This document shows, piece after piece, positions 1-64,000 of a stretch of 64,000 bases of DNA. The first letter of the stretch is position 1, and each line of letters opens with the position of its first letter. The stretch covers positions 434,001 through 498,000 of the forward strand of contig NZ_MTQO01000053.1 in NCBI RefSeq assembly GCF_001984155.1, given 5' to 3'. The notes under the pieces were generated by a model. It did no database searches, was not told where the DNA came from, and saw only the letters and a list, made by a program, of their open reading frames with translations. Origin of the DNA: Actinosynnema sp. ALI-1.44 (GTDB taxonomy: Bacteria; Actinomycetota; Actinomycetes; Mycobacteriales; Pseudonocardiaceae). The position numbers were made by a program, and so were the translations under genes.

Positions 1-1
1 C

Positions 2-325
2 GGCGACCTGACCGGTGCGTTCAAGGCGGTGGCGGACAAGCTGACCGCCACGCTGCAGCGCGTCGGGCTCGAGCCGTTCGGCCACGAGAACGAGGCGTTC
101 GACCCGTCCGTGCACGAGGCCGTCCAGCACGACACGTCCCCGGACGTGCAGGGCCCGACCGTGACCGCGGTACTGCGCCGCGGCTACCGGATCGGCGAGC
201 GGACGCTGCGCCCCGCGCTGGTGGCCGTGACCGACCACGAGCCCGGCGCACCGGCGGCCAAGGCGCAGGAATGGGTCGAGCCGGCCGAGGAAAAGGCAGA
301 TGGCGATCCGGCTGACCGGAACTGA
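2..325 (+). CDS. grpE: GrpE nucleotide exchange factor, C-terminal part (cut by window edge)
   Basis: This is the 3' end of grpE, the exchange factor that drives ADP release from DnaK; the start lies outside the window and the frame is open from base 2. The visible 107 residues hold the end of the long helix and the C-terminal beta-wing domain, with the family pattern FGHENEAFDPSVHEAV followed by VTAVLRRGYRIGERTLRPALV. A short acidic tail ends the protein. dnaJ follows after 24 bases and then hspR, the usual actinobacterial dnaK-grpE-dnaJ-hspR operon, so dnaK is expected just upstream. Confidence 0.95.
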   Translation, partial: GDLTGAFKAVADKLTATLQRVGLEPFGHENEAFDPSVHEAVQHDTSPDVQGPTVTAVLRRGYRIGERTLRPALVAVTDHEPGAPAAKAQEWVEPAEEKADGDPADRN

Positions 326-349
326 CCAGCGGAAGGGAGGGGACGTCCG

Positions 350-1525
350 GTGAGCGCTAGGGACTGGATCGACAAGGACTTCTACCGTGAGCTGGGCGTC
401 TCGTCCAGCGCGACGGACGCGGACATCAAGAAGGCGTACCGCAAGCTGGCCAGGGAACTGCACCCGGACGCCAACCCGGGCAACGTCGAGGCCGAGTCGC
501 GGTTCAAGGCGGTGTCCGAGGCGTACGGCGTGATCGGCGACCCCGAGAAGCGCAAGCAGTACGACGAGGCCCGCAGGCTGTTCGGTGGCGGGCTGCGCGG
601 GTTCGGCGGTGGCGGCGGTGGTGGCGCGGGCGGCTTCGACGTCAGCGACATCTTCGGCGGCGCGAACGCGCAGGGCGCGGGCGGCGGTTTCAGCGGCCTC
701 GGCGACATCCTCGGCGGCCTGTTCGGCAGGCGCGGCCAGGGATCGACCGCGGGCAGGCCACGCCGCGGCGCCGACGTGGACACCGAGGTGCGGATCGACT
801 TCCTCGAAGCGGTCCGCGGCGCGACTGTCCCCTTGCGACTGTCCAGCCCGTCCACGTGTGGCACGTGCAACGGCAACGGTGCCCGGCCGGGCACCACGCC
901 GCGCACCTGTCCGACGTGCAACGGCGCGGGCCTGAACACGCGCAGCCAGGGCGCTTTCGCCTTCAGCGAGCCGTGCCGCGACTGCCGCGGCACCGGCCGG
1001 ATCGTCGACGACCCGTGCCCGGAGTGCGGCGGCGACGGCGTGAGCACCAAGAGCCGGACGCTGACCGTCCGCATCCCGCCAGGGGTGGAGGACGACCAGA
1101 AGATCCGGCTGGCCGAACAGGGCGAGCCCGGCCAGAACGGCGGGCACGCAGGTGACCTGTACGTGCGCGTGCACGTCACACCGCACGCCATCTTCGGCCG
1201 CTCGGACAACGACGTGACCATCACCGTGCCGGTCACGTTCCAGGAACTCGCGCTCGGCACCACGCTGACCGTGCCCACACTGGACGGCAAGGTCTCCTTG
1301 CGCGTCGCACCGGGCACAGCCAACGGCCGGGTGTTCCGCGTTCGCGGCAAGGGCGTCGTCAAACGCGACGGCGTGGCCGGGGACCTGCTCGTCACCGTGC
1401 AGGTGTCGGTGCCGAGCAAGTTGTCCGACGAGGCACAGGCAGCGCTGGAGGAGTACACGAAGGCCACCACGGGCCAGGACCCCCGGCCCGAGCTGACCGC
1501 CTTGCTGAAGCAGAGGAGCGAATGA
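350..1525 (+). CDS. dnaJ: Molecular chaperone DnaJ
   Basis: DnaJ (Hsp40) delivers unfolded clients to DnaK and stimulates its ATPase. The 391-residue protein has an N-terminal J domain with the HPD triad at residues 38-40, a Gly/Phe-rich linker, four CxxCxGxG zinc-finger repeats (CGTCNGNG, CPTCNGAG, CRDCRGTG, CPECGGDG) and the C-terminal client-binding domain, so it is a full-length type I J protein. The GTG start has a GGAAGGGAGG ribosome site just upstream. It lies 24 bases after grpE and its stop overlaps the hspR start, so translation is coupled with its own regulator. Confidence 0.97.
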   Translation: MSARDWIDKDFYRELGVSSSATDADIKKAYRKLARELHPDANPGNVEAESRFKAVSEAYGVIGDPEKRKQYDEARRLFGGGLRGFGGGGGGGAGGFDVSDIFGGANAQGAGGGFSGLGDILGGLFGRRGQGSTAGRPRRGADVDTEVRIDFLEAVRGATVPLRLSSPSTCGTCNGNGARPGTTPRTCPTCNGAGLNTRSQGAFAFSEPCRDCRGTGRIVDDPCPECGGDGVSTKSRTLTVRIPPGVEDDQKIRLAEQGEPGQNGGHAGDLYVRVHVTPHAIFGRSDNDVTITVPVTFQELALGTTLTVPTLDGKVSLRVAPGTANGRVFRVRGKGVVKRDGVAGDLLVTVQVSVPSKLSDEAQAALEEYTKATTGQDPRPELTALLKQRSE

Positions 1526-1977
1526 TGATGCCCTCGTTCCCCAGCGGCGTCCCCTTCCCGGCCAACGCCGACGAGGACACCCCGATCTTCGTGATCTCGG
1601 TGGCAGCCCAGTTGTCCGGCTTGCACGCGCAGACCCTGCGCAGCTACGACCGCCTGGGCCTGGTCTCCCCCGGCCGGACCTCGGGCGGGGGGCGGCGGTA
1701 CTCCATGCGCGACATCGCGGTGCTCCGCGAGGTTCAGCGTCTCTCCCAGGAGGAGGGCGTGAACCTCGCGGGTATCAAGCGGATCATCCACCTGGAGAAC
1801 CAGGTGACCGCGCTGCAGGCCCGTGTGGAGGAACTCACCCACGAACTGACCGCGGCGTACGTGGCGGCCGAGCAGGCCGCGGCGGCTGTGCACGCGTCCT
1901 ACCGGCACGACCTGGTGCCTGTCCGCAAACCGGCCACAGCGCTGGTGGTCTGGAAACCGCAGCCCCGCCGCGGTTAA
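1522..1977 (+). CDS. hspR: Heat-shock repressor HspR (MerR family)
   Basis: HspR is the MerR-type repressor of the dnaK operon and clpB in actinobacteria, binding HAIR inverted repeats. The 151-residue protein has a winged helix-turn-helix at about residues 20-85 (HAQTLRSYDRLGLVSP, GGRRYSMRDI), then a helix suited to dimerisation (HLENQVTALQARVEEL). The ATG overlaps the dnaJ stop as ATGA; two further in-frame ATGs follow at once, so the exact first residue is uncertain by one or two. A HAIR-like site is present upstream of clpB at 5304-5324, consistent with control of both operons. Confidence 0.95.
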   Translation: MMMPSFPSGVPFPANADEDTPIFVISVAAQLSGLHAQTLRSYDRLGLVSPGRTSGGGRRYSMRDIAVLREVQRLSQEEGVNLAGIKRIIHLENQVTALQARVEELTHELTAAYVAAEQAAAAVHASYRHDLVPVRKPATALVVWKPQPRRG

Positions 1978-1987
1978 GCCGGGCTGC

Positions 1988-3190
1988 TCAGTCCAGGGTG
2001 AACGGGTCGTACGTGATGTGGTCCAGCGGCGTGCCCGCGACGAGCATGCGCGAAACGGTCGACCTGATCATCGCTGGTGACCCGCTGACAAGCACATCCC
2101 GGTCCGCCCACGCTCCATAGCGCGTGACCACGTCGGCCAGAGTGCCGTGCTCGACCCCGGTGGCGTCCGGTTCGGACTCGAGCACGGGGACCACGGTCAG
2201 CCACGGGTTGGTGCTGGCCAGGTGCTGCAGGTTCTTGAGGTCGTACAGATCAGACAGAACGCGGCCACCGTAGAAAAGGTGCACGCGCGGATTCTCGCCC
2301 CACTGGCTGAGCTCGTCGATGATCGCCCGCATGGGAGCGAGGCCCGTTCCGCCGGCGACCATGACTAAGTCCCTGGTGTTCTCCCTGTCCACGCGCATCC
2401 GGCCGAGCGGCGGGCCGAGCCGCCACGTTTCGCCGACCTGCGTGTGTCCGACGATGGCGCGGCTGACCCAGCCGCCTTCGACCGTCCGGATGTGGAAGTC
2501 GATGGTCCCGTCCTCGCGGGGCGCGTTGGCCGGGGAGAGGTAGCGCCACAGCCTCGGCCGGTGCGGCGTTTCGACGCTGACGTACTGGCCGGGCGTGTAC
2601 GGCATCGGGTGATCGGTCTGCACGGTGACGACGGCCAGGTCCATGCCGATGCGGTGGTGGTCGACGACAGCCGCCGGGTACCAGGCGGGCCCGTCGTCGG
2701 CGTTGGCCGCGTCGAGCATCGCGCGGGCCATGATCGTGTACGCCTCGGCCCACGCGCGTTCGATCTCGTCGGTCCAGGACTTGCCGGAGAACTTCTTCAC
2801 CGCGGCGATCAACGCCGTGCCGACGGCCTCGTAGTGGGCGCTGATCACACCGAACTTGCGGTGGTCGCGGCCGAGTTGGCGCAGGAACGGGTTGAGGTCG
2901 TCCGGCCGGTCGACCAGTTGCACGATGTGCACCAGGGCGCGCAGCAGGCGGGAGCGCTGGACCTGCATGTTGGCGGGGAACATCTCCCGCGCGTTCGGCG
3001 ACAGGCTGAACAGCATCCCGTAGAAGAACTTGGCGACTTCGTCGGACTTGGGCTCGACGACGGCGAAGCTCTCCCGGATGAGCCGCACCATCGCGGCCGC
3101 GCCGGACGCGGCGTCCGATGATCTGGCCTGCGCTGGGCTCGGGGACTTGGGGGACTGCGGTATCGGACTCACTACTGCGTTCGCGGTCAT
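1988..3190 (-). CDS. Flavohemoglobin-like protein (globin + FAD/NAD reductase domains)
   Basis: A 400-residue globin-reductase fusion of the nitric-oxide-dioxygenase type. Residues about 34-160 are globin: FFYGMLF gives the B10 Tyr57 and LGRDHRKFGV the proximal His110. Residues about 165-270 are the FAD domain, with RYLS at 216-219, and the rest binds NAD(P)H (GGTGLAP at 280-286, SGSPAMI near the end). A 33-residue Pro/Ser/Ala-rich N-terminal leader is unusual. Classical enzymes detoxify NO to nitrate. Mycobacteria have a second class (type II, beside clpB) with proposed other roles; the same clpB neighbourhood makes that possible here. Transcribed away from the PPOX gene. The reading frame continues upstream, so a longer GTG start inside 3191-3260 cannot be excluded. 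Confidence 0.88.
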   Translation of the reverse strand: MTANAVVSPIPQSPKSPSPAQARSSDAASGAAAMVRLIRESFAVVEPKSDEVAKFFYGMLFSLSPNAREMFPANMQVQRSRLLRALVHIVQLVDRPDDLNPFLRQLGRDHRKFGVISAHYEAVGTALIAAVKKFSGKSWTDEIERAWAEAYTIMARAMLDAANADDGPAWYPAAVVDHHRIGMDLAVVTVQTDHPMPYTPGQYVSVETPHRPRLWRYLSPANAPREDGTIDFHIRTVEGGWVSRAIVGHTQVGETWRLGPPLGRMRVDRENTRDLVMVAGGTGLAPMRAIIDELSQWGENPRVHLFYGGRVLSDLYDLKNLQHLASTNPWLTVVPVLESEPDATGVEHGTLADVVTRYGAWADRDVLVSGSPAMIRSTVSRMLVAGTPLDHITYDPFTLD

Positions 3191-3422
3191 GGTCGGGGCA
3201 CGGACTCCAACCTGTGGCTCAGACGTCTTGACGGGCGTCACTGTCTTGTCACGTATCCATCCCCCGACAGGGTTGGACAGTAACCCGATTCTCGTGGGAT
3301 GTCCGCCTTGATGCCACCTTCGTGTACTTGTGTGTGACGCAAAGTTCCCCGTCTTCCCTCTTCCGGCGGACAACCGACAGGCGGGCTGGGCGCTCGCCGC
3401 TTGATATGAAACTGTTACGCGC
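3191..3422. promoter_or_regulatory. Divergent intergenic region, flavohemoglobin / PPOX
   Basis: This 232-base region separates two diverging redox genes and must hold both promoters. It is more AT-rich at its right end (around 3340-3415, with GATATGAAACTGTTAC). I could not assign a convincing -35/-10 pair in either direction, nor an NsrR-type operator. Confidence 0.4.
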
Positions 3423-4196
3423 GTGCCTTTCGCAACCCCGACCCCCACCGGCACCGCCGAGGCGCATCTGTTGGACCTCGAACTGGCGGAGCCCACACCC
3501 AGGCCGCGGCCGAACCTCGCCGTGGTCGGGACAGAAATGCCCGATCCCCTCATGGACGCCGAGGAAGCCGACCTGCCCGGATCCAGAGGCGAGCACCTGC
3601 TGCAATGCGCATACGGCAGTCGCGACCGGGCCAAGAAGTTCTACGACAACCAGCTGCTCGACCACCTCAACGAGGCGATGATCGAGTTCGTCGGCCGGAT
3701 GGAGATGGCCTTCGTGGCCAGCGCGGACGCCAAGGGCGAGTGCGACTCGTCGTTCCGTGCGGGCCCGCCGGGTTTCCTGCGGGTGCTCGACGCCAAGCAC
3801 GTCGCGTACCCGGAATACCGGGGCAACGGCGTGCACGCCAGCCTCGGCAACGTCTGTGAGAACCCTCACTTGGCAATACTGATGGTCGACTTCGTCCGCG
3901 ATCTCATCGGCCTGCACGTCAACGGCAAGGCGAGGGTCGTCGAAGACGCCGACATGCGTGCGGACCACCCGGACCTGCCCACCGACCACGACCGCGGCCG
4001 CACCCCGGAGCGCTGGGTGGTGGTCGAGGTGGAAGAGGCCTACATCCACTGCCGCAAGCACATCCCCCACCTGCAGCCGGTCTCGCGGACCCGCGAGTGG
4101 GGCACCGACGACACCAGGCGAAAAGGCGGCGACTACTTCGCGGCCAAGGCCACACAGCGGCTGGAACGGGAAGTGGTGCACACTTCCCGGCAGTGA
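3423..4196 (+). CDS. Pyridoxamine 5'-phosphate oxidase family (FMN-binding split-barrel) protein
   Basis: A 257-residue member of the flavin-binding split-barrel (PPOX) superfamily. Residues about 55-230 carry the fold, with the pattern MEMAFVASADAKGECDSSFRAG, then LAYPEYRGNG-like (HVAYPEYRGNGVHASLGN) and a strand containing FVRDLIGLHVNG. The N-terminal 50 residues are Pro-rich and probably disordered. Family members bind FMN or F420 and reduce small substrates; the substrate here is unknown. The GTG start at 3423 has no good ribosome site. It is divergent from the flavohemoglobin and its stop overlaps the start of a MarR regulator (GTGA), so the two are translationally coupled and the MarR protein probably controls this operon. 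Confidence 0.8.
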   Translation: MPFATPTPTGTAEAHLLDLELAEPTPRPRPNLAVVGTEMPDPLMDAEEADLPGSRGEHLLQCAYGSRDRAKKFYDNQLLDHLNEAMIEFVGRMEMAFVASADAKGECDSSFRAGPPGFLRVLDAKHVAYPEYRGNGVHASLGNVCENPHLAILMVDFVRDLIGLHVNGKARVVEDADMRADHPDLPTDHDRGRTPERWVVVEVEEAYIHCRKHIPHLQPVSRTREWGTDDTRRKGGDYFAAKATQRLEREVVHTSRQ

Positions 4197-4651
4197 ACAG
4201 CACGAGCACCCACCCGACCGGCGACCGGGAGTCCGCGACCCACGCACTGGAGCGCGAACTGTCCGTGCTGTTCGGGCGGGCGCGAAGCGTCTCGCTGAGC
4301 CTGGCGGCCCGGGTTCACCCCGAACTGGACGCGGCCTGCTATGCCCTCCTGCTGCACCTGGGCGACGTCGGCCCGGTTCGCGCCGCCGACGTGGTGGAGC
4401 GCACCGGCCTGGACAAGTCGACGATCAGCCGCCAGATAGCCCGCCTGGAAGAACTCGACCTGGTGGAGCGCGTGGCCGACCCCCACGACGGCCGCGCCCG
4501 GCTCGTCCAGCTGACCGACGTGGGTGCCCAGCGGCTCGAAACCGTGCGAACCGACCGCCGCGCCCGCCTGCACGCGATCCTGGACAGCTGGCCGACCGAC
4601 GAGATCACCACGTTCTCCACCTTGCTGGGCAAGCTGAACCGCGACCTCTGA
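4193..4651 (+). CDS. MarR family transcriptional regulator
   Basis: A 152-residue winged-helix repressor of the MarR type. The DNA-binding core is about residues 50-115: RAADVVERTGLDKSTISRQIARLEELDLVERV is the helix-turn-helix and DPHDGRARLVQLT the wing with its conserved D-R pair. Helices at both ends would form the dimer interface. GTG at 4193 overlaps the stop of the PPOX gene, which argues against the longer in-frame ATG at 4097 that would lie inside it. MarR proteins usually answer to phenolics or oxidants; no ligand or sensing cysteine can be named (no conserved N-terminal Cys of the OhrR type is seen). Confidence 0.9.
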   Translation: MNSTSTHPTGDRESATHALERELSVLFGRARSVSLSLAARVHPELDAACYALLLHLGDVGPVRAADVVERTGLDKSTISRQIARLEELDLVERVADPHDGRARLVQLTDVGAQRLETVRTDRRARLHAILDSWPTDEITTFSTLLGKLNRDL

Positions 4652-4660
4652 CCCCGCTGA

Positions 4661-4679
4661 TATAGTTGTATTTGACAAC
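4661..4679 (+). promoter_or_regulatory. -10 box overlapping a MarR-type palindrome
   Basis: TATAGT at 4661-4666 fits a -10 box. Overlapping it, GTTGT (4665-4669) and ACAAC (4675-4679) form a perfect inverted repeat with a five-base spacer, inside an AT-rich island. The site lies 22 bases before the second MarR gene, the expected place for an autorepressor operator. Confidence 0.55.
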
Positions 4680-4701
4680 AAATAATGGTGGAGGTCCGGC
4701 G

Positions 4702-5148
4702 ATGAAGCCCACTTCCGAGGACTACATCGGCCTGCTGCGGCAGGTCCGGGTCCTGATGGAGATGCAGCACGCCGCCACCATGCGCAGCTGGGAGGAAACC
4801 CGGCTGCAGCCGGGTGCGGGCAAGCTGCTCGCCGAGTTGTCCTACCGCGGTGAGTCCCGGGTTTCCGATCTGGCCGGGCTGCGTTTCGTCGACGCCTCGG
4901 TCGTCAGCCGCCAGGCCGCTCAGCTGGAGAAGCTCGGGTTGATCAGGCGGCGGCCCGCGCCGGACGACCGTCGCGCCGCCCTGCTGAGCGTCACCGAGGA
5001 AGGCGAGCGCGTGCTCGACCAGTGGCGCAAGCACCAGGCGGACGCGATGGCCGATGCGCTGAGCGACTGGGACGCCGAGTCCGTCGCCGCCGCCACCGAG
5101 CACCTCGCCCGGATCAACGAGGGATTGCGGGCCCGCCTGTCCGGCTGA
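4702..5148 (+). CDS. MarR family transcriptional regulator (second copy)
   Basis: A 148-residue MarR-type winged-helix protein. RVSDLAGLRFVDASVVSRQAAQLEKLGLIRRR is the DNA-binding helix pair and PAPDDRRAALLSVT the wing. The start ATG at 4702 is preceded by GGTGGAGG at a proper distance; an in-frame upstream ATG at 4666 would lie inside the palindrome and lacks a ribosome site. It follows another MarR gene by 50 bases but the two differ in sequence, so they are not a recent duplication. The perfect inverted repeat at 4665-4679 suggests that it represses itself. No target gene follows on the same strand before clpB. Confidence 0.9.
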   Translation: MKPTSEDYIGLLRQVRVLMEMQHAATMRSWEETRLQPGAGKLLAELSYRGESRVSDLAGLRFVDASVVSRQAAQLEKLGLIRRRPAPDDRRAALLSVTEEGERVLDQWRKHQADAMADALSDWDAESVAAATEHLARINEGLRARLSG

Positions 5149-5211
5149 GATCACACGCGGAGAAACCGGTTCCACCCGGACGGCCGCTTGCTCGTGCCCG
5201 GGTCGTTCCGG

Positions 5212-5275
5212 TTATCCACCCCGCTGTGGATAGCGACCTGCGGTTTGTGGGCAACTGGGCACTTTGTGTGGACAA
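5212..5275. promoter_or_regulatory. Cluster of four DnaA-box-like 9-mers upstream of clpB
   Basis: TTATCCACC (5212-5220), TGTGGATAG (5225-5233), TGTGGGCAA (5246-5254) and TGTGGACAA (5267-5275). The last is the exact complement of TTGTCCACA, the actinobacterial DnaA box; the others differ at one position from TTGTCCACA or TTATCCACA. The last three point the same way and start exactly 21 bases apart. There is no dnaA/dnaN gene in the window, so this is not recognisable as oriC. Confidence 0.55.
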
Positions 5276-5298
5276 CCACGTTGGTACATGTGAGTGAA

Positions 5299-5324
5299 CT
5301 TGAGTTGAGCGGAACAGACTCAAC
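5299..5324. promoter_or_regulatory. HAIR-like HspR operator upstream of clpB
   Basis: GTTGAG (5304-5309) and CTCAAC (5319-5324) form an inverted repeat with a nine-base spacer, the geometry of the HspR site CTTGAGT-N7-ACTCAAG. An exact left half-site CTTGAGT also starts at 5299, overlapping the first arm. The site lies about 77 bases before clpB, as in other actinobacteria. Confidence 0.75.
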
Positions 5325-5400
5325 TTTTCTGACGTTGGGCATGATGACGGCTTCTGCGGGAAGCTGGCACCAGGGCATCACACGCGTACTGAGGTGAGGG

Positions 5401-7986
<2,586 letters not shown>

Positions 7987-8006
7987 TCCGAGCCGGGGAT
8001 GTCCGC

Positions 8007-8012
8007 TAGTCT
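8007..8012 (+). promoter_or_regulatory. -10 box TAGTCT of a leaderless promoter
   Basis: TAGTCT ends seven bases before the GTG at 8020, so the transcript should begin at or next to the start codon. No ribosome site is present. Confidence 0.6.
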
Positions 8013-8019
8013 CTGACTG

Positions 8020-8715
8020 GTGGGCATCTCCGCGTGGGTGTGGTTCGCCGTCGCCGCTGTGGCGGCCGTCGGCGGGGCCGCGCTGCTCGCCCGAGACCGT
8101 GCCGTCCGGACCTCACGCAACCGTGAACGGCGCCGGTGGGCCGCGTTGCGCGGCTGGCAGTTCACCGAGACCGACAACGTCCTGCCGACCCAGTGGGACG
8201 GTGGCGCGCTGGCGTACTACGGCGGCGGGATCGCCAGGGACGTGGTGGCCGGTTCCACCTTCACCGCGGACGGCAGGCGCCGGGTCTACGTCTACGACCT
8301 CGACAACGGCGGCCGCGTCAGCGCGGTGATCGTCGCGGTGCAGTGCCGCCGCAAGCACGAGGTCGTGGTGGAGCTGTGGCTGCCGAGCGTGCCGTTCGAG
8401 CAGGAGCACATGCCTGAGCTGCTCGGCCCGGTCGGCCAGCGGTACGCCTTCGTCTCGGATCTGGCCAAGGCCCGGGCCCTGATCACGCCCGACCTGGTCG
8501 ACGCGGCCGAGGAGATCGGCCCGGACGTGATGGTCGCCTGGATCGAGGACGGCTGGGTGCTGGCGGCGGCGCCCGTCAACGCCAACCCCTCCCGGCTGGA
8601 GCGCCTGCTGCGCAGCCTCGGTGAGGTGGCGGACGTGGTGGACCCGTTCGAGGACGACGAACAGCCCTCGCCGGACGGCACGGCTCAAATCCCGCCGGGG
8701 CGGCACGGCCAGTAG
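8020..8715 (+). CDS. Hypothetical membrane-anchored protein
   Basis: I do not recognise this 231-residue protein. Residues about 3-24 (ISAWVWFAVAAVAAVGGAAL) form one membrane helix, followed at once by a basic stretch with many Arg, which places the C-terminal domain in the cytoplasm. The soluble part is a mix of strands and helices without cysteines in pairs or nucleotide-binding motifs; the last 25 residues are acidic then Pro/Gly-rich and look disordered. It lies 33 bases after clpB, with its own leaderless-type -10 box, and its TAG stop is built into the -10 box of the next gene. Function unknown. Confidence 0.75.
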   Translation: MGISAWVWFAVAAVAAVGGAALLARDRAVRTSRNRERRRWAALRGWQFTETDNVLPTQWDGGALAYYGGGIARDVVAGSTFTADGRRRVYVYDLDNGGRVSAVIVAVQCRRKHEVVVELWLPSVPFEQEHMPELLGPVGQRYAFVSDLAKARALITPDLVDAAEEIGPDVMVAWIEDGWVLAAAPVNANPSRLERLLRSLGEVADVVDPFEDDEQPSPDGTAQIPPGRHGQ

Positions 8716-8718
8716 TTT
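8713..8718 (+). promoter_or_regulatory. -10 box TAGTTT, overlapping the upstream stop codon
   Basis: TAGTTT ends six bases before ATG 8725. Its first three bases are the TAG stop of the preceding gene. Leaderless promoter for the SDR gene. Confidence 0.6.
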
Positions 8719-8724
8719 GGCCCC

Positions 8725-9495
8725 ATGCCCACTGCTCTCGTCACCGGCGCCACGGCTGGCATCGGCAACGCTTTCGTGCACCGCCTCGCCTCGGACGGCT
8801 ATGACGTCGTGCTCGTGGCCCGCACCGAGCCACGGCTGCACGAGGTGGCCGCACAGATCAGGGACAAGCACGGCGTCAAGGCCGAGGTGCTGGCGGCCGA
8901 CCTGTCCCGCGAGGAGGGCAGGCTCGCGGTCGAGCGGCGCCTGACGGACGGCGATCCGGTGGACCTCCTGGTCAACAACGCCGGTTTCGGCACGCGCGGG
9001 CGGTTCGAGGACGTCTCGGTCGACTGGATGCAGGGCCAGTTGGACGTGAACGTCACCAGCGTGCTCCGGCTGACCAGGGCGGTGCTGCCCGGCATGATCG
9101 AGCGCGGGCACGGCGCGGTGGTCAACGTGTCCAGCATCGCGGGTTTCTTCCCCGCCACCGGCCCGACGTACGGCGCGACCAAGTCCTACGTGACGTCGTT
9201 CTCCGAGGGGCTCGGCATGGCGCTGAAGGGCACGGGCGTGCGCGTGATGGCGCTGATCCCCGGGTTCACGCGGACCGAGTTCCACGACCGGGCGGGCGAC
9301 GAGAAGCAGACGTTCCCGGACTTCATGTGGCTGCGGGCCGACCAGGTGGTCGACCAGTGCATGACCGACCTCGCGCACGGTCGGATCCGCTCGATTCCCG
9401 GCTGGCAGTACAAGTTCCTGGTAGGGATAACCCGGTTGCTGCCGCACGGCGTGCTGCGCAAGCTGGAGGCCGGTGTCGGCCGAGGTCGCACGTGA
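8725..9495 (+). CDS. Short-chain dehydrogenase/reductase (SDR)
   Basis: A 256-residue classical SDR, NAD(P)H-dependent oxidoreductase. It shows the Rossmann glycine motif TGATAGIG near the N-terminus, NNAGFG after strand 4, the catalytic Ser in NVSSIAGF and the YxxxK pair in YGATKSYV. The C-terminal part ([33 protein letters not shown] in outline) resembles the DltE/YqjQ-like SDR group often annotated as acting on lipids or acyl substrates, so the substrate is uncertain. The next gene starts 13 bases later with its own ribosome site, so the two are probably one transcript starting at the leaderless promoter. Confidence 0.9.
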
Positions 9496-9508
9496 AAGGA
9501 AATCGCTG

Positions 9509-10309
9509 ATGAGCCAACCACCGGGCTGGTACCCCGAGCGTCCCGGATCCACGGTGCTGCGCTGGTGGGACGGCGCGCAGTGGACCAACCACACCCAGCA
9601 GAAGTCGGACGCCAGCGCGTGGGAGGTCGAGATCGGCGGCCAGCACGACCCCGGCCGGGTGCGCGACCAGGTGCAGCAGGCGGGTGGCGGCCAGGCCGGG
9701 CAGGGCGGCGGGACGCTGTTCACCGAGCCGGTGCTGGTGGTGAACCAGAAGACCAAGCTGATCGAGATGAGCAACGAGTACGCCGTCTTCGACCAGCGGG
9801 GCCGCCAGTTGGCGTCGGTGGTGCAGGTCGGCCAGAGCGCGCTGAAGAAGGCCGTGCGGTTCCTCTCCAGCTACGACCAGTTCATGACGCACAAGCTCGA
9901 GGTGCGTGACCTCAACGGGCAGACGATGCTGCGGCTGACCAGGCCCGCGAAGGTGTTCAAGTCCCGGATCGTGGTCGAGCACGGCAACGGCCAGCCGATC
10001 GGCGAGATCGTCCAGGAGAACATGATCGGGAAGATCAACTTCGCCTTCGTGGTGAACGGCCAGCAGATCGGCGGGATCCGCGGCGAGAACTGGCGCGCGT
10101 GGAACTTCATGATCCACGACCACACCGGCCAGGAGATCGCCAGGATCACCAAGACCTGGGAGGGCTTCGCCAGGACCATGTTCACCACGGCGGACAACTA
10201 CGTCGTGCAGATCCACCGCCCGCTGCAGAACCCGATCGCGAGCCTGGTCGTCGCGGCGGGTCTCGCGGTCGACACGGCACTGAAGCAGGACGATCGCGGT
10301 TTTGGCTGA
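9509..10309 (+). CDS. DUF2510 + LURP-one-related (tubby/scramblase-like) protein
   Basis: A 266-residue protein with two parts. Residues 1-30 hold the short DUF2510 tryptophan motif (PPGWYPERPGSTVLRWWDG), common at the N-terminus of actinobacterial membrane or surface-associated proteins. Residues about 75-255 have the beta-rich LURP-one/phospholipid-scramblase-like pattern, with strands such as LVVNQKTKLIEMSNEYAVFD and FNFMIHDHTGQEI-like segments, and a hydrophobic C-terminal helix (NPIASLVVAAGLAVDTAL). The family may bind lipids; its bacterial role is not established. GAAAGGA precedes ATG 9509. A longer start at 9473 would overlap the upstream SDR and has no ribosome site. Confidence 0.8.
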   Translation: MSQPPGWYPERPGSTVLRWWDGAQWTNHTQQKSDASAWEVEIGGQHDPGRVRDQVQQAGGGQAGQGGGTLFTEPVLVVNQKTKLIEMSNEYAVFDQRGRQLASVVQVGQSALKKAVRFLSSYDQFMTHKLEVRDLNGQTMLRLTRPAKVFKSRIVVEHGNGQPIGEIVQENMIGKINFAFVVNGQQIGGIRGENWRAWNFMIHDHTGQEIARITKTWEGFARTMFTTADNYVVQIHRPLQNPIASLVVAAGLAVDTALKQDDRGFG

Positions 10310-10321
10310 TCGGCGGTGGCT

Positions 10322-10327
10322 TAGGGT
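10322..10327 (+). promoter_or_regulatory. -10 box TAGGGT of a leaderless promoter (pyrE)
   Basis: TAGGGT ends eight bases before GTG 10336; there is no ribosome site between them. Confidence 0.55.
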
Positions 10328-10335
10328 TGGGTCCC

Positions 10336-10887
10336 GTGCACGTTGACCAGAACGCCAAATCCGAACTCGCTCGGCTCATCACTGAACTCGCCGTTGTCCG
10401 CGGCCGGGTGACGTTGTCCTCCGGTGAGGAGGCCGACTACTACGTCGACCTCCGCCGGGCGACGCTGCACCACGCCGCCGCCCCGCTGATCGGCAAGCTG
10501 CTGCGTCAGCTCACCGCCGACTGGGACTACGTGGCCGCCGGTGGTCTCACCCTCGGTGCCGACCCGGTCGCGACCGCGATGATGCACGCCGCTGCGGCGC
10601 AGGGTGACGTGCTCGACGCGTTCGTCGTGCGCAAGTCGGCCAAGGAACACGGGATGCAGCGGCGGATCGAGGGCATCGAGGTCGCCGGGCAGCGCGTGCT
10701 CGCGGTCGAGGACACCTCGACCACCGGCGGCAGCGTGCTGACCGCGGTCGAGGCCCTCAGGGAAGCCGGTGCCGACGTCGTCGGTGTGGTCACCGTGGTG
10801 GACCGGGCCACCGGCGCGAGGGAGGCCATCGAGGCGGCCGGGCTGGAGTACCGGTACCTGCTGGGTCTGGCCGACCTCGGTTTGTAA
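10336..10887 (+). CDS. pyrE: Orotate phosphoribosyltransferase
   Basis: PyrE makes orotidine 5'-phosphate from orotate and PRPP in pyrimidine synthesis. The 183-residue protein has the type I phosphoribosyltransferase fold with the PRPP loop VLAVEDTSTTGGSVLTAV (the two acidic residues E-D followed by TSTTGGS) and VRKSAKEHG, the flexible loop that covers the active site. FDLRRATL-like substrate residues (YYVDLRRATLHH) precede. The GTG start fits a leaderless promoter. A hairpin 10 bases after the stop (10898-10921) probably ends transcription. The other pyr genes are not nearby. Confidence 0.95.
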   Translation: MHVDQNAKSELARLITELAVVRGRVTLSSGEEADYYVDLRRATLHHAAAPLIGKLLRQLTADWDYVAAGGLTLGADPVATAMMHAAAAQGDVLDAFVVRKSAKEHGMQRRIEGIEVAGQRVLAVEDTSTTGGSVLTAVEALREAGADVVGVVTVVDRATGAREAIEAAGLEYRYLLGLADLGL

Positions 10888-10897
10888 AGGGTGCCTG

Positions 10898-10921
10898 CTG
10901 CCCATCCTCAAGGGTGGGCAG
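10898..10921 (+). terminator. Hairpin after pyrE
   Basis: CTGCCCATCC and GGGTGGGCAG pair in a 10-bp stem (one G-U) around a TCAA loop, 11 bases after the pyrE stop. There is no T-run, as is common in actinomycetes. Confidence 0.6.
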
Positions 10922-11009
10922 CCCCACTACCTGCGTGAACAGTTGCTTTGAACGCCATGTGCGGGCCAGACTTGGCGGTAAGGGGAGAACTGCAGGGTGG
11001 TGATGGCGG

Positions 11010-11378
11010 GTGGACGCGTTCCTTGCCGATGTGACGGTGGTGGCGCACTTCGCCGCGCTGCTGTTCATCGGTCTCGGCGGGTTTCTCGCCTGGCGCTGGC
11101 CGAAGGTCATCTTCGTGCACATCTTCTTCGCCGCGTGGGGTGTCGCGGTCAACGTGGTCCCGTGGCTGCCGTGCCCGCTCACCGCGTTGGAGGACTACTT
11201 CCGCCACCGGCAGGGCCTCGGGTCGTTGCCCGGCGGCTTCAACGAGTACTACATCTACGACGATCTGATCCCGCGTAACCTGTTGCCGGTGGTGGCAGTG
11301 CTAGCGATCGTGGTGCTCGTCGTGTCCTATGTCGGCGCGTACGTCCGGTGGCGCAACCAGGCCAAAGTGCCCGCGTGA
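11010..11378 (+). CDS. DUF2784 family membrane protein
   Basis: A 122-residue integral membrane protein of the DUF2784 family, whose function is unknown. It has about three hydrophobic helices: residues 8-28, 33-51 and 90-112. Conserved family features are visible: an N-terminal LADVTVVAHFAALLFI, then WLPCPLTALEDYFR with the PCPLT motif, and FNEYYIYDDLIP between helices. The GTG at 11010 is chosen from the family N-terminus (xLADxxxxxHFA). Its stop overlaps the start of the SpoU methyltransferase, so the two are coupled. Confidence 0.85.
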   Translation: MDAFLADVTVVAHFAALLFIGLGGFLAWRWPKVIFVHIFFAAWGVAVNVVPWLPCPLTALEDYFRHRQGLGSLPGGFNEYYIYDDLIPRNLLPVVAVLAIVVLVVSYVGAYVRWRNQAKVPA

Positions 11379-12016
11379 CCGGACCGACGGAGTGGGTGTT
11401 CGGCGATCCTGTCGGGGTCGGACCGTGGGAAGGCCCCTGGCCGGACGACCCCAAGTACGACCCCGGGCTGCTCGCCGAGGGGGACAAGCGCAACGTGGTG
11501 GACGCGTACCGCTACTGGCGCCGTGAGGCGGTCATCGCCGACCTCGACACCAGGCGCCACGATTTTCACGTCGCGATCGAGAACTTGCAGCACGACCACA
11601 ACATCGGCACGGTGGTCCGGACCGCGAACGCCTTTCTGGCCAAGGCGGTGCACATCGTGGGCAGGCGGCGGTGGAACCGCAGAGGCGCCATGGTCACGGA
11701 CCGCTACCAGCATGTGGTTCATCACCCGGATGTGGGTTCTTTGCTCGAGTTCGCCCGTGCGGAGGAGTTGGCACTGGTCGGCGTGGACAACACGCCGGGC
11801 GCGCAACGGCTGGAGACTGTCAAACTTCCGCGGCACTGCGTGCTGCTGTTCGGTCAAGAGGGCCCTGGCCTGTCCGAACAGGCACGCGAGGCGGCGACCA
11901 CGACGGTGTCGATCGCGCAGTTCGGGTCGACCCGGTCGATCAACGCCGGAGTGGCCGCCGGTGTGGTGATGCACTCATGGATCCGTGACCACGCGGACCT
12001 GGATTCCGCCTGGTGA
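11375..12016 (+). CDS. TrmH/SpoU family RNA 2'-O-methyltransferase
   Basis: A 213-residue SPOUT-class methyltransferase that would transfer a methyl group from SAM to a ribose 2'-hydroxyl of rRNA or tRNA. The knotted fold is marked by motif 1 (ENLQHDHNIGTVVRTANAF, with the catalytic Arg), motif 2 (LLFGQEGPGLS) and motif 3 (TRSINAGVAAGVVMHSW). About 60 residues precede the SPOUT domain and may position the RNA. GTG 11375 overlaps the DUF2784 stop (GTGA) and is preferred to an in-frame GTG at 11348. The target nucleotide cannot be read from sequence. Confidence 0.9.
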   Translation: MTGPTEWVFGDPVGVGPWEGPWPDDPKYDPGLLAEGDKRNVVDAYRYWRREAVIADLDTRRHDFHVAIENLQHDHNIGTVVRTANAFLAKAVHIVGRRRWNRRGAMVTDRYQHVVHHPDVGSLLEFARAEELALVGVDNTPGAQRLETVKLPRHCVLLFGQEGPGLSEQAREAATTTVSIAQFGSTRSINAGVAAGVVMHSWIRDHADLDSAW

Positions 12017-12085
12017 TGGATAAATTCCCCCAAGTGGGGCACGTACCACGCTGAGGGGTACCTCGGGACCGATCCAGATACCACC

Positions 12086-13207
12086 ATGGGCGATATGGCC
12101 AGAGAGCTCGTCGCCACCGCCCGCTTGTGGGCGGCGCGCGCCGCGGTGTCGGAGTTGGGTGTGCACGCCAGGCACCTGCGCCGGCTATGGGCGCGCCCTG
12201 GCACGTTGCTCGGAGTCGACGGGTGGCCACCCACTCGGGGCGAGCGCCTGTTCGGAAGGTGGAACTACTTCGCACAAGCGCATCTGATCGACTGCTTGGT
12301 GGACGCGCAGGAGCGCGCCCCGACGGCGACCCGCGCGACCTCGATCGCGCGCATCGTGCGCAGTGTCCGCCTGCGACACGGCCGCCGATGGGTCGACGAG
12401 GACTACGGCGACGCGGCGTGGCTCGGCCTGGCGCTGATGCGGGCCGCGCAGTACACGCCGGTGAAGATCGCGGTCCGGGACATCGTCCGGGTCCTGCGCG
12501 GTGCGTGGACCGACCACGCGGGTGGCGGGCTCTGGTCCCGCGCGGACGAGAACCTCAAGAGCGTCAGGGTGAACGGCCCGGCGACGATCCTGCTGGCCCG
12601 CTGCGGCGACCGGGTGGACATGCAACGCGCGCGGGCGATCGCCGAGTGGATGGAAGACACCCTGCTCGACGAGATCACCGGTCTGATCTGGGTGGGCCTG
12701 CACGTGAACCTCGACGGCGAGGTCCGCGAGACGATCAAGGAGGCGTACACCTACATCCAGGGCGTCTACCTGGGAGTGTGCCTGGAGCTGGCAGCCGGTG
12801 ACCCGGTGTGGGCGGAACGGGCCGAGCGCACCATCATCGCGGTGTCCGAGCACTTGGCGAACAACGGTGTGCTGCGTGGCCAAGGCGGGGGCGACGGCGG
12901 CATCTACACCGGCATCCTGGCGCGCTACCTGGCGCTGGCGGCGTTGCGCCTGCCCGCACTGACCGGAGCGTCGGCGACAGGCCTGGCCGCGAGCCACGTG
13001 GCGGAACGCCTGGTGCTCACGAGCGCGGCGGCGGCATGGCGAAACCGCGCCGTCGCACGCGGCGGCCCCCTCTACGGTCCGGATTGGACAGTTCCGTCCC
13101 GCGTCCCCCGATCCCCCCGGCACAAGATCGCGGAGCGGGAGCTGTCGTCCCAGCTCGGTGGCTGGATGGTTCTCGAAGCGGCGGCCCTGCTGGAGAGAAG
13201 TCACTAG
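12086..13207 (+). CDS. Glycoside hydrolase family 76-like protein
   Basis: A 373-residue (alpha/alpha)6-type protein of the GH76 group, whose known members cleave alpha-1,6-mannan. Typical segments are FGRWNYFAQAHLIDCLVDA, DYGDAAWLGLALMRA, GGLWSRAD and TYIQGVYLGVCLEL. There is no signal peptide, so it would act in the cytoplasm. The canonical Asp-Asp catalytic pair in the D-D-x-x-W motif appears here as Gly108-Asp109, so one of the two acidic residues seems lost; other acids (Asp104, Glu105, Asp106) sit just before it. Activity is therefore doubtful. A homologue sits in the comparable mycobacterial region. Its TAG stop forms part of the next gene's -10 box. Confidence 0.8.
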   Translation: MGDMARELVATARLWAARAAVSELGVHARHLRRLWARPGTLLGVDGWPPTRGERLFGRWNYFAQAHLIDCLVDAQERAPTATRATSIARIVRSVRLRHGRRWVDEDYGDAAWLGLALMRAAQYTPVKIAVRDIVRVLRGAWTDHAGGGLWSRADENLKSVRVNGPATILLARCGDRVDMQRARAIAEWMEDTLLDEITGLIWVGLHVNLDGEVRETIKEAYTYIQGVYLGVCLELAAGDPVWAERAERTIIAVSEHLANNGVLRGQGGGDGGIYTGILARYLALAALRLPALTGASATGLAASHVAERLVLTSAAAAWRNRAVARGGPLYGPDWTVPSRVPRSPRHKIAERELSSQLGGWMVLEAAALLERSH

Positions 13208-13210
13208 TCT
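13205..13210 (+). promoter_or_regulatory. -10 box TAGTCT, overlapping the upstream stop codon
   Basis: TAGTCT ends six bases before ATG 13217 and begins with the TAG stop of the GH76-like gene: a leaderless promoter for the SDR gene. Confidence 0.6.
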
Positions 13211-13216
13211 GGCCAC

Positions 13217-13945
13217 ATGGGTGTTGTGGTCGTGACCGGCGGCAGCCGGGGAATCGGTGCGGCGATCTGCCGCGTGGCCGCCAAAGCCGGGCACAAGGTC
13301 GTCGTGAACTACGTCGGCAACGCGGAAGCCGCGCAAGCGGTCGCGAAGGACACCGAAGGCGTCGCGGTCAAGGCGAACGTCGCCGACGAGGCGGACGTCA
13401 TCCGCCTGTTCGACACGGCAGCCGAACTGGGCCCGGTGACGGGGCTGGTCTGCAACGCGGGCGTCACCGGCAACAGGATCGCCCGGCTGGACGAGCAGGA
13501 AGTCGGCACGGTCCGCGAGGTGCTCGACGTGAACGTGGTCGGAACCTTCCTGTGCAACAGGGAAGCCGTCCGCCGGATGTCCACGGCCCACGGCGGTGGC
13601 GGCGGCGTGATCGTCAACATCTCTTCCACCGCAGCGCATCGAGGCTCACCCGGCGAGTGGGTTCATTACGCGGCAAGCAAAGCAGCGGTGGAGACCCTGA
13701 CGAAGGGGCTCGCGCTGGAAGTCGCCAACGAGGGCATCCGGGTCAACTGCGTCGCACCGGGCACCGTCGAAACCGAGTTGCACGAGGCAGCGGGTGCCCC
13801 GGACCGTGTGGCCAGGATCGCGCCGTTGATCCCGATGCGGCGCGGCGGTCAGCCCGAGGAGATCGCGGACGGCGTGATGTGGCTGCTGTCGGATTCCGCC
13901 TCGTTCGTGACCGGCTCGATCGTGACGATCAGCGGCGGCCGATGA
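13217..13945 (+). CDS. SDR family oxidoreductase (FabG/glucose dehydrogenase-like)
   Basis: A 242-residue classical SDR. TGGSRGIG binds the cofactor, NAGVTG follows strand 4, the catalytic residues are Ser in NISSTAAHRGSPG and YAASKAAVE, and the C-terminus ends with the FabG-like FVTGSIVTISGGR. The cofactor loop (NYVGNAEAAQ) lacks the Asp typical of NAD enzymes, so NADP is more likely. It resembles both 3-oxoacyl-ACP reductases and sugar dehydrogenases; which one is not clear. No fatty-acid genes are adjacent. It ends seven bases before the end of the convergent lacI-type gene. Confidence 0.88.
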   Translation: MGVVVVTGGSRGIGAAICRVAAKAGHKVVVNYVGNAEAAQAVAKDTEGVAVKANVADEADVIRLFDTAAELGPVTGLVCNAGVTGNRIARLDEQEVGTVREVLDVNVVGTFLCNREAVRRMSTAHGGGGGVIVNISSTAAHRGSPGEWVHYAASKAAVETLTKGLALEVANEGIRVNCVAPGTVETELHEAAGAPDRVARIAPLIPMRRGGQPEEIADGVMWLLSDSASFVTGSIVTISGGR

Positions 13946-13951
13946 GGCGAT

Positions 13952-14953
13952 TCACAAACACCCGCAGGAATTGCGGTGCATCAATGTCGGTTGCAACCGG
14001 GCAGTGGTCGGCTGGCGGGACGGGTCGGCGATTCGGTTCAGCAGCATCCGCACCGCTGTCCGGCCGATTTCGGCGATCGGCTGGGCCATTGTCGTGATCG
14101 GCGGATCGATCAGATCGGCCCATTCCACGTCGTCATATCCGACGACCGCGAGTTCCCGGCCGATTTTCAGGTCGCGCCTGCGTGCTTCGTGCAGGACTCC
14201 GGACAACATCACGTTGTTCCCAGCCACGACCGCGGTCGGCGGGTTGTCTAAGTCCAGCAGCCGGCCGAGTGCCGCCGCCGCGGGTTCCGCCGCTGATTCG
14301 CCGGACTGCACGAGGGCTTCGTCCCAGCTCAGGCCGGAGCGGCCGAGGCCGAGGCGGTAGCCGAGCACGCGCTCGGACGTCGTGGCCAGGCCGTCCGCGC
14401 CGCTGATGATCCCGATCCGCTTGTGCCCGAGTTCGGCGAGGTGTTGCACCAGTGCCGAGGTGGAGTGCACGTTCTCGGGGCCGACCTGGTCGAAGTCCGT
14501 GCCGACCGTCAGCCGGTCGACCAGCACCATCGGGATGCCCAGCTGCTTGAGCTCCGGCAGCACGGTCCCCGCCGCGCGCGGGGACGGCGTCAGGATGAGC
14601 CCGTCCACCCGGCGCGACCGCAGCGTGCGGACCGCCGACTGCTCGGTGGCCTGTTCGTCGTGGGTGTCGGTGAGCACGAGCGTGTAGCCCGACTTGGTGG
14701 TCTCGTGCTCGATCGCCTGGATCAGTTCGCCGAAGTACGGGTTCGCCACGAGCGAGATCGCGACACCCAACGACCGGGTGCCGCCGGTGACCAACGACCG
14801 GGCGATGGCGTCGCCGGTGTACCCGGTGCGTTCGATCGCGTCGAGCACCCGGAACTTGGTCTCCGGCGCGACCGCACGCGTGGAGTTGACCACGTGCGAC
14901 ACCGTCGTGATGGAGACGCCCGCCATCTGGGCGACATCCTTCATGGTGACCAA
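13952..14953 (-). CDS. LacI family transcriptional regulator of the sugar ABC operon
   Basis: A 333-residue LacI/GalR repressor. The N-terminal helix-turn-helix is MKDVAQMAGVSITTVSHVVN, followed by the hinge helix and a periplasmic-binding-protein-like sugar domain (about residues 65-330). The TTG at 14953 is preceded by GGAGA at five bases; the ATG at 14944 is the alternative start. The gene diverges from the sugar ABC operon, and a perfect 14-bp palindrome with a CG centre (15003-15016) lies between them, the usual LacI-family operator shape. It should repress the transporter until its sugar is present. Confidence 0.92.
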   Translation of the reverse strand: MVTMKDVAQMAGVSITTVSHVVNSTRAVAPETKFRVLDAIERTGYTGDAIARSLVTGGTRSLGVAISLVANPYFGELIQAIEHETTKSGYTLVLTDTHDEQATEQSAVRTLRSRRVDGLILTPSPRAAGTVLPELKQLGIPMVLVDRLTVGTDFDQVGPENVHSTSALVQHLAELGHKRIGIISGADGLATTSERVLGYRLGLGRSGLSWDEALVQSGESAAEPAAAALGRLLDLDNPPTAVVAGNNVMLSGVLHEARRRDLKIGRELAVVGYDDVEWADLIDPPITTMAQPIAEIGRTAVRMLLNRIADPSRQPTTARLQPTLMHRNSCGCL

Positions 14954-15002
14954 GCTTGTCTCCCTGTGCTCTCTGTCGCCCTGGGACAAAGGCGGCGCCA
15001 AG

Positions 15003-15016
15003 CGTTTGCGCAAACG
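15003..15016. promoter_or_regulatory. LacI-family operator palindrome
   Basis: CGTTTGCGCAAACG is a perfect 14-bp palindrome with a central CpG, 50 bases from the regulator start and 69 bases before the binding-protein gene. This matches LacI/GalR operators in form and position. Confidence 0.8.
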
Positions 15017-15085
15017 GTTGCGACAGGCTAAGTGAATCATTAACTTCCCCGCAACCAGGCACGCCAGGCTCGCCAGGAGGAAGTC

Positions 15086-16090
15086 ATGGGACGACGTGGT
15101 CTCGCCATCATCGCCGCCGGTCTGATCGCACTCGCCGCAAGTGGTTGTACCAGCCAGAAGACCGGCAGTGGTGGCCAACCCGCCGATGGCGGCCGGATCA
15201 AGGTCGGGCTTGTGACCAAGACCGACTCGAATCCGTACTTCGTCGCGCTGCGCGACTCGGCGAAAGCGGAGGCCCAGACGCTGGGCGCGGACCTGATCGC
15301 GCTGGCGGGCAAGTTCGACGGCGACAACGAGGGCCAGGTCGCCGCGATCGAGAACCTCGTCCAGCAGGGCGCCAAGACGATCATGATCACGCCGAGCAAC
15401 TCGACCGGCGTGCTCGGCGCCATCAAGAAGGCCCGTGACCGGGGTGTCCTCGTGATCGCGCTGGACACCGAGACGGATCCGAAGGAAGCCGTCGACGCCA
15501 CGTTCGCCAGCGACAACACCGAGGCCGGGCGGATGCAGGGCACGTACGTGAAGGCCGCGCTCGCGGGCAAGGCGCCCAAGGTGATCATGCTCGACGGCAC
15601 GCCCGGCTCGACCGTGAGCGAGCAGCGCCACAACGGGTTCCTGCAGGGCGTCGGCCTGAAGGACGGCGACCCGGCGATCGTCGGCGTCGAGGCGACCAAC
15701 GGCGAGCAGAACAAGGCGCAGACCGCGACCGAGAACCTGCTGCAGCGCGACGCCACGTTGACCGCCGTGTACACGCTCAACGAGCCGGCCGCGCGTGGCG
15801 CGTACGTGGCGCTGCAGGCCAAGGCAATCGCCGCCCAGGTTGTGATCGGCTCGATCGACGGCTCTTGCCAGGGCGTCAAAGACGTCAAGGACGGCAAGGT
15901 CGTCGCGACCGTCATGCAATTCCCGAAGAAAATGGCGGCACAGGGTGTGCAGGCCGCCGTGGAATTCGGCAAGTCCGGAAAGAAGCCGACCGGATTCGTG
16001 AACACCGGCGTCACCGTGATCACCGACAAACCGGTTTCCGGCCTGCAGAGCCAGGACACCGCATGGGGCCTGCAGAACTGCTGGGGCTGA
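15086..16090 (+). CDS. Sugar ABC transporter substrate-binding lipoprotein (FrcB/RbsB-like)
   Basis: A 334-residue periplasmic-binding-protein-like lipoprotein. The signal peptide ends in the lipobox LAASGC, so Cys22 would be lipid-anchored outside the membrane. The mature domain has the ribose/fructose-binding family pattern: VGLVTKTDSNPYFVALRDSA near its start, MITPSNSTGVLGAIKKARDRGV and IALDTETD. The ligand is unknown; the set of neighbours resembles the rhizobial fructose system frcBCAK. The ATG follows CCAGGAGGAAG. Permease, ATPase and two kinases follow with little or no gap. Confidence 0.93.
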   Translation: MGRRGLAIIAAGLIALAASGCTSQKTGSGGQPADGGRIKVGLVTKTDSNPYFVALRDSAKAEAQTLGADLIALAGKFDGDNEGQVAAIENLVQQGAKTIMITPSNSTGVLGAIKKARDRGVLVIALDTETDPKEAVDATFASDNTEAGRMQGTYVKAALAGKAPKVIMLDGTPGSTVSEQRHNGFLQGVGLKDGDPAIVGVEATNGEQNKAQTATENLLQRDATLTAVYTLNEPAARGAYVALQAKAIAAQVVIGSIDGSCQGVKDVKDGKVVATVMQFPKKMAAQGVQAAVEFGKSGKKPTGFVNTGVTVITDKPVSGLQSQDTAWGLQNCWG

Positions 16091-16094
16091 GCCG

Positions 16095-17066
16095 ATGAGC
16101 ACAATCAAGGAGCGCAGCGAATTCATCCTGCGCACCCCGGCGATCGGGCCCGCGCTCGCCTTGGTCGTGGCGGTGGTGGTCTTTTCCATCACCACGGACA
16201 CGTTTCTGAACGTGGACAACCTTTCACTGGTCGTCCAGCAGTCGCTGGTGATCGGCACGCTGGCGCTCGGGCAGACGCTGGTGATCCTGACCAGCGGCAT
16301 CGACCTGGCCAACGCGGCGATCGCGGTGTTCGCGACCCTGCTGATGGCCAAGCTGACCCTCGAGTCGGGCATGCCCGGCGTCGTCGCGCTGCTGATCGGG
16401 ATCGTCGTCGCGGCGGCGATCGGCGCGGTGACCGGCGGGATCGTGACGGGATTCCGGTTGCCGCCGTTCATCGTCACGCTCGGCATGCTGACGATCGTGA
16501 CGGCGGTCAGCCGGATCTACGCCGCCGGCCAGAGCTTCCCGGTCACCGACGACACGCTCGGCTTCCTCGGCCAGAAGCAGTACCTGTTCGGCCAGGTCGA
16601 AGTCACCTACGGCATGGTCCTGATGCTGGTGATGTACATCGGCCTCTGGTACGCGCTGACCCGGACCGCCTGGGGCAAGCACGTCTACGCGGTCGGCAAC
16701 GACCCGGAGGCGGCGCGGCTGTCCGGTATCCACGTACGACGCAGCCTGCTCGGCGTGTACGTCGTGGCCGGTGTGATCTACGGGATCGCGGCGTGGCAGG
16801 CGCTCGGCCGCGTGCCCAACGCGGACCCGAACGCGTTCCAGCTCGGCAACCTCGACTCCATCACCGCCGTGGTGATCGGCGGGACGAGCCTGTTCGGCGG
16901 TCGTGGCAGCGTGATCGGCACGCTCGTCGGCGCGCTGATCGTGGCGGTCCTGCGCAGCGGCCTGACCCAGGCCGGGATCGACAACCTGTACCAGGACGTG
17001 GCGACGGGTGTGCTCGTGATCGCCGCGGTCGCGGTGGACCGGTTCTCCCGGGGGAGGCAGCGATGA
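16095..17066 (+). CDS. Sugar ABC transporter permease (FrcC/RbsC-like)
   Basis: A 323-residue permease of the RbsC/FrcC family with about eight to ten hydrophobic helices. The family sequence LGQTLVILTSGIDLANAAIAVFATL and the cytoplasmic coupling segment GNDPEAARLSGIHVRR (the ATPase-contacting loop) are visible, as is VVIGGTSLFGGRGSVIGTLVGAL near the C-terminus. It begins four bases after the binding-protein gene and overlaps the ATPase start by four bases (ATGA), so the three subunits are made together. Confidence 0.93.
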   Translation: MSTIKERSEFILRTPAIGPALALVVAVVVFSITTDTFLNVDNLSLVVQQSLVIGTLALGQTLVILTSGIDLANAAIAVFATLLMAKLTLESGMPGVVALLIGIVVAAAIGAVTGGIVTGFRLPPFIVTLGMLTIVTAVSRIYAAGQSFPVTDDTLGFLGQKQYLFGQVEVTYGMVLMLVMYIGLWYALTRTAWGKHVYAVGNDPEAARLSGIHVRRSLLGVYVVAGVIYGIAAWQALGRVPNADPNAFQLGNLDSITAVVIGGTSLFGGRGSVIGTLVGALIVAVLRSGLTQAGIDNLYQDVATGVLVIAAVAVDRFSRGRQR

Positions 17067-17866
17067 CACCGGTGCTGGCGGCGAAAGGCCTGGTCAAGCG
17101 GTACGGCCGGGTGACGGCGATGGACGGTGCCGACTTCGACCTGAACGCGGGCGAGGTGCTCGCGGTGGTCGGCGACAACGGCGCGGGCAAGTCCACGTTG
17201 ATCAAAACCCTGTCCGGGGCGGTGATCCCGGACGAGGGCGAGATCCGCGTCAACGGCGAGCAGGTCCACTTCCACGGCCCGCTGGACGCCCGCAAGCACG
17301 GCATCGAGACCGTCTACCAGGACCTCGCGCTCGCCCAGGCGCAGGACATCGCCACGAACATGTTCCTCGGCAGGGAGAAACGGCGTCCGGGATTCCTCGG
17401 CGCGGTGTTCCGGCTGCTGGATTCCGGCGGGATGCGCGCGGAGGCGCGGCGGGTGCTCGACGAGCTGGGGATCACCATCAAGTCGATGACCCAGCCGGTG
17501 GAAACGTTGTCCGGTGGGCAGAGGCAGGCGGTCGCGGTCGCACGCGCCGCCGCTTTCGGCACCCGGGTCGTGATCATGGACGAGCCGACGGCCGCCCTCG
17601 GCGTCGCGGAGTCGGCCAAGGTGCTCGACCTGATCGGCCGGATCCGCGAGCGCGGCCTGCCGGTGGTGCTGATCAGCCACAACATGCCGCACGTGTTCGA
17701 GATCGCCGACCGCGTGCACGTCCACCGGCTCGGCAGGCGGGTCGCGGTCGTCTCGCCGAAGACGCACTCGATGAACGAGGTCGTGGGTCTGTTGACGGGT
17801 GCGTTGCGGATGGCCGACGACGGCACGATCGAGGAAGTCGGTGTGACGACGGGGCTGAACCGTTGA
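17063..17866 (+). CDS. Sugar ABC transporter ATP-binding protein (FrcA-like)
   Basis: A single-domain 267-residue ATPase of the carbohydrate-uptake type. Walker A is GDNGAGKST, the Q loop TVYQDLALAQ, the signature LSGGQRQAVAVARA, Walker B VVIMDEPTAALG and the switch His in LISHNM. Most ribose-type ATPases are two fused domains; this single-domain form matches the FrcA type, and two copies would pair. ATG 17063 overlaps the permease stop; an upstream continuation of the frame lies inside the permease gene and is not coding. The TTG start of the PfkB kinase overlaps its stop. Confidence 0.94.
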   Translation: MTPVLAAKGLVKRYGRVTAMDGADFDLNAGEVLAVVGDNGAGKSTLIKTLSGAVIPDEGEIRVNGEQVHFHGPLDARKHGIETVYQDLALAQAQDIATNMFLGREKRRPGFLGAVFRLLDSGGMRAEARRVLDELGITIKSMTQPVETLSGGQRQAVAVARAAAFGTRVVIMDEPTAALGVAESAKVLDLIGRIRERGLPVVLISHNMPHVFEIADRVHVHRLGRRVAVVSPKTHSMNEVVGLLTGALRMADDGTIEEVGVTTGLNR

Positions 17867-18669
17867 TCCTCGCCGTCGGACTGTGCACAGTGGACCTCGT
17901 ACAGCGGGTGGGTGTGCTGCCCGTGCCCGGCCAGAAGGTGCAGTCCGATTCGGTCGAGCTGGTCGCGGGCGGCCCGGCGGCGAACGCGGCGATCACCGTC
18001 GCCGCGCTCGGCGGACGTGTCCGGCTGGTGACTGTGCTCGGCGCGCATCCGTTGGCGGACCTGGCAAGGCGTGATCTGGAGCACTACGGCGTCGAGGTGG
18101 TCGACGTCCAGCCGGATCGCGCCGCACCGCCGACGGTCAGCGCGGTGTCGGTCCGGATCGGCGACGGCGAACGGACGGTCGTGTCCCACAACGCCGCCGG
18201 GACGACAGCCGCCGCGGCGATCGACTTGTCCGATGTGGACACCGTACTGCTCGACGGGCACCACCCGGCGCTGGCGCTCGCGGCCGCCCGTGCCGACGTC
18301 CCGGTGATCCTGGACGCGGGCAGCCGCAAGGATGTTTTCGACGAGCTGCTGCCGATGGTCGACGTGTGCGCGTGTTCGTCGGCGTTCCGGGATCCCGTCG
18401 ACTGCCCGGTCGTCACCCGCACGAACGGCCCCGGTCCCGTGCACTGGTCTGTCGGCGCCGAGAGCGGCGAAGTGCCTGTGCCACCGGTGGTAGCGAAGGA
18501 CACCTCGGGCGCGGGCGACGTCTGGCACGGTGCTTTGGCCTACGCGGTGTCGCGCCTCGGCCGGGTGCCCGATGCCGCCGATCTACCGGATCTGATCCGA
18601 TACGCCAACCGCGTCGCCGGTCAGCGGGTACAGCACGAAGGAGCGAGTTGGCGCGATGGACTTCGCTGA
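17863..18669 (+). CDS. PfkB family carbohydrate kinase
   Basis: A 268-residue ribokinase-fold sugar kinase. The N-terminal glycine motif is seen as VAGGPAANAAITVAALGG and the catalytic C-terminal signature as DTSGAGDVWHGAL, in which the last Asp is the base. It would phosphorylate the sugar brought in by the transporter, using ATP. The protein is shorter than most ribokinases (about 300), mainly in the lid. The TTG at 17863 overlaps the ATPase stop and its 3' end overlaps the next kinase gene by 14 bases, so all belong to one operon. Confidence 0.9.
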   Translation: MILAVGLCTVDLVQRVGVLPVPGQKVQSDSVELVAGGPAANAAITVAALGGRVRLVTVLGAHPLADLARRDLEHYGVEVVDVQPDRAAPPTVSAVSVRIGDGERTVVSHNAAGTTAAAAIDLSDVDTVLLDGHHPALALAAARADVPVILDAGSRKDVFDELLPMVDVCACSSAFRDPVDCPVVTRTNGPGPVHWSVGAESGEVPVPPVVAKDTSGAGDVWHGALAYAVSRLGRVPDAADLPDLIRYANRVAGQRVQHEGASWRDGLR

Positions 18670-19264
18670 ACTGGTTGGCCGGGCACGCGCGCTGGCCGCG
18701 GCGGACCGGGCTGTGCTCGGCATCTGCGGCGCGCCCGGCGCGGGCAAGTCGACGCTGGCCGCGGAGCTGGTCGAGGCACTCGGCGATCTGGCGGTTTATG
18801 TCGGTATGGACGGTTTCCACCTGGCGCAGAGCGAGTTGGCGCGGCTCGGCCGAACTGAGCGCAAGGGCGCGTTGGACACTTTCGACGGCTCCGGGTACGT
18901 GAACCTTCTGAAAAGGCTGAGAAGCCAGGGTGACGAGGTGGTGTACGCGCCGGAGTTCCGCAGGGAGATCGAGGAACCGGTCGCCTGCGCGGTTCCGGTG
19001 TTCCCGCGGACCCGGCTCGTCGTCACGGAGGGCAACTACCTGCTGGTCCCGGACAAGCCGTGGGGCGAGGTCCGCGACCTGCTGGACGAAGCCTGGTTCC
19101 TCCACCTTGACGAGGGCGAACGGCACCGCAGGCTGATCGCGAGGCACGAGGCGTTCGGCCGGAGCCCCGAACAGGCCCGTGACAGAGCGTTGGGTCCCGA
19201 TGAACGCAACGCAAGCGTGATAAACGCTACGGCAGAACGCGCTGATCTCGTGCTAAATGGGTAG
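18656..19264 (+). CDS. P-loop kinase of the FrcK / uridine-kinase-like family
   Basis: A 202-residue P-loop kinase. Walker A is GAPGAGKS at residues 25-32; VGMDGFHLAQSELARLG carries the acidic substrate-binding motif of the uridine/panthothenate-kinase-like group, and ALDTFDGSGYVNLLKRL and EGNYLL follow in the family order. In rhizobia a homologue (FrcK) is encoded with the fructose transporter and is called a sugar kinase without full proof. The gene overlaps pfkB by 14 bases. Two kinases of different folds in one sugar operon could act in sequence on one substrate, or one may act on a nucleoside or sugar phosphate. Confidence 0.85.
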   Translation: MDFAELVGRARALAAADRAVLGICGAPGAGKSTLAAELVEALGDLAVYVGMDGFHLAQSELARLGRTERKGALDTFDGSGYVNLLKRLRSQGDEVVYAPEFRREIEEPVACAVPVFPRTRLVVTEGNYLLVPDKPWGEVRDLLDEAWFLHLDEGERHRRLIARHEAFGRSPEQARDRALGPDERNASVINATAERADLVLNG

Positions 19265-19395
19265 CGAGTACATCTCGCGCTGTGGAATGTCCTATAACAG
19301 CGTGCTCACGACACCCGACTTGTAGACAGTCGTGCGGCACTATGGCGGAGCGGCCTCCCCCCGATCGCAGTGGCCGCACGAAAGGACGGACCGAG

Positions 19396-19806
19396 ATGCC
19401 CACGTTGAGCGGCGTGCATCACATCGCGCTGACCGTGACCGACGTGGATCGCAGCGTCCCCTGGTACGAGCGTGTCCTCGGGTTCAGCGTTGTCGGATCC
19501 CAGGACGAGGACGCGCTCGGCGTGCGCAAGGTGTTCCTGCGCGGCCCGGGCGACGGTTTCGCGCTCACCCTCATCCAGCACCCGTACGCGGCGGGCAGCG
19601 TCTTCGACGAGAAGAAGCCCGGTCTGGACCACCTGTCGTTCTCGGTGCCGGACGAGGGCTGCCTGGCCGAGTGGACCGACCGGCTCGACGAGCACGGCGT
19701 GATGTACTCGCCGATCACCGAGGAGCACAGCGCCCCCGGCACGTCGGTGATCGCGCTGCGCGACCCGGACGGCATCCAGCTGGTGCTCTGGGCGGAGAAG
19801 CCCTAG
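19396..19806 (+). CDS. VOC (glyoxalase/extradiol dioxygenase fold) family protein
   Basis: A 136-residue metal-binding VOC-superfamily protein with two beta-alpha-beta-beta-beta modules. The first module begins SGVHHIALTVTDVDRSVPWYERVLGF with the metal His, and the second begins LDHLSFSVPD with a second His; the C-terminal strand ends DPDGIQLVLW, a common VOC ending. The substrate could be a glyoxal adduct, a drug or a small aromatic compound. AAAGGACGG precedes the ATG. A hairpin follows the stop at 19817. Confidence 0.88.
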   Translation: MPTLSGVHHIALTVTDVDRSVPWYERVLGFSVVGSQDEDALGVRKVFLRGPGDGFALTLIQHPYAAGSVFDEKKPGLDHLSFSVPDEGCLAEWTDRLDEHGVMYSPITEEHSAPGTSVIALRDPDGIQLVLWAEKP

Positions 19807-19816
19807 CCGGGAAGCC

Positions 19817-19837
19817 CGGCAGCACCCCTGGCTGCCG
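19817..19837 (+). terminator. Hairpin after the VOC gene
   Basis: CGGCAGC and GCTGCCG form a 7-bp stem around a seven-base loop, 11 bases after the stop. There is no T-run. Confidence 0.4.
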
Positions 19838-19921
19838 CTGAGAGCCACGAACAGCTCCCCGGCGGAAGCGGAATGCCCCCACGGCCCGTACGCCGCTCAG
19901 ATCGAGCCGTGGACAGAAGGC

Positions 19922-20866
19922 CTATGCGGCGACGATCTCGTCAGCGACTTCGCGGACGAACTCGCCGATCTGCCGCAGCGCGGTGTTGGCCTCGGGCAGC
20001 CACGGTGCGAACCAGTGGAAGACGTGCACCTGACCGGGCCAGATCCGCAGGTCGCAGTACGCGCCGGAGCGCCGCAACGACTCGGCCATCCGCTCGGAGT
20101 CGCCCCGCAGGCATTCGGTGTCGCCGACGTGGATCAGCACCGGCGGCCAGCCGCGCTTGCGCACCTTCAGCACGTCCAGCCTGCGGTTGGTCAGCACGCT
20201 CTCCCCGGCGTACGCCGTGCCGCACCAGATCGCGTAGTCCGGCGGTACGAACGGATCCCGCAGCGCCTTGTCGCGGGACGCCAGCTCGGCACCGGTCAGG
20301 TCGAGGAACGGCGACAGCATGACCGCCGAGCTCGGCATCGGCAGCTTCTCGTCGGCGATGTCGGCGAGCAGGCACGCGGTCAGGTGCCCACCGGCCGAGT
20401 CGCCGCCGACGACGATCTGCGACGGCTGGTAGCCATCGCTCAACAGCCAGCGGTACGCCGACAGCGCGTCCTCGGCCGCCGCGGGGAACGGGTGCTCCGG
20501 CGCCAACCGGTAGTCCAGCACCAGCACCGGCAGCTCGGCCGACGCGGAGATCCGCGCCGCCAGTTGGCGGTGCGTCCTCGGTGACCCGCACACGAACCCG
20601 CCGCCGTGCAGGTACAGCATGATCCGGCCGGAGTCCCTGGCTTCCCTGGCGGTCACGAGCTGGCCGGGCACGCCACCGGCGGTGACGGGCTTGACCTTGG
20701 TGCCACGGGGCAACGGAGTCCGGCCCAGCGCGTCGAAGGCCTCACGCACGATTCGCAGCGGAGTCGAACCGGGGCGGACCACGCCGCCGAACACGCGCAG
20801 GCCACGCATCATGGCCAGTGCGAGCACCCGGCTCGCCATGCTGGGGGTAGCAGGTAGCTCAACCAT
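19922..20866 (-). CDS. Alpha/beta hydrolase, hormone-sensitive lipase (family IV) esterase
   Basis: A 314-residue alpha/beta hydrolase of the hormone-sensitive-lipase class, which cleaves short or medium acyl esters. LYLHGGGFVCGS supplies the oxyanion-hole HGGG motif, VVGGDSAGGHL the nucleophile Ser in GDSAG, and the Asp and His of the triad are expected in HVGDTECLRGD and GQVHVFHWF near the C-terminus. No signal peptide is seen, so it acts inside the cell. ATG 20866 follows GGGGAGG at seven bases; ten upstream in-frame residues are not likely to be translated. It diverges from the GlcD-like gene. Confidence 0.9.
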   Translation of the reverse strand: MVELPATPSMASRVLALAMMRGLRVFGGVVRPGSTPLRIVREAFDALGRTPLPRGTKVKPVTAGGVPGQLVTAREARDSGRIMLYLHGGGFVCGSPRTHRQLAARISASAELPVLVLDYRLAPEHPFPAAAEDALSAYRWLLSDGYQPSQIVVGGDSAGGHLTACLLADIADEKLPMPSSAVMLSPFLDLTGAELASRDKALRDPFVPPDYAIWCGTAYAGESVLTNRRLDVLKVRKRGWPPVLIHVGDTECLRGDSERMAESLRRSGAYCDLRIWPGQVHVFHWFAPWLPEANTALRQIGEFVREVADEIVAA

Positions 20867-20984
20867 GGCGATGCCTCCCCGACGCCGCGTCGACTGTGAC
20901 GTGACACCAATCACTGTAGATCACCGGGCACCTGGTTCGCTGCCCTGGAGAAAGACTTGTTACAGGGATGCCCTCACCTGGCGT

Positions 20985-20990
20985 TACGGT
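20985..20990 (+). promoter_or_regulatory. -10 box TACGGT of a leaderless promoter
   Basis: TACGGT ends six bases before ATG 20997; there is no ribosome site. Confidence 0.6.
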
Positions 20991-20996
20991 AAACCC

Positions 20997-22370
20997 ATGA
21001 CGTTGGCAGAGCGGCTGAGGACGGCGCTGGGGGCGGACGCGGTCATCACGGATCCGGACGTGACCAGCAGCTACGAGCGCGACATGATGCCGTTGGCGCC
21101 CAACGGGTCGCCGCAGGCGGTCGTCCTCCCGTCGACCACTGCCGATGTCCAGGCCGTCGTGCGCATCTGCGCCGAACTGGGTGTGCCGATCGTCCCGCGC
21201 GGCGCGGGCAGCGGCCTTACCGGTGCTGCCAACGCGATCGAAGGCTGCGTCATGCTCGTCACCTCGCGGATGAAGGAGATCCTGGAGGTCGACGCGGACA
21301 ACCGGCTCGCTGTCGTGCAACCCGGTGTGGTCAACCTCGATTTCCGCAACGCGGTCGAGAAACACGGCCTGTTCTACCCACCGGATCCGTCCAGCTACGA
21401 CTGGTGCACGATCGGCGGCAACATCTCCACCAACGCGGGCGGCCTGTGCTGCGTCAAGTACGGCGTCACCACGGATTCGGTGCTGGGACTGGAAGTCGTG
21501 CTCGCCGACGGCGAGGTGCTGCGGACGGGCCGCCGGACGGTCAAGGGTGTCGCGGGTTACGACCTGACGAAGCTGTTCATCGGCAGTGAGGGAACTCTCG
21601 GCGTCGTCACCGAGATCACGGTCGCGTTGCGCCCCTTGCCACAGGCGCCCGGAACCACGATCGCGACGTTCCCGACCATCGAGGCAGCGGGCGTCGCCGT
21701 GTCCCGGATCGTGCGCGAAGGCCTTGTGCCGTCACTGATGGAGATCATGGACGCCACGTCGATCAAGGCGGCCGAGGACTACCTGAAGACGGAACTGGGC
21801 GCGGCCCAGGGATGCGCGGCGCTGCTGCTGTGCCAGTCGGACGCCGGTGGCGAGGCGGCGCGGCGCGAACTCGAAGTGATCGAACAGGTCTGCCACGCGG
21901 CCGGTGCGGATCTGGCGTACACGACCCACGATCTGGCCGAGGGGCAGATGCTCCTGCAGGCGCGGCGCGTGGTGCTGACCGCGTTGGAGCTCTACGGCAC
22001 CTGGCTGACCGACGACGTGTGCGTGCCGCGGACCAGGATCGCGGAGCTGATGACCGGCTGCGAGCGGATCAGTCAGGAGTGCGGTCTGCGGATCGCGGTC
22101 GTCGGCCACGCGGGCGACGGCAACATGCACCCGACGATCGTGTACGACGCCTCATCGGAGGATGAATTCGCCCGCGCCCGCAAGGCTTTCGACGACATCC
22201 TGGACGTCGGCCTGAGCCTGGGCGGCACGGTCACCGGCGAGCACGGCGTCGGGCGGATCAAGAAGGACTGGCTGGAGCGTGAGATCGGCCCGGTGGGCAT
22301 GCGCGTCCACCGGGCCGTCAAAGCCGCTCTCGACCCCGGGAACCTCTTCAACCCGGGTTCGATGTTCTAG
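20997..22370 (+). CDS. FAD-linked oxidase (glycolate oxidase GlcD / D-lactate dehydrogenase family)
   Basis: A 457-residue PCMH-type flavoprotein that oxidises a 2-hydroxy acid such as glycolate or D-lactate. The FAD-binding domain (about 35-215) has VPIVPRGAGSGLTGAANAI and IGGNISTNAGGLCCVKYG; the substrate domain ends in VVGHAGDGNMHPTIVYD with the conserved His residues and VTGEHGVGRIKKDWLERE, then the DPGNLFNPG ending. No GlcE/GlcF partners are adjacent, so it may work alone with a quinone or other acceptor. The ATG fits a leaderless promoter. Its TAG stop overlaps that of the convergent dedA gene in one CTAG. Confidence 0.92.
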   Translation: MTLAERLRTALGADAVITDPDVTSSYERDMMPLAPNGSPQAVVLPSTTADVQAVVRICAELGVPIVPRGAGSGLTGAANAIEGCVMLVTSRMKEILEVDADNRLAVVQPGVVNLDFRNAVEKHGLFYPPDPSSYDWCTIGGNISTNAGGLCCVKYGVTTDSVLGLEVVLADGEVLRTGRRTVKGVAGYDLTKLFIGSEGTLGVVTEITVALRPLPQAPGTTIATFPTIEAAGVAVSRIVREGLVPSLMEIMDATSIKAAEDYLKTELGAAQGCAALLLCQSDAGGEAARRELEVIEQVCHAAGADLAYTTHDLAEGQMLLQARRVVLTALELYGTWLTDDVCVPRTRIAELMTGCERISQECGLRIAVVGHAGDGNMHPTIVYDASSEDEFARARKAFDDILDVGLSLGGTVTGEHGVGRIKKDWLEREIGPVGMRVHRAVKAALDPGNLFNPGSMF

Positions 22371-23059
22371 TGCTCGATCTTGGGCAGCACCTGGGTCTGC
22401 GCGCTCGCGCTGGCCGTGGCGTGCTTCTTCTCCTTACGCGCCTTGACCACCTCGATGATGATCGGCACCACCGAGAGCAGCACGATCAGGATGATCGCCA
22501 TCTCGATGTTGTTCTTCACGAAGTTGAACTCACCGAGGAGACTGCCGAGTACGGTCAGCCCGGCCGCCCACAGGACAGCGCCGACGGCCGAGTAGGTGAA
22601 GAACTTCTTCTGGTCCATCTTGCCGACGCCCGCGATCGCGGTGATGAACGTGCGGACGATGGGGACGAATCGGGCGAGGATGATGGCACGTGCGCCGTAC
22701 TTGTCGAAGAACTCGTGCGTCTTGGTCACGTACTCCTGCTTGAACAGCCTGGAGTCCGGTTTGTTGAACAACTTCGGGCCCACCCAGCGGCCGATGTAGT
22801 AGCCGGTCACGTTGCCGACGAACGCACATACGGCGACCAACGTGCACACCAGCCACAGCGGGTGGCGAATGGTGCCCTGTGCGACGAACAGCCCGGCCAC
22901 GAACAGCAACGAGTCGCCGGGTAGGAAGAAGCCCACCAGCAGCCCGCATTCGGCGAAGATGACCAGGCAGAGGCCGACGAGTACGAACCCGCCCAGCCCC
23001 TCGAGCAGCCCTTGGGCGCTCAGCCAGCTAGGCAGGAGCGACATGGTGTTGGTGGTCAC
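22367..23059 (-). CDS. DedA family membrane protein
   Basis: A 230-residue DedA/SNARE-associated family protein, probably a lipid-carrier or phospholipid flippase-like transporter. About five hydrophobic helices are visible, with the family motifs FFLPGDSLLFVAG and the membrane-entering GKMDQKKFFTYSAVGAVLWA, preceded by ARFVPIVRTFITAIAG (the conserved R-x-x-P-x-x-R). The tail is basic (KARKEKKH). GTG at 23059 fits the leaderless -10 at 23068; a TTG at 23065 is the alternative. It converges on and shares its stop bases with the GlcD-like gene. Confidence 0.9.
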   Translation of the reverse strand: MTTNTMSLLPSWLSAQGLLEGLGGFVLVGLCLVIFAECGLLVGFFLPGDSLLFVAGLFVAQGTIRHPLWLVCTLVAVCAFVGNVTGYYIGRWVGPKLFNKPDSRLFKQEYVTKTHEFFDKYGARAIILARFVPIVRTFITAIAGVGKMDQKKFFTYSAVGAVLWAAGLTVLGSLLGEFNFVKNNIEMAIILIVLLSVVPIIIEVVKARKEKKHATASASAQTQVLPKIEH

Positions 23060-23067
23060 GGGCAAAC

Positions 23068-23073
23068 ACGGTA
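23068..23073 (-). promoter_or_regulatory. -10 box TACCGT of a leaderless promoter (dedA)
   Basis: On the minus strand TACCGT ends eight bases before the GTG at 23059. Confidence 0.5.
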
Positions 23074-23084
23074 CCGGGGGATAC

Positions 23085-23378
23085 TTAGAGAACGGTGAGC
23101 AGTCCCATCACAGCGCCGCACGCGAGCCCCAGCGCGACCGCGACGAGCAGCACTGACCAGCCGCTCAGCTCGCGCCGAGGCAGCGGCTCGGGGAACGGCT
23201 CCATGAACGCGTCCGGGTCCTCGTCGTCGGGCATGGCCTGGGTCTGCAGCCGTGCGGCCAGCCCCAGGTCGTCGCCGGAAAGCAGGCCGAAGCCGGGCGT
23301 CGCGGGCGGACCGGTCTGGACGGCCTGTGCGCGCAGCGCCTCGGAAAGCAGGAGCTCCGGGTCCTTGTCCTTGGCCAC
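23085..23378 (-). CDS. Hypothetical tail-anchored small protein
   Basis: A 97-residue protein I do not recognise. The first 70 residues are polar, acidic in places (DDEDPDAFMEPFPEPLPRRE) and probably partly disordered; one hydrophobic helix occupies the last 22 residues (VLLVAVALGLACGAVMGLL), so it would be tail-anchored with the soluble part in the cytoplasm. GTG 23378 lies seven bases after a TAGGTT -10 box, so a leaderless start is preferred over an in-frame TTG nine bases upstream. The same box starts with the stop codon of nagA. Confidence 0.65.
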   Translation of the reverse strand: MAKDKDPELLLSEALRAQAVQTGPPATPGFGLLSGDDLGLAARLQTQAMPDDEDPDAFMEPFPEPLPRRELSGWSVLLVAVALGLACGAVMGLLTVL

Positions 23379-23385
23379 GAGGGCC

Positions 23386-23391
23386 AACCTA
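23386..23391 (-). promoter_or_regulatory. -10 box TAGGTT, overlapping the nagA stop codon
   Basis: TAGGTT on the minus strand ends seven bases before GTG 23378; its TAG is the stop codon of nagA. Confidence 0.55.
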
Positions 23392-24531
23392 CTTGACCCA
23401 CTCCCCGCGGGCCATCACACCGGTCGGCCGCAGGTCGGCGTCGAGCAGGACGAAGTCCGCCGCGAGCCCCACGGTCAGCGACCCGGTCTCCTCGGTCAGG
23501 CCGAGCAACGCGGCCGGTCGCGTCGAACAGGCCGTGACCGCCTCGCGGATGGTCAGCCCGCAGCCGGTGACCAGGTTGCGGAAGGCCGCGTCCATGGTGA
23601 GCGTGCTGCCCGCCAGCGACCCGCCACCGGCGATCCTCGGCACGCCGTCGACCACCGTGACCTCGAGCCCGCCCACGTCGTACACGCCGTCGCCGACACC
23701 GGCGGCCGCGATCGCGTCCGTGATCAGCACGGTCCGGCCGGGCCCGGCGTGCCGGGCGGCCAGCCGCACGACCGTGGGGTGGACGTGCACCAGGTCCACG
23801 ATCAGCTCGACCGTGATCCTCGGGTCGGTCATCAGCGCGCCGATCGGTCCCGGCTCCCTGTGGTGCAGCGGCCGCATGCCGTTGAACAGGTGCGTGGCCA
23901 CGGTCGCGCCCGCGTCGATCGCGGGCAGCACGGTCGCCTCGGTCGCGTCGGTGTGGCCGATGGCGGCGATCACGCCGTTGTCGACCAGCGTGTGGATCGC
24001 GTTGACCGCGCCTTCGAGCTCGGGCGCGATGGTGATCATGCTGACCGAGCCGTCACCCGCGGCGAGCAGCTTGCGGATCGACGACGGCTCAGGCGGGCAC
24101 AGGATGGCCGGGTCGTGCGCGCCGCAGCGGGCCGCGGACAGGAACGGGCCCTCCAGGTGGATCCCCGCGATCAGCCCGTCCTTGACCAGTTCGGCCAGCG
24201 CGGCGACCTGGTTGACCAACTCGGGAACCGGCCGTGAGACCAGGGAGGCGAGCATGGTCGTCGTGCCGTGCCTGCGGTGGGCCTCGACAGCTGTGCCGAT
24301 GCGCAGCGGGTCGGTGTCCGTGAAGGCCTCGCCGCCGCCGCCGTGGCAGTGGATGTCGACGAAACCAGGCACGACCCACGCGCCTGCCGCGTCCATGACC
24401 TGGACGCCGGACTGCTCGGGCACGCCCGAGCCGATGGCGGTGATGGTGCCGTTCTCGACTTCCAGCCACCCGTGATCGAGGACACCGTCGGGCGTCACAA
24501 CCTTGGCCCCGCTGATCACCAGGTGCGTCAT
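23389..24531 (-). CDS. nagA: N-acetylglucosamine-6-phosphate deacetylase
   Basis: NagA removes acetate from N-acetylglucosamine 6-phosphate, feeding chitin or cell-wall amino sugars into glycolysis or wall synthesis. The 380-residue amidohydrolase shows the metal-site residues in order: VDIHCHGGGGEAF, GIHLEGPFLS (metal Glu), IGHTDA (His), ATHLFNGM (His) and the catalytic Asp in VLITDAIAA. The ATG at 24531 fits the family start (MTHLVISGAKVVTPDG). A DasR-like dre site lies 30 bases upstream, so GntR-family control by glucosamine 6-phosphate is likely. nagB is not in the window. Confidence 0.95.
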   Translation of the reverse strand: MTHLVISGAKVVTPDGVLDHGWLEVENGTITAIGSGVPEQSGVQVMDAAGAWVVPGFVDIHCHGGGGEAFTDTDPLRIGTAVEAHRRHGTTTMLASLVSRPVPELVNQVAALAELVKDGLIAGIHLEGPFLSAARCGAHDPAILCPPEPSSIRKLLAAGDGSVSMITIAPELEGAVNAIHTLVDNGVIAAIGHTDATEATVLPAIDAGATVATHLFNGMRPLHHREPGPIGALMTDPRITVELIVDLVHVHPTVVRLAARHAGPGRTVLITDAIAAAGVGDGVYDVGGLEVTVVDGVPRIAGGGSLAGSTLTMDAAFRNLVTGCGLTIREAVTACSTRPAALLGLTEETGSLTVGLAADFVLLDADLRPTGVMARGEWVK

Positions 24532-24560
24532 GGTGACGATGATGGGACATGAACCCGTGA

Positions 24561-24574
24561 TTGGTCTATACCAA
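24561..24574. promoter_or_regulatory. DasR/NagR-type dre operator upstream of nagA
   Basis: TTGGTCTATACCAA is a palindrome with TTGGT/ACCAA arms. It differs by one base from the core TGGTCTAGACCA of the DasR-responsive element and lies 30 bases before the nagA start. On the minus strand TATAGA inside it could serve as the -10 box. Confidence 0.75.
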
Positions 24575-24576
24575 CA

Positions 24577-24593
24577 GGCGAGTGTCACTCGCC
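24577..24593. terminator. Perfect 17-bp palindrome between the ECF sigma gene and nagA
   Basis: GGCGAGTGTCACTCGCC has eight-base arms around one T. As RNA it gives a 6-bp stem with a five-base loop, 42 bases after the sigma-factor stop, so it may end that transcript. It could equally be a second operator beside the dre site. Confidence 0.4.
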
Positions 24594-24634
24594 CGCATGA
24601 GTACGGACGTCTTTGTTATGGCCCCAAACGGCCG

Positions 24635-25282
24635 CTAGGCGGGGCCAGCCATGATTTTCTGCAACGCGTCCAGCGCGCGCGATGCCGTGGACTTGACCGT
24701 GCCCTTGGAGATGCCCGCGGCCTCGGCGATCTCGGCTTCGGACAAACCGCCGTAATAACGCAGAACGAGCACCTCGCGCTGCCGTGGCGGCAGCTGCGAC
24801 AGCGCCTGCACCACGGCCTGGTGCTCGGCCGTGAGCATGGCGAGGCTCTCGGCGGACCGCGCGTTCACCGCGTGCGGCGGCGTGTAGTCACGTGCGGTCT
24901 TGCGACGGCGCAACACGCTGCGCGAGCCGTTCACCACGGCCGTCCGCAGGTAGCCCACCGCAGCCGCGCCGTCACGCAGGTTGGACCAATGCCGGTGCAG
25001 GCCCGTGAACGCCTCCTGCACCACGTCCTCGGCCGTCGCGGGCTCGTCGACCAGCAGCAGGGCCAGCCGGACCAGCCGCATCCGGTGCATGCGGTACAGG
25101 TCTTCCAGCGTCAGCCGGGCCGGTGCCTCGGCGATGCTGCCGCCGTCGAGCGCGCGCAGGCGGGTGAGCGTGGTCTCCACGCTGCGCTCCGCGTTGTTCT
25201 CCGGGCCTGGCCACGTCGGTGTGCCGCCCTGGAACTGCTGCGACGGCTGGTTGCCGCCGAAAGTGCCGCCATGACCTGTCAC
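24635..25282 (-). CDS. ECF sigma factor, SigE family
   Basis: A 215-residue group 4 sigma factor. Region 2 is about residues 55-120 (LYRMHRMRLVRLALLLVDEPATAEDVVQEAF, the -10 recognition and core-binding part) and region 4 about 150-205 (LPPRQREVLVLRYYGGLSEAEIAEAAGISKGTVKSTASRAL, the -35 helix-turn-helix). A polar N-terminal extension of about 45 residues, rich in Gly/Gln/Pro, is unusual for the family. No anti-sigma gene is next to it. GTG 25282 follows a leaderless TACGCT box; an in-frame start 33 bases upstream is less likely. Confidence 0.9.
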   Translation of the reverse strand: MTGHGGTFGGNQPSQQFQGGTPTWPGPENNAERSVETTLTRLRALDGGSIAEAPARLTLEDLYRMHRMRLVRLALLLVDEPATAEDVVQEAFTGLHRHWSNLRDGAAAVGYLRTAVVNGSRSVLRRRKTARDYTPPHAVNARSAESLAMLTAEHQAVVQALSQLPPRQREVLVLRYYGGLSEAEIAEAAGISKGTVKSTASRALDALQKIMAGPA

Positions 25283-25288
25283 GCTGTG

Positions 25289-25294
25289 AGCGTA
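25289..25294 (-). promoter_or_regulatory. -10 box TACGCT of a leaderless promoter (ECF sigma gene)
   Basis: On the minus strand TACGCT ends six bases before GTG 25282. Confidence 0.55.
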
Positions 25295-25350
25295 TCGGTC
25301 GACCGGCTTGACCACAGCGTCCGATCATCAACAACGTCCGGGCAGGCCAC

Positions 25351-25356
25351 TACCAT
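25351..25356 (+). promoter_or_regulatory. -10 box TACCAT of a leaderless promoter
   Basis: TACCAT ends seven bases before ATG 25364; no ribosome site. Confidence 0.55.
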
Positions 25357-25363
25357 CGGCGCC

Positions 25364-25651
25364 ATGGCCTGGTTCACCGCTGACGTCACGTACACAACCG
25401 ACCGCGACAAGCTGGCCGCCGTGCGCCCCGCGCACCGCGACTACCTGCGGGAACTCGTCGACCAGGGCATCGTGGTCGCGGGTGGGCCGTGGGCCGACGA
25501 CCTGGGCGGCTTCGTGGTCTACCAGGTCGAGGACCGAGCCCAACTGGACAAGGTCCTCGCCGACGACCCGTACACGACCGAAGGCGTCGTGGCCGAGCGC
25601 GCGGTCCGGGAGTGGAAGATCACCCTCGGCTCCTGGCTGCCGCAGTCCTAG
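25364..25651 (+). CDS. YCII-related (YciI-like) protein
   Basis: A 95-residue protein with the ferredoxin-like YCII fold. The family pattern is visible: RPAHRDYLRELVDQGIVVAGGPWADDLGGFVVYQVED, with the conserved His of the proposed active site in AHRDYL and a buried Asp in the next loop, then DDPYTTEGVVAERAVREWKI. Members are dimers of uncertain function; some cleave chlorinated aromatics. It is divergent from the ECF sigma gene and convergent with the PPOX gene. The ATG fits a leaderless promoter. Confidence 0.88.
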   Translation: MAWFTADVTYTTDRDKLAAVRPAHRDYLRELVDQGIVVAGGPWADDLGGFVVYQVEDRAQLDKVLADDPYTTEGVVAERAVREWKITLGSWLPQS

Positions 25652-25659
25652 TCCTGGTC

Positions 25660-26127
25660 CTAGTACGTCCCGCCGAGCTTGCGGTGGTCCCAGCTGACCA
25701 CCTTGGTCGGCCGGAACACCAGGCCGACGCGCTTTTCGGCCTGTGCGCGGATGAACTGCGCCGCGGCGGTCAGCACCTCGGAGTTGCCTGCGGACATCTT
25801 GCCGAGCAGCTCCGTGCCGATCCGCACGATCTGTTCGGTGTCCTCGACGATCTCGACATCGCACTCCATCGACACGCCCTGCAACTCCTCGTAGGCGACG
25901 CCGGTCTCCACGAGCACGGTCGCCTCGGCAAGTCGGCGTAGATTCGCCACTTTCTGCGAGGTGCCGTACGTCCACGTGGCGATGCCGTCGCCCTCCACGA
26001 TGTAGAAGACCGGCACGAGGTGCGGGCGGTTCTTCGGGCCGACCGTGGCCACGTTGGCCACACGCCCGGACTCGAGGTACGCGCGGACCTCGTCGGGCGT
26101 CATCTTGATCTGCTCGCGGCGTGACAT
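25660..26127 (-). CDS. PPOX-class FMN/F420-binding protein
   Basis: A 155-residue split-barrel flavoprotein of the pyridoxamine-phosphate-oxidase superfamily. MTPDEVRAYLESGRVANVATVGPKNRPHLVPVFYIVEGDGIATWTYGTS is the typical N-terminal half, with the phosphate/cofactor-binding strand and the K in SQKVANLRR. It would bind FMN, F420 or heme. It starts nine bases after the SDR gene on the same strand, so both are probably co-transcribed from the divergent promoter near 27090, facing an F420-type enzyme gene; this favours F420 as cofactor, which is an inference. Confidence 0.85.
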   Translation of the reverse strand: MSRREQIKMTPDEVRAYLESGRVANVATVGPKNRPHLVPVFYIVEGDGIATWTYGTSQKVANLRRLAEATVLVETGVAYEELQGVSMECDVEIVEDTEQIVRIGTELLGKMSAGNSEVLTAAAQFIRAQAEKRVGLVFRPTKVVSWDHRKLGGTY

Positions 26128-26136
26128 GGGGCTGAT

Positions 26137-27045
26137 CTAACCCTTCCTGGCCTCCGCGCGTGCGTCGAGATCGGCGCGTGCACCCGGCCCCACGATGCTG
26201 GCTTCCTTGCTGCCCCGCGCGGCGATGTCCTCGATGGCGGCCTTGTCCGCCCTCGGGATCATGCCCCGGGTGGCGAGCTCGACGATCCGGGGCAGCAGTG
26301 CGCGGATCAGCTTGGTCGCGCCGACCCAGCCGGGGACGTGGATGGCGCGGGCCCGTTTGGTGATGCCGGTGCTGATCAGGTCGACCGCCAGTGAGAGCGG
26401 GTACGTCTTGCCCGCGAGGCCGGGCGCGTTCGTCCGCAGCGAGCCGAAGACCGGGTGCTTGTCGGCGCTGTTGACCATGTCCGTGGCGATCCACGTCGGG
26501 TGCGCGACACCGACGGACACACCCAGGTGGTGAACCTCGGCACGCAGGCTGTTGGCGAACGCCTCGACACCGGCCTTGGCCGCGCTGTAGGCGGCGTTCG
26601 CGGGAATGTGCATGATCGCCGCGGCGGAGGACACGATCAGCGCGTACCCACGGCGCTCGATCAGGTGCGGCAGGGCCACGCGGACGGTGCGCCAGACACC
26701 GAGCAGGTCGACTTCGATGACGCGCTCGAAGGCGTCCCGGTCGATCGAGCGGACGAAACCGGTGGCCGCGATCCCGGCGTTGGCCACGACCACGTCGATC
26801 CCGCCGAAGTGCGCGACGACGCCGTTGACGGCCTTCTCCAGCGACTCCCAGTCGGTGACGTTGGCTTCCCAGTGCGCGGCGTCCGGGCCGCACTCGGCCG
26901 CGACCTTCCCCAGCTCGTCCGGCTCCAGCCCGACCAGCGCGAGCTTGGCGCCCTGCGCGGCCAGCCGTTTGGCCACGCCCGCGCCGATGCCGCGGGCCGC
27001 CCCAGTGATCAGTACAACCTTGCCGTTGATGTCGCGACCGCTCAC
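26137..27045 (-). CDS. Short-chain dehydrogenase/reductase
   Basis: A 302-residue SDR. Cofactor motif TGAARGIG near residue 15, NAGIA after strand 4, catalytic Ser in IVSSAAAIMHIPANAAYSAAKAGVEAF with the YxxxK pair, and an extended C-terminus of about 60 residues carrying basic and helical segments (GATKLIRALLPRIVEL). The acidic/hydrophobic loop after strand 2 (LVGLEPDEL) does not settle NAD versus NADP. The GTG at 27045 follows GAGGAGG. The PPOX gene follows after nine bases. The actual alcohol or ketone substrate is unknown. Confidence 0.88.
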   Translation of the reverse strand: MSGRDINGKVVLITGAARGIGAGVAKRLAAQGAKLALVGLEPDELGKVAAECGPDAAHWEANVTDWESLEKAVNGVVAHFGGIDVVVANAGIAATGFVRSIDRDAFERVIEVDLLGVWRTVRVALPHLIERRGYALIVSSAAAIMHIPANAAYSAAKAGVEAFANSLRAEVHHLGVSVGVAHPTWIATDMVNSADKHPVFGSLRTNAPGLAGKTYPLSLAVDLISTGITKRARAIHVPGWVGATKLIRALLPRIVELATRGMIPRADKAAIEDIAARGSKEASIVGPGARADLDARAEARKG

Positions 27046-27090
27046 TGGGCCTCCTCACCCTCGGGTCCGGACCGGTTCGACCGCACCCAA

Positions 27091-27111
27091 CCTACTGTTA
27101 GTAACCTACTG
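27091..27111. repeat. Direct repeat in the divergent SDR / F420-oxidoreductase promoter
   Basis: CCTACTG occurs at 27091-27097 and 27105-27111, 14 bases apart, with the short palindrome GTTAGTAAC between them. Read on the minus strand it gives TAGGTT twice, each a possible -10 box. Likely a promoter with a regulator site. Confidence 0.45.
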
Positions 27112-27252
27112 TGGGTCAGGAAGGGGCCTGAGTCAATCCGTCCAGCTCGTCGAGTGGGAACACGTCAAGTCCGGTTCGGGGAATGTTCGACATGCGTCGA
27201 ACGTATTCCTGAGGGGAAGATCGACGTGGTCGCAGAGCGAAGGGCGAGAAAC

Positions 27253-28080
27253 ATGCAGCTGGGCAAGGTCGGCATCTGGAGCATGGTCCACCTCTGGACC
27301 GATCGGCCGGAGGTCGCGGCCGATCTGGAGAACCTCGGGTTCGGCACGCTGTGGCTCGGCGGATCCCCCAGCGCCGACCTGCGGATCGCGGAAGCCCTGC
27401 TGGACGCGACCAGCACGCTGACGGTGGCCACCGGCATCGTGAACGTCTGGGCCGCCGAAGCGGCCGAACTGGCGGAGTCCTACCACCGGATCGCGGCGAA
27501 GCACGCCGACCGGTTCCTGCTCGGCATCGGCGCGAGCCACAAGATGTTCAACACCCAGTACGAGAAGCCGTACACCAAACTGGTGTCCTATCTGGACGAG
27601 CTGGACGCCGCCGGTGTGCCCGCTGCGGGCCGGGCGCTGGCGGCGCTTGGCCCCAAGGTGCTTGCCCTGTCGGCCGAGCGCAGCGCGGGCGCGCACCCGT
27701 ACTTCGCCCCGGTCGAACACACCAAGCAGGCCAGGCAGACCCTGGGCGAGGGTCCCCTGCTCGCCCCGGAAGTGGCCGTCGTGCTCGAACCCGACCGCGA
27801 CCGGGCCGACCGGATCATCCGCCAGTACACGGACCTGTACCTGAAGCTGCCCAACTACACCAACAACTTGCGCCGCCTCGGCTACACCGACGAGGACTTC
27901 GCCAACGGCGGCAGCGACAAGTTGCTCGGCGCGCTGATCCCCCAGGGCGTCGACAACATCGTCGCCACCGTCGCCGCGCACCACGCGGCCGGCGCGGACC
28001 ACGTGAACCTGCAGGTGCTCACCGCCGACGGATCCCTTGACCTGGAAGCGTTCGAGACGTTGGGCACCGCCCTAACGTGA
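27253..28080 (+). CDS. LLM-class F420-dependent oxidoreductase (luciferase-like)
   Basis: A 275-residue luciferase-like monooxygenase-fold protein, close in outline to the TIGR03620 group of F420-dependent enzymes. It starts MQLGKVGIWSMVHLW, continues LGFGTLWLGGSPSADL (the family xLGFxxxWxGE segment) and ends with HVNLQVLTADG, where the final strand of the TIM barrel lies. The substrate is unknown. ATG 27253 has AAGGGCGAG upstream; the much longer open frame to the left is antisense to the SDR gene and not real. The 3' end overlaps the convergent NOS-like gene by nine bases. Confidence 0.88.
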   Translation: MQLGKVGIWSMVHLWTDRPEVAADLENLGFGTLWLGGSPSADLRIAEALLDATSTLTVATGIVNVWAAEAAELAESYHRIAAKHADRFLLGIGASHKMFNTQYEKPYTKLVSYLDELDAAGVPAAGRALAALGPKVLALSAERSAGAHPYFAPVEHTKQARQTLGEGPLLAPEVAVVLEPDRDRADRIIRQYTDLYLKLPNYTNNLRRLGYTDEDFANGGSDKLLGALIPQGVDNIVATVAAHHAAGADHVNLQVLTADGSLDLEAFETLGTALT

Positions 28081-29136
28081 CCTGTGCGGCCGGAAGGCCG
28101 GGCGGTCGCCCCGGTTGCGCCGGGACCGGAGCCAGGCCAGGCGGTGCTGTGTTTCGGCGTAGTGGTCGGTGATCGTGACCCGGGCGGTGTCGAACGAGTG
28201 CAGCACCGCCCGGTTGAGCTCCAGGGTGGCGCGGTCCCGCCAGAGCGTCCGGTCGGTGGACGTGTCCAGCCCCAGCCGGTCGGCGACCGGCCGGAGCATC
28301 GCGTACGCGGATTCGTCGGCGAGACCGCGCGTGCCGATGTCGGTGCCGACGAACCAGGTGTTGAACGGCGCCGCGGGGTAGTCGATCCCGCCGACGCACA
28401 GGCGCATGTTGGTGATCACCGGCACGGCCGGCCAGCGCAGGCCGAGGTCGGCGAACCACGGCAGGTCCGGGTGCGTCAACGGCACCTCGGTGACCACTTC
28501 GCGGGGGATCCTGAACGGCTGCGGATCCTGCAGGCCCGTGCTGACCACGAGCGGCAGGTGGTCGAAGGCGGTGCGTGCGAGGGGTGGCTGCCAGCCGAGT
28601 GCCTCGACGGACTCGGTGAACTCGATGTTCCTGGCGTCACCCGATTCCGGGTAGCCCGCGTAGCTGACCAGGTGGGCGTTCCAGATCCGCGGGCCGGGCG
28701 AGTCCGGCCGGTCGGGGGCGAACACGGTGACGAGCGGCTGGATCTTGCCGCCGTTGGTGGCCAGCCGGAGGTGTTCGAAGCACTGGGCCGCGACCGCCTG
28801 CGCCTTGTGGATGCCGCGCAGGTCGCGGATCTTGAGCCGTCGCCACGGCAGTCCGCTCGTGCACCAGCCGGTGTCGCGCAGCGCGACTCTGGCGCCGTAG
28901 CAAAGTTCCTCATTCGTGTGCCGGTAGGTGCCGGTCTCCGCGATCTCCGCGCGCACCTCGGCCAGCCGATGGCGCACAGCGCCCGCCTCGGGGTGCGCGT
29001 CGTGGAACATCCGCAGGAAGTCCTCCGCCGCGGCGAAGGTGACCGGACCGCCGGTGATCTTTTCGTTATAAAGGGCGGTCACGGGCCAGAAATCTACGTG
29101 CGCCCACGGCTTTGTCGACACTGCCAGACGGGTCAC
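28072..29136 (-). CDS. Divergent nitric oxide synthase oxygenase-like heme-thiolate protein
   Basis: A 354-residue protein whose whole length runs along the bacterial NOS oxygenase domain: TGTYRHTNEELCYGA, the heme-ligand region (Cys92 in WCTSGLPW), EHLRLATNGGKIQPLVTVFAP, RIWNAHLVSYAGY, VVTEVPLTHPDLPWF, VGGIDYPAAPFNTWF, LADESAYAMLRPVADRLGLDTS and AVLHSFDTARVTITDHYAE. The heme Cys is kept, but the Trp six residues before it in NOS is Leu86, the C-I-G-R motif is C-T-S-G, the arginine-binding Glu appears as Asp266, and the C-terminal pterin-binding segment (W-x-W-x-x-P-P) is missing, with a basic tail instead. It may bind heme but do other chemistry. GTG 29136 lacks a ribosome site; GTG codons at residues 7 and 19 are alternatives. 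Confidence 0.85.
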   Translation of the reverse strand: MTRLAVSTKPWAHVDFWPVTALYNEKITGGPVTFAAAEDFLRMFHDAHPEAGAVRHRLAEVRAEIAETGTYRHTNEELCYGARVALRDTGWCTSGLPWRRLKIRDLRGIHKAQAVAAQCFEHLRLATNGGKIQPLVTVFAPDRPDSPGPRIWNAHLVSYAGYPESGDARNIEFTESVEALGWQPPLARTAFDHLPLVVSTGLQDPQPFRIPREVVTEVPLTHPDLPWFADLGLRWPAVPVITNMRLCVGGIDYPAAPFNTWFVGTDIGTRGLADESAYAMLRPVADRLGLDTSTDRTLWRDRATLELNRAVLHSFDTARVTITDHYAETQHRLAWLRSRRNRGDRPAFRPHRSR

Positions 29137-29276
29137 CCACGAGAGTCAGCCATTCGGGTGGGCGATGCACCCAGCGTGAGTGCTTCGGCAGGTGACGTTC
29201 ACGGCTTGAGTCCACGATCGGGCCGAACAGGGTGCACGTCAACTGAATCGATCGCGAAGGCCGTCACCACCAGGTT

Positions 29277-29333
29277 GTCACCGAGTGTCACCGGTGGTGC
29301 TCACGGTGACCGCCAGTCGGGGCCTCGTAGGAT
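29277..29333 (+). promoter_or_regulatory. fba promoter region with inverted repeats
   Basis: GTCACCG (29277-29283) and CGGTGAC (29304-29310) form an inverted repeat around a palindrome CACCGGTG (29289-29296). TAGGAT at 29328-29333 fits a -10 box, with GTGACC 16 bases before it as a weak -35 box. This would start a transcript about 35 bases before fba. Confidence 0.45.
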
Positions 29334-29374
29334 TCGGCTGCACAGGCATCCCAGCCCCGAGGAGGACGAGACCG

Positions 29375-30409
29375 ATGCCCATCGCCACACCCGAGGTCTA
29401 TGCCGAGATGCTGGACCGGGCGAAGCAGAACGAGTTCGCCTACCCGGCCATCAACGTCACCTCCTCGGAGACCCTGAACGCCGCCCTGCGCGGCTTCGCC
29501 GAGGCGCAGAGCGACGGCATCATCCAGGTGTCGACGGGTGGCGCCGAGTTCGCGTCCGGCACCAAGGTCAAGGACATGGTCACCGGCTCCGTCGCGCTGG
29601 CCGAGTTCGCGCACGTGGTCGCCGACAAGTACCCGGTGAACATCGCGTTGCACACCGACCACTGCCCGAAGGACAAGCTGGACGGCTTCGTGCGTCCGCT
29701 GATCGAGATCTCGAAGCAGCGCGTCGCCAAGGGCCAGAACCCGCTGTTCCAGTCGCACATGTGGGACGGCTCGGCGGTGCCGATCGACGAGAACCTCAAG
29801 ATCGCTGCCGAACTGCTCGCCCAGACCGTCGAGGCGAAAATCATCCTCGAGGTCGAGATCGGCGTGGTCGGCGGCGAGGAGGACGGCGTCGCCAACGAGA
29901 TCAACGACAAGCTCTACACCTCCGAGGACGACTACCTCAAGACGATCGACGCGCTGGGCGCGGGCGAGCGCGGCCGCTACCTGCTGGCCGCCACCTTCGG
30001 CAACGTGCACGGCGTCTACAAGCCGGGCAACGTGAAGCTGCGCCCCGAGGTCCTCAAGGGCGGCCAGGAGGTCGCCTCGCAGAAGCTGGGCCGCCCGGCC
30101 GACTCGAAGCCGTTCGAGCTGGTGTTCCACGGCGGCTCGGGCTCGGAGCTGTCGGAGATCCACGAGGCCCTGTCGTACGGCGTGGTGAAGATGAACATCG
30201 ACACCGACACGCAGTACGCCTTCACCCGCCCGATCGCGGCCCACATGTTCAGCAACTACGACGGCGTGCTGAAGATCGACGGCGAGGTCGGCAACAAGAA
30301 GACCTACGACCCGCGCAGCTACCTCAAGAAGGCGGAGACGGCGATGGCCGACCGCATCATCGAGGCCTGCCAGCACCTGAAGTCCGCGGGCCGCATGATC
30401 GCGGGCTGA
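29375..30409 (+). CDS. fba: Class II fructose-bisphosphate aldolase
   Basis: Class II aldolase, the zinc enzyme splitting fructose 1,6-bisphosphate into dihydroxyacetone phosphate and glyceraldehyde 3-phosphate. The 344-residue protein has zinc ligands in ALHTDHCPKDKL (HTDHC) and in the later GNVHGVYKPGN, with the third His in VFHGGSGSE, plus phosphate-binding glycines. Actinobacterial-type insert EEDGVANEINDKLYTSEDDY is present. ATG follows GAGGAGGACGAG. A strong hairpin (30432-30465) ends the gene. The DUF3151 gene follows, as in other actinobacteria. Confidence 0.97.
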   Translation: MPIATPEVYAEMLDRAKQNEFAYPAINVTSSETLNAALRGFAEAQSDGIIQVSTGGAEFASGTKVKDMVTGSVALAEFAHVVADKYPVNIALHTDHCPKDKLDGFVRPLIEISKQRVAKGQNPLFQSHMWDGSAVPIDENLKIAAELLAQTVEAKIILEVEIGVVGGEEDGVANEINDKLYTSEDDYLKTIDALGAGERGRYLLAATFGNVHGVYKPGNVKLRPEVLKGGQEVASQKLGRPADSKPFELVFHGGSGSELSEIHEALSYGVVKMNIDTDTQYAFTRPIAAHMFSNYDGVLKIDGEVGNKKTYDPRSYLKKAETAMADRIIEACQHLKSAGRMIAG

Positions 30410-30431
30410 CCCGCGGTCGAATCCGAATCCG

Positions 30432-30465
30432 ACAGAGCCCACGCCGGTCTCGGCGTGGGCTCTGT
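30432..30465 (+). terminator. Strong hairpin terminator after fba
   Basis: A perfect 15-bp stem (arms 30432-30446 and 30451-30465) with a GTCT loop, 22 bases after the fba stop. This is the clearest terminator in the window. Confidence 0.85.
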
Positions 30466-30490
30466 GCTGCCGGGCTGATTGGATGGGGGC

Positions 30491-30889
30491 ATGCAGAACA
30501 ACCTGCTTGGCCCCGAACCCACGTTGCTGCCCGACCGCGCCGAGCAGCAGGCCGCCATCGAGTCGGGCAAGGACGCGGCCGAAGTCGCCGCCGCCTGGCC
30601 GGACTTCAGCGAGGCCTGGGCTGTGCTCGCCGAGCAGGCCCTCGGCAAGGGCGAGCACGTCGCCGCGTACGCCTACGCCCGCACCGGCTACCACCGGGGC
30701 CTGGACCAGTTGCGCCGCAACGGCTGGAAGGGTTTCGGCCCGATTCCGTGGAGCCACCGCCCCAACCAGGGTTTCCTGCGGGCCCTCGCCGCGCTGGGCA
30801 AGGCGGCCAAGGCCATCGGCGAGACCGAGGAGTACGACCGGGTCCGCAAGTTCATCGAGGACTCCGACCCGGCCGCGCCCCAGATCTAG
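30491..30889 (+). CDS. DUF3151 family protein
   Basis: A 132-residue soluble helical protein of the DUF3151 family, found in actinobacteria beside fba/purA, function unknown. The signature is clear: PEPTLLP near the N-terminus, AWPDFSEAWAVLAEQAL, YAYARTGYHRGLDQLRRNGWKGFGPIPWSHRPNQGFLRAL, with conserved W-K-G and R-P-N. The ATG at 30491 is the family start; an in-frame ATG 12 bases upstream lacks support. It lies after the fba terminator and its stop is three bases from that of the convergent nuclease gene. Confidence 0.92.
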   Translation: MQNNLLGPEPTLLPDRAEQQAAIESGKDAAEVAAAWPDFSEAWAVLAEQALGKGEHVAAYAYARTGYHRGLDQLRRNGWKGFGPIPWSHRPNQGFLRALAALGKAAKAIGETEEYDRVRKFIEDSDPAAPQI

Positions 30890-30892
30890 CCG

Positions 30893-31519
30893 CTAGCAGC
30901 GGTCGAGCATCGAGTTCAGCGCGGCCTTCTCGTTCGAGTTGACCGTCAGCGCCCACTTGTACTTCGAGCCGATCCACATCCGGGCGTAGGTGCAGTGGTA
31001 GGACGTGAGCGGCGGCTTCCACACGTCGGGTGACTTGTCGCCCTTGGCCTGGTTGACGTTGTCGGTCACGGCGATCAGCTGCGGGCTGGACAGGTCGTTG
31101 GCGAACTGCTGGCGCTTCGACGTCGTCCACGACTTCGCGCCCGTTCTCCACGCGTTGGCGAGCGGGACGACGTGGTCGATGTCGACGTCCGAGGCCGCCG
31201 ACCAGGTGGCGCCGTCGTACGGGCTGAACCACTTGCCGGACGTGGCGGCGCAGGAGGCGTCGACGACGACGTTGGTCCCGTCGCGCTTGAGGACTTCCTC
31301 TCTGGTGTTGCACGAGCCGGAAACGGTGGTCCAGTGCGGGAAGAGGTCGCGGTTGTAGCCGTCGCTCGATCCGTCCGGGGCCACCGTCAGCCCGTTCAAC
31401 TGGGTACGTGCGGTGGATGCGCTGGGAATGCCTGGCGGTGTCGCCCATGCCGCGACTGCCGTGCCGAGCAGCAGTGCGACGACGAGGAGCAGGGCCCGTA
31501 AGGCACTTTTGGCGATCAT
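30893..31519 (-). CDS. Secreted HNH-family nuclease (DUF1524, GmrSD C-terminal-like)
   Basis: A 208-residue protein with an N-terminal signal peptide (ALRALLLVVALLLGTAVAAWA) that should be cleaved after AWA, so it works outside the cell. The mature part is a DUF1524/HNH nuclease domain: VDIDHVVPLANAWRTGA carries the His-His-like catalytic D-H, followed by ANDLSSPQLIAVTDNVNQAKGDKSP with the metal-site Asn, and a Cys pair (C near residue 90 and 179, C-terminal Cys) that may form disulfides. Likely a secreted nutritional or competitive nuclease. ATG follows GGAGGTGAC. The gene is monocistronic. Confidence 0.9.
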   Translation of the reverse strand: MIAKSALRALLLVVALLLGTAVAAWATPPGIPSASTARTQLNGLTVAPDGSSDGYNRDLFPHWTTVSGSCNTREEVLKRDGTNVVVDASCAATSGKWFSPYDGATWSAASDVDIDHVVPLANAWRTGAKSWTTSKRQQFANDLSSPQLIAVTDNVNQAKGDKSPDVWKPPLTSYHCTYARMWIGSKYKWALTVNSNEKAALNSMLDRC

Positions 31520-31592
31520 GTCACCTCCGTGTCGTGGGTCACTCGACCGTGACCCACGGAGGTAGCGTGAGCAATACCTCCGGGTGACACCC

Positions 31593-32132
31593 TTACGACG
31601 GATGCCGTAACTCGACGTCGATGATCGCGCGCATCATTTCCGCTGTCCGGTCCGCGATCACCCTGGCTGAGCAGGGACGATCGTGGTCCAGCCACCACGT
31701 GATGGCCTGCACGGCGACCGCGCCGACAACGGTCGGCGTCAAGTCGTTCCCAGCTTTCCCAGTCAGGTGATGTGCGCTGATCGACGCCATCTTCGCGCGC
31801 ATCGTGTCAGCGAACCACGTACCCGCCTTGCGGCTCAGCAGCGCCTTGTAAAGCCGCTCGTAGGTGGCGACGTGGTCGAAGAACTCCGTCCAGAGTTGCG
31901 GCACGTCGTCGGGCGCGGTGGCCATGAGCTCGTCGAGCGCGTCGTCGAAGACCTGCTCGGCCAGGTGGTACTTGTCCCGGTAGTTCCGGTAGAACGCGGC
32001 CCTGCTGACCATCGCGCGGGTGGTGAGCTCGCCGACGGTGATCCGGTCGAAGCCACGCTCGTCGATCAGCTCGACCAACGCGTCGCGCAACAGGATCCGG
32101 GTCCGGCGCACCCGGAGGTTCTGCTGAGACAA
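31593..32132 (-). CDS. TetR/AcrR family regulator
   Basis: A 179-residue TetR-type repressor. The N-terminal helix-turn-helix is RILLRDALVELIDERGFDRITVGELTTRAMVSRAAFYRNYRDKYHL; the C-terminal helical domain (about 65-175) binds an unknown ligand. The TTG start at 32132 has AGGAG at six bases; longer in-frame starts would read through the operator region and upstream gene on the other strand. It diverges from the quinone-reductase-like gene, with the palindrome at 32216-32230 between them. Confidence 0.9.
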   Translation of the reverse strand: MSQQNLRVRRTRILLRDALVELIDERGFDRITVGELTTRAMVSRAAFYRNYRDKYHLAEQVFDDALDELMATAPDDVPQLWTEFFDHVATYERLYKALLSRKAGTWFADTMRAKMASISAHHLTGKAGNDLTPTVVGAVAVQAITWWLDHDRPCSARVIADRTAEMMRAIIDVELRHPS

Positions 32133-32215
32133 AACCGGCTCCTCGTCCAGGCTGGGACAGACCGTCTCGGTTGCACCTTGGCGACCGGTCGACGCTCGGA
32201 CAGTCTGCCTCAAGA

Positions 32216-32230
32216 GAGACAAAGTGTCTC
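32216..32230. promoter_or_regulatory. TetR-type operator palindrome
   Basis: GAGACAAAGTGTCTC has perfect six-base arms (GAGACA/TGTCTC) around AAG and lies 15 bases before the quinone-reductase-like gene. A related half-site (GAGACAAA) occurs at 32126-32133 across the regulator's own start codon. Confidence 0.7.
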
Positions 32231-32244
32231 GTTTGGAGGGGAAC

Positions 32245-33150
32245 ATGCGGGTGATCCGGGTCCACGAGTTCGGCGGCGCCGAGGTGCTGCGCGTGGAAGA
32301 AGTCGGACGGCCCGAACCGGGCGATGGGCAGGTGCTCGTCGAAGTCGAAGTCGCGGCGGTCCTGTTCGCGGACACGTTGCTGCGACGCGGCACCGTGCCG
32401 TCGTGGGCGGTGCCGTACGTCCCCGGCTTCGAGATCGGCGGCGTGGTGGTCCACGCCGAGGACCAGGCGCTGGCCGGCAGGCGCGTGGTGGCCAGGACCA
32501 GCGGTTTCCAGGGTGGTTACGCGGAGTTCGCGCTGGCCGACCACGTCCACCCGGTTGCGGACGGTATGCCGATCGAGCACGCGGTGGCCCTGTTCGGCGG
32601 TGGTGACATGGCGATCGGCCTGCTGGACGTGATGCGCGTCGGTGCCGCCGACACCGTGCTGGTGACCGCCGCGGCAGGCCGGATCGGCTCCATGCTGGTC
32701 CAGGCAGCCCACGCCCGCGGTGCCCACGTGATCGGCGTGACCAGCCCCGACAAGCTGGCGGCGGTCAAGGAGCTGGGCGCGCAACCAGTCACGTACGACG
32801 ACGAGAACTGGGGCGAACCCAGCGTGGTCCTCGACTCGGTGGGCGGCGAGGTCGGCGGACGAGCCGTCGCCGTCGCCCAGGACCGCGTCGGGCTGTACGG
32901 GTACACCTCAGGGCAGTGGCCGCAGGTCGACACGGCGTTGATCGCGCAGCGCGGGCTGACTGTCGTCGGCGCGTCCGGGGTGCTGCAGCGCCGGAGCTCG
33001 CAGCGGCAACGAGCGGACGCGGAAACGGCTTTGAACAGCGGTATGACCGCCAAGATCCACGCCGTCCACCCCCTTGACCGGGCCGTTGACGCGCACAACG
33101 ACCTCGAGCAGCGCCGGAACACCGGAGCCGTGCTGCTGCGGCTCAAATGA
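32245..33150 (+). CDS. Zinc-independent quinone oxidoreductase-like (MDR superfamily) protein
   Basis: A 301-residue medium-chain dehydrogenase/reductase of the NADPH:quinone reductase (Qor) type. The catalytic N-terminal part (FGGAEVLRVEEVGRPEPG, VPYVPGFEIGGVV) is followed by the NADPH-binding Rossmann part with VTAAAGRIGSMLVQAAHARGAHVIGV; the motif AAAGRIGS replaces the common AAAGGVGS. No zinc cysteines occur. ATG 32245 has GGAGGGG. It faces the TetR gene across a perfect palindrome, so it is probably its target and induced by an electrophile or quinone. It overlaps the convergent neighbour by eight bases. Confidence 0.9.
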   Translation: MRVIRVHEFGGAEVLRVEEVGRPEPGDGQVLVEVEVAAVLFADTLLRRGTVPSWAVPYVPGFEIGGVVVHAEDQALAGRRVVARTSGFQGGYAEFALADHVHPVADGMPIEHAVALFGGGDMAIGLLDVMRVGAADTVLVTAAAGRIGSMLVQAAHARGAHVIGVTSPDKLAAVKELGAQPVTYDDENWGEPSVVLDSVGGEVGGRAVAVAQDRVGLYGYTSGQWPQVDTALIAQRGLTVVGASGVLQRRSSQRQRADAETALNSGMTAKIHAVHPLDRAVDAHNDLEQRRNTGAVLLRLK

Positions 33151-33823
33151 GCCCTCTGGCGACGCGGAGATCCGAGGTGTGCCGGTACCAGGTCCACCGA
33201 GACACCTGCCGCGGGTGCTGCACGCCGTCCTTGACCGGCAGCACGGGCAGGCTGCCCAGTTGGAACGCGCGGCCCTTGAACTCGCTGACCCGTTTGCCGA
33301 GCAGCCCGCGGCGGATCACGCGGACGACGAGCCCGTTGCGGCCGGACGGGTCGGGCGTGACTTCGATAGCACTGATCCGGCCACGCAGCGCCGTTGTGTC
33401 GTCGCAGTAACCAACACCCCGTGTCGGCCCGATCCTGCCCAGCCCGACCAGCACGCCACCGGCATCGTCGCGTAGCAGCGGGATCGGGTCGACGTCGCCG
33501 CGCAGCGCGACCTCGATCGCCTTGCCCGGGTCCGTCGGCAGGTCCCAGAGGTCCGCGACCGGCGAGTCACCGGTCGGCACGAACCCGACAGCCACCTGGT
33601 CCACGAGTTCTTTGCGCATGATCCGCAGCACTACCGCGGCCAGGTCCGCGTCCGTGCCCAGGACCACGATGCGACGCTCGCCGAGGCCCTTGAGCAGGGG
33701 ATCCACGTCCGTTCGACCCGGTGTGGCCGGCACCGCGGACACCTCGACGTCATCACGCTCGGTCAGCGACGCCAACCGATCGTGTCCGGCCGAATCGCCA
33801 CAGGCCAGTACGAGTGCACCCAC
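33143..33823 (-). CDS. Conserved hypothetical, remote similarity to diacylglycerol-kinase catalytic fold
   Basis: A 226-residue protein without a clear family. VVLGTDADLAAVVLRIM, then GFVPTGDSPVADLWDLPTDPGKAIEVALRGDVDPI follow the order of a diacylglycerol/NAD-kinase-like fold (GGDGT, then PLGTGNDFA), but the GGDGT glycines are replaced by GTDAD, so kinase activity is doubtful. This assignment is a pattern-level inference. GTG 33823 has AGGAG at six bases. It diverges from purA by 65 bases; the same gene next to purA would be expected in relatives. No membrane helix or signal peptide. Confidence 0.6.
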   Translation of the reverse strand: MGALVLACGDSAGHDRLASLTERDDVEVSAVPATPGRTDVDPLLKGLGERRIVVLGTDADLAAVVLRIMRKELVDQVAVGFVPTGDSPVADLWDLPTDPGKAIEVALRGDVDPIPLLRDDAGGVLVGLGRIGPTRGVGYCDDTTALRGRISAIEVTPDPSGRNGLVVRVIRRGLLGKRVSEFKGRAFQLGSLPVLPVKDGVQHPRQVSRWTWYRHTSDLRVARGLI

Positions 33824-33828
33824 GCTGA

Positions 33829-35178
<1,350 letters not shown>

Positions 35179-35193
35179 TGTGCTTGCACCTTG

Positions 35194-36294
35194 TCAGCGC
35201 CTGTTCTTGCGGGCCTCCACCGCCGTGTCCGTGTTGTCGGTGAACACGCCGTCGACGCCGGTGGCGAAGAACTTCTCGAACTCGCCGAACGCGTTTCCGT
35301 ACTCAGCCGGGACGGCGGACGAGCGGAAGTCGGCGGGCAGGAAGTTGTTCTCGTTGCGGAAGGTGTACGGCACGACCTTCAGCCCAGCCTTGTGCGCGTC
35401 GGACACCAGCGACGTCGGCGCCTTCAGGAATCCGGCCGCGTCACGGGGGATGACCTGTCCCTTCTCCGGGCCGAGCCAGTCGGCGTACTTCGCCACGTCA
35501 CGCAGGCCCGCCGGGCTCACGATGTCGGCGTACGTGCGCGGGTCGCCCTTCACGATGAAGTCGTACGGCGCGCCCGCAGCGCTGGTCAGCTGGACGAGTT
35601 GGACCCTGAGCTGGCGGTTGAGCGCCACCAGGTTGCCGACCTCGAAGGACTGCACGACGACCTTCGCACGCGGGTGGTTGAGGCCGTTGCGGTCGAGAGT
35701 GCGGACCAGGCCGGGCTCGAGTGCCTTGCCGATCGACTGGAAGTACGTCGGGTGCTTGGTCTCCGGCGCGATGCCGATCTCCCGGTGCAGCTCCCAGGAC
35801 AGGCGCCTGCTCAGCTCGATCACTTCCTGGAAGGTCGGCACCTCGAAGCGCTTGGTGTAGATCGTGTTGCGCTGGCGGATGTCCGGGATGCGCTCGGTCG
35901 CCCGCAGGGTCTTGAGTTCCGCCAGGGTGAAGTCCTCGGTGAACCAGCCGGTCAGCGGGGCTCCGTCGATGGTCTTCGTGGTCTTGCGACCCGTGAACTC
36001 CGGCCGGGACGCCACGTCGGTCGTGCCGCCGATCTCGTTCTCGTGCCTGGCCACGAGCACACCGTCCTTGGTCGACACCAGGTCGGGTTCGATGTAGTCC
36101 GCGCCCATCCGGGCGGCGAGTTCGTAGGAGGCCAACGTGTGCTCCGGGCGGTAGCCGGAGGCCCCGCGGTGCCCGAAGATCAACGGCTTGGCCTGGTCAC
36201 CCCTGCCCTGCGCCTGCGGGTCCGCGGTCGCCGGCCCGACCATCGCGACCAGCGCGATCCCACTCAGCGCTAATGCGGCGAGTCGTTTCCCCAT
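35194..36294 (-). CDS. Secreted glycerophosphodiester phosphodiesterase
   Basis: A 366-residue GDPD TIM-barrel enzyme that releases glycerol 3-phosphate from glycerophosphodiesters. A signal peptide (GKRLAALALSGIALVAMVGPATA) precedes the domain, so it is exported. Active-site residues: IFGHRGASGYRPEHTLASY (catalytic His-Arg and Glu), GADYIEPDLVSTKDGVLVARHEN (metal Glu/Asp and second His), ETKHPTYF and the C-terminal GVDGVFTDNTD. The size fits GlpQ-type phosphodiesterases. ATG 36294 sits six bases after AAGGAGG; a GTG one codon earlier is too close. It converges on purA. Confidence 0.93.
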   Translation of the reverse strand: MGKRLAALALSGIALVAMVGPATADPQAQGRGDQAKPLIFGHRGASGYRPEHTLASYELAARMGADYIEPDLVSTKDGVLVARHENEIGGTTDVASRPEFTGRKTTKTIDGAPLTGWFTEDFTLAELKTLRATERIPDIRQRNTIYTKRFEVPTFQEVIELSRRLSWELHREIGIAPETKHPTYFQSIGKALEPGLVRTLDRNGLNHPRAKVVVQSFEVGNLVALNRQLRVQLVQLTSAAGAPYDFIVKGDPRTYADIVSPAGLRDVAKYADWLGPEKGQVIPRDAAGFLKAPTSLVSDAHKAGLKVVPYTFRNENNFLPADFRSSAVPAEYGNAFGEFEKFFATGVDGVFTDNTDTAVEARKNRR

Positions 36295-36432
36295 CACGTG
36301 CCTCCTTGCTGCGAACGAAGTGCGTGGACGCTACCTGGCATTCCTGCACGGTCGGCCACGCTCGGATGAACGTTGTGCGCGTCTGTCCTAAGGCAATGCA
36401 AAGAACAGTGTGATGCCGACCACCTCACCGGG

Positions 36433-36438
36433 TACGTT
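36433..36438 (+). promoter_or_regulatory. -10 box TACGTT of a leaderless promoter (TRAP operon)
   Basis: TACGTT ends six bases before GTG 36445. Confidence 0.6.
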
Positions 36439-36444
36439 CGCCGG

Positions 36445-38454
36445 GTGACCACCGCAGAGCAGCGCAGCGTCGACGACATCGTCGGCGCGCACGACGAGGA
36501 ACGTCCGGCGCGGAAGTTATCCCCACGCTGGGAACGAGCGCTGTGGATCGTCGGGGCGGCGGTCGCGCTGCTGGTGCTCAAGCAGGTCTTCCTGCCGTTC
36601 GACCAGGGCAACCAGTACTACCTGGTGATCTTCCTCGCGGTCACGCTGCCGCTGGTCTTCCTCGCGTACCGGCCCGCGGGACGCGGCGCGACGGAGAACG
36701 ACGACCCCGGTGTGATCGACTGGGTACTGTCCGCGCTCACGCTCGTGGTCGCGCTCTACCCGTTGCTCACGGGGTTCGACGCGTTCCTCGACCGGCAGGG
36801 TCAGCTGTCCACTGTGGATGTCATCGCCGGTGCTGTCCTGTTGTTGCTCATCCTCGAGGCGACCAGGCGCACGACCGGCCTGGTCCTGCCGATCATCTGC
36901 CTGGTCTTCCTCGCATACGCCTACTACGGCGGGTTCCTGCCGCAGAGCTGGGCGATCTCGCACGCGGGCATGAACTTCGACGAGATCATCAGCGCCTTGT
37001 ACGACCCCAGCAACGGTTTCTTCGGCACGCCGCTCGATGTCGCCGCCACCTACATCGTGCTGTTCACGATCTACGGTGCCGTGCTGGCCAACTCGGGTGC
37101 GGGCAAGTTCTTCGTGGACTTCAGCTTCGCCTTGTTCCGCAAGTCGCGCACGGCGCCCGGCCGCACCACGGCGCTGTCCGGGTTCCTGCTGGGCACCGTG
37201 TCCGGTTCGGGCACGGCGACCACGGTCACGCTCGGCGCGATCACCTGGCCGATCCTGAGGAAAGCCGGGTATCCCAAGGAGAACGCCGGTGGTCTGCTGG
37301 CCGCGTCCGGAATCGGCGCGATCCTCTCGCCGCCGACGCTCGGTGCCGCCGCGTTCATCATCGCCGAGTACCTGGAGACGTCGTACCTCACCGTCCTGCT
37401 CTGGGCGATCGTGCCGACACTCCTGTACTACCTGGGGATCGTGTTCGCGGTCGAGGCCGACGCCCGCCGGTTCGGCGCGCACTCGGTGGACGTGGACTCG
37501 CCGAAAGCCCTGGCCGTGCTGGCCAAGGGCGGGTACCACTTCGCGTCGCTCGCGATCATCGTCGTGTTCCTGGCGTTGGACATCCCGCCGTTCTCCGCGG
37601 TGGTCTACGCCTCCGGTGTGGCGGCGCTGTTCTCGTTGGTGGGCAAGCTGTTCGGTGAAGACAAGCGGGCCGCGCTGATCGCGTGGCTCAGGGAACTCGT
37701 CGACTCGCTGTCCGAGGGTATCCGCGGTGCGCTGCCGGTGATCGCGGTCTGCGCCGCGGCGGGCGTGATCACGTCGACGATCACCAAGACCGGACTCGGG
37801 CAGGTGCTCGCCGACGCTTTGGTGAAGGCCGCGAACTCGTTGTCCGACAACCCGACCGTGGTGCTCGCGCTGACGGTTGTGTTCTGTGCCTTGGCAGTCT
37901 GCGTGCTCGGCCTGGCTGTCCCGGTCACCGCGTCGTTCATCATCTCGTGGGTGGTGATCGGGCCCGCGCTGATCACGCTTGGCGTGCAACCCGCCGAGAC
38001 GGCGATGTTCATCTTCTACTACGCGGTGCTGTCCGAGGTCACTCCGCCGACGGCGCTCGCGGCCGTCGCGGCGTCGGCCATCACCGGTGGCGCGGTGCTG
38101 AAAACCATGTGGCAGACGTGGAAGTACACGTTGCCCGCGTTCCTCGTGCCGCTGGCGTTCGTACTCACCGACAACGGTTCCGCGTTGCTGCTGCAACGCC
38201 CGTTCCTCGACGTCGTGTGGGTGACGGCCGTGTCCGCGGTCGGCGTGGCCGTGCTCGCGGTCGTCACGACCGGCTGGCTGTTCGGTCCGGCCAAGATGCC
38301 CGTCCGGGTGCTGTGCGTCCCGGCCGCGCTCCTGCTGCTCTACCTGCAGCCACTTTCCATCGCGGTCGGGGCGGGCTTCGCCGTTGCCGCCGTCGTCGTG
38401 CACTTGCTGTTGCGGCAAAAGGACAAGGAGATCAACAGTGTCGACAGTGCGTAA
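36445..38454 (+). CDS. TRAP transporter fused permease (4TM/12TM, DctQM type)
   Basis: A 669-residue integral membrane protein in which the small (DctQ-like) and large (DctM-like) TRAP subunits are fused. It has about sixteen hydrophobic helices; the large-subunit pattern SGFLLGTVSGSGTATTVTLGAITWPILRKAGYPKENAGGLLAASGIGAILSPPTLGAAAFI and SEVTPPTALAAVAASAITGG are the family signatures. It uses ion gradients to import a small acid. The GTG at 36445 follows a leaderless -10 box and replaces a longer spurious start. The TAXI binding protein overlaps its 3' end by 17 bases. Confidence 0.93.
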   Translation: MTTAEQRSVDDIVGAHDEERPARKLSPRWERALWIVGAAVALLVLKQVFLPFDQGNQYYLVIFLAVTLPLVFLAYRPAGRGATENDDPGVIDWVLSALTLVVALYPLLTGFDAFLDRQGQLSTVDVIAGAVLLLLILEATRRTTGLVLPIICLVFLAYAYYGGFLPQSWAISHAGMNFDEIISALYDPSNGFFGTPLDVAATYIVLFTIYGAVLANSGAGKFFVDFSFALFRKSRTAPGRTTALSGFLLGTVSGSGTATTVTLGAITWPILRKAGYPKENAGGLLAASGIGAILSPPTLGAAAFIIAEYLETSYLTVLLWAIVPTLLYYLGIVFAVEADARRFGAHSVDVDSPKALAVLAKGGYHFASLAIIVVFLALDIPPFSAVVYASGVAALFSLVGKLFGEDKRAALIAWLRELVDSLSEGIRGALPVIAVCAAAGVITSTITKTGLGQVLADALVKAANSLSDNPTVVLALTVVFCALAVCVLGLAVPVTASFIISWVVIGPALITLGVQPAETAMFIFYYAVLSEVTPPTALAAVAASAITGGAVLKTMWQTWKYTLPAFLVPLAFVLTDNGSALLLQRPFLDVVWVTAVSAVGVAVLAVVTTGWLFGPAKMPVRVLCVPAALLLLYLQPLSIAVGAGFAVAAVVVHLLLRQKDKEINSVDSA

Positions 38455-39433
38455 AGCACTCATTGGTGTGGTGGGGGTCGCGCTGGTGGCCACCGGCTGC
38501 GGCGGCAAACGCGAGGACAACAACCAGTCCGCGCAACAACCCGGCGGACAGGCCTCGTGCGAGGCGTCCGAGGGGCGCGTGACCATCGCCACCGGCAACG
38601 TCGGCGGCGTGTACTACGTGCTCGGCGGCGGCCTCGCCCAGGTGATCAGCAACAACTCCAAGCTGAAGGCCACCGCGGCGGACACCGGCGCGTCCGTGCA
38701 GAACATCCAGCAGCTCGCGGACAAGACGTACGACATCGCGTTCTCGCTGGCCGACACGGCAGCCGACGCCGTGCAGGGCAAGTCCGCGTTCGAGGGCAAG
38801 CCGCAGAAGGTCCAGGCCCTTGCCCGGATCCACTCGAACTACACCCAGGTCGTGGTGCGCGCCGACAGCGGGATCAACAGCGTCGCGGACTTCCGCGGCA
38901 AGCGGATCTCCACCGGTTCGCCGAAGTCGGGCACCGAGGTGATCGCCAACCGGCTGCTGCAGGCGGCCGGGCTGAAGGACAGCGACCTCTCACCGCAGCG
39001 GCTGGCGCTGCGGCAGACCGTCGACGGGATGAAGGAAGGCAAGATCGACGGGCTGGTGTGGTCCGGCGGCCTGCCCACCCCGGAGATCACCGACCTGACC
39101 ACCTCCATGGGCGGCAAGGTGAAGTTCATCGACATCACCCCGCAGCTCGGCGCGCTCAAGCAGCTCAACCAGGTCTACGACCAGGGCACCATCCCGGCCG
39201 CGACCTACAAGCAGCCCGCCGACGTGCCGACCATCGTGGTGCCGAACTTCCTGCTGGTCCGCGAGGACTTCCCGGCGGGCAACGCGTGCGCGATCACGAA
39301 GCTGATGTTCGACAAGAAGGCGGATCTGGAGAAGACCCACCCGTCGGCGAAGGAGATCACCAAGGAAACGGCCATCAGGACCGATCCAGTACCGGTCCAC
39401 CCCGGTGCCAAGCAGGCCCTCGGGGTGAGCTGA
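38438..39433 (+). CDS. TAXI family TRAP transporter solute-binding lipoprotein
   Basis: A 331-residue extracytoplasmic binding protein for the TRAP permease upstream. The short signal peptide ends in VATGC, a lipobox, so it is lipid-anchored. The TAXI signature [18 protein letters not shown] and the later [25 protein letters not shown] are present, as is [16 protein letters not shown] proteins commonly bind glutamate or related acids, but the ligand is not certain here. The GTG at 38438 has AAGGAG seven bases before it, inside the permease gene. Confidence 0.93.
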
Positions 39434-39448
39434 ACGGAGCACGGCACC

Positions 39449-39454
39449 TATCCT
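39449..39454 (+). promoter_or_regulatory. -10 box TATCCT of a leaderless promoter (purD)
   Basis: TATCCT ends eight bases before GTG 39463. Confidence 0.55.
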
Positions 39455-39462
39455 TTCCAGTC

Positions 39463-40725
<1,263 letters not shown>

Positions 40726-40731
40726 TTCGGT

Positions 40732-40751
40732 GGAACCGGGTGGCCGGTTTC
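40732..40751 (+). terminator. Hairpin after purD
   Basis: GGAACCGG and CCGGTTTC pair (one G-U) around GTGG, seven bases after the stop; no T-run. Confidence 0.5.
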
Positions 40752-40765
40752 TCCGTCAAACTTCA

Positions 40766-40796
40766 CGTAGAGGTCTACCAGCGTTGGTAGCCTACG
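40766..40796. promoter_or_regulatory. Nested inverted repeat upstream of the type VII substrate cluster
   Basis: CTACCAGCGTTGGTAG (40775-40790) is a perfect inverted repeat with six-base arms. Outside it CGTAG (40766-40770) and CTACG (40792-40796) form a second pair. It ends 41 bases before the first gene of the cluster, a likely operator. Confidence 0.6.
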
Positions 40797-40837
40797 AAAA
40801 GAGACCGGACGACTACAGAACGTACGGGGGTGCGTGA

Positions 40838-41230
40838 ATGGAAGAGACGACCGGCTCACTGTCGTGGGCGCAAGCGCTGGCATCGATTCCCGAAGCCCCG
40901 GCAGGCGCGGCGACGTTGAAGGTGAACCACGACAACGTGCTCGCCGCGGCCAAGATCATCCAAACCCAGATCGACGCGCTGAACGACACGTTCGCCACGC
41001 ACAGTCGGTCGTTGATGATCGAGCCCACAGCGGAGGATCCGGTGAGCGTCGACGCGGCGAGCGCCTGGAATTTCCGGCTGGTGCTGGCCGACGACTCCTA
41101 CGCGGCGAGGATCACCGATTACGTGACCAGCCTGCGCAACATCATGTCCCAACTCCAGAACAGCGCGAAAACCTATGGATTCAACGACCAGGACATCGCA
41201 GCGGTCTTCGGGACGACGACGGTTGCGTAG
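40838..41230 (+). CDS. PE-like type VII (ESX) secretion substrate
   Basis: A 130-residue all-helical protein with PE-domain character: a helix with VNHDNVLAAAKIIQTQIDALNDTFATHS, a turn with EDPVSVDAAS, and a second helix ADDSYAARITDYVTSLRNIMSQLQNSAKTYGFND. The last segment has a YxxxD motif (YGFND), the general ESX export signal carried by PE-type partners. The four-gene neighbourhood (DUF3558 lipoprotein, PPE-like protein and EspG) supports this. No PE-family Pro-Glu start is seen, so it is distant from mycobacterial PEs. ATG follows GGGGGTG. Confidence 0.72.
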   Translation: MEETTGSLSWAQALASIPEAPAGAATLKVNHDNVLAAAKIIQTQIDALNDTFATHSRSLMIEPTAEDPVSVDAASAWNFRLVLADDSYAARITDYVTSLRNIMSQLQNSAKTYGFNDQDIAAVFGTTTVA

Positions 41231-41822
41231 GCCGGTCATGGTCGCGCTGCTCTGTGCGGTGGCGCTGACCGGGTGCACGGAGAGTGAGCCCGGCCAGGCG
41301 GTTCCGGCTGGCAACGGCGGCGCGCAGGGCTCGGGCGGCTCGAAGCCGAGCGTGGCCATTCCGCCGAGGCCCAGGGAGATGAAGCTCGACGGCGTCGACC
41401 CGTGCAAGCTGCTGACCCAGGAGCAACTGGGGCAGCTCAAGGTCAACCGGAAGCGCAACAAAACCCAGGACGGCGACGCCTTCAAGGGATCTCCCCAGTG
41501 TCTGATGGACGGCACGGAAGGCAAGAACGCTTTCGACTACGAGGTCTGGGCGATCACCAGTGAGGGATTCGAACCCTGGTTGTCCGGCAAGCGGAATGTC
41601 GAGGCCAAACTCGTCTCGATCGATGATTTCCCGGCAGCGGATTACCACATCCGTGGCAGCGGCGGCGCATTCGACTGCGCGACCGCGGTGGGCGTGGCCG
41701 AAGGCCAGCAATTGATGGTCGTCTTCCGGCCGAGTCGCAACGCCTTCACCCAGGAGCAGATGTGTTCGAAGAGTGAGCAGGCCGCGCACTTCGCCATGCA
41801 GACCCTCAAGACCCTGAAGTGA
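41223..41822 (+). CDS. DUF3558 family lipoprotein
   Basis: A 199-residue lipoprotein of the DUF3558 family, widespread in Pseudonocardiales, function unknown. The short signal peptide ends in VALTGC, a lipobox; a Gly/Ser-rich linker follows and the domain starts DGVDPCKLLTQEQLGQL, with paired cysteines (Cys in DPCKLL, PQCLMD, FDCATA, EQMCSK) suited to disulfides outside the membrane. The N-terminus is uncertain: TTG 41223 (used here) gives MRRPVMVALLC, ATG 41238 removes the basic residues, and ATG 41175 adds an Arg-rich extension overlapping the PE-like gene. Placed between PE- and PPE-like genes, it may assist their export. Confidence 0.85.
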   Translation: MRRPVMVALLCAVALTGCTESEPGQAVPAGNGGAQGSGGSKPSVAIPPRPREMKLDGVDPCKLLTQEQLGQLKVNRKRNKTQDGDAFKGSPQCLMDGTEGKNAFDYEVWAITSEGFEPWLSGKRNVEAKLVSIDDFPAADYHIRGSGGAFDCATAVGVAEGQQLMVVFRPSRNAFTQEQMCSKSEQAAHFAMQTLKTLK

Positions 41823-41831
41823 GGAACCGCC

Positions 41832-43067
41832 ATGTCCGGAACCGAGATCGGTGACTACCGATTCGCCGGCTACAGCAACGAGGAACTCGCCGTCATGGTC
41901 GACCAGATCCGCCAGGGTCGTGGGTCGGAGAGCATGAACCGCGCCGTCGACGCGCTCACGGCGATCGCCAACAGCCTCAAGCAGACCGACGAGGTCCTGC
42001 GCACCGAGCTGACGAAGATCGGCGTCGAGTGGACGGGCGCCTCCAGTGACGACGCCCAGGTCGTGATGTCCGACTCGTCCCAGTACGGCGGCGAGGCGAC
42101 CGGGACCATCACCAGTTCGGCCGGTGCTGTCTGCAACCAGGGTGACGACTACTCCCGCACCCGCAACTGCGCGCCCGAGTCGAGTGCGCTGCGGGGCGCG
42201 AAGGACTACAACCTCGCCGACAAGCTGCTGCTGCACACCACGGATCACTCCGCGGAGGTCAAGCGCACTCAGGCCGCGCGGGCGCAGGCTGTCGACGCGA
42301 TGAACGGCTACGCCAACGCCAGCAAGTCGAACCTGGGCGCCTACCAGGCGCTTCCTGTTCCGCCTGGGCTCAACCTCGTCGCCGCTCCGCCGACCAAGGC
42401 GTCGACCGGCACGAGCATTTCCAGCGTCGGTGGTGGTTCCGCGGCGTTCGCGCCGGGTGGTGCGTCGATCGCCGGTGTTCCGGGCGGTGCTCCTGGTGTT
42501 CCGGTCGGGTCGTTCGACGCCACGGGTCAGCCGTTGGTCGGTGGGGGCCAGTCCGGGCCGCATTCCGGGGTTCCTGGTCAGCCGGGTCAGCCCGGGGTCC
42601 CGGGCAAGATGACCGGGATCGGTCCGATGCCCGGTGGCGGGCCGTTGCAGCCGGGTTTCGCGCAGGGCACCCCGCCGGTTCGCCCGTACTACGAGGGCAT
42701 GACCAACGCCGTCGCCGGGATGGTCGGTGGCGCGCAGGGCGGGGCCGCTGTCGGGTCGGTCGCGGACAAGGAGCGTCTCGCGCCCAAGACCGGCGGTCGT
42801 CCGTCGGCGCTTCCGCCGGGTGGTTCTCGTGGCACGGGGTCCGCGTTGAGCGGGTTGCCGCCTGAGGAGGCCGCGGCGGCGCGGACCGCTGAGCGCGTCG
42901 GGGCCAAGAGCAAGCCCGGTGCGTCGATGATGCAGCCTGCCGCGGGCACCGCGCAGGGCGAAGAGGATGAGGAGCACGTGCGCAAGTACGGCATCGAAGC
43001 TGAGGACGTGTTCGCCGACGGCCGGATGGTCATGCCGTCGGTGCTTGGGGAAGACGACGACGAGTGA
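41832..43067 (+). CDS. PPE-like type VII secretion substrate with Gly/Pro-rich tail
   Basis: A 411-residue protein. Residues about 1-165 are helical with a WTG motif (Trp67 in VEWTGASSDD), the PPE/WXG-like part that would pair with the PE-like protein. Residues 180-370 are low-complexity Gly/Pro/Ala/Ser repeats with PGQPGQPGVPG-type runs, likely extracellular and disordered. The final 30 residues are ordered and acidic (EEDEEHVRKYGIEAEDVFADGRM), ending EDDDE. No PPE motif exists, so the naming rests on shape and context. ATG follows GAGGAACC. Its stop overlaps the espG start (GTGA). Confidence 0.72.
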   Translation: MSGTEIGDYRFAGYSNEELAVMVDQIRQGRGSESMNRAVDALTAIANSLKQTDEVLRTELTKIGVEWTGASSDDAQVVMSDSSQYGGEATGTITSSAGAVCNQGDDYSRTRNCAPESSALRGAKDYNLADKLLLHTTDHSAEVKRTQAARAQAVDAMNGYANASKSNLGAYQALPVPPGLNLVAAPPTKASTGTSISSVGGGSAAFAPGGASIAGVPGGAPGVPVGSFDATGQPLVGGGQSGPHSGVPGQPGQPGVPGKMTGIGPMPGGGPLQPGFAQGTPPVRPYYEGMTNAVAGMVGGAQGGAAVGSVADKERLAPKTGGRPSALPPGGSRGTGSALSGLPPEEAAAARTAERVGAKSKPGASMMQPAAGTAQGEEDEEHVRKYGIEAEDVFADGRMVMPSVLGEDDDE

Positions 43068-43822
43068 GCCTGGTTCTCTCCGCGTGTGAGTTCGACGTCA
43101 TCTGGGAGAGCGAGCGGCTGCCCGACCGCCATGTCGCGCTCGACGTGCCCAGCCCCGGCAAGACCCACGCCGAACGAGCCGAGCTCGTGCGCAAGACGTG
43201 GCGTGCGCTGGAGTCACGGGGCCTGGCGCAGTCCGGCCGGGCGAATCCGGAGCTTGTGGACGCGCTGGAGGTCCTCGCCCATCCGCATGTCAGCGTCGAC
43301 GCGTGGATCTGGGCCGGTCGCGAGGTGAAAGCGTTTGCGGCCGTCGCGGGCCGAGCGGCGCAGCTGGCTGTGGTCGACGAGGGCCAGGTGTGGCTGATCC
43401 CGGCACGGGACAGCGCGCTGGCCGAGTCCGCTGTGTCGGTCGCGGGTGACATGCCCGCGGGCCGTGGCCGGTCGGTCAGCCTGCCCAACGACCTGGTGAC
43501 CGCCGCGGACGACGAGTCGCACGGCGACACGAAGAAGTTCATCACCAATCTCGAGGCGAAAGGCCTCGCGTTGAGCGAGGCTCAGGCACTGACGTCGATG
43601 CTGTCCGGAATCACCACGCGCGGACAGTTCGGTGCCGAACGCCATCACAGGGACAAGCGAATTGTCCGCGCTGCACGGGTTGTCGCTTTTCACGACAATC
43701 CGACGGGCCGGTACTGCGACCTGGTGAAGCCCAGCCCGGACGGTCGCACCTGGTTGACGGTGTCGCCGGGCGACAACCAGCGGCTCGCCACGTTTGTGTG
43801 GGAACTGCTCGACGAGATCTGA
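43064..43822 (+). CDS. EspG family ESX chaperone
   Basis: A 252-residue EspG-like protein. In mycobacteria EspG binds the tip of the PPE partner of a PE-PPE dimer in the cytoplasm and delivers it to the ESX machine. The family layout is visible: an N-terminal strand-rich half (SACEFDVIWESERLPDRHVALDVPSPGKT), central helices and a C-terminal half with AARVVAFHDNPTGRYCDL and TWLTVSPGDNQRLATFVWELL. It is translationally coupled to the PPE-like gene, as expected for a chaperone and its client. No membrane helix. Confidence 0.85.
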   Translation: MSLVLSACEFDVIWESERLPDRHVALDVPSPGKTHAERAELVRKTWRALESRGLAQSGRANPELVDALEVLAHPHVSVDAWIWAGREVKAFAAVAGRAAQLAVVDEGQVWLIPARDSALAESAVSVAGDMPAGRGRSVSLPNDLVTAADDESHGDTKKFITNLEAKGLALSEAQALTSMLSGITTRGQFGAERHHRDKRIVRAARVVAFHDNPTGRYCDLVKPSPDGRTWLTVSPGDNQRLATFVWELLDEI

Positions 43823-43893
43823 ATTCGCTCTATGGTTGTCGGGAACCAGTGAGGGGTTCTCTGGCGTCACACATGTGGCGAAGGGGTGGGGAC

Positions 43894-44190
43894 GTGGCCG
43901 GTTACAACATCGAGGCGATCAACAACTGCATGACGACCGTGCAGAACTTCAAACCGAAGTTCGGGCAGATCGCGGATTCGTTCCAGAACGTGCAGAGCGA
44001 CGCGGCCGCCTACGGTGCGCTGCCGAGTTCCGGCGCCGTGTCGGCCGCGGTCGACGAGGTGAACAGGTTGATGCTGAGCGAGTTCGACAAGGCCGAGCAG
44101 CTGCTCGACGGGATCGCCCGCGCGCTCGACGCGGTGGTCCAGAGCGTGCAGAACGTCGAACAGCAGACCGCCAAGACTTATTCGGTTTGA
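43894..44190 (+). CDS. EspC-like (type VII secretion target) helical protein
   Basis: A 98-residue helical hairpin protein. It fits the EspC/PF10824-type pattern: GYNIEAINNCMTTVQNF at the start, an AAAYGALPSSGAVSAAVDEV segment (A-x-G-x-L-x-x-x-G), then a long amphipathic helix. No WXG and no YxxxD/E motif is visible, and it has one Cys. GTG 43894 follows AAGGGGTGGGG. The next gene begins 20 bases later and encodes a WXG protein fused to a transglycosylase, with which it may be co-exported. Confidence 0.75.
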   Translation: MAGYNIEAINNCMTTVQNFKPKFGQIADSFQNVQSDAAAYGALPSSGAVSAAVDEVNRLMLSEFDKAEQLLDGIARALDAVVQSVQNVEQQTAKTYSV

Positions 44191-44210
44191 TGCTGGGGAG
44201 GAGCTGAGCG

Positions 44211-45383
44211 GTGAGCGCTGCGGCTGAGTTGGGGAGCTACCCGGGCGGCGACGCCGTGCTGGCGGCCGCGCGGAAGGTCGAGAACGCCAACAGCGGCTCG
44301 ATCAACGCCGCGGCCCAACGGCTCACGCAGGCGGGCACGGGAGTCAGTGAGAACGGCACGGGCGTGGCCAATTCGGTCAAGGCGCTCGACGCGGCGTGGC
44401 AGGGCGCGTCCGCCGACCAGTTCGTGGCCTACATGGACCGGTTCGCCAAGGCGGGTACCGCCAGCGGCGAGGGTCTGGCCAAGGCCGGTGCGGCGCTGAC
44501 CAAGGTGGCGACCGCGATCGACGACGCCAAGCACTTCGTGTCCAACCGGTGCGAGCAGGCGCTCGGCGAGATCAACCGGATCAAGCAGGCCAACGCGGGC
44601 GCCGACGCGGCCACGCTGGACGCCGAGTTCCGGCCGATCACGTCGGCGGCCGCGACGGACATCGAGAACAAGCTCAAGGAGACCGAGGAGCAGATCAAGG
44701 CCGCGGCGACCGAGATCAAAGCGGCCGCGAACCCGAGCGCCCGGTTCTCCGACATCCCCGAGCCCGGCAGCCAGCCGTACGTGCCCGGTCCCGGCAAGAC
44801 GATCGACTGGAAGCCCGAGGCGCCGAGGGACGACAAGACCACACCGTCCGGAACGGACACTCCCGGTCAGACCGGCACGGGCAACACCGGCAACACCGGT
44901 GGCAGCAGCGGCTCCAGCCACAGCGGAACCGGCGGGGGCAGTGGCCACAGCGGTGGTGGCGGTGGTGGTGGAGGAGGAGGCGGCGGCCTCGGCTCCAGCG
45001 GTGGCCCGCCCGCGGGCCCGCCGCCCGGCAACGTCCAGGAGTGGATCAAGCAGGCGCAGGAGATCCTGCGCGCCAACGGGATCAACGTCAGCGACGCGGA
45101 CGTGCCGAAGATCTGGGCGATCATCCAGCACGAGTCGGCCGGTAACCCCAACGCCATCAACAACTGGGACTCCAACGCGGCGAAGGGCACGCCGTCCAAG
45201 GGCCTGATGCAGTGCATCGACCCGACTTTCAACAGTTACAAACTGCCCGGCCACGACGACATCTGGAACCCGGTCGACAACATCTGCGCGGGCGTGAACT
45301 ACGCGATCTCCCGCTACGGGTCGCTCGACAACGTCCCGGGTATCAAGGCCATGGCGGGTGGCGGCGCGTACCGCGGGTACTGA
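44211..45383 (+). CDS. WXG100-lytic transglycosylase fusion, type VII effector candidate
   Basis: A 390-residue two-domain protein. Residues 1-110 are helical with a WXG motif (W63-Q-G65), typical of ESX-exported proteins; residues about 110-175 continue as an E/K-rich coiled coil. A Gly/Ser/Pro/Thr linker with an unbroken run of glycines spans about 185-270. Residues 275-390 are a lytic transglycosylase (SLT) domain: IWAIIQHESAGNPNAINNWD with catalytic Glu308, SKGLMQCIDPTF and NICAGVNYAISRYGSLDNVPG. It would cut peptidoglycan after export, acting as a wall-opening enzyme for secretion or as a toxin; no immunity gene is evident beside it. Confidence 0.88.
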   Translation: MSAAAELGSYPGGDAVLAAARKVENANSGSINAAAQRLTQAGTGVSENGTGVANSVKALDAAWQGASADQFVAYMDRFAKAGTASGEGLAKAGAALTKVATAIDDAKHFVSNRCEQALGEINRIKQANAGADAATLDAEFRPITSAAATDIENKLKETEEQIKAAATEIKAAANPSARFSDIPEPGSQPYVPGPGKTIDWKPEAPRDDKTTPSGTDTPGQTGTGNTGNTGGSSGSSHSGTGGGSGHSGGGGGGGGGGGGLGSSGGPPAGPPPGNVQEWIKQAQEILRANGINVSDADVPKIWAIIQHESAGNPNAINNWDSNAAKGTPSKGLMQCIDPTFNSYKLPGHDDIWNPVDNICAGVNYAISRYGSLDNVPGIKAMAGGGAYRGY

Positions 45384-45506
45384 CGGGGTTTATGGCGAGA
45401 AGTGGTCCTGTTCGGTTGGACAATTCCGCCGAAAGTCTGATGTGCGGGCATTTCCCTGCTCCTAGGTTCGCACTGTCCATGGTGCGTGACAGGGAGTGGG
45501 ATCTCC

Positions 45507-47156
45507 GTGACAGGAACGAGCAGGACCAGAAGAAGCCGACTGGCGTACGCCGGGGTGAGCGTGATGGCCGCGGTCGGCGTCATGACGGGGGTGGCACCGG
45601 TCGCCAGTGCGGCTGTTCCTCCTGGCTTGCAGGAGTTCTACGGCCAGAAGCCGACGTGGAAGCCGTGCGCGGACGAAGGGCCGCTCGCCGAGTTGCAGTG
45701 CGCGACCCTGACGGTGCCGATGAACTACCGCAAGCCGGGTGACGAGCGCATCGCGGTGACGATCAGCAAACTGCCCGCGAAGGACCCGGCCAAGCGCCGT
45801 GGCGTGCTGCTGCTCAACCCCGGTGGTCCCGGCGGTGAGGGTGTCGACCTGCCGCTGGCGTTCGCCGACCGGCCGATCGCGCAGGTCTACGACATGATCG
45901 GTTTCGACCCGCGTGGTGTCGGCCGCTCGACCCCGCTGGAGTGCGAGAACACCCCGTCGATCGCGAGCCTCCCGTCGAGGCCGACCGACGAGCAGTTCGC
46001 GGTGTTCACCGCGCAGGCGCGCAGCGACGAGGCCGCCTGTGAACGGGCCGCCGGTGGCCTGCGGCCGTACATCAACACGCCGAACACCGCTCGCGACATG
46101 GACGTGATCCGGGGTGTGCTTGGCGAGAAGAAGATCAACTACTTGGGCTTCTCGTACGGCACCTACCTCGGCGCGGTCTTCGGCAGCCTGTTCCCGGCCA
46201 GCCTGGACCGCAACGTGCTGGACTCCGCGGTCAGCCCGGACTGGATCTGGCGCGAGCAGTTCAAGCAGCAGGCCGTGGCCATGCGGCAGAACACCGAAGC
46301 GATGTTCAAGTGGATCGGCGAGCGCAACTCCGTGTACGGGCTGGGCACGTCCCAGGCCGAGGTGTTCGCGACCACCGAGGCGCTGGCCGCGAAGCTGGCG
46401 ACCAAGCCGATCGAGGACCCGTTGTACGGCACCGTCGACCGGTCCGCCTACGACCTGATCGTCGGTTTCATCTCGCGCTTCCGCCCGGCGTGGGACGAGC
46501 AAGGCCGGATGATCAAGGCATTCAAGGCAGCGTCGGACGGCACCCTCGCCACCGAGTCCGCCGAGGTCAGGGACGCGGTCAAGGCCGCGAAGCTGGTCAA
46601 GGAGCTGGGCATCGCCAACACGTTCAACGGCGTGTTCCAGACCGTCACGTGCGAGGCCGACTGGCCGCAGGACCTGCAGATCTACTACAGCGACATGCGG
46701 CTGTTCCGTGAGAAGAACCCGTACGGCTTCGGCGTGTTGCGCGCCGCGCCGACCGAGTGCACCTTCCGCAGCTTCAAGCCCGCCGACAGGGTCACCGACC
46801 TCAAGCGTTCCGGCTACCAGACCGGACTGGTGATCCAGGCCGAGGGTGACGCGAACACGCAGTACGACGGCGGCCCCGCGATGGCCACCAGGCTGAAGGA
46901 CCAACTGGTGTCGGTCGCGGACGACGGCACCCATGGCCTCTACACCCGCAACGCCTGCGCGTCGACCATCATCGACAACTACCTCGTCAACGGTGTGCTG
47001 CCGGGTTCGCGCGTCACCTGCCCCGGCGACCCGCGTCCGGACATCCCCGCCGACGAGCAGGCCGCCGGTCGTTCCGCGCGTGCTCCGCAGGCGGACGTGA
47101 CGGACTCCGTGCAGCGCTTCATCTCCGAGAAGCGATTGGGTAAGGGTGTTTTCTGA
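45507..47156 (+). CDS. Secreted alpha/beta hydrolase, tripeptidyl aminopeptidase (TAP/SlpD-E) family
   Basis: A 549-residue exported alpha/beta hydrolase related to Streptomyces tripeptidyl aminopeptidases, which trim N-terminal peptides. The signal peptide has an Arg-rich start (RTRRSR) and a hydrophobic core ending ASAAVPPG. LLNPGGPGGEG is the oxyanion region, GFSYGTYLG the nucleophile Ser, and FDPRGVGRS is typical; the C-terminal TAP-like part has the catalytic Asp in QAEGDANTQY and His in DDGTHGLYTRNACAS. GTG 45507 follows GGGAGTGGG; a GTG 21 bases upstream is an alternative. Confidence 0.9.
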   Translation: MTGTSRTRRSRLAYAGVSVMAAVGVMTGVAPVASAAVPPGLQEFYGQKPTWKPCADEGPLAELQCATLTVPMNYRKPGDERIAVTISKLPAKDPAKRRGVLLLNPGGPGGEGVDLPLAFADRPIAQVYDMIGFDPRGVGRSTPLECENTPSIASLPSRPTDEQFAVFTAQARSDEAACERAAGGLRPYINTPNTARDMDVIRGVLGEKKINYLGFSYGTYLGAVFGSLFPASLDRNVLDSAVSPDWIWREQFKQQAVAMRQNTEAMFKWIGERNSVYGLGTSQAEVFATTEALAAKLATKPIEDPLYGTVDRSAYDLIVGFISRFRPAWDEQGRMIKAFKAASDGTLATESAEVRDAVKAAKLVKELGIANTFNGVFQTVTCEADWPQDLQIYYSDMRLFREKNPYGFGVLRAAPTECTFRSFKPADRVTDLKRSGYQTGLVIQAEGDANTQYDGGPAMATRLKDQLVSVADDGTHGLYTRNACASTIIDNYLVNGVLPGSRVTCPGDPRPDIPADEQAAGRSARAPQADVTDSVQRFISEKRLGKGVF

Positions 47157-47182
47157 GTGATCACATGAGGCACGGGCGGCGT

Positions 47183-47188
47183 TAGGGT
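47183..47188 (+). promoter_or_regulatory. -10 box TAGGGT of a leaderless promoter
   Basis: TAGGGT ends six bases before ATG 47195. Confidence 0.6.
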
Positions 47189-47194
47189 GATCTT

Positions 47195-48343
47195 ATGGCT
47201 CATAGCCCGCTGACAGTCGCCGCACGTGCCTCTGTGCCGCCGTTCTACGTGATGGATGTCGTCGAGGCCGCCAACGCACGGCAACGCGCCAAGGGTGACG
47301 TCGTGTCGTTGGCGGCAGGGCAGCCGTCCGCCTCCGCGTCGGCGCCGGTACTCGAAGCGGCCGAGAAGGTGTTGCGCAGCAACAAACTCGGCTACACCGA
47401 GCAGTTGGGCATCCCCGAGTTGCGGGAAGCCATCGCCGGTCACTACGACCGGAAGTACTCCGTGCGGGTGTCGCCGGAGGACGTGGTCGTCACGACCGGT
47501 TCCTCCGGTGGCTTCCTGCTTTCCTTCCTGTCCGCGTTCGACCCCGGTGACCGGGTCGCGCTGGCGCGGCCGGGATATCCGGCGTACCGCAACATCCTCA
47601 CCGCGCTGGGGTGCGAGGTCGTCGAGATCGACACCTTCCAGCCGACCGTCGAGCTGCTCGACGGGCTCGGCCCGATCAAGGGCGTGGTGATCGCCAGCCC
47701 GGCCAACCCGACCGGCACCATCGTCGCGGGATCCGAACTGGCGGCGATCGCGGGCTGGTGTGCCGAGCACGGCGTCCAGCTGATCAGCGACGAGATCTAC
47801 CACGGCATCGAGTACGGCACCAAGCCCGCGTCGGCGTGGCAGTACAGCCGGGAAGCGGTGGTGGTGAACTCGTTCTCCAAGTACTTCGCGATGACCGGCT
47901 GGCGGCTGGGCTGGCTGCTCGTGCCGCAGCGGCTGCACCGGGCGGTGGAGTGCCTGATCGGCAACTTCAACATCTGCGCACCGGTGCTGGCGCAGCACGC
48001 CGCCGTCGCCGCTTTCACCGACGAGTCCTACGCGGAGCTGGACGGGCACGTCGCGAAGTACCGGACGAACCGGGACACCCTGCTCGACGGCCTGAAACAG
48101 CTCAAGATCGACCGCCTCGCGCCCGCCGACGGCGCGTTCTACGTCTACGCCGACATCGAACACCTCACGCACGACGCGATGAGCTGGTGCCAGCGGCTGC
48201 TGGCCGACACCGGCCTGGCGATCGTGCCCGGCATCGACTTCGACCCCGAGCACGGCTCGAAGTTCGTCCGGCTCAGCTTCGCGGGCGCGCACCACGAGAT
48301 CGAGGAGGCCCTGCGCAGGCTGGGCGGGTGGATGACCCCCTGA
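47195..48343 (+). CDS. Pyridoxal-phosphate-dependent aminotransferase, class I
   Basis: A 382-residue fold type I aminotransferase. The Schiff-base lysine is in VVNSFSKYFAMTGWRLGW, the PLP-binding N in ASPANPTGTIV, and D/Y in ISDEIYHGIEYG; VTTGSSGGFLLSFL supplies the phosphate-binding loop. It resembles aspartate/aromatic or alanine aminotransferases; the amino-acid specificity is open. The gene stands alone, starting from a leaderless promoter, and is followed by a small membrane protein gene after 118 bases. Confidence 0.93.
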   Translation: MAHSPLTVAARASVPPFYVMDVVEAANARQRAKGDVVSLAAGQPSASASAPVLEAAEKVLRSNKLGYTEQLGIPELREAIAGHYDRKYSVRVSPEDVVVTTGSSGGFLLSFLSAFDPGDRVALARPGYPAYRNILTALGCEVVEIDTFQPTVELLDGLGPIKGVVIASPANPTGTIVAGSELAAIAGWCAEHGVQLISDEIYHGIEYGTKPASAWQYSREAVVVNSFSKYFAMTGWRLGWLLVPQRLHRAVECLIGNFNICAPVLAQHAAVAAFTDESYAELDGHVAKYRTNRDTLLDGLKQLKIDRLAPADGAFYVYADIEHLTHDAMSWCQRLLADTGLAIVPGIDFDPEHGSKFVRLSFAGAHHEIEEALRRLGGWMTP

Positions 48344-48461
48344 CCCCCTGATGCGGTAAATCGGGGTCATTCCCGATGGTCGGCCCCCTCACCCGCTGGT
48401 TGACTGGGAACCACGGGTGAGCGCGGATCGTTCACTACCTGACCCGATGGGGAGGCTGGAC

Positions 48462-48623
48462 ATGTTGGTGAAGATCCTCGGCGCGATCGTTGTGATCTGG
48501 CTGGCGTTCATGCTCATTGGCTGGATCTTCTCGGCCTTCAAGTGGCTGCTGATCATCGCGGCCGTGGCCACGGTGGGAACGCTCGCCTACGGTGCCATCA
48601 AGCGTTCCCAGATCAAGTCGTAG
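48462..48623 (+). CDS. Small membrane protein (53 residues)
   Basis: A very small protein, almost wholly two hydrophobic helices (residues about 3-20, VKILGAIVVIWLAFMLIG, and 25-43, WLLIIAAVATVGTLAYG) with a basic C-terminus (IKRSQIKS), so a hairpin membrane protein. The ATG at 48462 has GGAGG exactly six bases upstream; earlier in-frame starts at 48417 and 48447 are less supported. Function unknown; similar small proteins are common in actinobacteria. Its stop is adjacent to the stop of the convergent HAD gene (TAGCTA). Confidence 0.75.
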   Translation: MLVKILGAIVVIWLAFMLIGWIFSAFKWLLIIAAVATVGTLAYGAIKRSQIKS

Positions 48624-49214
48624 CTACAGAATTCCGACGGCGGCCAGGTGCGTACGCGCCTCGGCCGCCGAGACCCACAGCCGGGCGTCGATCCCGGCCG
48701 CGGCCGCGCCGTCGATGTTGACCTGGCGGTCGTCGAAGAACACGCAGTCCTGAGGCCGGGCGCCGAGGCGCTTGAGCAGTTCCGCCCACATCTCCGGGTC
48801 GGGCTTGGCGATGCGCAGATCCCCCGAGAAGATCAGGTGCGCGAACGATTTCGTCCACGCCTCGAGCTCGACCAGGCGGCCGAACGCCGACGGCGCGTTG
48901 GACAGCAACGCGAGGCCGTGCCCGGCCGCCCGGATTTCCGCGATGAGTTCCAAAGTGGATTCTTCGCAGGTCATCCAGCCCAGCCCGTCGATCTTGGCCA
49001 GCTGGGCCGAAGTCGTTTCGTCCAACGGCTTTCCGGCGACGGTCGACCAGTAGTCCACGTCGGACATGCCCCGGTCGTACGCCTCCCGGTGCGCCCAGTA
49101 CGCGGTTTCGAACGCGACCTGGTCCGCGCCGAGCGCTTCGGCGAGTTCCGGCAGTGCGGTGGTCCGCTTGCTGATGACCTCGCCGTAGTCGAACACGATC
49201 CAGCGCACGGTCAC
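48624..49214 (-). CDS. HAD superfamily hydrolase
   Basis: A 196-residue HAD phosphatase-like protein. Motif I is FDYGEVIS: the nucleophile Asp is present but the usual second Asp (DxD) is Gly, as in the haloacid-dehalogenase/YihX-like branch. Motif II is LLSNAPS, motif III the Lys in AKPDPEMW, motif IV DDRQVN. The four-helix cap (about 15-85) is of the C1 type. Substrate unknown; sugar phosphates or haloacids are candidates. GTG 49214 overlaps the threonine aldolase stop (GTGA), so the two are co-translated. Confidence 0.9.
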   Translation of the reverse strand: MTVRWIVFDYGEVISKRTTALPELAEALGADQVAFETAYWAHREAYDRGMSDVDYWSTVAGKPLDETTSAQLAKIDGLGWMTCEESTLELIAEIRAAGHGLALLSNAPSAFGRLVELEAWTKSFAHLIFSGDLRIAKPDPEMWAELLKRLGARPQDCVFFDDRQVNIDGAAAAGIDARLWVSAAEARTHLAAVGIL

Positions 49215-50224
49215 TCCTTGTCCAGTCGGCGAAACACTTCGGTGATGTCGTCGGCTGCGACGTCCCGGTGCGTGACGAACCGGACCCTGCCGTCCATCGG
49301 GACGGCGAGCACGCCCACACCTTGCAACTGGGACAGCGCCTGCTCCAGGTCCGGCACGGTGGCCAGCACGATGTTGGTGTCGGGCCGCGTCACGTCCCAG
49401 CCGCGTTCACGCAGGCCGTCGGCGAGCGCGGTGGCCTTGGTGTGGTCCTCGGCCAGTGAGTCGATGTTCTCCAGTGCGACCAGCCCGGCAGCGGCCAGCA
49501 CACCGCCCTGCCGCACGCCACCGCCGAGCATCTTGCGGACGCGGCGGGCCTCGGCGACGAACGCGGCCGACCCGGCGACCATCGACCCGACCGGCGCACC
49601 CAGGCCCTTGCTGAGGCAGACCTGCACGGTGTCCGCGCCGACGGTCAGCGCGGACGGCGGCAGGCCGAGCGCGACCGAGGCGTTCCAGATCCGGGCGCCG
49701 TCCAGGTGTACGGCCAGGCCACCTTGCTTGGCCACCGTGACCAGTGCGGTGTGCTCGTCCAGCGGGGTCACGGCCCCACTTGCCGCGTTGTGCGTGTTCT
49801 CCAGGCACAGCAGAGTCGTGTACAGCCCGAAGTACGGTTGCGGTCCGCCGATCGCGTGGCGGACGGTCTCCGGTGCCGGTCGTCCGGGACCGCCGCCCCA
49901 CGGCAACGCCTCGGGCATGCCGCCCGCCAGCCAGGCCGCACCGCCCTGCTCGTGCGCGAGCACGTGTGAGCCCTTCGTGGCCAGGAACCGGTCACCGCGT
50001 TTGAGGTGCAGCATCAACGCGATCAGGTTGCCCATCGAGCCGCTCGGCACCCACAGCGCGGACTCGACGCCGAGCAGCCCGGCAACGGTCTCCTCGAGCT
50101 TGGCCATGGTCGGGTCGTGGTCAAGCACGTCGTCACCGACCTCGGCAGCAGCCATCGCGGCCCGCATCCGTTCGTCTGGTCGGGTGACGGTGTCCGAGCG
50201 CAGGTCGATGATCGCAGCGGTCAC
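49211..50224 (-). CDS. Low-specificity L-threonine aldolase
   Basis: A 337-residue PLP enzyme that cleaves threonine or allo-threonine to glycine and acetaldehyde. IDLRSDTVTRPDERMRAAMAAAEVGDDVLDHDPTM is the family N-terminus, HLDGARIWNASVALG carries the Asp that contacts PLP, and CLSKGLGAPVGSMVAG the Schiff-base Lys. Length is normal. GTG 50224 gives the standard start; a longer open frame upstream lies antisense to the sigma gene and is not coding. The HAD gene follows in the same operon. Confidence 0.93.
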   Translation of the reverse strand: MTAAIIDLRSDTVTRPDERMRAAMAAAEVGDDVLDHDPTMAKLEETVAGLLGVESALWVPSGSMGNLIALMLHLKRGDRFLATKGSHVLAHEQGGAAWLAGGMPEALPWGGGPGRPAPETVRHAIGGPQPYFGLYTTLLCLENTHNAASGAVTPLDEHTALVTVAKQGGLAVHLDGARIWNASVALGLPPSALTVGADTVQVCLSKGLGAPVGSMVAGSAAFVAEARRVRKMLGGGVRQGGVLAAAGLVALENIDSLAEDHTKATALADGLRERGWDVTRPDTNIVLATVPDLEQALSQLQGVGVLAVPMDGRVRFVTHRDVAADDITEVFRRLDKE

Positions 50225-50298
50225 GGAGTCGATCCCACCAATGCGACGGCCCCGGGGGCAAGCAGATTCGGGGTGTGGCGTAGAACTCATCCACGAAC

Positions 50299-50328
50299 CG
50301 TGCAACCGTAGAGGCGGCCCGGTCCGTC
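50299..50328 (+). promoter_or_regulatory. Candidate ECF promoter of the first SigE-family gene
   Basis: CGTGCAACC at 50299-50307 (an AACC-containing -35) is followed after 17 bases by CGTC (50325-50328). The identical nine bases precede the paralogous sigma gene at 52318. Autoregulation is the obvious reading. Confidence 0.55.
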
Positions 50329-50362
50329 CCTTAACCGAAGACGACGAGCGGAGAGAGTCCGC

Positions 50363-50881
50363 GTGGATCAGCGCGACGAGCAGGAGTTCGCGGAGTACTT
50401 CGAGGCTCGGCGAGACGCCGTGCGCCGAACCGCGTTCTTGCTGTGCGGCGACTGGTACCGCGCGGACGACCTGGCTCAGACCGCGTTCGTCGCGTTGCAC
50501 CGGCGGTGGCGCAAGGTGCGTGACCGTGGGGCGTTGGACGCCTACGTCCGCCGGACGGTGGTGCGCGCGATGATCGACGAGTCGCGCCGGCCATGGCGCC
50601 GGGAGCGGTTCGTCGAGCAGTTGCCTGAGCCCGCGCCGACGGATGCCGAGGTCGGTGACACGGTTGCGACGAGGTCCGCGCTGCTCGACGGTCTGAAGCA
50701 GGTGCCGCCACGGCAACGGGCGGTGCTTGTGCTGAGGTTCTTGGAGGGCTTGGACGTGGCGGCGACCGCCGAGGCGCTCAAGTGCTCGGAAGGAACGGTC
50801 AAGAGCCAGACCGCGCGTGGGCTCACCGCTCTGCGGGAGGCGCTGGGCGATTCGTTGGACGATTTGCGACCGGCATCGTGA
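50363..50881 (+). CDS. ECF sigma factor, SigE family (copy A)
   Basis: A 172-residue group 4 sigma factor. Region 2 (about 5-70): FAEYFEARRDAVRRTAFLLCGDWYRADDLAQTAFVALHRRWRKV; region 4 (about 110-165): VPPRQRAVLVLRFLEGLDVAATAEALKCSEGTVKSQTARGLTALREAL. It starts at GTG 50363 with GGAGAGAG upstream. The gene for a one-helix membrane protein follows after 14 bases. A second, similar pair sits 1.5 kb downstream. A shared CGTGCAACC block in both leaders suggests a common promoter type. Confidence 0.93.
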   Translation: MDQRDEQEFAEYFEARRDAVRRTAFLLCGDWYRADDLAQTAFVALHRRWRKVRDRGALDAYVRRTVVRAMIDESRRPWRRERFVEQLPEPAPTDAEVGDTVATRSALLDGLKQVPPRQRAVLVLRFLEGLDVAATAEALKCSEGTVKSQTARGLTALREALGDSLDDLRPAS

Positions 50882-50895
50882 GGAGGTGGATGTAG

Positions 50896-51660
50896 GTGGA
50901 CGAGAAGAAGCTTGCGGAGCTGTTCAGGGATGCGGTGGGTGACACGCCACCGCCCACCTTCGGTACCGGTGAGGTTCGGCAGGCTTCCCGCCGTGCCGCA
51001 GCGAAACGCCGTAACGCCGTCGTGGGCGCTTCGGCCCTTGCTTTCGTCCTGGTCGCGGGCGGAACAGTGACGGCGGTCGCCCTTTCGGGTGGAATTGCGG
51101 ACCCAACAGCGGCGAATGCCCCCGCTCTCTCGGGCGGAGGACCCCAAACCGGTGGCACTATGTACAGAGAAGAGGAGCCCGCTCCAGCCAACGGCCCGTC
51201 GGTCATGGGGCAGTCCTCTCAGCAGGACAACCGGTCGAGTGCGCCTAAGCAGGGAGGACATTCGACTGGTAATGCCGGCACAGCCGGCAGCACCCCGAGT
51301 GGGTGCCAGGCGGACCGGGAGCTCGCTGCTGCCCTCGCGGGCGAGCTCCCGGCCGCCCCTGGAAAAGCGCAGGTCGTCGACGTCCCGTTCGGCTGTCCGC
51401 CGGGCTCGCGCGGCGCGGCCTTCACCGTGACCGACGGCTCCAAGGCCGGAACGGTGTCCATCGTCCTGGTGCCCAAGGGCACGTACTCCGTCGCGCCGCT
51501 CGGCGCCGAGGTGCAGGGCACCGCGAACGCCCAGAGCGAGGCCGCCAGCGGCAACCAGTTACACGTCGTCAGCCAGCCTGATCCGAACGTGCAGCCGGTG
51601 GAGGCGCCGTACACGGACACCATCGCCAAGTTCGCCAACGACATCGCGCCCCGGTTCTGA
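50896..51660 (+). CDS. One-helix membrane partner of ECF sigma factor (copy A)
   Basis: A 254-residue protein with a basic cytoplasmic N-terminus of about 40 residues (LAELFRDAVGDTPPP, then ASRRAAAKRRN), one membrane helix (about 42-64, VVGASALAFVLVAGGTVTAVAL), a long Gly/Ser/Pro/Gln linker and a C-terminal extracytoplasmic domain with two cysteines (SGCQAD, PFGCPPG). It has no zinc anti-sigma HxxxCxxC motif, so its anti-sigma role is inferred only from gene order and topology. GTG 50896 follows GAGGAGGTGG. Confidence 0.75.
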   Translation: MDEKKLAELFRDAVGDTPPPTFGTGEVRQASRRAAAKRRNAVVGASALAFVLVAGGTVTAVALSGGIADPTAANAPALSGGGPQTGGTMYREEEPAPANGPSVMGQSSQQDNRSSAPKQGGHSTGNAGTAGSTPSGCQADRELAAALAGELPAAPGKAQVVDVPFGCPPGSRGAAFTVTDGSKAGTVSIVLVPKGTYSVAPLGAEVQGTANAQSEAASGNQLHVVSQPDPNVQPVEAPYTDTIAKFANDIAPRF

Positions 51661-51716
51661 CGAGGCGGTTCTGACGAGGTACGGCGCATCCGCGCTCGCC
51701 GGTCGGTGTCCACTAC

Positions 51717-51722
51717 TACGCT
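51717..51722 (+). promoter_or_regulatory. -10 box TACGCT near the TetR start
   Basis: TACGCT ends nine bases before ATG 51732, giving a leaderless or nearly leaderless transcript. Confidence 0.45.
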
Positions 51723-51731
51723 GGGTGGACT

Positions 51732-52316
51732 ATGACTGCCGCGAGTACGCCCAAAGGTGAACGCAGGCGCCAGGCTCTCGTCGATGCCGCCGCGCAGTTG
51801 CTGGCCGAAGGCGGCTTCGACGCGATCCGGCACCGTGCCGTGGCCGAGCGCGCGGGGCTGCCGTTGGCGTCCACCACGTACTACTTCGACTCGCTCGACG
51901 AGTTGATCACGGCGGCGGTCGAGCACCGGGGCGTGGAGGAGTTCGCCCGTGGCTGGGCGCAACTGGAGCGCACGCCGCAGGACGCGGGGTTCGACGTCCT
52001 CGTGGAGCTGGTGCTCGACCAGTTGCTGGGGGACGAACCGGAGTCGGGTGACGCGGAGGCCGTGTTGCTTCGGTACGAACGGCTGGTCGGGACCGGGCGC
52101 AGGCCGTACTTGAAGCCCGTGATGGGCAAGGATGCCGTCAAGCTGCGGGAACTGTTGTCGGCGATCTTCGCCAAGTGCGGGTTGCCGGTCACGGCCGACC
52201 GCATCGAGCAGGTGGTCGCGCTGGTCGACGGTGCCGTGCTGAACGCGATCATCGAGATCCACGCGGACCCGAGGGCACGGGCCAGGCAGATGCTCAGGAC
52301 GGCACTCGCTCGATAG
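51732..52316 (+). CDS. TetR/AcrR family regulator
   Basis: A 194-residue TetR-type repressor. The DNA-binding part (about 10-58) is RRQALVDAAAQLLAEGGFDAIRHRAVAERAGLPLASTTYYFDSLDELI; the rest is a helical ligand domain. It lies between the two sigma/partner pairs on the same strand, but has its own -10 box. Its target cannot be named, though autoregulation or control of the downstream sigma gene, whose promoter begins in its stop region, is possible. Confidence 0.9.
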   Translation: MTAASTPKGERRRQALVDAAAQLLAEGGFDAIRHRAVAERAGLPLASTTYYFDSLDELITAAVEHRGVEEFARGWAQLERTPQDAGFDVLVELVLDQLLGDEPESGDAEAVLLRYERLVGTGRRPYLKPVMGKDAVKLRELLSAIFAKCGLPVTADRIEQVVALVDGAVLNAIIEIHADPRARARQMLRTALAR

Positions 52317-52317
52317 C

Positions 52318-52346
52318 CGTGCAACCTTCGCTCCGGGCCGTACGTG
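52318..52346 (+). promoter_or_regulatory. Candidate ECF promoter of the second SigE-family gene
   Basis: CGTGCAACC at 52318-52326 and CGTG at 52343-52346 after 16 bases. It begins directly after the TetR stop and matches the block at 50299. Confidence 0.55.
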
Positions 52347-52377
52347 AGTTAGGTCGGGAATGCGAAGGGAGCCCATA

Positions 52378-52917
52378 GTGCGCAAACCCGACGAAGAGAG
52401 CTTCCGGGCTTTCGCGGGCAAACACGCCGCAGGGCTACGCCGCTGCGCCTACTTGTTCTGCGGCGACTGGCACCTTGCCGAGGACTTGACTCAACAAGCC
52501 TTGATCAAGATCTACCGCGCGTGGGGCAAGGTGCAGAAGCAGGACAGCCTGCAGAACTACTCGCGGCGGGTGTTGCTCAACACCTGGCTGGACGAGAAGC
52601 GCAGGCCGTGGCGGCGCAGCGAGCTGAGGTACGAGTCCGTGCCGGACACCGCGGACGTGTCCGCCGATCCCGAGGCCGCTCAGAACCGGTCGTGGGCGAA
52701 GGACATGACCCACCGGGCGTTGCTGGAGCTGCCGCCGCGTCAGCGGGCCGCGCTGGTCCTGCGTTACTTCGACGACCTGTCGGTCGCCGAGACGTCCGCG
52801 GTGCTCGGGTGCTCGGAGGGAACCGTGAAGAGCCAGACCGCCCGTGGCCTGGCGACTTTGCGGGAAGTGGTGGAGAACCTGACGGCAGGTAGGCCGGCTA
52901 GGAGGGTTGTGTCTTGA
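52378..52917 (+). CDS. ECF sigma factor, SigE family (copy B)
   Basis: A 179-residue group 4 sigma factor paralogous to copy A. Region 2: FAGKHAAGLRRCAYLFCGDWHLAEDLTQQALIKIYRAWGKV; region 4: LPPRQRAALVLRYFDDLSVAETSAVLGCSEGTVKSQTARGLATLREVV. The GTG at 52378 has AGGGAG six bases upstream. The partner gene overlaps its last four bases (TTGA), so the two proteins are made in step. The shared region 4 helix (CSEGTVKSQTARGL) with copy A suggests overlapping promoter recognition. Confidence 0.93.
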   Translation: MRKPDEESFRAFAGKHAAGLRRCAYLFCGDWHLAEDLTQQALIKIYRAWGKVQKQDSLQNYSRRVLLNTWLDEKRRPWRRSELRYESVPDTADVSADPEAAQNRSWAKDMTHRALLELPPRQRAALVLRYFDDLSVAETSAVLGCSEGTVKSQTARGLATLREVVENLTAGRPARRVVS

Positions 52918-53699
52918 GTGAACACGAGCTTCGGGAAGGGTTGCAGCTGGCCGTGGCCGACGAGCCCCCGATGAGCTTTGACATCGACGAGCTGGTGACC
53001 ACGGCGGAGCGCGCGGTGCGTCGTCGCCGTGCCCTCGTCGCCGTTGGCGTGAGCACGGCCGCTGTGGCCGTCGTCGCCGTGACCGTGCCGGTTGTGCTGG
53101 GGATGAGCGGCACGTCGGAGGAGATCCCCGTGGCCGCGCCTCCGCCGCCGTCGGCCAGCGCGCCTTCGACGCCACCGTCGGCACCACCGTCGTCGGTGAC
53201 GAAACCGCCGCTGACGAAGCAGCAGCTCACTCAGCGCGGCAACGAGATGCGGACGTACCTGAACACCCAGTTGCCGAAGGTGGCCCCCACGGCGAAGGGT
53301 GTCAACACCCTGCCGTTCGGCGGCGAGGCCGAAGGCGCCGTTTCCGATGGCCAGGCCTACCTGGACGCGTTCGTCAAGTTCAAAGTCGGCACCGTGCCGA
53401 CGGCCGCCGCGGTCCAGGTGCGCAACGACCAGGAGCACCAGTGCGACGGCAGCTGTCAGGACCTTCCACAGCCGGACGGCAGCAAGGTGGTCATCGAGAC
53501 GACCAACGGTCCGGCGGGCAACAACCCGGCGATGACCATCGTCAGCGCCATCCACATCCGCAAGGACGGCACGCTCACCCGGGTCTCCGCGTACAACTAC
53601 GACCCGACCAGCGGTTCCGCGCCCGTGTACCAGCCCGACGTGGCGCTCACGGTCGACCAGATGGTGCGCCTGGCCACTGATCCGACTCTGCACCTGTAG
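52914..53699 (+). CDS. One-helix membrane partner of ECF sigma factor (copy B)
   Basis: A 261-residue protein laid out like copy A: cytoplasmic N-terminus of about 40 residues ending in a basic cluster (ERAVRRRRA), one helix (about 41-63, VGVSTAAVAVVAVTVPVVLG), a Pro/Ser-rich linker (PPPPSASAPSTPPSAPP) and an extracytoplasmic domain with a close cysteine pair (HQCDGSCQD). No zinc anti-sigma motif. The TTG start overlaps the sigma stop. The cysteine pair could make the signal redox-sensitive; that is speculation. Confidence 0.75.
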   Translation: MSEHELREGLQLAVADEPPMSFDIDELVTTAERAVRRRRALVAVGVSTAAVAVVAVTVPVVLGMSGTSEEIPVAAPPPPSASAPSTPPSAPPSSVTKPPLTKQQLTQRGNEMRTYLNTQLPKVAPTAKGVNTLPFGGEAEGAVSDGQAYLDAFVKFKVGTVPTAAAVQVRNDQEHQCDGSCQDLPQPDGSKVVIETTNGPAGNNPAMTIVSAIHIRKDGTLTRVSAYNYDPTSGSAPVYQPDVALTVDQMVRLATDPTLHL

Positions 53700-53705
53700 G
53701 TGGCA

Positions 53706-53711
53706 TACCCT
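53706..53711 (+). promoter_or_regulatory. -10 box TACCCT of a leaderless promoter (purB)
   Basis: TACCCT ends eight bases before GTG 53720; an in-frame GTG at 53714 is too close to be the leaderless start. Confidence 0.55.
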
Positions 53712-53719
53712 GTGTGACC

Positions 53720-55147
53720 GTGAAGCCGCGCATCCCGAACGTCCTCGCCAACCGCTACGCCTCGGTCGAGCTGGCCCAGCTGTGGTCGCCTGAGCACAAG
53801 GTGGTCCTGGAGCGCGAGCTGTGGCTCGCGGTCCTCAAAGCACAGTCCGAGCTGGGGATCGAGGTTCCCGACGGTGTCGTCGCGGACTACGAGCGGGTCG
53901 TCGGCGAGGTCGACCTCGCGTCGATCGCCGAGCGTGAGCGGGTCACGCGGCACGACGTGAAGGCGCGGATCGAGGAGTTCAACGCGCTGGCCGGGCACGA
54001 GCACGTGCACAAGGGCATGACGTCCCGTGACCTGACCGAGAACGTCGAGCAACTGCAGATCAAGCGGTCGCTCGAACTGATGGCGGCACGGACTTTGGCC
54101 GTGCTCGCGCGGTTGGCGCGGTTGGCCACCGAGCACACCGATCTGGTGATGGCGGGCCGTTCGCACAACGTCGCCGCGCAGGCGACGACGTTGGGCAAAC
54201 GGTTCGCCACCGCCGCGGACGAGTTGCTTGTCGGGTTCGAGCGGCTCACGTCGCTGATCGAGCGGTACCCGTTGCGCGGTGTCAAGGGGCCGGTCGGCAC
54301 GGCGCAGGACATGCTGGACCTGCTCGGCGGCAACGAGTCCACTCTGGACGAACTGGAGCGCGGGGTCGCCGAGCACCTGGGTTTCCAGCGCGTGTTCACC
54401 AGTGTCGGCCAGGTGTACCCCCGCTCGCTCGACTTCGACGTCGTGTCCACTTTGGTGCACCTGGCCGGTGCGCCGGGCAGCGTCGCCAAGACGATCCGGT
54501 TGATGGCCGGGCACGAACTGGTCACCGAGGGCTTCAAGCCCGGTCAGGTCGGCTCGTCGGCCATGCCGCACAAGATGAACACGCGCTCCTGCGAGCGGGT
54601 CAACGGGTTCGCGGTGATCCTGCGCGGCTACCTGTCGATGGTCGGCGAGTTGTCCGGCGACCAGTGGAACGAAGGCGACGTTTCGTGCTCGGTCGTGCGT
54701 CGGGTCGCGCTCCCGGACGCGTTCTTCGCGTTGGACGGCCTGTACCAGACGTTCCTGACCGTGCTCGACGAGTTCGGCGCGTACCCGGCCGTGATCGCTC
54801 GTGAGCTCGACCGGTACCTGCCTTTCCTCGCCACGACGAAGGTCCTGATGGCGTCCGTGCAGGCGGGGGTCGGCCGGGAAACCGCGCACGAGGCGATCAA
54901 GGAGCACGCCGTCGCGGTCGCGCTCGCCATGCGGGAGCAGGGCCAGGCCGACAACGACCTGCTTGCCCGGTTGGCCGCCGATGACCGGATTCCCCTGGAA
55001 CGCTCCCAGCTGGACGCGCTGCTCGCCGACCGGCACTCGTTCACCGGAGTGGCCGACAGCCAGGTCCGCGCGGTTGTGAAGCGTGTCTCAGAAGTGCTCG
55101 AGAACTACCCGGAGGCCGCGGGTTACGCTCCCGCGCCGATCCTCTAG
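53720..55147 (+). CDS. purB: Adenylosuccinate lyase
   Basis: PurB releases fumarate at two steps: SAICAR to AICAR and adenylosuccinate to AMP. The 475-residue fumarase/aspartase-superfamily enzyme has the start IPNVLANRYASVELAQLWSPEHKVVLERELWLAVL, the catalytic His in TSRDLTENVEQLQ and GRSHNVAAQATTLGKRF, and the signature loop GSSAMPHKMNTRSCERVNGF with the catalytic Ser. GTG 53720 is chosen from the leaderless box; GTG 53714 would add two residues. It works after purC and purA, both in the window. Confidence 0.96.
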   Translation: MKPRIPNVLANRYASVELAQLWSPEHKVVLERELWLAVLKAQSELGIEVPDGVVADYERVVGEVDLASIAERERVTRHDVKARIEEFNALAGHEHVHKGMTSRDLTENVEQLQIKRSLELMAARTLAVLARLARLATEHTDLVMAGRSHNVAAQATTLGKRFATAADELLVGFERLTSLIERYPLRGVKGPVGTAQDMLDLLGGNESTLDELERGVAEHLGFQRVFTSVGQVYPRSLDFDVVSTLVHLAGAPGSVAKTIRLMAGHELVTEGFKPGQVGSSAMPHKMNTRSCERVNGFAVILRGYLSMVGELSGDQWNEGDVSCSVVRRVALPDAFFALDGLYQTFLTVLDEFGAYPAVIARELDRYLPFLATTKVLMASVQAGVGRETAHEAIKEHAVAVALAMREQGQADNDLLARLAADDRIPLERSQLDALLADRHSFTGVADSQVRAVVKRVSEVLENYPEAAGYAPAPIL

Positions 55148-55151
55148 CGGT

Positions 55152-55157
55152 TAACTT
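55152..55157 (+). promoter_or_regulatory. -10 box TAACTT of a leaderless promoter
   Basis: TAACTT ends six bases before ATG 55164. GGAGG follows it directly, so a ribosome site may also act. Confidence 0.5.
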
Positions 55158-55163
55158 GGAGGC

Positions 55164-55973
55164 ATGGGGCGTGTCGTCGAGCTGATCCGGTACATCGTCA
55201 AAGGCTGCGCCGGCGAGTCGCTCCAGCGCAGCGCTGCCGGCCCGATGGGCCTGGCCGACGACAGGCTGTACATGGTCGTCGACCAGAACGGCAAGTTCAT
55301 CACCCAGCGCACCATGGCGAAGATGGCCCTGGTGCGGCCGAGCCTCGGCGACGGGACGATCAAGCTCGCCGCGCCCGGGTTCGACGACGCCGAGTTCGAC
55401 GTGGTCCACGACGGCGAGCAGCTCGAGGTCGTGCTGCACAAGTGGACCGGCAAAGCCGTCGACCAGGGCACTGGACCCGCCGAGTGGTTCTCGCGGTTCA
55501 TGGGCGAGCCGGTTCGGCTGGTGCGGGTGCCGCCGGACCTCGAGCGGCACTCCAACGGCGTGGTCGGCGGCCTCGTCGGGTTCGCCGACGCCGACGCGCT
55601 GCACGTGATCGGCGAGTCCTCGCTCGCGCACCTCAACAGCCGGATCACCGGCAGCGGCGGGCAGGCCCTGCCGATGAACCGGTTCCGGCCGAACGTGGTG
55701 GTCAGCGGCTGGGAGGAGCCGTACACCGAGGACCGCGTGCAGACCATGACCATCGGCGCGGTGGAGGTCGGCTGGGAGAAGAACGCGATCCGGTGTGTGG
55801 TCCCGACCGTCGACCAGGCGACCGGCCAGCGGGCTGGCCACGAGCCGACCAGGACGCTGGCCGGTTACCGGCGGGTGGAAGGCGGGGTCACCTTCGGTGC
55901 CAAGTTCGCCGTGCTCACCGCGGGCGAACTGGCCGTCGGCGACCCCGTCTCCGTCACCTCGTGGCTTGACTAG
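55164..55973 (+). CDS. MOSC domain protein (YcbX/mARC-like)
   Basis: A 269-residue molybdenum-cofactor-binding protein. Residues 1-115 are the MOSC N-terminal beta-barrel ([33 protein letters not shown]) and 116-269 the MOSC domain with [14 protein letters not shown] and the molybdenum-ligand Cys in [14 protein letters not shown], as in mARC and YcbX, which reduce N-hydroxylated bases. Unlike E. coli YcbX there is no C-terminal 2Fe-2S domain, so an external reductase is needed. Its TAG stop shares a CTAG with the convergent carboxypeptidase. Confidence 0.9.
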
Positions 55974-57238
55974 CAGGTGCCGCCGATGATGCGCGGCGGG
56001 CAGTCGCTGTAGCTGAGGAACAGCGAGACCGCGCGGTCGTTGCGTGTGGTCTCGCGGACGATGACCTCGTCAGGCGGGTAGAAGCCGCCGCCGCCGGACC
56101 GCGGGTACATCTCGAACGTGTAGCTCCAGATCTTGTGCACGCCCCACATCCAGTCGTTGACCGAGCCATCGGTGACGTACAGGTCACTGGACTGTTGCGG
56201 TGTGTAGCCGTTGGTCTGGGCCATCTGCGTGCCGAGCGTGCGGAACGTGCGCTCCTGGGCGGCGTCGAGGCCTGGAGCGGTGTTGTTGTAGGTGTAGCCG
56301 TACGGCCACAGCACCAGCTCCGAGTAGGTGTGCCAGTCGATGTGCGTCTTGATCTGTTGCACACCGCCGACCACGCGCGAGGTCACGAAGTCACGCAGCC
56401 GCTGGGTCTCCGGCGCCGAGAACGCCGACGGGCCGCGATAGGTCTCGCTGGCGGTCGACCCGCTCGAACCGCCGCAGCAGCCCCACTGGAAGCCCCAGTT
56501 GCGGTTCAGGTCGGTGCCCACGTTGGCCGAGCCGGCGTTGGGCTGGCGGTTCTTGCGCCACGACCGGTACGAGCCGGAGGCGATGTCGTACTCCGAGCCG
56601 TCCGGGTTGACGCTCGTGACGATCCAGATCTCCTTGCTGTTCACCTCGTTGGTGATGGCTGTGTCGGTGCCGTAACCGTCGGTGTACCGGTTGGCGATCC
56701 GCAGGCACATCTCCGGCGTCAGGTGCTCACGGGCGTGTTGCTGGCACGTGAACAGGACCTCGGGCTCGTTCTCGTCGGTCGCCACGTTGTCGCTGATCTT
56801 CAGCAGCCACAGATCACGGTTCTGGTAGCTCTTGCCGATGCTCGACAGCGTCGCGATCTGCGGGTGGTCCGCGACGATCTTGCGCAGCTCCGAGGTCTGT
56901 TCGGCGTAGTTGTGGTACATCGAGTCGGCAGGCGGGAAGTCCAGCGTCGTCGCCTGCGGGGTCAGCCGGAATCCCGCGTTCCGCAGCGCCTTCGCCTGGC
57001 TCTCGGTGGCCGCGAAGGTGAGCGTGCCGCTGTCGGTTCCGTGGATGTCGACGCCGAACCGGCTGATCGCGGTGCGGGACACCGGTGTCGTGTTGTCGAC
57101 GGTGTAGACCGTGGTCGCCTGGTTCTGGGCGACGGCGGCCGTGCTCTGGTCGGGCTGCGCCGATGCCGTGAGCGGCAGGGGCAGCAGGATGGCAGCGCCA
57201 AGCGCCGCCGCGGCCACCAGACCGCGACGAGACCTCAT
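55970..57238 (-). CDS. Secreted M14 zinc carboxypeptidase
   Basis: A 422-residue exported metallocarboxypeptidase. The signal peptide ([25 protein letters not shown]) is followed by a propeptide-like region (about 30-115) and the M14 domain: zinc ligands in [14 protein letters not shown] (HxxE) and [12 protein letters not shown] (His), substrate Arg/Asn in [11 protein letters not shown], and catalytic Glu in [11 protein letters not shown] double Cys ([10 protein letters not shown]) and a C-terminal Cys may form disulfides. Related Streptomyces enzymes remove C-terminal residues from peptides. ATG 57238 with GAGAGCC; monocistronic. Confidence 0.93.
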
Positions 57239-57393
57239 GGGCTCTCCTTTGTGAACTTGCGTGCAGGGTGTCTCGTAGCCTGGGTCGGCTCACCGAGCGT
57301 GCGCAAGACGCAACCGCGCGATTACCCACGTACGGCCGAAGGGGTGAAGCCCTTTGGCGGCGAACCGATCGTCGGTTCCGGCAATATGGGAAC

Positions 57394-58176
57394 GTGACAG
57401 TGGTTCAGCAAGTTCGAAAACGCTACTCGCGCAACGGCCCGTGGGTGCTCGACGGGATCGATCTAGCTGTGGAACCAGGGCTTATGACCGTCATCGTCGC
57501 TGGTAATGGCATCGGCAAGTCCACATTGCTCCGGATCGTCGCCGGTGCGTCGGTGCCGACCAGCGGCACGGTCATCGGCAGACCGCGCACGGTCGGGTAC
57601 GTTCCCGAACGCGCACCGGCGGCGATCCGGATGACCGCGCGCCAGTACCTCGCACACATCGGGCGGATGCGCGGCCTGTCACCGGGGGAAACCAACGCCC
57701 GCACGAACGAACTGGCGGAGCGGCTGCGGCTGGTGCCGGGGCCGGACGTGCCGATCGCCGCGCTGTCCAAGGGAAACGGCCAGAAGGTCGCGGTCATGCA
57801 GGCGTTCCTGAAACACCCGGATCTGCTCGTGGTGGACGAACCCGCGACCGGCCTCGACGCGCCCGCGCGCGCCGAGCTCACCGCGCTGATGGCACAGGCC
57901 GAACAGGACGGTGCCCGGATCCTGTTGAGCGTTCACGAAAGCGCGGTGCCCAACGGCCGCATGTACCGCCTGCGTGACGGCAAGCTCGAGCCGGAAGCGT
58001 TGCGGGGTATGCGAGTCTCGTTGCGACCGACGCGATCCGGTTTGCGTGCTGGTGACCTGGGGGCCGAGGTCCTGCTGGAGGAACCAGGTCGTGTCGTCGT
58101 GCGCACCGACGACGCGGACAAACTCCTGCTCACCGCGTTGGCCGACGGCTGGTCGCTGATCGAGGCGGTGTCATGA
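57394..58176 (+). CDS. ABC transporter ATP-binding protein
   Basis: A 260-residue single-domain ABC ATPase. Walker A is AGNGIGKST, Walker B LLVVDEPATGLD, switch His in LLSVHESA. The signature motif is degenerate: LSKGNGQKVAVMQAF instead of LSGGQ, as in many ABC-2-type exporters of the drug-resistance class. The C-terminal 60 residues form an extra domain. GTG 57394 gives VTVVQQVRKRYS; the longer upstream frame crosses the divergent promoter. The membrane subunit overlaps by four bases (ATGA). Cargo unknown. Confidence 0.9.
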   Translation: MTVVQQVRKRYSRNGPWVLDGIDLAVEPGLMTVIVAGNGIGKSTLLRIVAGASVPTSGTVIGRPRTVGYVPERAPAAIRMTARQYLAHIGRMRGLSPGETNARTNELAERLRLVPGPDVPIAALSKGNGQKVAVMQAFLKHPDLLVVDEPATGLDAPARAELTALMAQAEQDGARILLSVHESAVPNGRMYRLRDGKLEPEALRGMRVSLRPTRSGLRAGDLGAEVLLEEPGRVVVRTDDADKLLLTALADGWSLIEAVS

Positions 58177-58811
58177 GCCCATTGGTCCGCTATCTCGCCG
58201 CGGATGTGCTGCGCGGTCAGCGTTGGGCCGCGCCGATGTTGGCGTACCTGGCGATTCTGATGATCATCGGTCCACCGACCGGTCCGGTGCTGCCGACGTA
58301 CGCGATGGCGTCCGCGGCGCTCGTGCCGATCGGGCTGTGGATCACCATCGTGGTGATGCACAACGAGGAGCCGATGCAGGCGGCGATCACGATGTCGATC
58401 AACGGCGGTTTCCGCCGGGTGTGGCTGGCCAAGGTCGGCACCGCACTGCTGTGCACGGGCGTGCTCGGCGTGGCCGGGCTGGTCTGGCTCACCGCGACCT
58501 CCGGTCAGGTCGCGCAGATGGGCGTGGGCGCGGTGGACTTCGCGATGACGACGCTGGCCGGGGTCGCGTTCGGCACGGTGATCAGCCGCCCGGTGCTGGC
58601 CAAGCTCGGCTGGACGATCGTGCTCGGGGTCGGGATCTGCTTCGCCCAGCTGTTCGTCCGCCAGGCGCCGCCGGTGAACGCCCTGATCGACCTGTACGCG
58701 GGCGACCACCCGGGCCCGGCCGGAACGGTGTTCCTGATCGCCGCCGAGTCGGTCGTGCTGTCGGTCGTGGTCATCGCACTGGCCCACGCGCTGGCGAAAC
58801 GCCGTGTCTAA
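58173..58811 (+). CDS. ABC transporter membrane subunit
   Basis: A 212-residue integral membrane protein with about six hydrophobic helices (near residues 20-40, 42-65, 88-110, 115-140, 150-168, 185-207). It is translationally coupled to the ATPase, so it is the permease of the pair. No family signature beyond that can be read; a substrate cannot be named. An amphipathic cytoplasmic stretch (MSINGGFRRVWLAKVG) may contact the ATPase. Its stop overlaps the convergent SAM-hydrolase gene by four bases. Confidence 0.82.
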   Translation: MSPLVRYLAADVLRGQRWAAPMLAYLAILMIIGPPTGPVLPTYAMASAALVPIGLWITIVVMHNEEPMQAAITMSINGGFRRVWLAKVGTALLCTGVLGVAGLVWLTATSGQVAQMGVGAVDFAMTTLAGVAFGTVISRPVLAKLGWTIVLGVGICFAQLFVRQAPPVNALIDLYAGDHPGPAGTVFLIAAESVVLSVVVIALAHALAKRRV

Positions 58812-59623
58812 CGTCGTATCTCGGCGATCGGGTCGCGCTGGCCGACCATCAACAGCGACGACGCGAACCCCTGGTTGACCGCGATCGCCACGTGCCCGGC
58901 CGAGTCGACGAACACCAGCGCCTCGCCGGGCTCGACGTCGTCGAAGGTGCGGCCGATCGTGGCGTCCACGGTGTGCATCCCGATCTGCACCTGCACGGAC
59001 GCGCCCGGCAGCAGCAGCCCGGTCGCGATGATGTCGCGGACCTGCGCGGCCAGTTGGATGTTGCCGAAGTGGTCGACCGAGAGCACGTCGGAGCGCAGCC
59101 GCTGGCTGCCGACCACGACCTTCGGCTCGGCCAGCTGCACCAGCGTCGCCGGGTCGATCTCCGGCCCGAAGTCCGACGGCTGCACACCGAGCGTCAGGTA
59201 CGCGGCGGCGGGCGCGAAGATGTCCCGGCCGTGGAACGTGTGCGACACCGAGGGAAGGCGGTACTCCTCGGCCACGAGCTCGTAGACCGCCTGCGGGCCG
59301 CCGAGCGCGCTCGCCGCCGGCACCATCAGCCCGTTGTCCGGCCCGACGAACACGCCTTCCTCGGTGACGATGAGAATCCCGCGGCGGCCGGTGCCGACTC
59401 CCGGATCCACCACGGCGACGTGCACCGAAGGCGGCAGGAACGGGACGACTTGGGCGAGGATGGTCGCGCCGCGCCGCACATCCTGCGGCGGCACGGCGTG
59501 TGACACGTCGATGACCTGCGCTTTCGGTGCTTTCTGGGCGATGACGCCTCTGCACGCGGCCACGAAGCCGTCAGCCAGCCCATAGTCGGTGGTCAGCGAA
59601 ACCCAGTCGAAGGCCATGCGCAT
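58808..59623 (-). CDS. SAM hydroxide adenosyltransferase (DUF62, fluorinase/chlorinase family)
   Basis: A 271-residue member of the DUF62 family, which includes fluorinase and chlorinase but mostly hydrolyses SAM to adenosine and methionine. VSLTTDYGLADGFVAACRG, VAVVDPGVGTGRR, VGPDNGLMVPA and FHGRDIFAPAAAYL are the conserved segments; the Asp, Arg and His of the hydroxide-activating triad fall in these. The chlorinase/fluorinase loop is not evident, so simple SAM hydrolysis is likely. ATG 59623 and 59617 are alternative starts. The purpose of the reaction is unknown; it adjoins an ABC exporter on the same strand. Confidence 0.9.
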   Translation of the reverse strand: MRMAFDWVSLTTDYGLADGFVAACRGVIAQKAPKAQVIDVSHAVPPQDVRRGATILAQVVPFLPPSVHVAVVDPGVGTGRRGILIVTEEGVFVGPDNGLMVPAASALGGPQAVYELVAEEYRLPSVSHTFHGRDIFAPAAAYLTLGVQPSDFGPEIDPATLVQLAEPKVVVGSQRLRSDVLSVDHFGNIQLAAQVRDIIATGLLLPGASVQVQIGMHTVDATIGRTFDDVEPGEALVFVDSAGHVAIAVNQGFASSLLMVGQRDPIAEIRR

Positions 59624-59646
59624 TGATACCTTGTTCCTGTGACCTT

Positions 59647-61401
59647 CTAACGCATGGCTCCCCGTTTCTCGCCCGAGAAGCTGCCGACCAGGCTCGCGTA
59701 CGAGCCCCGAGCGGCCATCAGCTCGTCGTGATTGCCCAGCTCGACGATGCGTCCGCCGTCCATCACCGCGATCCGGTCGGCGTCCCTGGCTGTCGAGAGC
59801 CTATGCGCGATGGCGATCACTGTCCGGCCGGACAGTACAGCGTTCAACGACCTCTCCAGTCTGCCGGACGCCGACGAGTCCAGAAGGGACGTGGCCTCGT
59901 CGAGGACGAGCGTGTGCGGGTCGGCGATCACCAAGCGGGCCAAGGCGATCTGCTGCACCATCGCCGGTGCGACGGCTTCACCACCGGAGCCGACCACCGT
60001 GTCCAGGCCGTCCGGCAGCGCCTTCGCCCAGTCGGCCGCGTCCACTGTGCGCAGTGCATCCCACAGCTCGTCGTCCGTCGCCGCACGAGGCAGCGTCAGG
60101 TTCTCCCTGAGCGTCCCGCCGAACACGTGCTGCTCCTGCGTCACCAGAACGATCTCGTTGCGGCGCTTGGCCAACGGCAACGCCGTGACCTCCACGCCGC
60201 CGATGGTCACCGAACCCGAGTCGGGTGCGTTGATCCCGGCCAGCAACCGGCCGAGCGTCGACTTGCCCGCACCGGACGGACCGACGACGACCAGCCGCTC
60301 ACCCTCCACGATGTCCAGGTTGATGCCGTGCAGCACCTCGCGGCCCGGGCTGTACGCGAACTTCGCGTCCCGCACGGTGATGGCCGTGCCCTTCGGCGTC
60401 GCGGACTCGTCGCCGGGATCCGGCATGATCTGCTGCACGCCGAGGATCCGGCGCAACGCGGCATTGCCGACCTGCAACTCGTCCATCCAGGTCAGCGCGC
60501 CGTTCAACGGCTCGACCAGCGCCCGCGCGTACAGCACGACCGCGGTGATCGCACCGATCCCCGCGATGCCCTCCGCGTAGGCGATGCCACCGATCAGCAG
60601 GATCGCGGCGAGCGGCAGGATGAACGCGACATCCAGCCCGCCGAGGAACCACGCCCACAACCGGCTGCAGTACCACTCGACGCCGACAGCCTTGTCCAGG
60701 TTGCGGTCGTTGAGCCGCAACCGCCGCTCGCGCAGCCGCAACGCCTCGACCGTGCGCCCGCCGTCGGCCGTCTCGTGTGTGCTGGAGTGCACCTCGGCCC
60801 AGTTCGCCAGCGCTTCCTCGTACTTCGGGATCACCCTGGGCCGGTACCAGCGCGTCGCCACGACCAGTACCGGAACGGCCACCAGCATGCCGAGAGCGAC
60901 GACCGGTGACGTGATGAACATGGCCACCGCTGTCAACGCCACCGTCACGGTCGCGATGGTGATCTCCGGCGCTGCCTGCCGCAGGCCCTCGTCCAGCTTG
61001 TCCACGTCGGAGGTGGCCCGGCTGAGCAGGTCGCCCGTACCGGCCGACTCCACCGTGGACAGCGGGAGCCGGACGACGTGCTCGACCATGCCCTCACGGG
61101 CCTCGGCGAGCAGCCGCTCACCGAACACGGCCGCCCGGAACTGGGCCTGTCTGCGCAGCACCGCGTGCACGACGAGCACACCGACGAAGATCAGCGCGAC
61201 CACGTCGATGTGCGTCGTCGTGGTGCCTCCGGACACCGAGTCGACCAGGTTGCCCAGCAGTTGCGGGCCGACCAGGCCGACCAGGGTGGCCGCGCCGAAC
61301 AGCGACATCATCCCGAGGAACGACTTCTTGTTCTTCGACGCGACCGACCAGATCCACGCGCGGACAGCGCGCTTGTCCGCCAAGGGGAGTGTTGTCTTCA
61401 T
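59647..61401 (-). CDS. Heterodimeric ABC exporter, subunit with intact Walker A but lost signature
   Basis: A 584-residue half-transporter: six-helix exporter domain (about 15-315) and an ATPase domain. Walker [15 protein letters not shown] has the Lys at 380, Walker [12 protein letters not shown] is intact with the catalytic Glu, and the switch His is in AIAHRLS. The signature LSGGQ is replaced by APAMVQQ (about 477-484), so it cannot complete a site in trans. Its partner (upstream gene) has the opposite pattern. ATG 61401 overlaps the upstream stop (ATGA); a longer frame to the left is antisense readthrough inside the partner gene. Confidence 0.92.
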
Positions 61402-62924
61402 GGGGTGTGCACCTCGTCCGCCACTCGCGTCCACAACGGACTCTGACTGAACACGACGGTCGTCCGGCCCCGGCGCAGTTCGGCCACCCGCTGGGTGATC
61501 CTCGCCTCGGTGTGGGCGTCGACCGCCGATGTCGGTTCGTCGAGCACGAGCACGTCCGCGTCGAAGCTCAGCGCACGCGCCAGCAGCATCCGCTGCCGCT
61601 GGCCACCGGACAGCGTCCGGCCGCGTTCGGCGAGGAACTCCTGTGTGCCGTGTTCGAGGCCGTCGACGACGTCCATCGCGTCGGCGGCCCACAACGCGGT
61701 GTCCAGTTCCACGGACCCGCCCATGTCGACCTCGTCGGCGAGCTTGCCCGAGAACAACACGTCCTGGTTGTGCGCCACCAGGATCCGGTCCCTGACCTCC
61801 TCGATGTCGGCTTCCCGCAGCGGGACGTCGCCCGCGAGGACGGCCGCGTCGACGTACCGGCCGAGCCGGTCGGCGAACGCCCCCGACCCGGTGGTGGCCA
61901 CCACGGTCAGCTTCCCCGCGGCGAACGTGAGCCCCGATGTGTCGTCGTGCAGCCCGAAAGCGCCTGGCGGCAACGGCTTCGGGTGCTCGGGGGACTCGAA
62001 CGCCGGTCGCATGGCCAGGATCGTGCACGCCCGCTTGGCCGCGACCATGCTCTCGTTGTAGTGGTGCACCGCCTCGGCGGCGACGCCGACCGGGATCACC
62101 AGGAACGCCGACAGGCCGTAGAACGCGACCAGTTCGCCGATCGTGATCGTGCCGTCGAGCGCCAGCCGCGCACCGAGCCACAGCACCAGGATGGTCACCA
62201 GACCCGGCAACAGGATCTCGATTCCCGACAACCAGGAGTCGATCCTCGCGGCGTTCACACCGGCCCTGCGCACGCGCTGGCTGGTTTCGGTGAACCGCGC
62301 GGTGAACTGCTTCTCACCGCCGATGCCACGCAGGATCCGCAGGCCGGACACGATGTCCGAGGCCATCGACGTGGCCGCGCCCACCTCGTCCCGGTGCTTC
62401 TCGGTCCGTTCACGCAACGGTCCGAGCAGGGGAACCAGGCCCAATGTCGCCAACGGCACGCCGACGAGGACGATGAGGCCGAGCAGCTGTGAGCTGGACA
62501 GCACAGCCACAGCGGCGATGACGAACGAGACGAGGCCACCGGTCAGCCGTCCGATGACCTCCAGCGCGCCACCGATGCTGTAGATGTCCGACGACCCGAT
62601 CGCGACGATCTCACCGGTCTTGATCTTCGACGGCAACGCCGCCCCGACACGGGTGGCGTGCTGCATGACGGCTCTCTGCATCAGCGCGGCACCGTTGAGC
62701 CACGCCTTGTCGCCCGCGCGCGTCAGCATCAACGTGCTGAAGGCGGACAGTGCACCGAGTGCGAGCAGCACACCTGCCCACATGAGCAGGGCGCCGGTGT
62801 CCCGAGGGGCGATGCCCTCGTCGATCGCCGCACCGATGACCAATGGGGTCAGCGTCAGCGGCCCCATCCACAACATGCCGAATACCATCGACGCGAGCAG
62901 CGCACGCGGCGACGAGCGGATCAC
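61398..62924 (-). CDS. Heterodimeric ABC exporter, subunit with signature but degenerate Walker A
   Basis: A 508-residue half-transporter with six-helix exporter domain and an ATPase domain. The signature [15 protein letters not shown] is perfect and Walker [13 protein letters not shown] intact, but Walker A is [15 protein letters not shown] (about 338-352), lacking the GKS/T lysine; the switch His is Gln in VVFSQSPLW. It therefore can bind little ATP itself but offers its signature to the partner's Walker A. The N-terminus is uncertain: GTG 62924 is the first normal start, yet the frame stays open 45 bases more, with RSPLRFLWW matching exporter N-termini, back to a TGA. Confidence 0.9.
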
Positions 62925-63024
62925 CCACCACAGGAACCGCAGCGGGGACCGCGAATCTGGGGTGAGTCAATAGTTGTGCATGTCGCGCAAGCTACCGGGG
63001 CACGTGTGACCACCGCTACGCAAT

Positions 63025-63030
63025 TATGCT
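63025..63030 (+). promoter_or_regulatory. -10 box TATGCT of a leaderless promoter (purC)
   Basis: TATGCT ends six bases before GTG 63037. Confidence 0.65.
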
Positions 63031-63036
63031 CTTGCT

Positions 63037-63912
63037 GTGCCTTCGCTGACTGAGTATCCGCAGGTAGCCGCCGGGAAGATTCGCGAGCTGTACGCGGTGG
63101 ACGACGATCACCTGCTGCTGGTCGCCTCGGACAAGATCTCGGCGTACGACTACGTGCTGCCGACGACGATCCCGGACAAGGGCCGGGTGCTCACCGCGAT
63201 GAGCGTGTTCTGGTTCGGCCTGCTCGACGGCCCGAACCACCTCGTGGCGTGGGACGACCCGCGGATCCCCGAGGAGGTGCGCGGCCGTGCGCTGCTCGTG
63301 CGCCGGTTGACGATGCAGCCGGTCGAGTGCGTCGCCCGCGGCTACCTGACCGGGTCCGGCCTGGTCGACTACCGCAAGACCGGTGGGGTCTGCGGCGTCG
63401 CGCTGCCGCCTGGCCTGGTGGAGGCCTCCCAGCTGCCGGAGCCGATCTTCACGCCCACGACCAAGGCCGAGGTCGGCCAGCACGACGAGGCGATCGACTT
63501 CGACGCGGTCCGCGCCGCCGTCGGCGACGAACTCGCCGTGCGGCTGCGCGACACCACGCTGGCCACGTACGCGCAGGCGGCGGAGCACGCGCTGAGCCGG
63601 GGCATGATCCTCGCGGACACCAAGTTCGAGTTCGGCATCGACGAATCGGGCGAGCTGGTGCTCGGCGACGAGGTGCTGACGCCGGATTCGTCCCGGTTCT
63701 GGGCGGTCGACGGCTATGAACCGGGTAAGGTGCAACCCGCGTTCGACAAGCAGATCGTGCGCGACTGGCTCACCTCGCCCGCGTCCGGCTGGGACCGTGC
63801 GTCCGGTGACCTGCCGCCCGAGCTGCCCGCGGCGGTCGTCGAGGCGACGAGGTCCCGGTACGTCGAGGCGTACGAGCGGGTCTCCGGTAAGTCCTTTGCG
63901 GACTGGATCTGA
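63037..63912 (+). CDS. purC: Phosphoribosylaminoimidazole-succinocarboxamide synthase
   Basis: PurC joins CAIR and aspartate to SAICAR with ATP; PurB, in this window, then removes fumarate. The 291-residue enzyme starts [43 protein letters not shown], has [38 protein letters not shown] and [10 protein letters not shown] in order, and is of the longer actinobacterial/fungal type. GTG 63037 follows the leaderless TATGCT box. A further gene begins 24 bases after its stop. Confidence 0.97.
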
Positions 63913-63936
63913 TCACTCCTTCGTGATTTCACGACA

Positions 63937-64000
63937 ATGGCGTCGGTTCGTTACCCGCACGACAAGCCGGCGCCATTCTCGTGGGGCGTCATGGTGATGT
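63937..64000 (+). CDS. Start of an unidentified gene (cut by window edge)
   Basis: ATG 63937 opens a frame of 21 codons running off the end (it begins MASVRYPHDKPAPF). The N-terminus is Pro/Lys-rich and then hydrophobic (SWGVMVM). It may be co-transcribed with purC, 24 bases upstream. Too short to identify. Confidence 0.4.
   Translation, partial: MASVRYPHDKPAPFSWGVMVM

Follow-up and report, generated by a model that had tools for sequence, protein, structure and literature searches.

In bacterial nitric oxide synthases (NOS), according to passages of PMC9500659, the proximal heme-ligating Cys forms a bond with a neighbouring Trp, which tunes the heme, and the pterin, stacked on a conserved Trp, supplies the second electron. 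The guanidine of the substrate is held by Glu592 in the nNOS described in PMC6120233, and mutation of the pterin-site Trp-447 is described in PMC3795282 as rendering eNOS uncoupled and monomeric. Actinomycetes also encode NOS-family proteins in biosynthetic clusters, such as TxtD, RufN/IlaM, PtnF and Laj3, which the text of PMC10831120 presents as making NO for nitration and other uses, Laj3 having been assayed as a canonical NOS. The protein analysed here is likewise an actinomycete member of the NOS family but lacks the pterin site, and no biosynthetic cluster like theirs was seen among the neighbouring genes compared. With the NOS oxygenases of B. subtilis and Geobacillus (PF02898) it shares the fold, the position of the heme Cys and Arg270. 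Unlike them, it has neither the proximal Trp nor the pterin segment, carries Asp in place of the Glu, and has changed the distal Gly and Tyr. Cytochromes P450 and heme-thiolate peroxygenases resemble it in how they might work: their Cys-ligated heme operates without pterin, P450 uses a distal Thr, and a distal Thr/Ser is found here too. The P450 fold differs from the NOS fold, and the comparison of activities is by analogy only. Among the literature matches listed, from a search that left most subscription journals outside, no title or abstract concerned a pterin-less NOS clade, and we found no published experiment on any of the pterin-less proteins discussed below.

The window is a stretch of 64,000 nucleotides from Actinosynnema sp. 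ALI-1.44 (Pseudonocardiaceae), whose minus strand carries an open reading frame with a GTG start encoding a homologue of the NOS oxygenase (Table 1). Homology places the protein in the NOS oxygenase family. The Pfam profile NO_synthase (PF02898) covers residues 35-337 with an E-value of 1.1e-105 and a score of 354 bits, above the curated cut-off of 22.7, and the best sequence match in the PDB is 2flq (Nitric Oxide Synthase; E 1.1e-80). The predicted fold agrees with solved NOS structures, which make up all of the best 50 matches listed in each fold search (40% identity over 312 columns with 6xk6). The homology proposed in the initial annotation is thus upheld by the profile, the alignment, the predicted fold and, as described below, a conserved clade. 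A Pfam-A scan of the window protein at E-values up to 0.001 returned PF02898 only and no P450 profile. The NCBIfam NOS models matched neither this protein nor the canonical L058 or the annotated NOS L107. A viral origin was rejected, the scan of viral contigs having given one pattern match and no relative.

Table 1. Features of the NOS-like locus and its immediate neighbours, in window coordinates.
Feature	Position	Strand	Remarks
Luciferase-like monooxygenase gene (start approximate)	27181..28080	+	PF00296; convergent
Pterin-less NOS-like protein with heme-thiolate Cys (clade I)	28072..29136	-	354 aa from GTG at 29136
C-terminal end without pterin-binding WSW segment	28072..28167	-	Internal deletion of ~29 residues, then short RPAF tail and stop
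Distal loop FNTWFVGTDIGTR, residues 258-270	28327..28365	-	Thr260 for Gly, Phe262 for Tyr, Asp266 for Glu, Arg270 kept; family alignment
Proximal heme loop LRDTGWCT, residues 86-93	28858..28881	-	Leu86 for Trp, Trp91 for Arg, Cys92 heme ligand; alignments
Second possible start of the NOS-like ORF	residue 26, about 29061	-	
Class II fructose-bisphosphate aldolase	29285..30409	+	PF01116; divergent neighbour, outside the system

The window protein belongs to a distinct group of relatives. In a maximum likelihood tree of 93 proteins, all pterin-less forms but L104-L106 fall in a single clade (47 rows; bootstrap/SH-aLRT 100/99). Their closest canonical relative is L088, a member of the same family (98/96), and at the next node outward a further 18 canonical sequences from that family are added (92/92). 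The pterin-less clade is therefore nested among the NOS of Pseudonocardiaceae, in a tree whose alignment kept the trait columns and whose midpoint root serves for drawing only. It divides into clade I, which contains the window protein, clades II, III and IV, and a small group X; clade I forms a single branch in just 24% of 200 bootstrap trees. Clade III (L031, L035, L036, L057, L096, L148, L149 and L152-L157) keeps the heme Cys and has lost both Glu266 and Trp261 in 13/13 members. Kibdelosporangium and its close relatives have a second pterin-less gene, which makes up clade IV and has Tyr for the heme Cys in 7/7 cases. Its loci are L164, L173, L072, L075, L078, L080, L082, L084, L086 and G000:C50:352183-353087; the two that were compared lie at trmB, and the last, from the window's own assembly, is split between frames.

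Some other NOS-family genes depart from the canonical form in different ways. L104, L105 and L106, from three genomes of another family of the order, have Gly where the heme Cys would be, and their C-terminal deletion is of another kind, with the WSW helix gone and VPP...YHRY kept; they apparently represent an independent departure from NOS. Two genomes of the window's genus carry extra NOS-family genes (L073, L076) in which the WSW is substituted (SWRAL, RYSSL) and the segment is otherwise kept.

Simple pairwise NG86 estimates (medians) gave a dN/dS of 0.117 for the clade-I genes of Kibdelosporangium and Actinocrispum (21 pairs); the canonical NOS genes of these two genera gave 0.116 (15 pairs). 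Values of about 0.12 indicate that the gene is under purifying selection and argue strongly against decay. The median was 0.168 in clade IV (21 pairs), higher in the clade-I genes of seven Saccharopolyspora (0.221, 21 pairs), and 0.338 among three clade-III genes (3 pairs).

Residue conservation was tabulated for 50 distinct clade-I sequences and 44 canonical ones, after collapsing sequences that repeat another's last 280 residues. The set omits repeats of other loci (L009, L011-L015, L025), L016 and L113 (one locus of one genome, G026), and split or degraded genes (L069, L070, L102, L103, L159, L162). G303 and G314, which have clade-I scores, lie outside the sequence set, and both groups exclude four rows that have Trp86 without WxW (L076, L104-L106). 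Because Trp86, the proximal motif, WxW, Glu/Asp266 and residue 261 served in part to define the groups, counts at these positions are descriptive; the canonical group was defined without reference to residues 91 and 260 to 263 (except 261), and the tree gives separate support.

The heme ligand is retained throughout, with Cys at position 92 in 50/50 clade-I and 44/44 canonical sequences. The alignment to 2flq pairs Cys92 with the heme Cys, which disposes of the concern that it might lie outside the ligand position, and sets Leu86 against the Trp that stacks on the heme, TSG against IGR and Asp266 against the Glu. The initial annotation had read Cys92, Leu86 and the change from CIGR to CTSG in the same way, and the family alignment agrees on these three as well as on Asp266. 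Trp86 is found in 0/50 clade-I sequences, all of which have Leu or Met, versus 44/44 canonical ones. Arg270 is kept in every sequence of both groups (50/50 and 44/44), and Trp91 and Phe262 replace Arg and Tyr in all of clade I (50/50 each). The substitution of Asp for Glu266 had also been pointed out; it is real in the window protein but is not a trait of the clade, since 42/50 clade-I sequences keep the Glu found in 44/44 canonical ones and only eight have Asp. Gln155 likewise persists in 48/50, the other two, including the window protein, having His. Position 271, an Asn, has become Gly in the window protein and is Ser, Gly or Ala across clade I. Within this clade, changes of Arg158 to Ser and of His/Tyr236 to Pro occur only in Kibdelosporangium and Actinocrispum (7/50 each). 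We take position 236 to correspond to Tyr341 of iNOS; as 38 of the 44 canonical sequences have His there, it is no general NOS landmark in this set.

The distal pocket has also changed at position 260, where 49 of the 50 clade-I sequences have Thr or Ser (the remaining one has Arg) and none of the 44 canonical ones does. Clades II, III and IV carry Gly or Ala at this position, and the distal Thr/Ser is therefore not general to the pterin-less branch. Position 260 presumably matches Gly586 of nNOS. The crystal structure of the nNOS G586S mutant (3fc5) was among the fold-search matches listed, and our literature search on the G586S work found nothing.

The C-terminal pterin-binding segment is missing, as the initial annotation stated, though by an internal deletion of about 29 residues and not by loss of the end of the protein. 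In the VIA comparison with iNOS (1dwx), the aligned region stops at residue 450. Between the TDHH helix and the following xPxF, clade I has 18-19 residues (44/50 rows parsed), versus 48 in eight of the ten canonical rows parsed among 44 (50 and 17 in the others). The WxW that follows the last conserved helix is present in 0/50 clade-I and 44/44 canonical sequences. Loss of the Trp and of the pterin segment is thus conserved across the clade, unlike the change from Glu to Asp. The RPAF tail and stop are common to the orthologues of Kibdelosporangium and Actinocrispum, with small differences in the last residues. The aligned clade-I members of Saccharopolyspora and Saccharothrix have the same deletion followed by a longer tail like the canonical one (RPxF ... 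RRAxxGxP). We searched the region surrounding the gene's end, in all three forward frames, for WSW-type or HRYY motifs that a frameshift might have hidden. They were absent from all 46 clade-I loci examined (of 50), and also from 3/3 loci of clade II, 10/13 of clade III, 7/7 of clade IV and 4/4 others, whereas the pterin motif was found in 42/44 canonical loci used as a control. A frameshifted or truncated gene is ruled out by these results and by the similar ends of the orthologues in the genus. Judged from its sequence, the window protein lacks three of the defining features of a functional NOS that were tested (Trp, Glu and pterin segment).

The distribution of the two gene kinds shows that the pterin-less one can occur without canonical NOS. 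PF02898 matched 256 of the 390 genomes of the family that were searched, and alignment A2 matched 84 of 150 sampled genomes, with matches to canonical NOS counted. Matches were found in 8/396 genomes of a phylum-wide sample, seven of them besides the window's own; the one of these seven whose sequence was read (G073, i.e., L101) is canonical. The single scan of genome contigs, of a kind that picks up close relatives only, gave 30 loci: 21 of clade I, one of clade III and eight canonical. Clade-I records bear the names Kibdelosporangium, Actinocrispum, Saccharopolyspora or Saccharothrix, with one exception labelled Rhodococcus rhodnii (L041, JOAA01000011.1); this 91% identical orthologue groups in the window's genus and is probably mislabelled. 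Canonical and pterin-less genes occur together in S. hirsuta, one Saccharothrix and three Kibdelosporangium genomes, and where both were mapped they are far apart or on different contigs. The canonical NOS of the window's genome (L070, G000:C51:1021356-1022412) is split over several frames, through either an assembly error or a real break, and lies in one frame in six congeners. Across nine genera, 17 sequence-checked genomes, several of them drafts, match PF02898 only through a pterin-less protein (4 with clade I, 3 with clade II, 9 with clade III and 1 with group X); the single match of S. kobensis belongs to clade I. The pterin-less protein is thus not an obligate partner of canonical NOS, and its role as an obligate NOS subunit is ruled out by these 17 genomes.

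The genetic context of the gene differs between lineages. The pterin-less gene, regardless of its clade and including clade IV of Kibdelosporangium, lies downstream of trmB in all 14 loci compared besides the window, at about 60 bases to 4 kb where measured (further Saccharopolyspora loci included). The clade-I gene of Kibdelosporangium and Actinocrispum is away from trmB, between the luciferase-like and aldolase genes, and in the window's genome it lies about 110 kb from the trmB locus; it has presumably moved from there. The initial annotation had reported an overlap with an F420-type oxidoreductase gene, and indeed the 3' ends of the NOS-like and luciferase-like genes overlap convergently by 9 bases (28072-28080). 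A similar luciferase-like gene is convergent beside the orthologue in L039, L042 and L043. Farther along, 12 of the 15 loci have an amidohydrolase gene, and 12 have an SDR gene. We considered the amidohydrolase as a dedicated partner and rejected it, since it also lies beside trmB in 17 of the fetched stretches from 19 genomes without a pterin-less gene. The neighbours of trmB thus represent background and name no substrate or electron donor. No substrate gene, ferredoxin or biosynthetic cluster travels with the gene among the neighbouring genes compared. Many of the Pseudonocardiaceae loci compared encode a conserved protein just upstream of trmB (for instance L046:4140-4826 and L045:4588-5169), and the two members scanned gave no Pfam match. 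The flavohemoglobin that had been noted 25 kb away is a real flavohemoglobin-like gene with globin, FAD and NAD domains (1988-3634, minus strand) at 24 kb, but we saw no link between the two.

One published data set bears on expression. In RNA-seq of S. hirsuta VKM Ac-666, a table in PMC9782250 lists the "nitric oxide synthase oxygenase" F1721_08440, the only appearance of this tag in that source, as up 5.40-fold at 24 h with cholesterol in rich medium. Also up were an FtsX permease (F1721_08445, 26.54), an ABC ATPase (08450, 40.83), a histidine kinase (08455, 6.79), a response regulator (08460, 3.71) and an amidohydrolase (08470, 9.71) (PMC9782250). We take F1721_08440 to be the clade-I gene because its gene order agrees with that seen at locus L195/L068 in this strain; none of these neighbours occurs within the 16 kb surrounding the canonical NOS of S. 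hirsuta (L194). The permease operon is transcribed toward the NOS-like gene from its 3' side, with fold changes that drop in that direction, so that antisense read-through is a sober alternative to induction. The source describes a directional library kit and leaves the strandedness of counting unstated (PMC9782250). Convergent read-through being possible, we set this induction aside as support.

Since the Trp and the pterin segment are lost, the NOS cycle as known should not run. Because the Cys is kept and the rebuilt pocket is common to 49 or 50 of the 50 clade-I sequences, a pterin-free, P450-like heme-thiolate monooxygenase or peroxygenase seems to us the most likely role of the clade-I protein, although we hold it with somewhat less than even confidence. 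For these proteins we infer heme binding, loss of NO synthesis and oxygenase chemistry. The heme would be bound through Cys92, as the alignment implies, and with the pterin segment and proximal Trp lost, NO would no longer be made from arginine by the NOS cycle. Both electrons might come from a ferredoxin-type donor, or H2O2 might serve as oxidant, in replacement of the pterin; the new distal Thr/Ser at position 260 could help protonate heme-bound dioxygen; and the substrate would be altered or truncated relative to arginine. The departure from NOS suggested at the outset thus finds support as regards a NOS-derived protein with its heme Cys kept and altered proximal-heme, substrate and pterin sites (from alignment, structure prediction and the clade). 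The further suggestion that it acts, as an oxidase or monooxygenase, on a different amino acid or on a guanidine gains none, no substrate, electron donor or partner gene being evident.

The main rival is a non-catalytic role as sensor or scaffold, which the loss of Glu and of Cys in sister clades favours. The NOS fold could then serve as a heme or ligand sensor or regulator that senses NO, O2, CO or guanidine and acts via protein contacts, its domain being heme-bound or, in clade IV, Tyr-ligated or heme-free. Such a role would suit the persistence of the branch without catalytic residues (Glu and Trp261 in clade III, Cys in clade IV), the lack of a biosynthetic partner, and the purifying selection that prevails even though all pterin-less clades have lost the Trp and the pterin segment. 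However, the Cys ligand and Arg270 persist in 50/50 clade-I sequences, which have a coherent remade distal pocket, and Pfam identifies no output domain in the window protein or the clade-I protein of S. hirsuta. On balance we regard a sensor as possible but less likely than the oxygenase. Residual NOS chemistry without pterin, i.e., H2O2-driven oxidation of N-hydroxyarginine (NOHA) or guanidine to nitrite or NO, or else NO removal, strikes us as improbable. The window protein has His155, Asp266, Gly271, Ser158 and Pro236 for Gln, Glu, Asn, Arg and His/Tyr, and no clade-I sequence retains Trp86. In favour are the Glu and Gln155 still found in most of the clade (42/50 and 48/50), the flavohemoglobin-like gene 24 kb off, and H2O2-driven NOHA oxidation, which appears in the text of PMC10831120 as a standard NOS assay.

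The remaining explanations have less to recommend them. NOS acts as a dimer and many genomes encode both kinds of genes, from which one could imagine an accessory subunit that forms a heterodimer with canonical NOS and tunes its partner; this is very unlikely when the pterin-less protein stands alone in 17 genomes of nine genera (some drafts), S. kobensis too, and when the two genes, where mapped, are so distant. A decaying gene without function would explain why many catalytic positions have changed, but the dN/dS of about 0.12, the open frames in orthologues of several genera and the invariant new residues make it extremely improbable. We return, then, to the oxygenase. Extended to the whole group, the proposal is of an actinomycete NOS-fold branch freed of pterin and of the conversion of arginine to NO, in which clade I would be a P450-like oxygenase with a distal Thr/Ser and clade IV either a Tyr-ligated heme protein or a heme-free scaffold; as a whole we offer it tentatively, as a possibility with the chances somewhat against it.

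These results matter for how NOS genes are read in this family. The clade-I gene of S. hirsuta bears the name "nitric oxide synthase oxygenase" in print (the table of PMC9782250), and such annotations in Pseudonocardiaceae need not imply NO production. NOS is a textbook enzyme with a pterin as one-electron donor and a Trp that softens the thiolate. A natural lineage that has neither the pterin site nor this Trp, and has kept the Cys, provides a ready experiment on why NOS needs both and on how P450-like chemistry differs from it.
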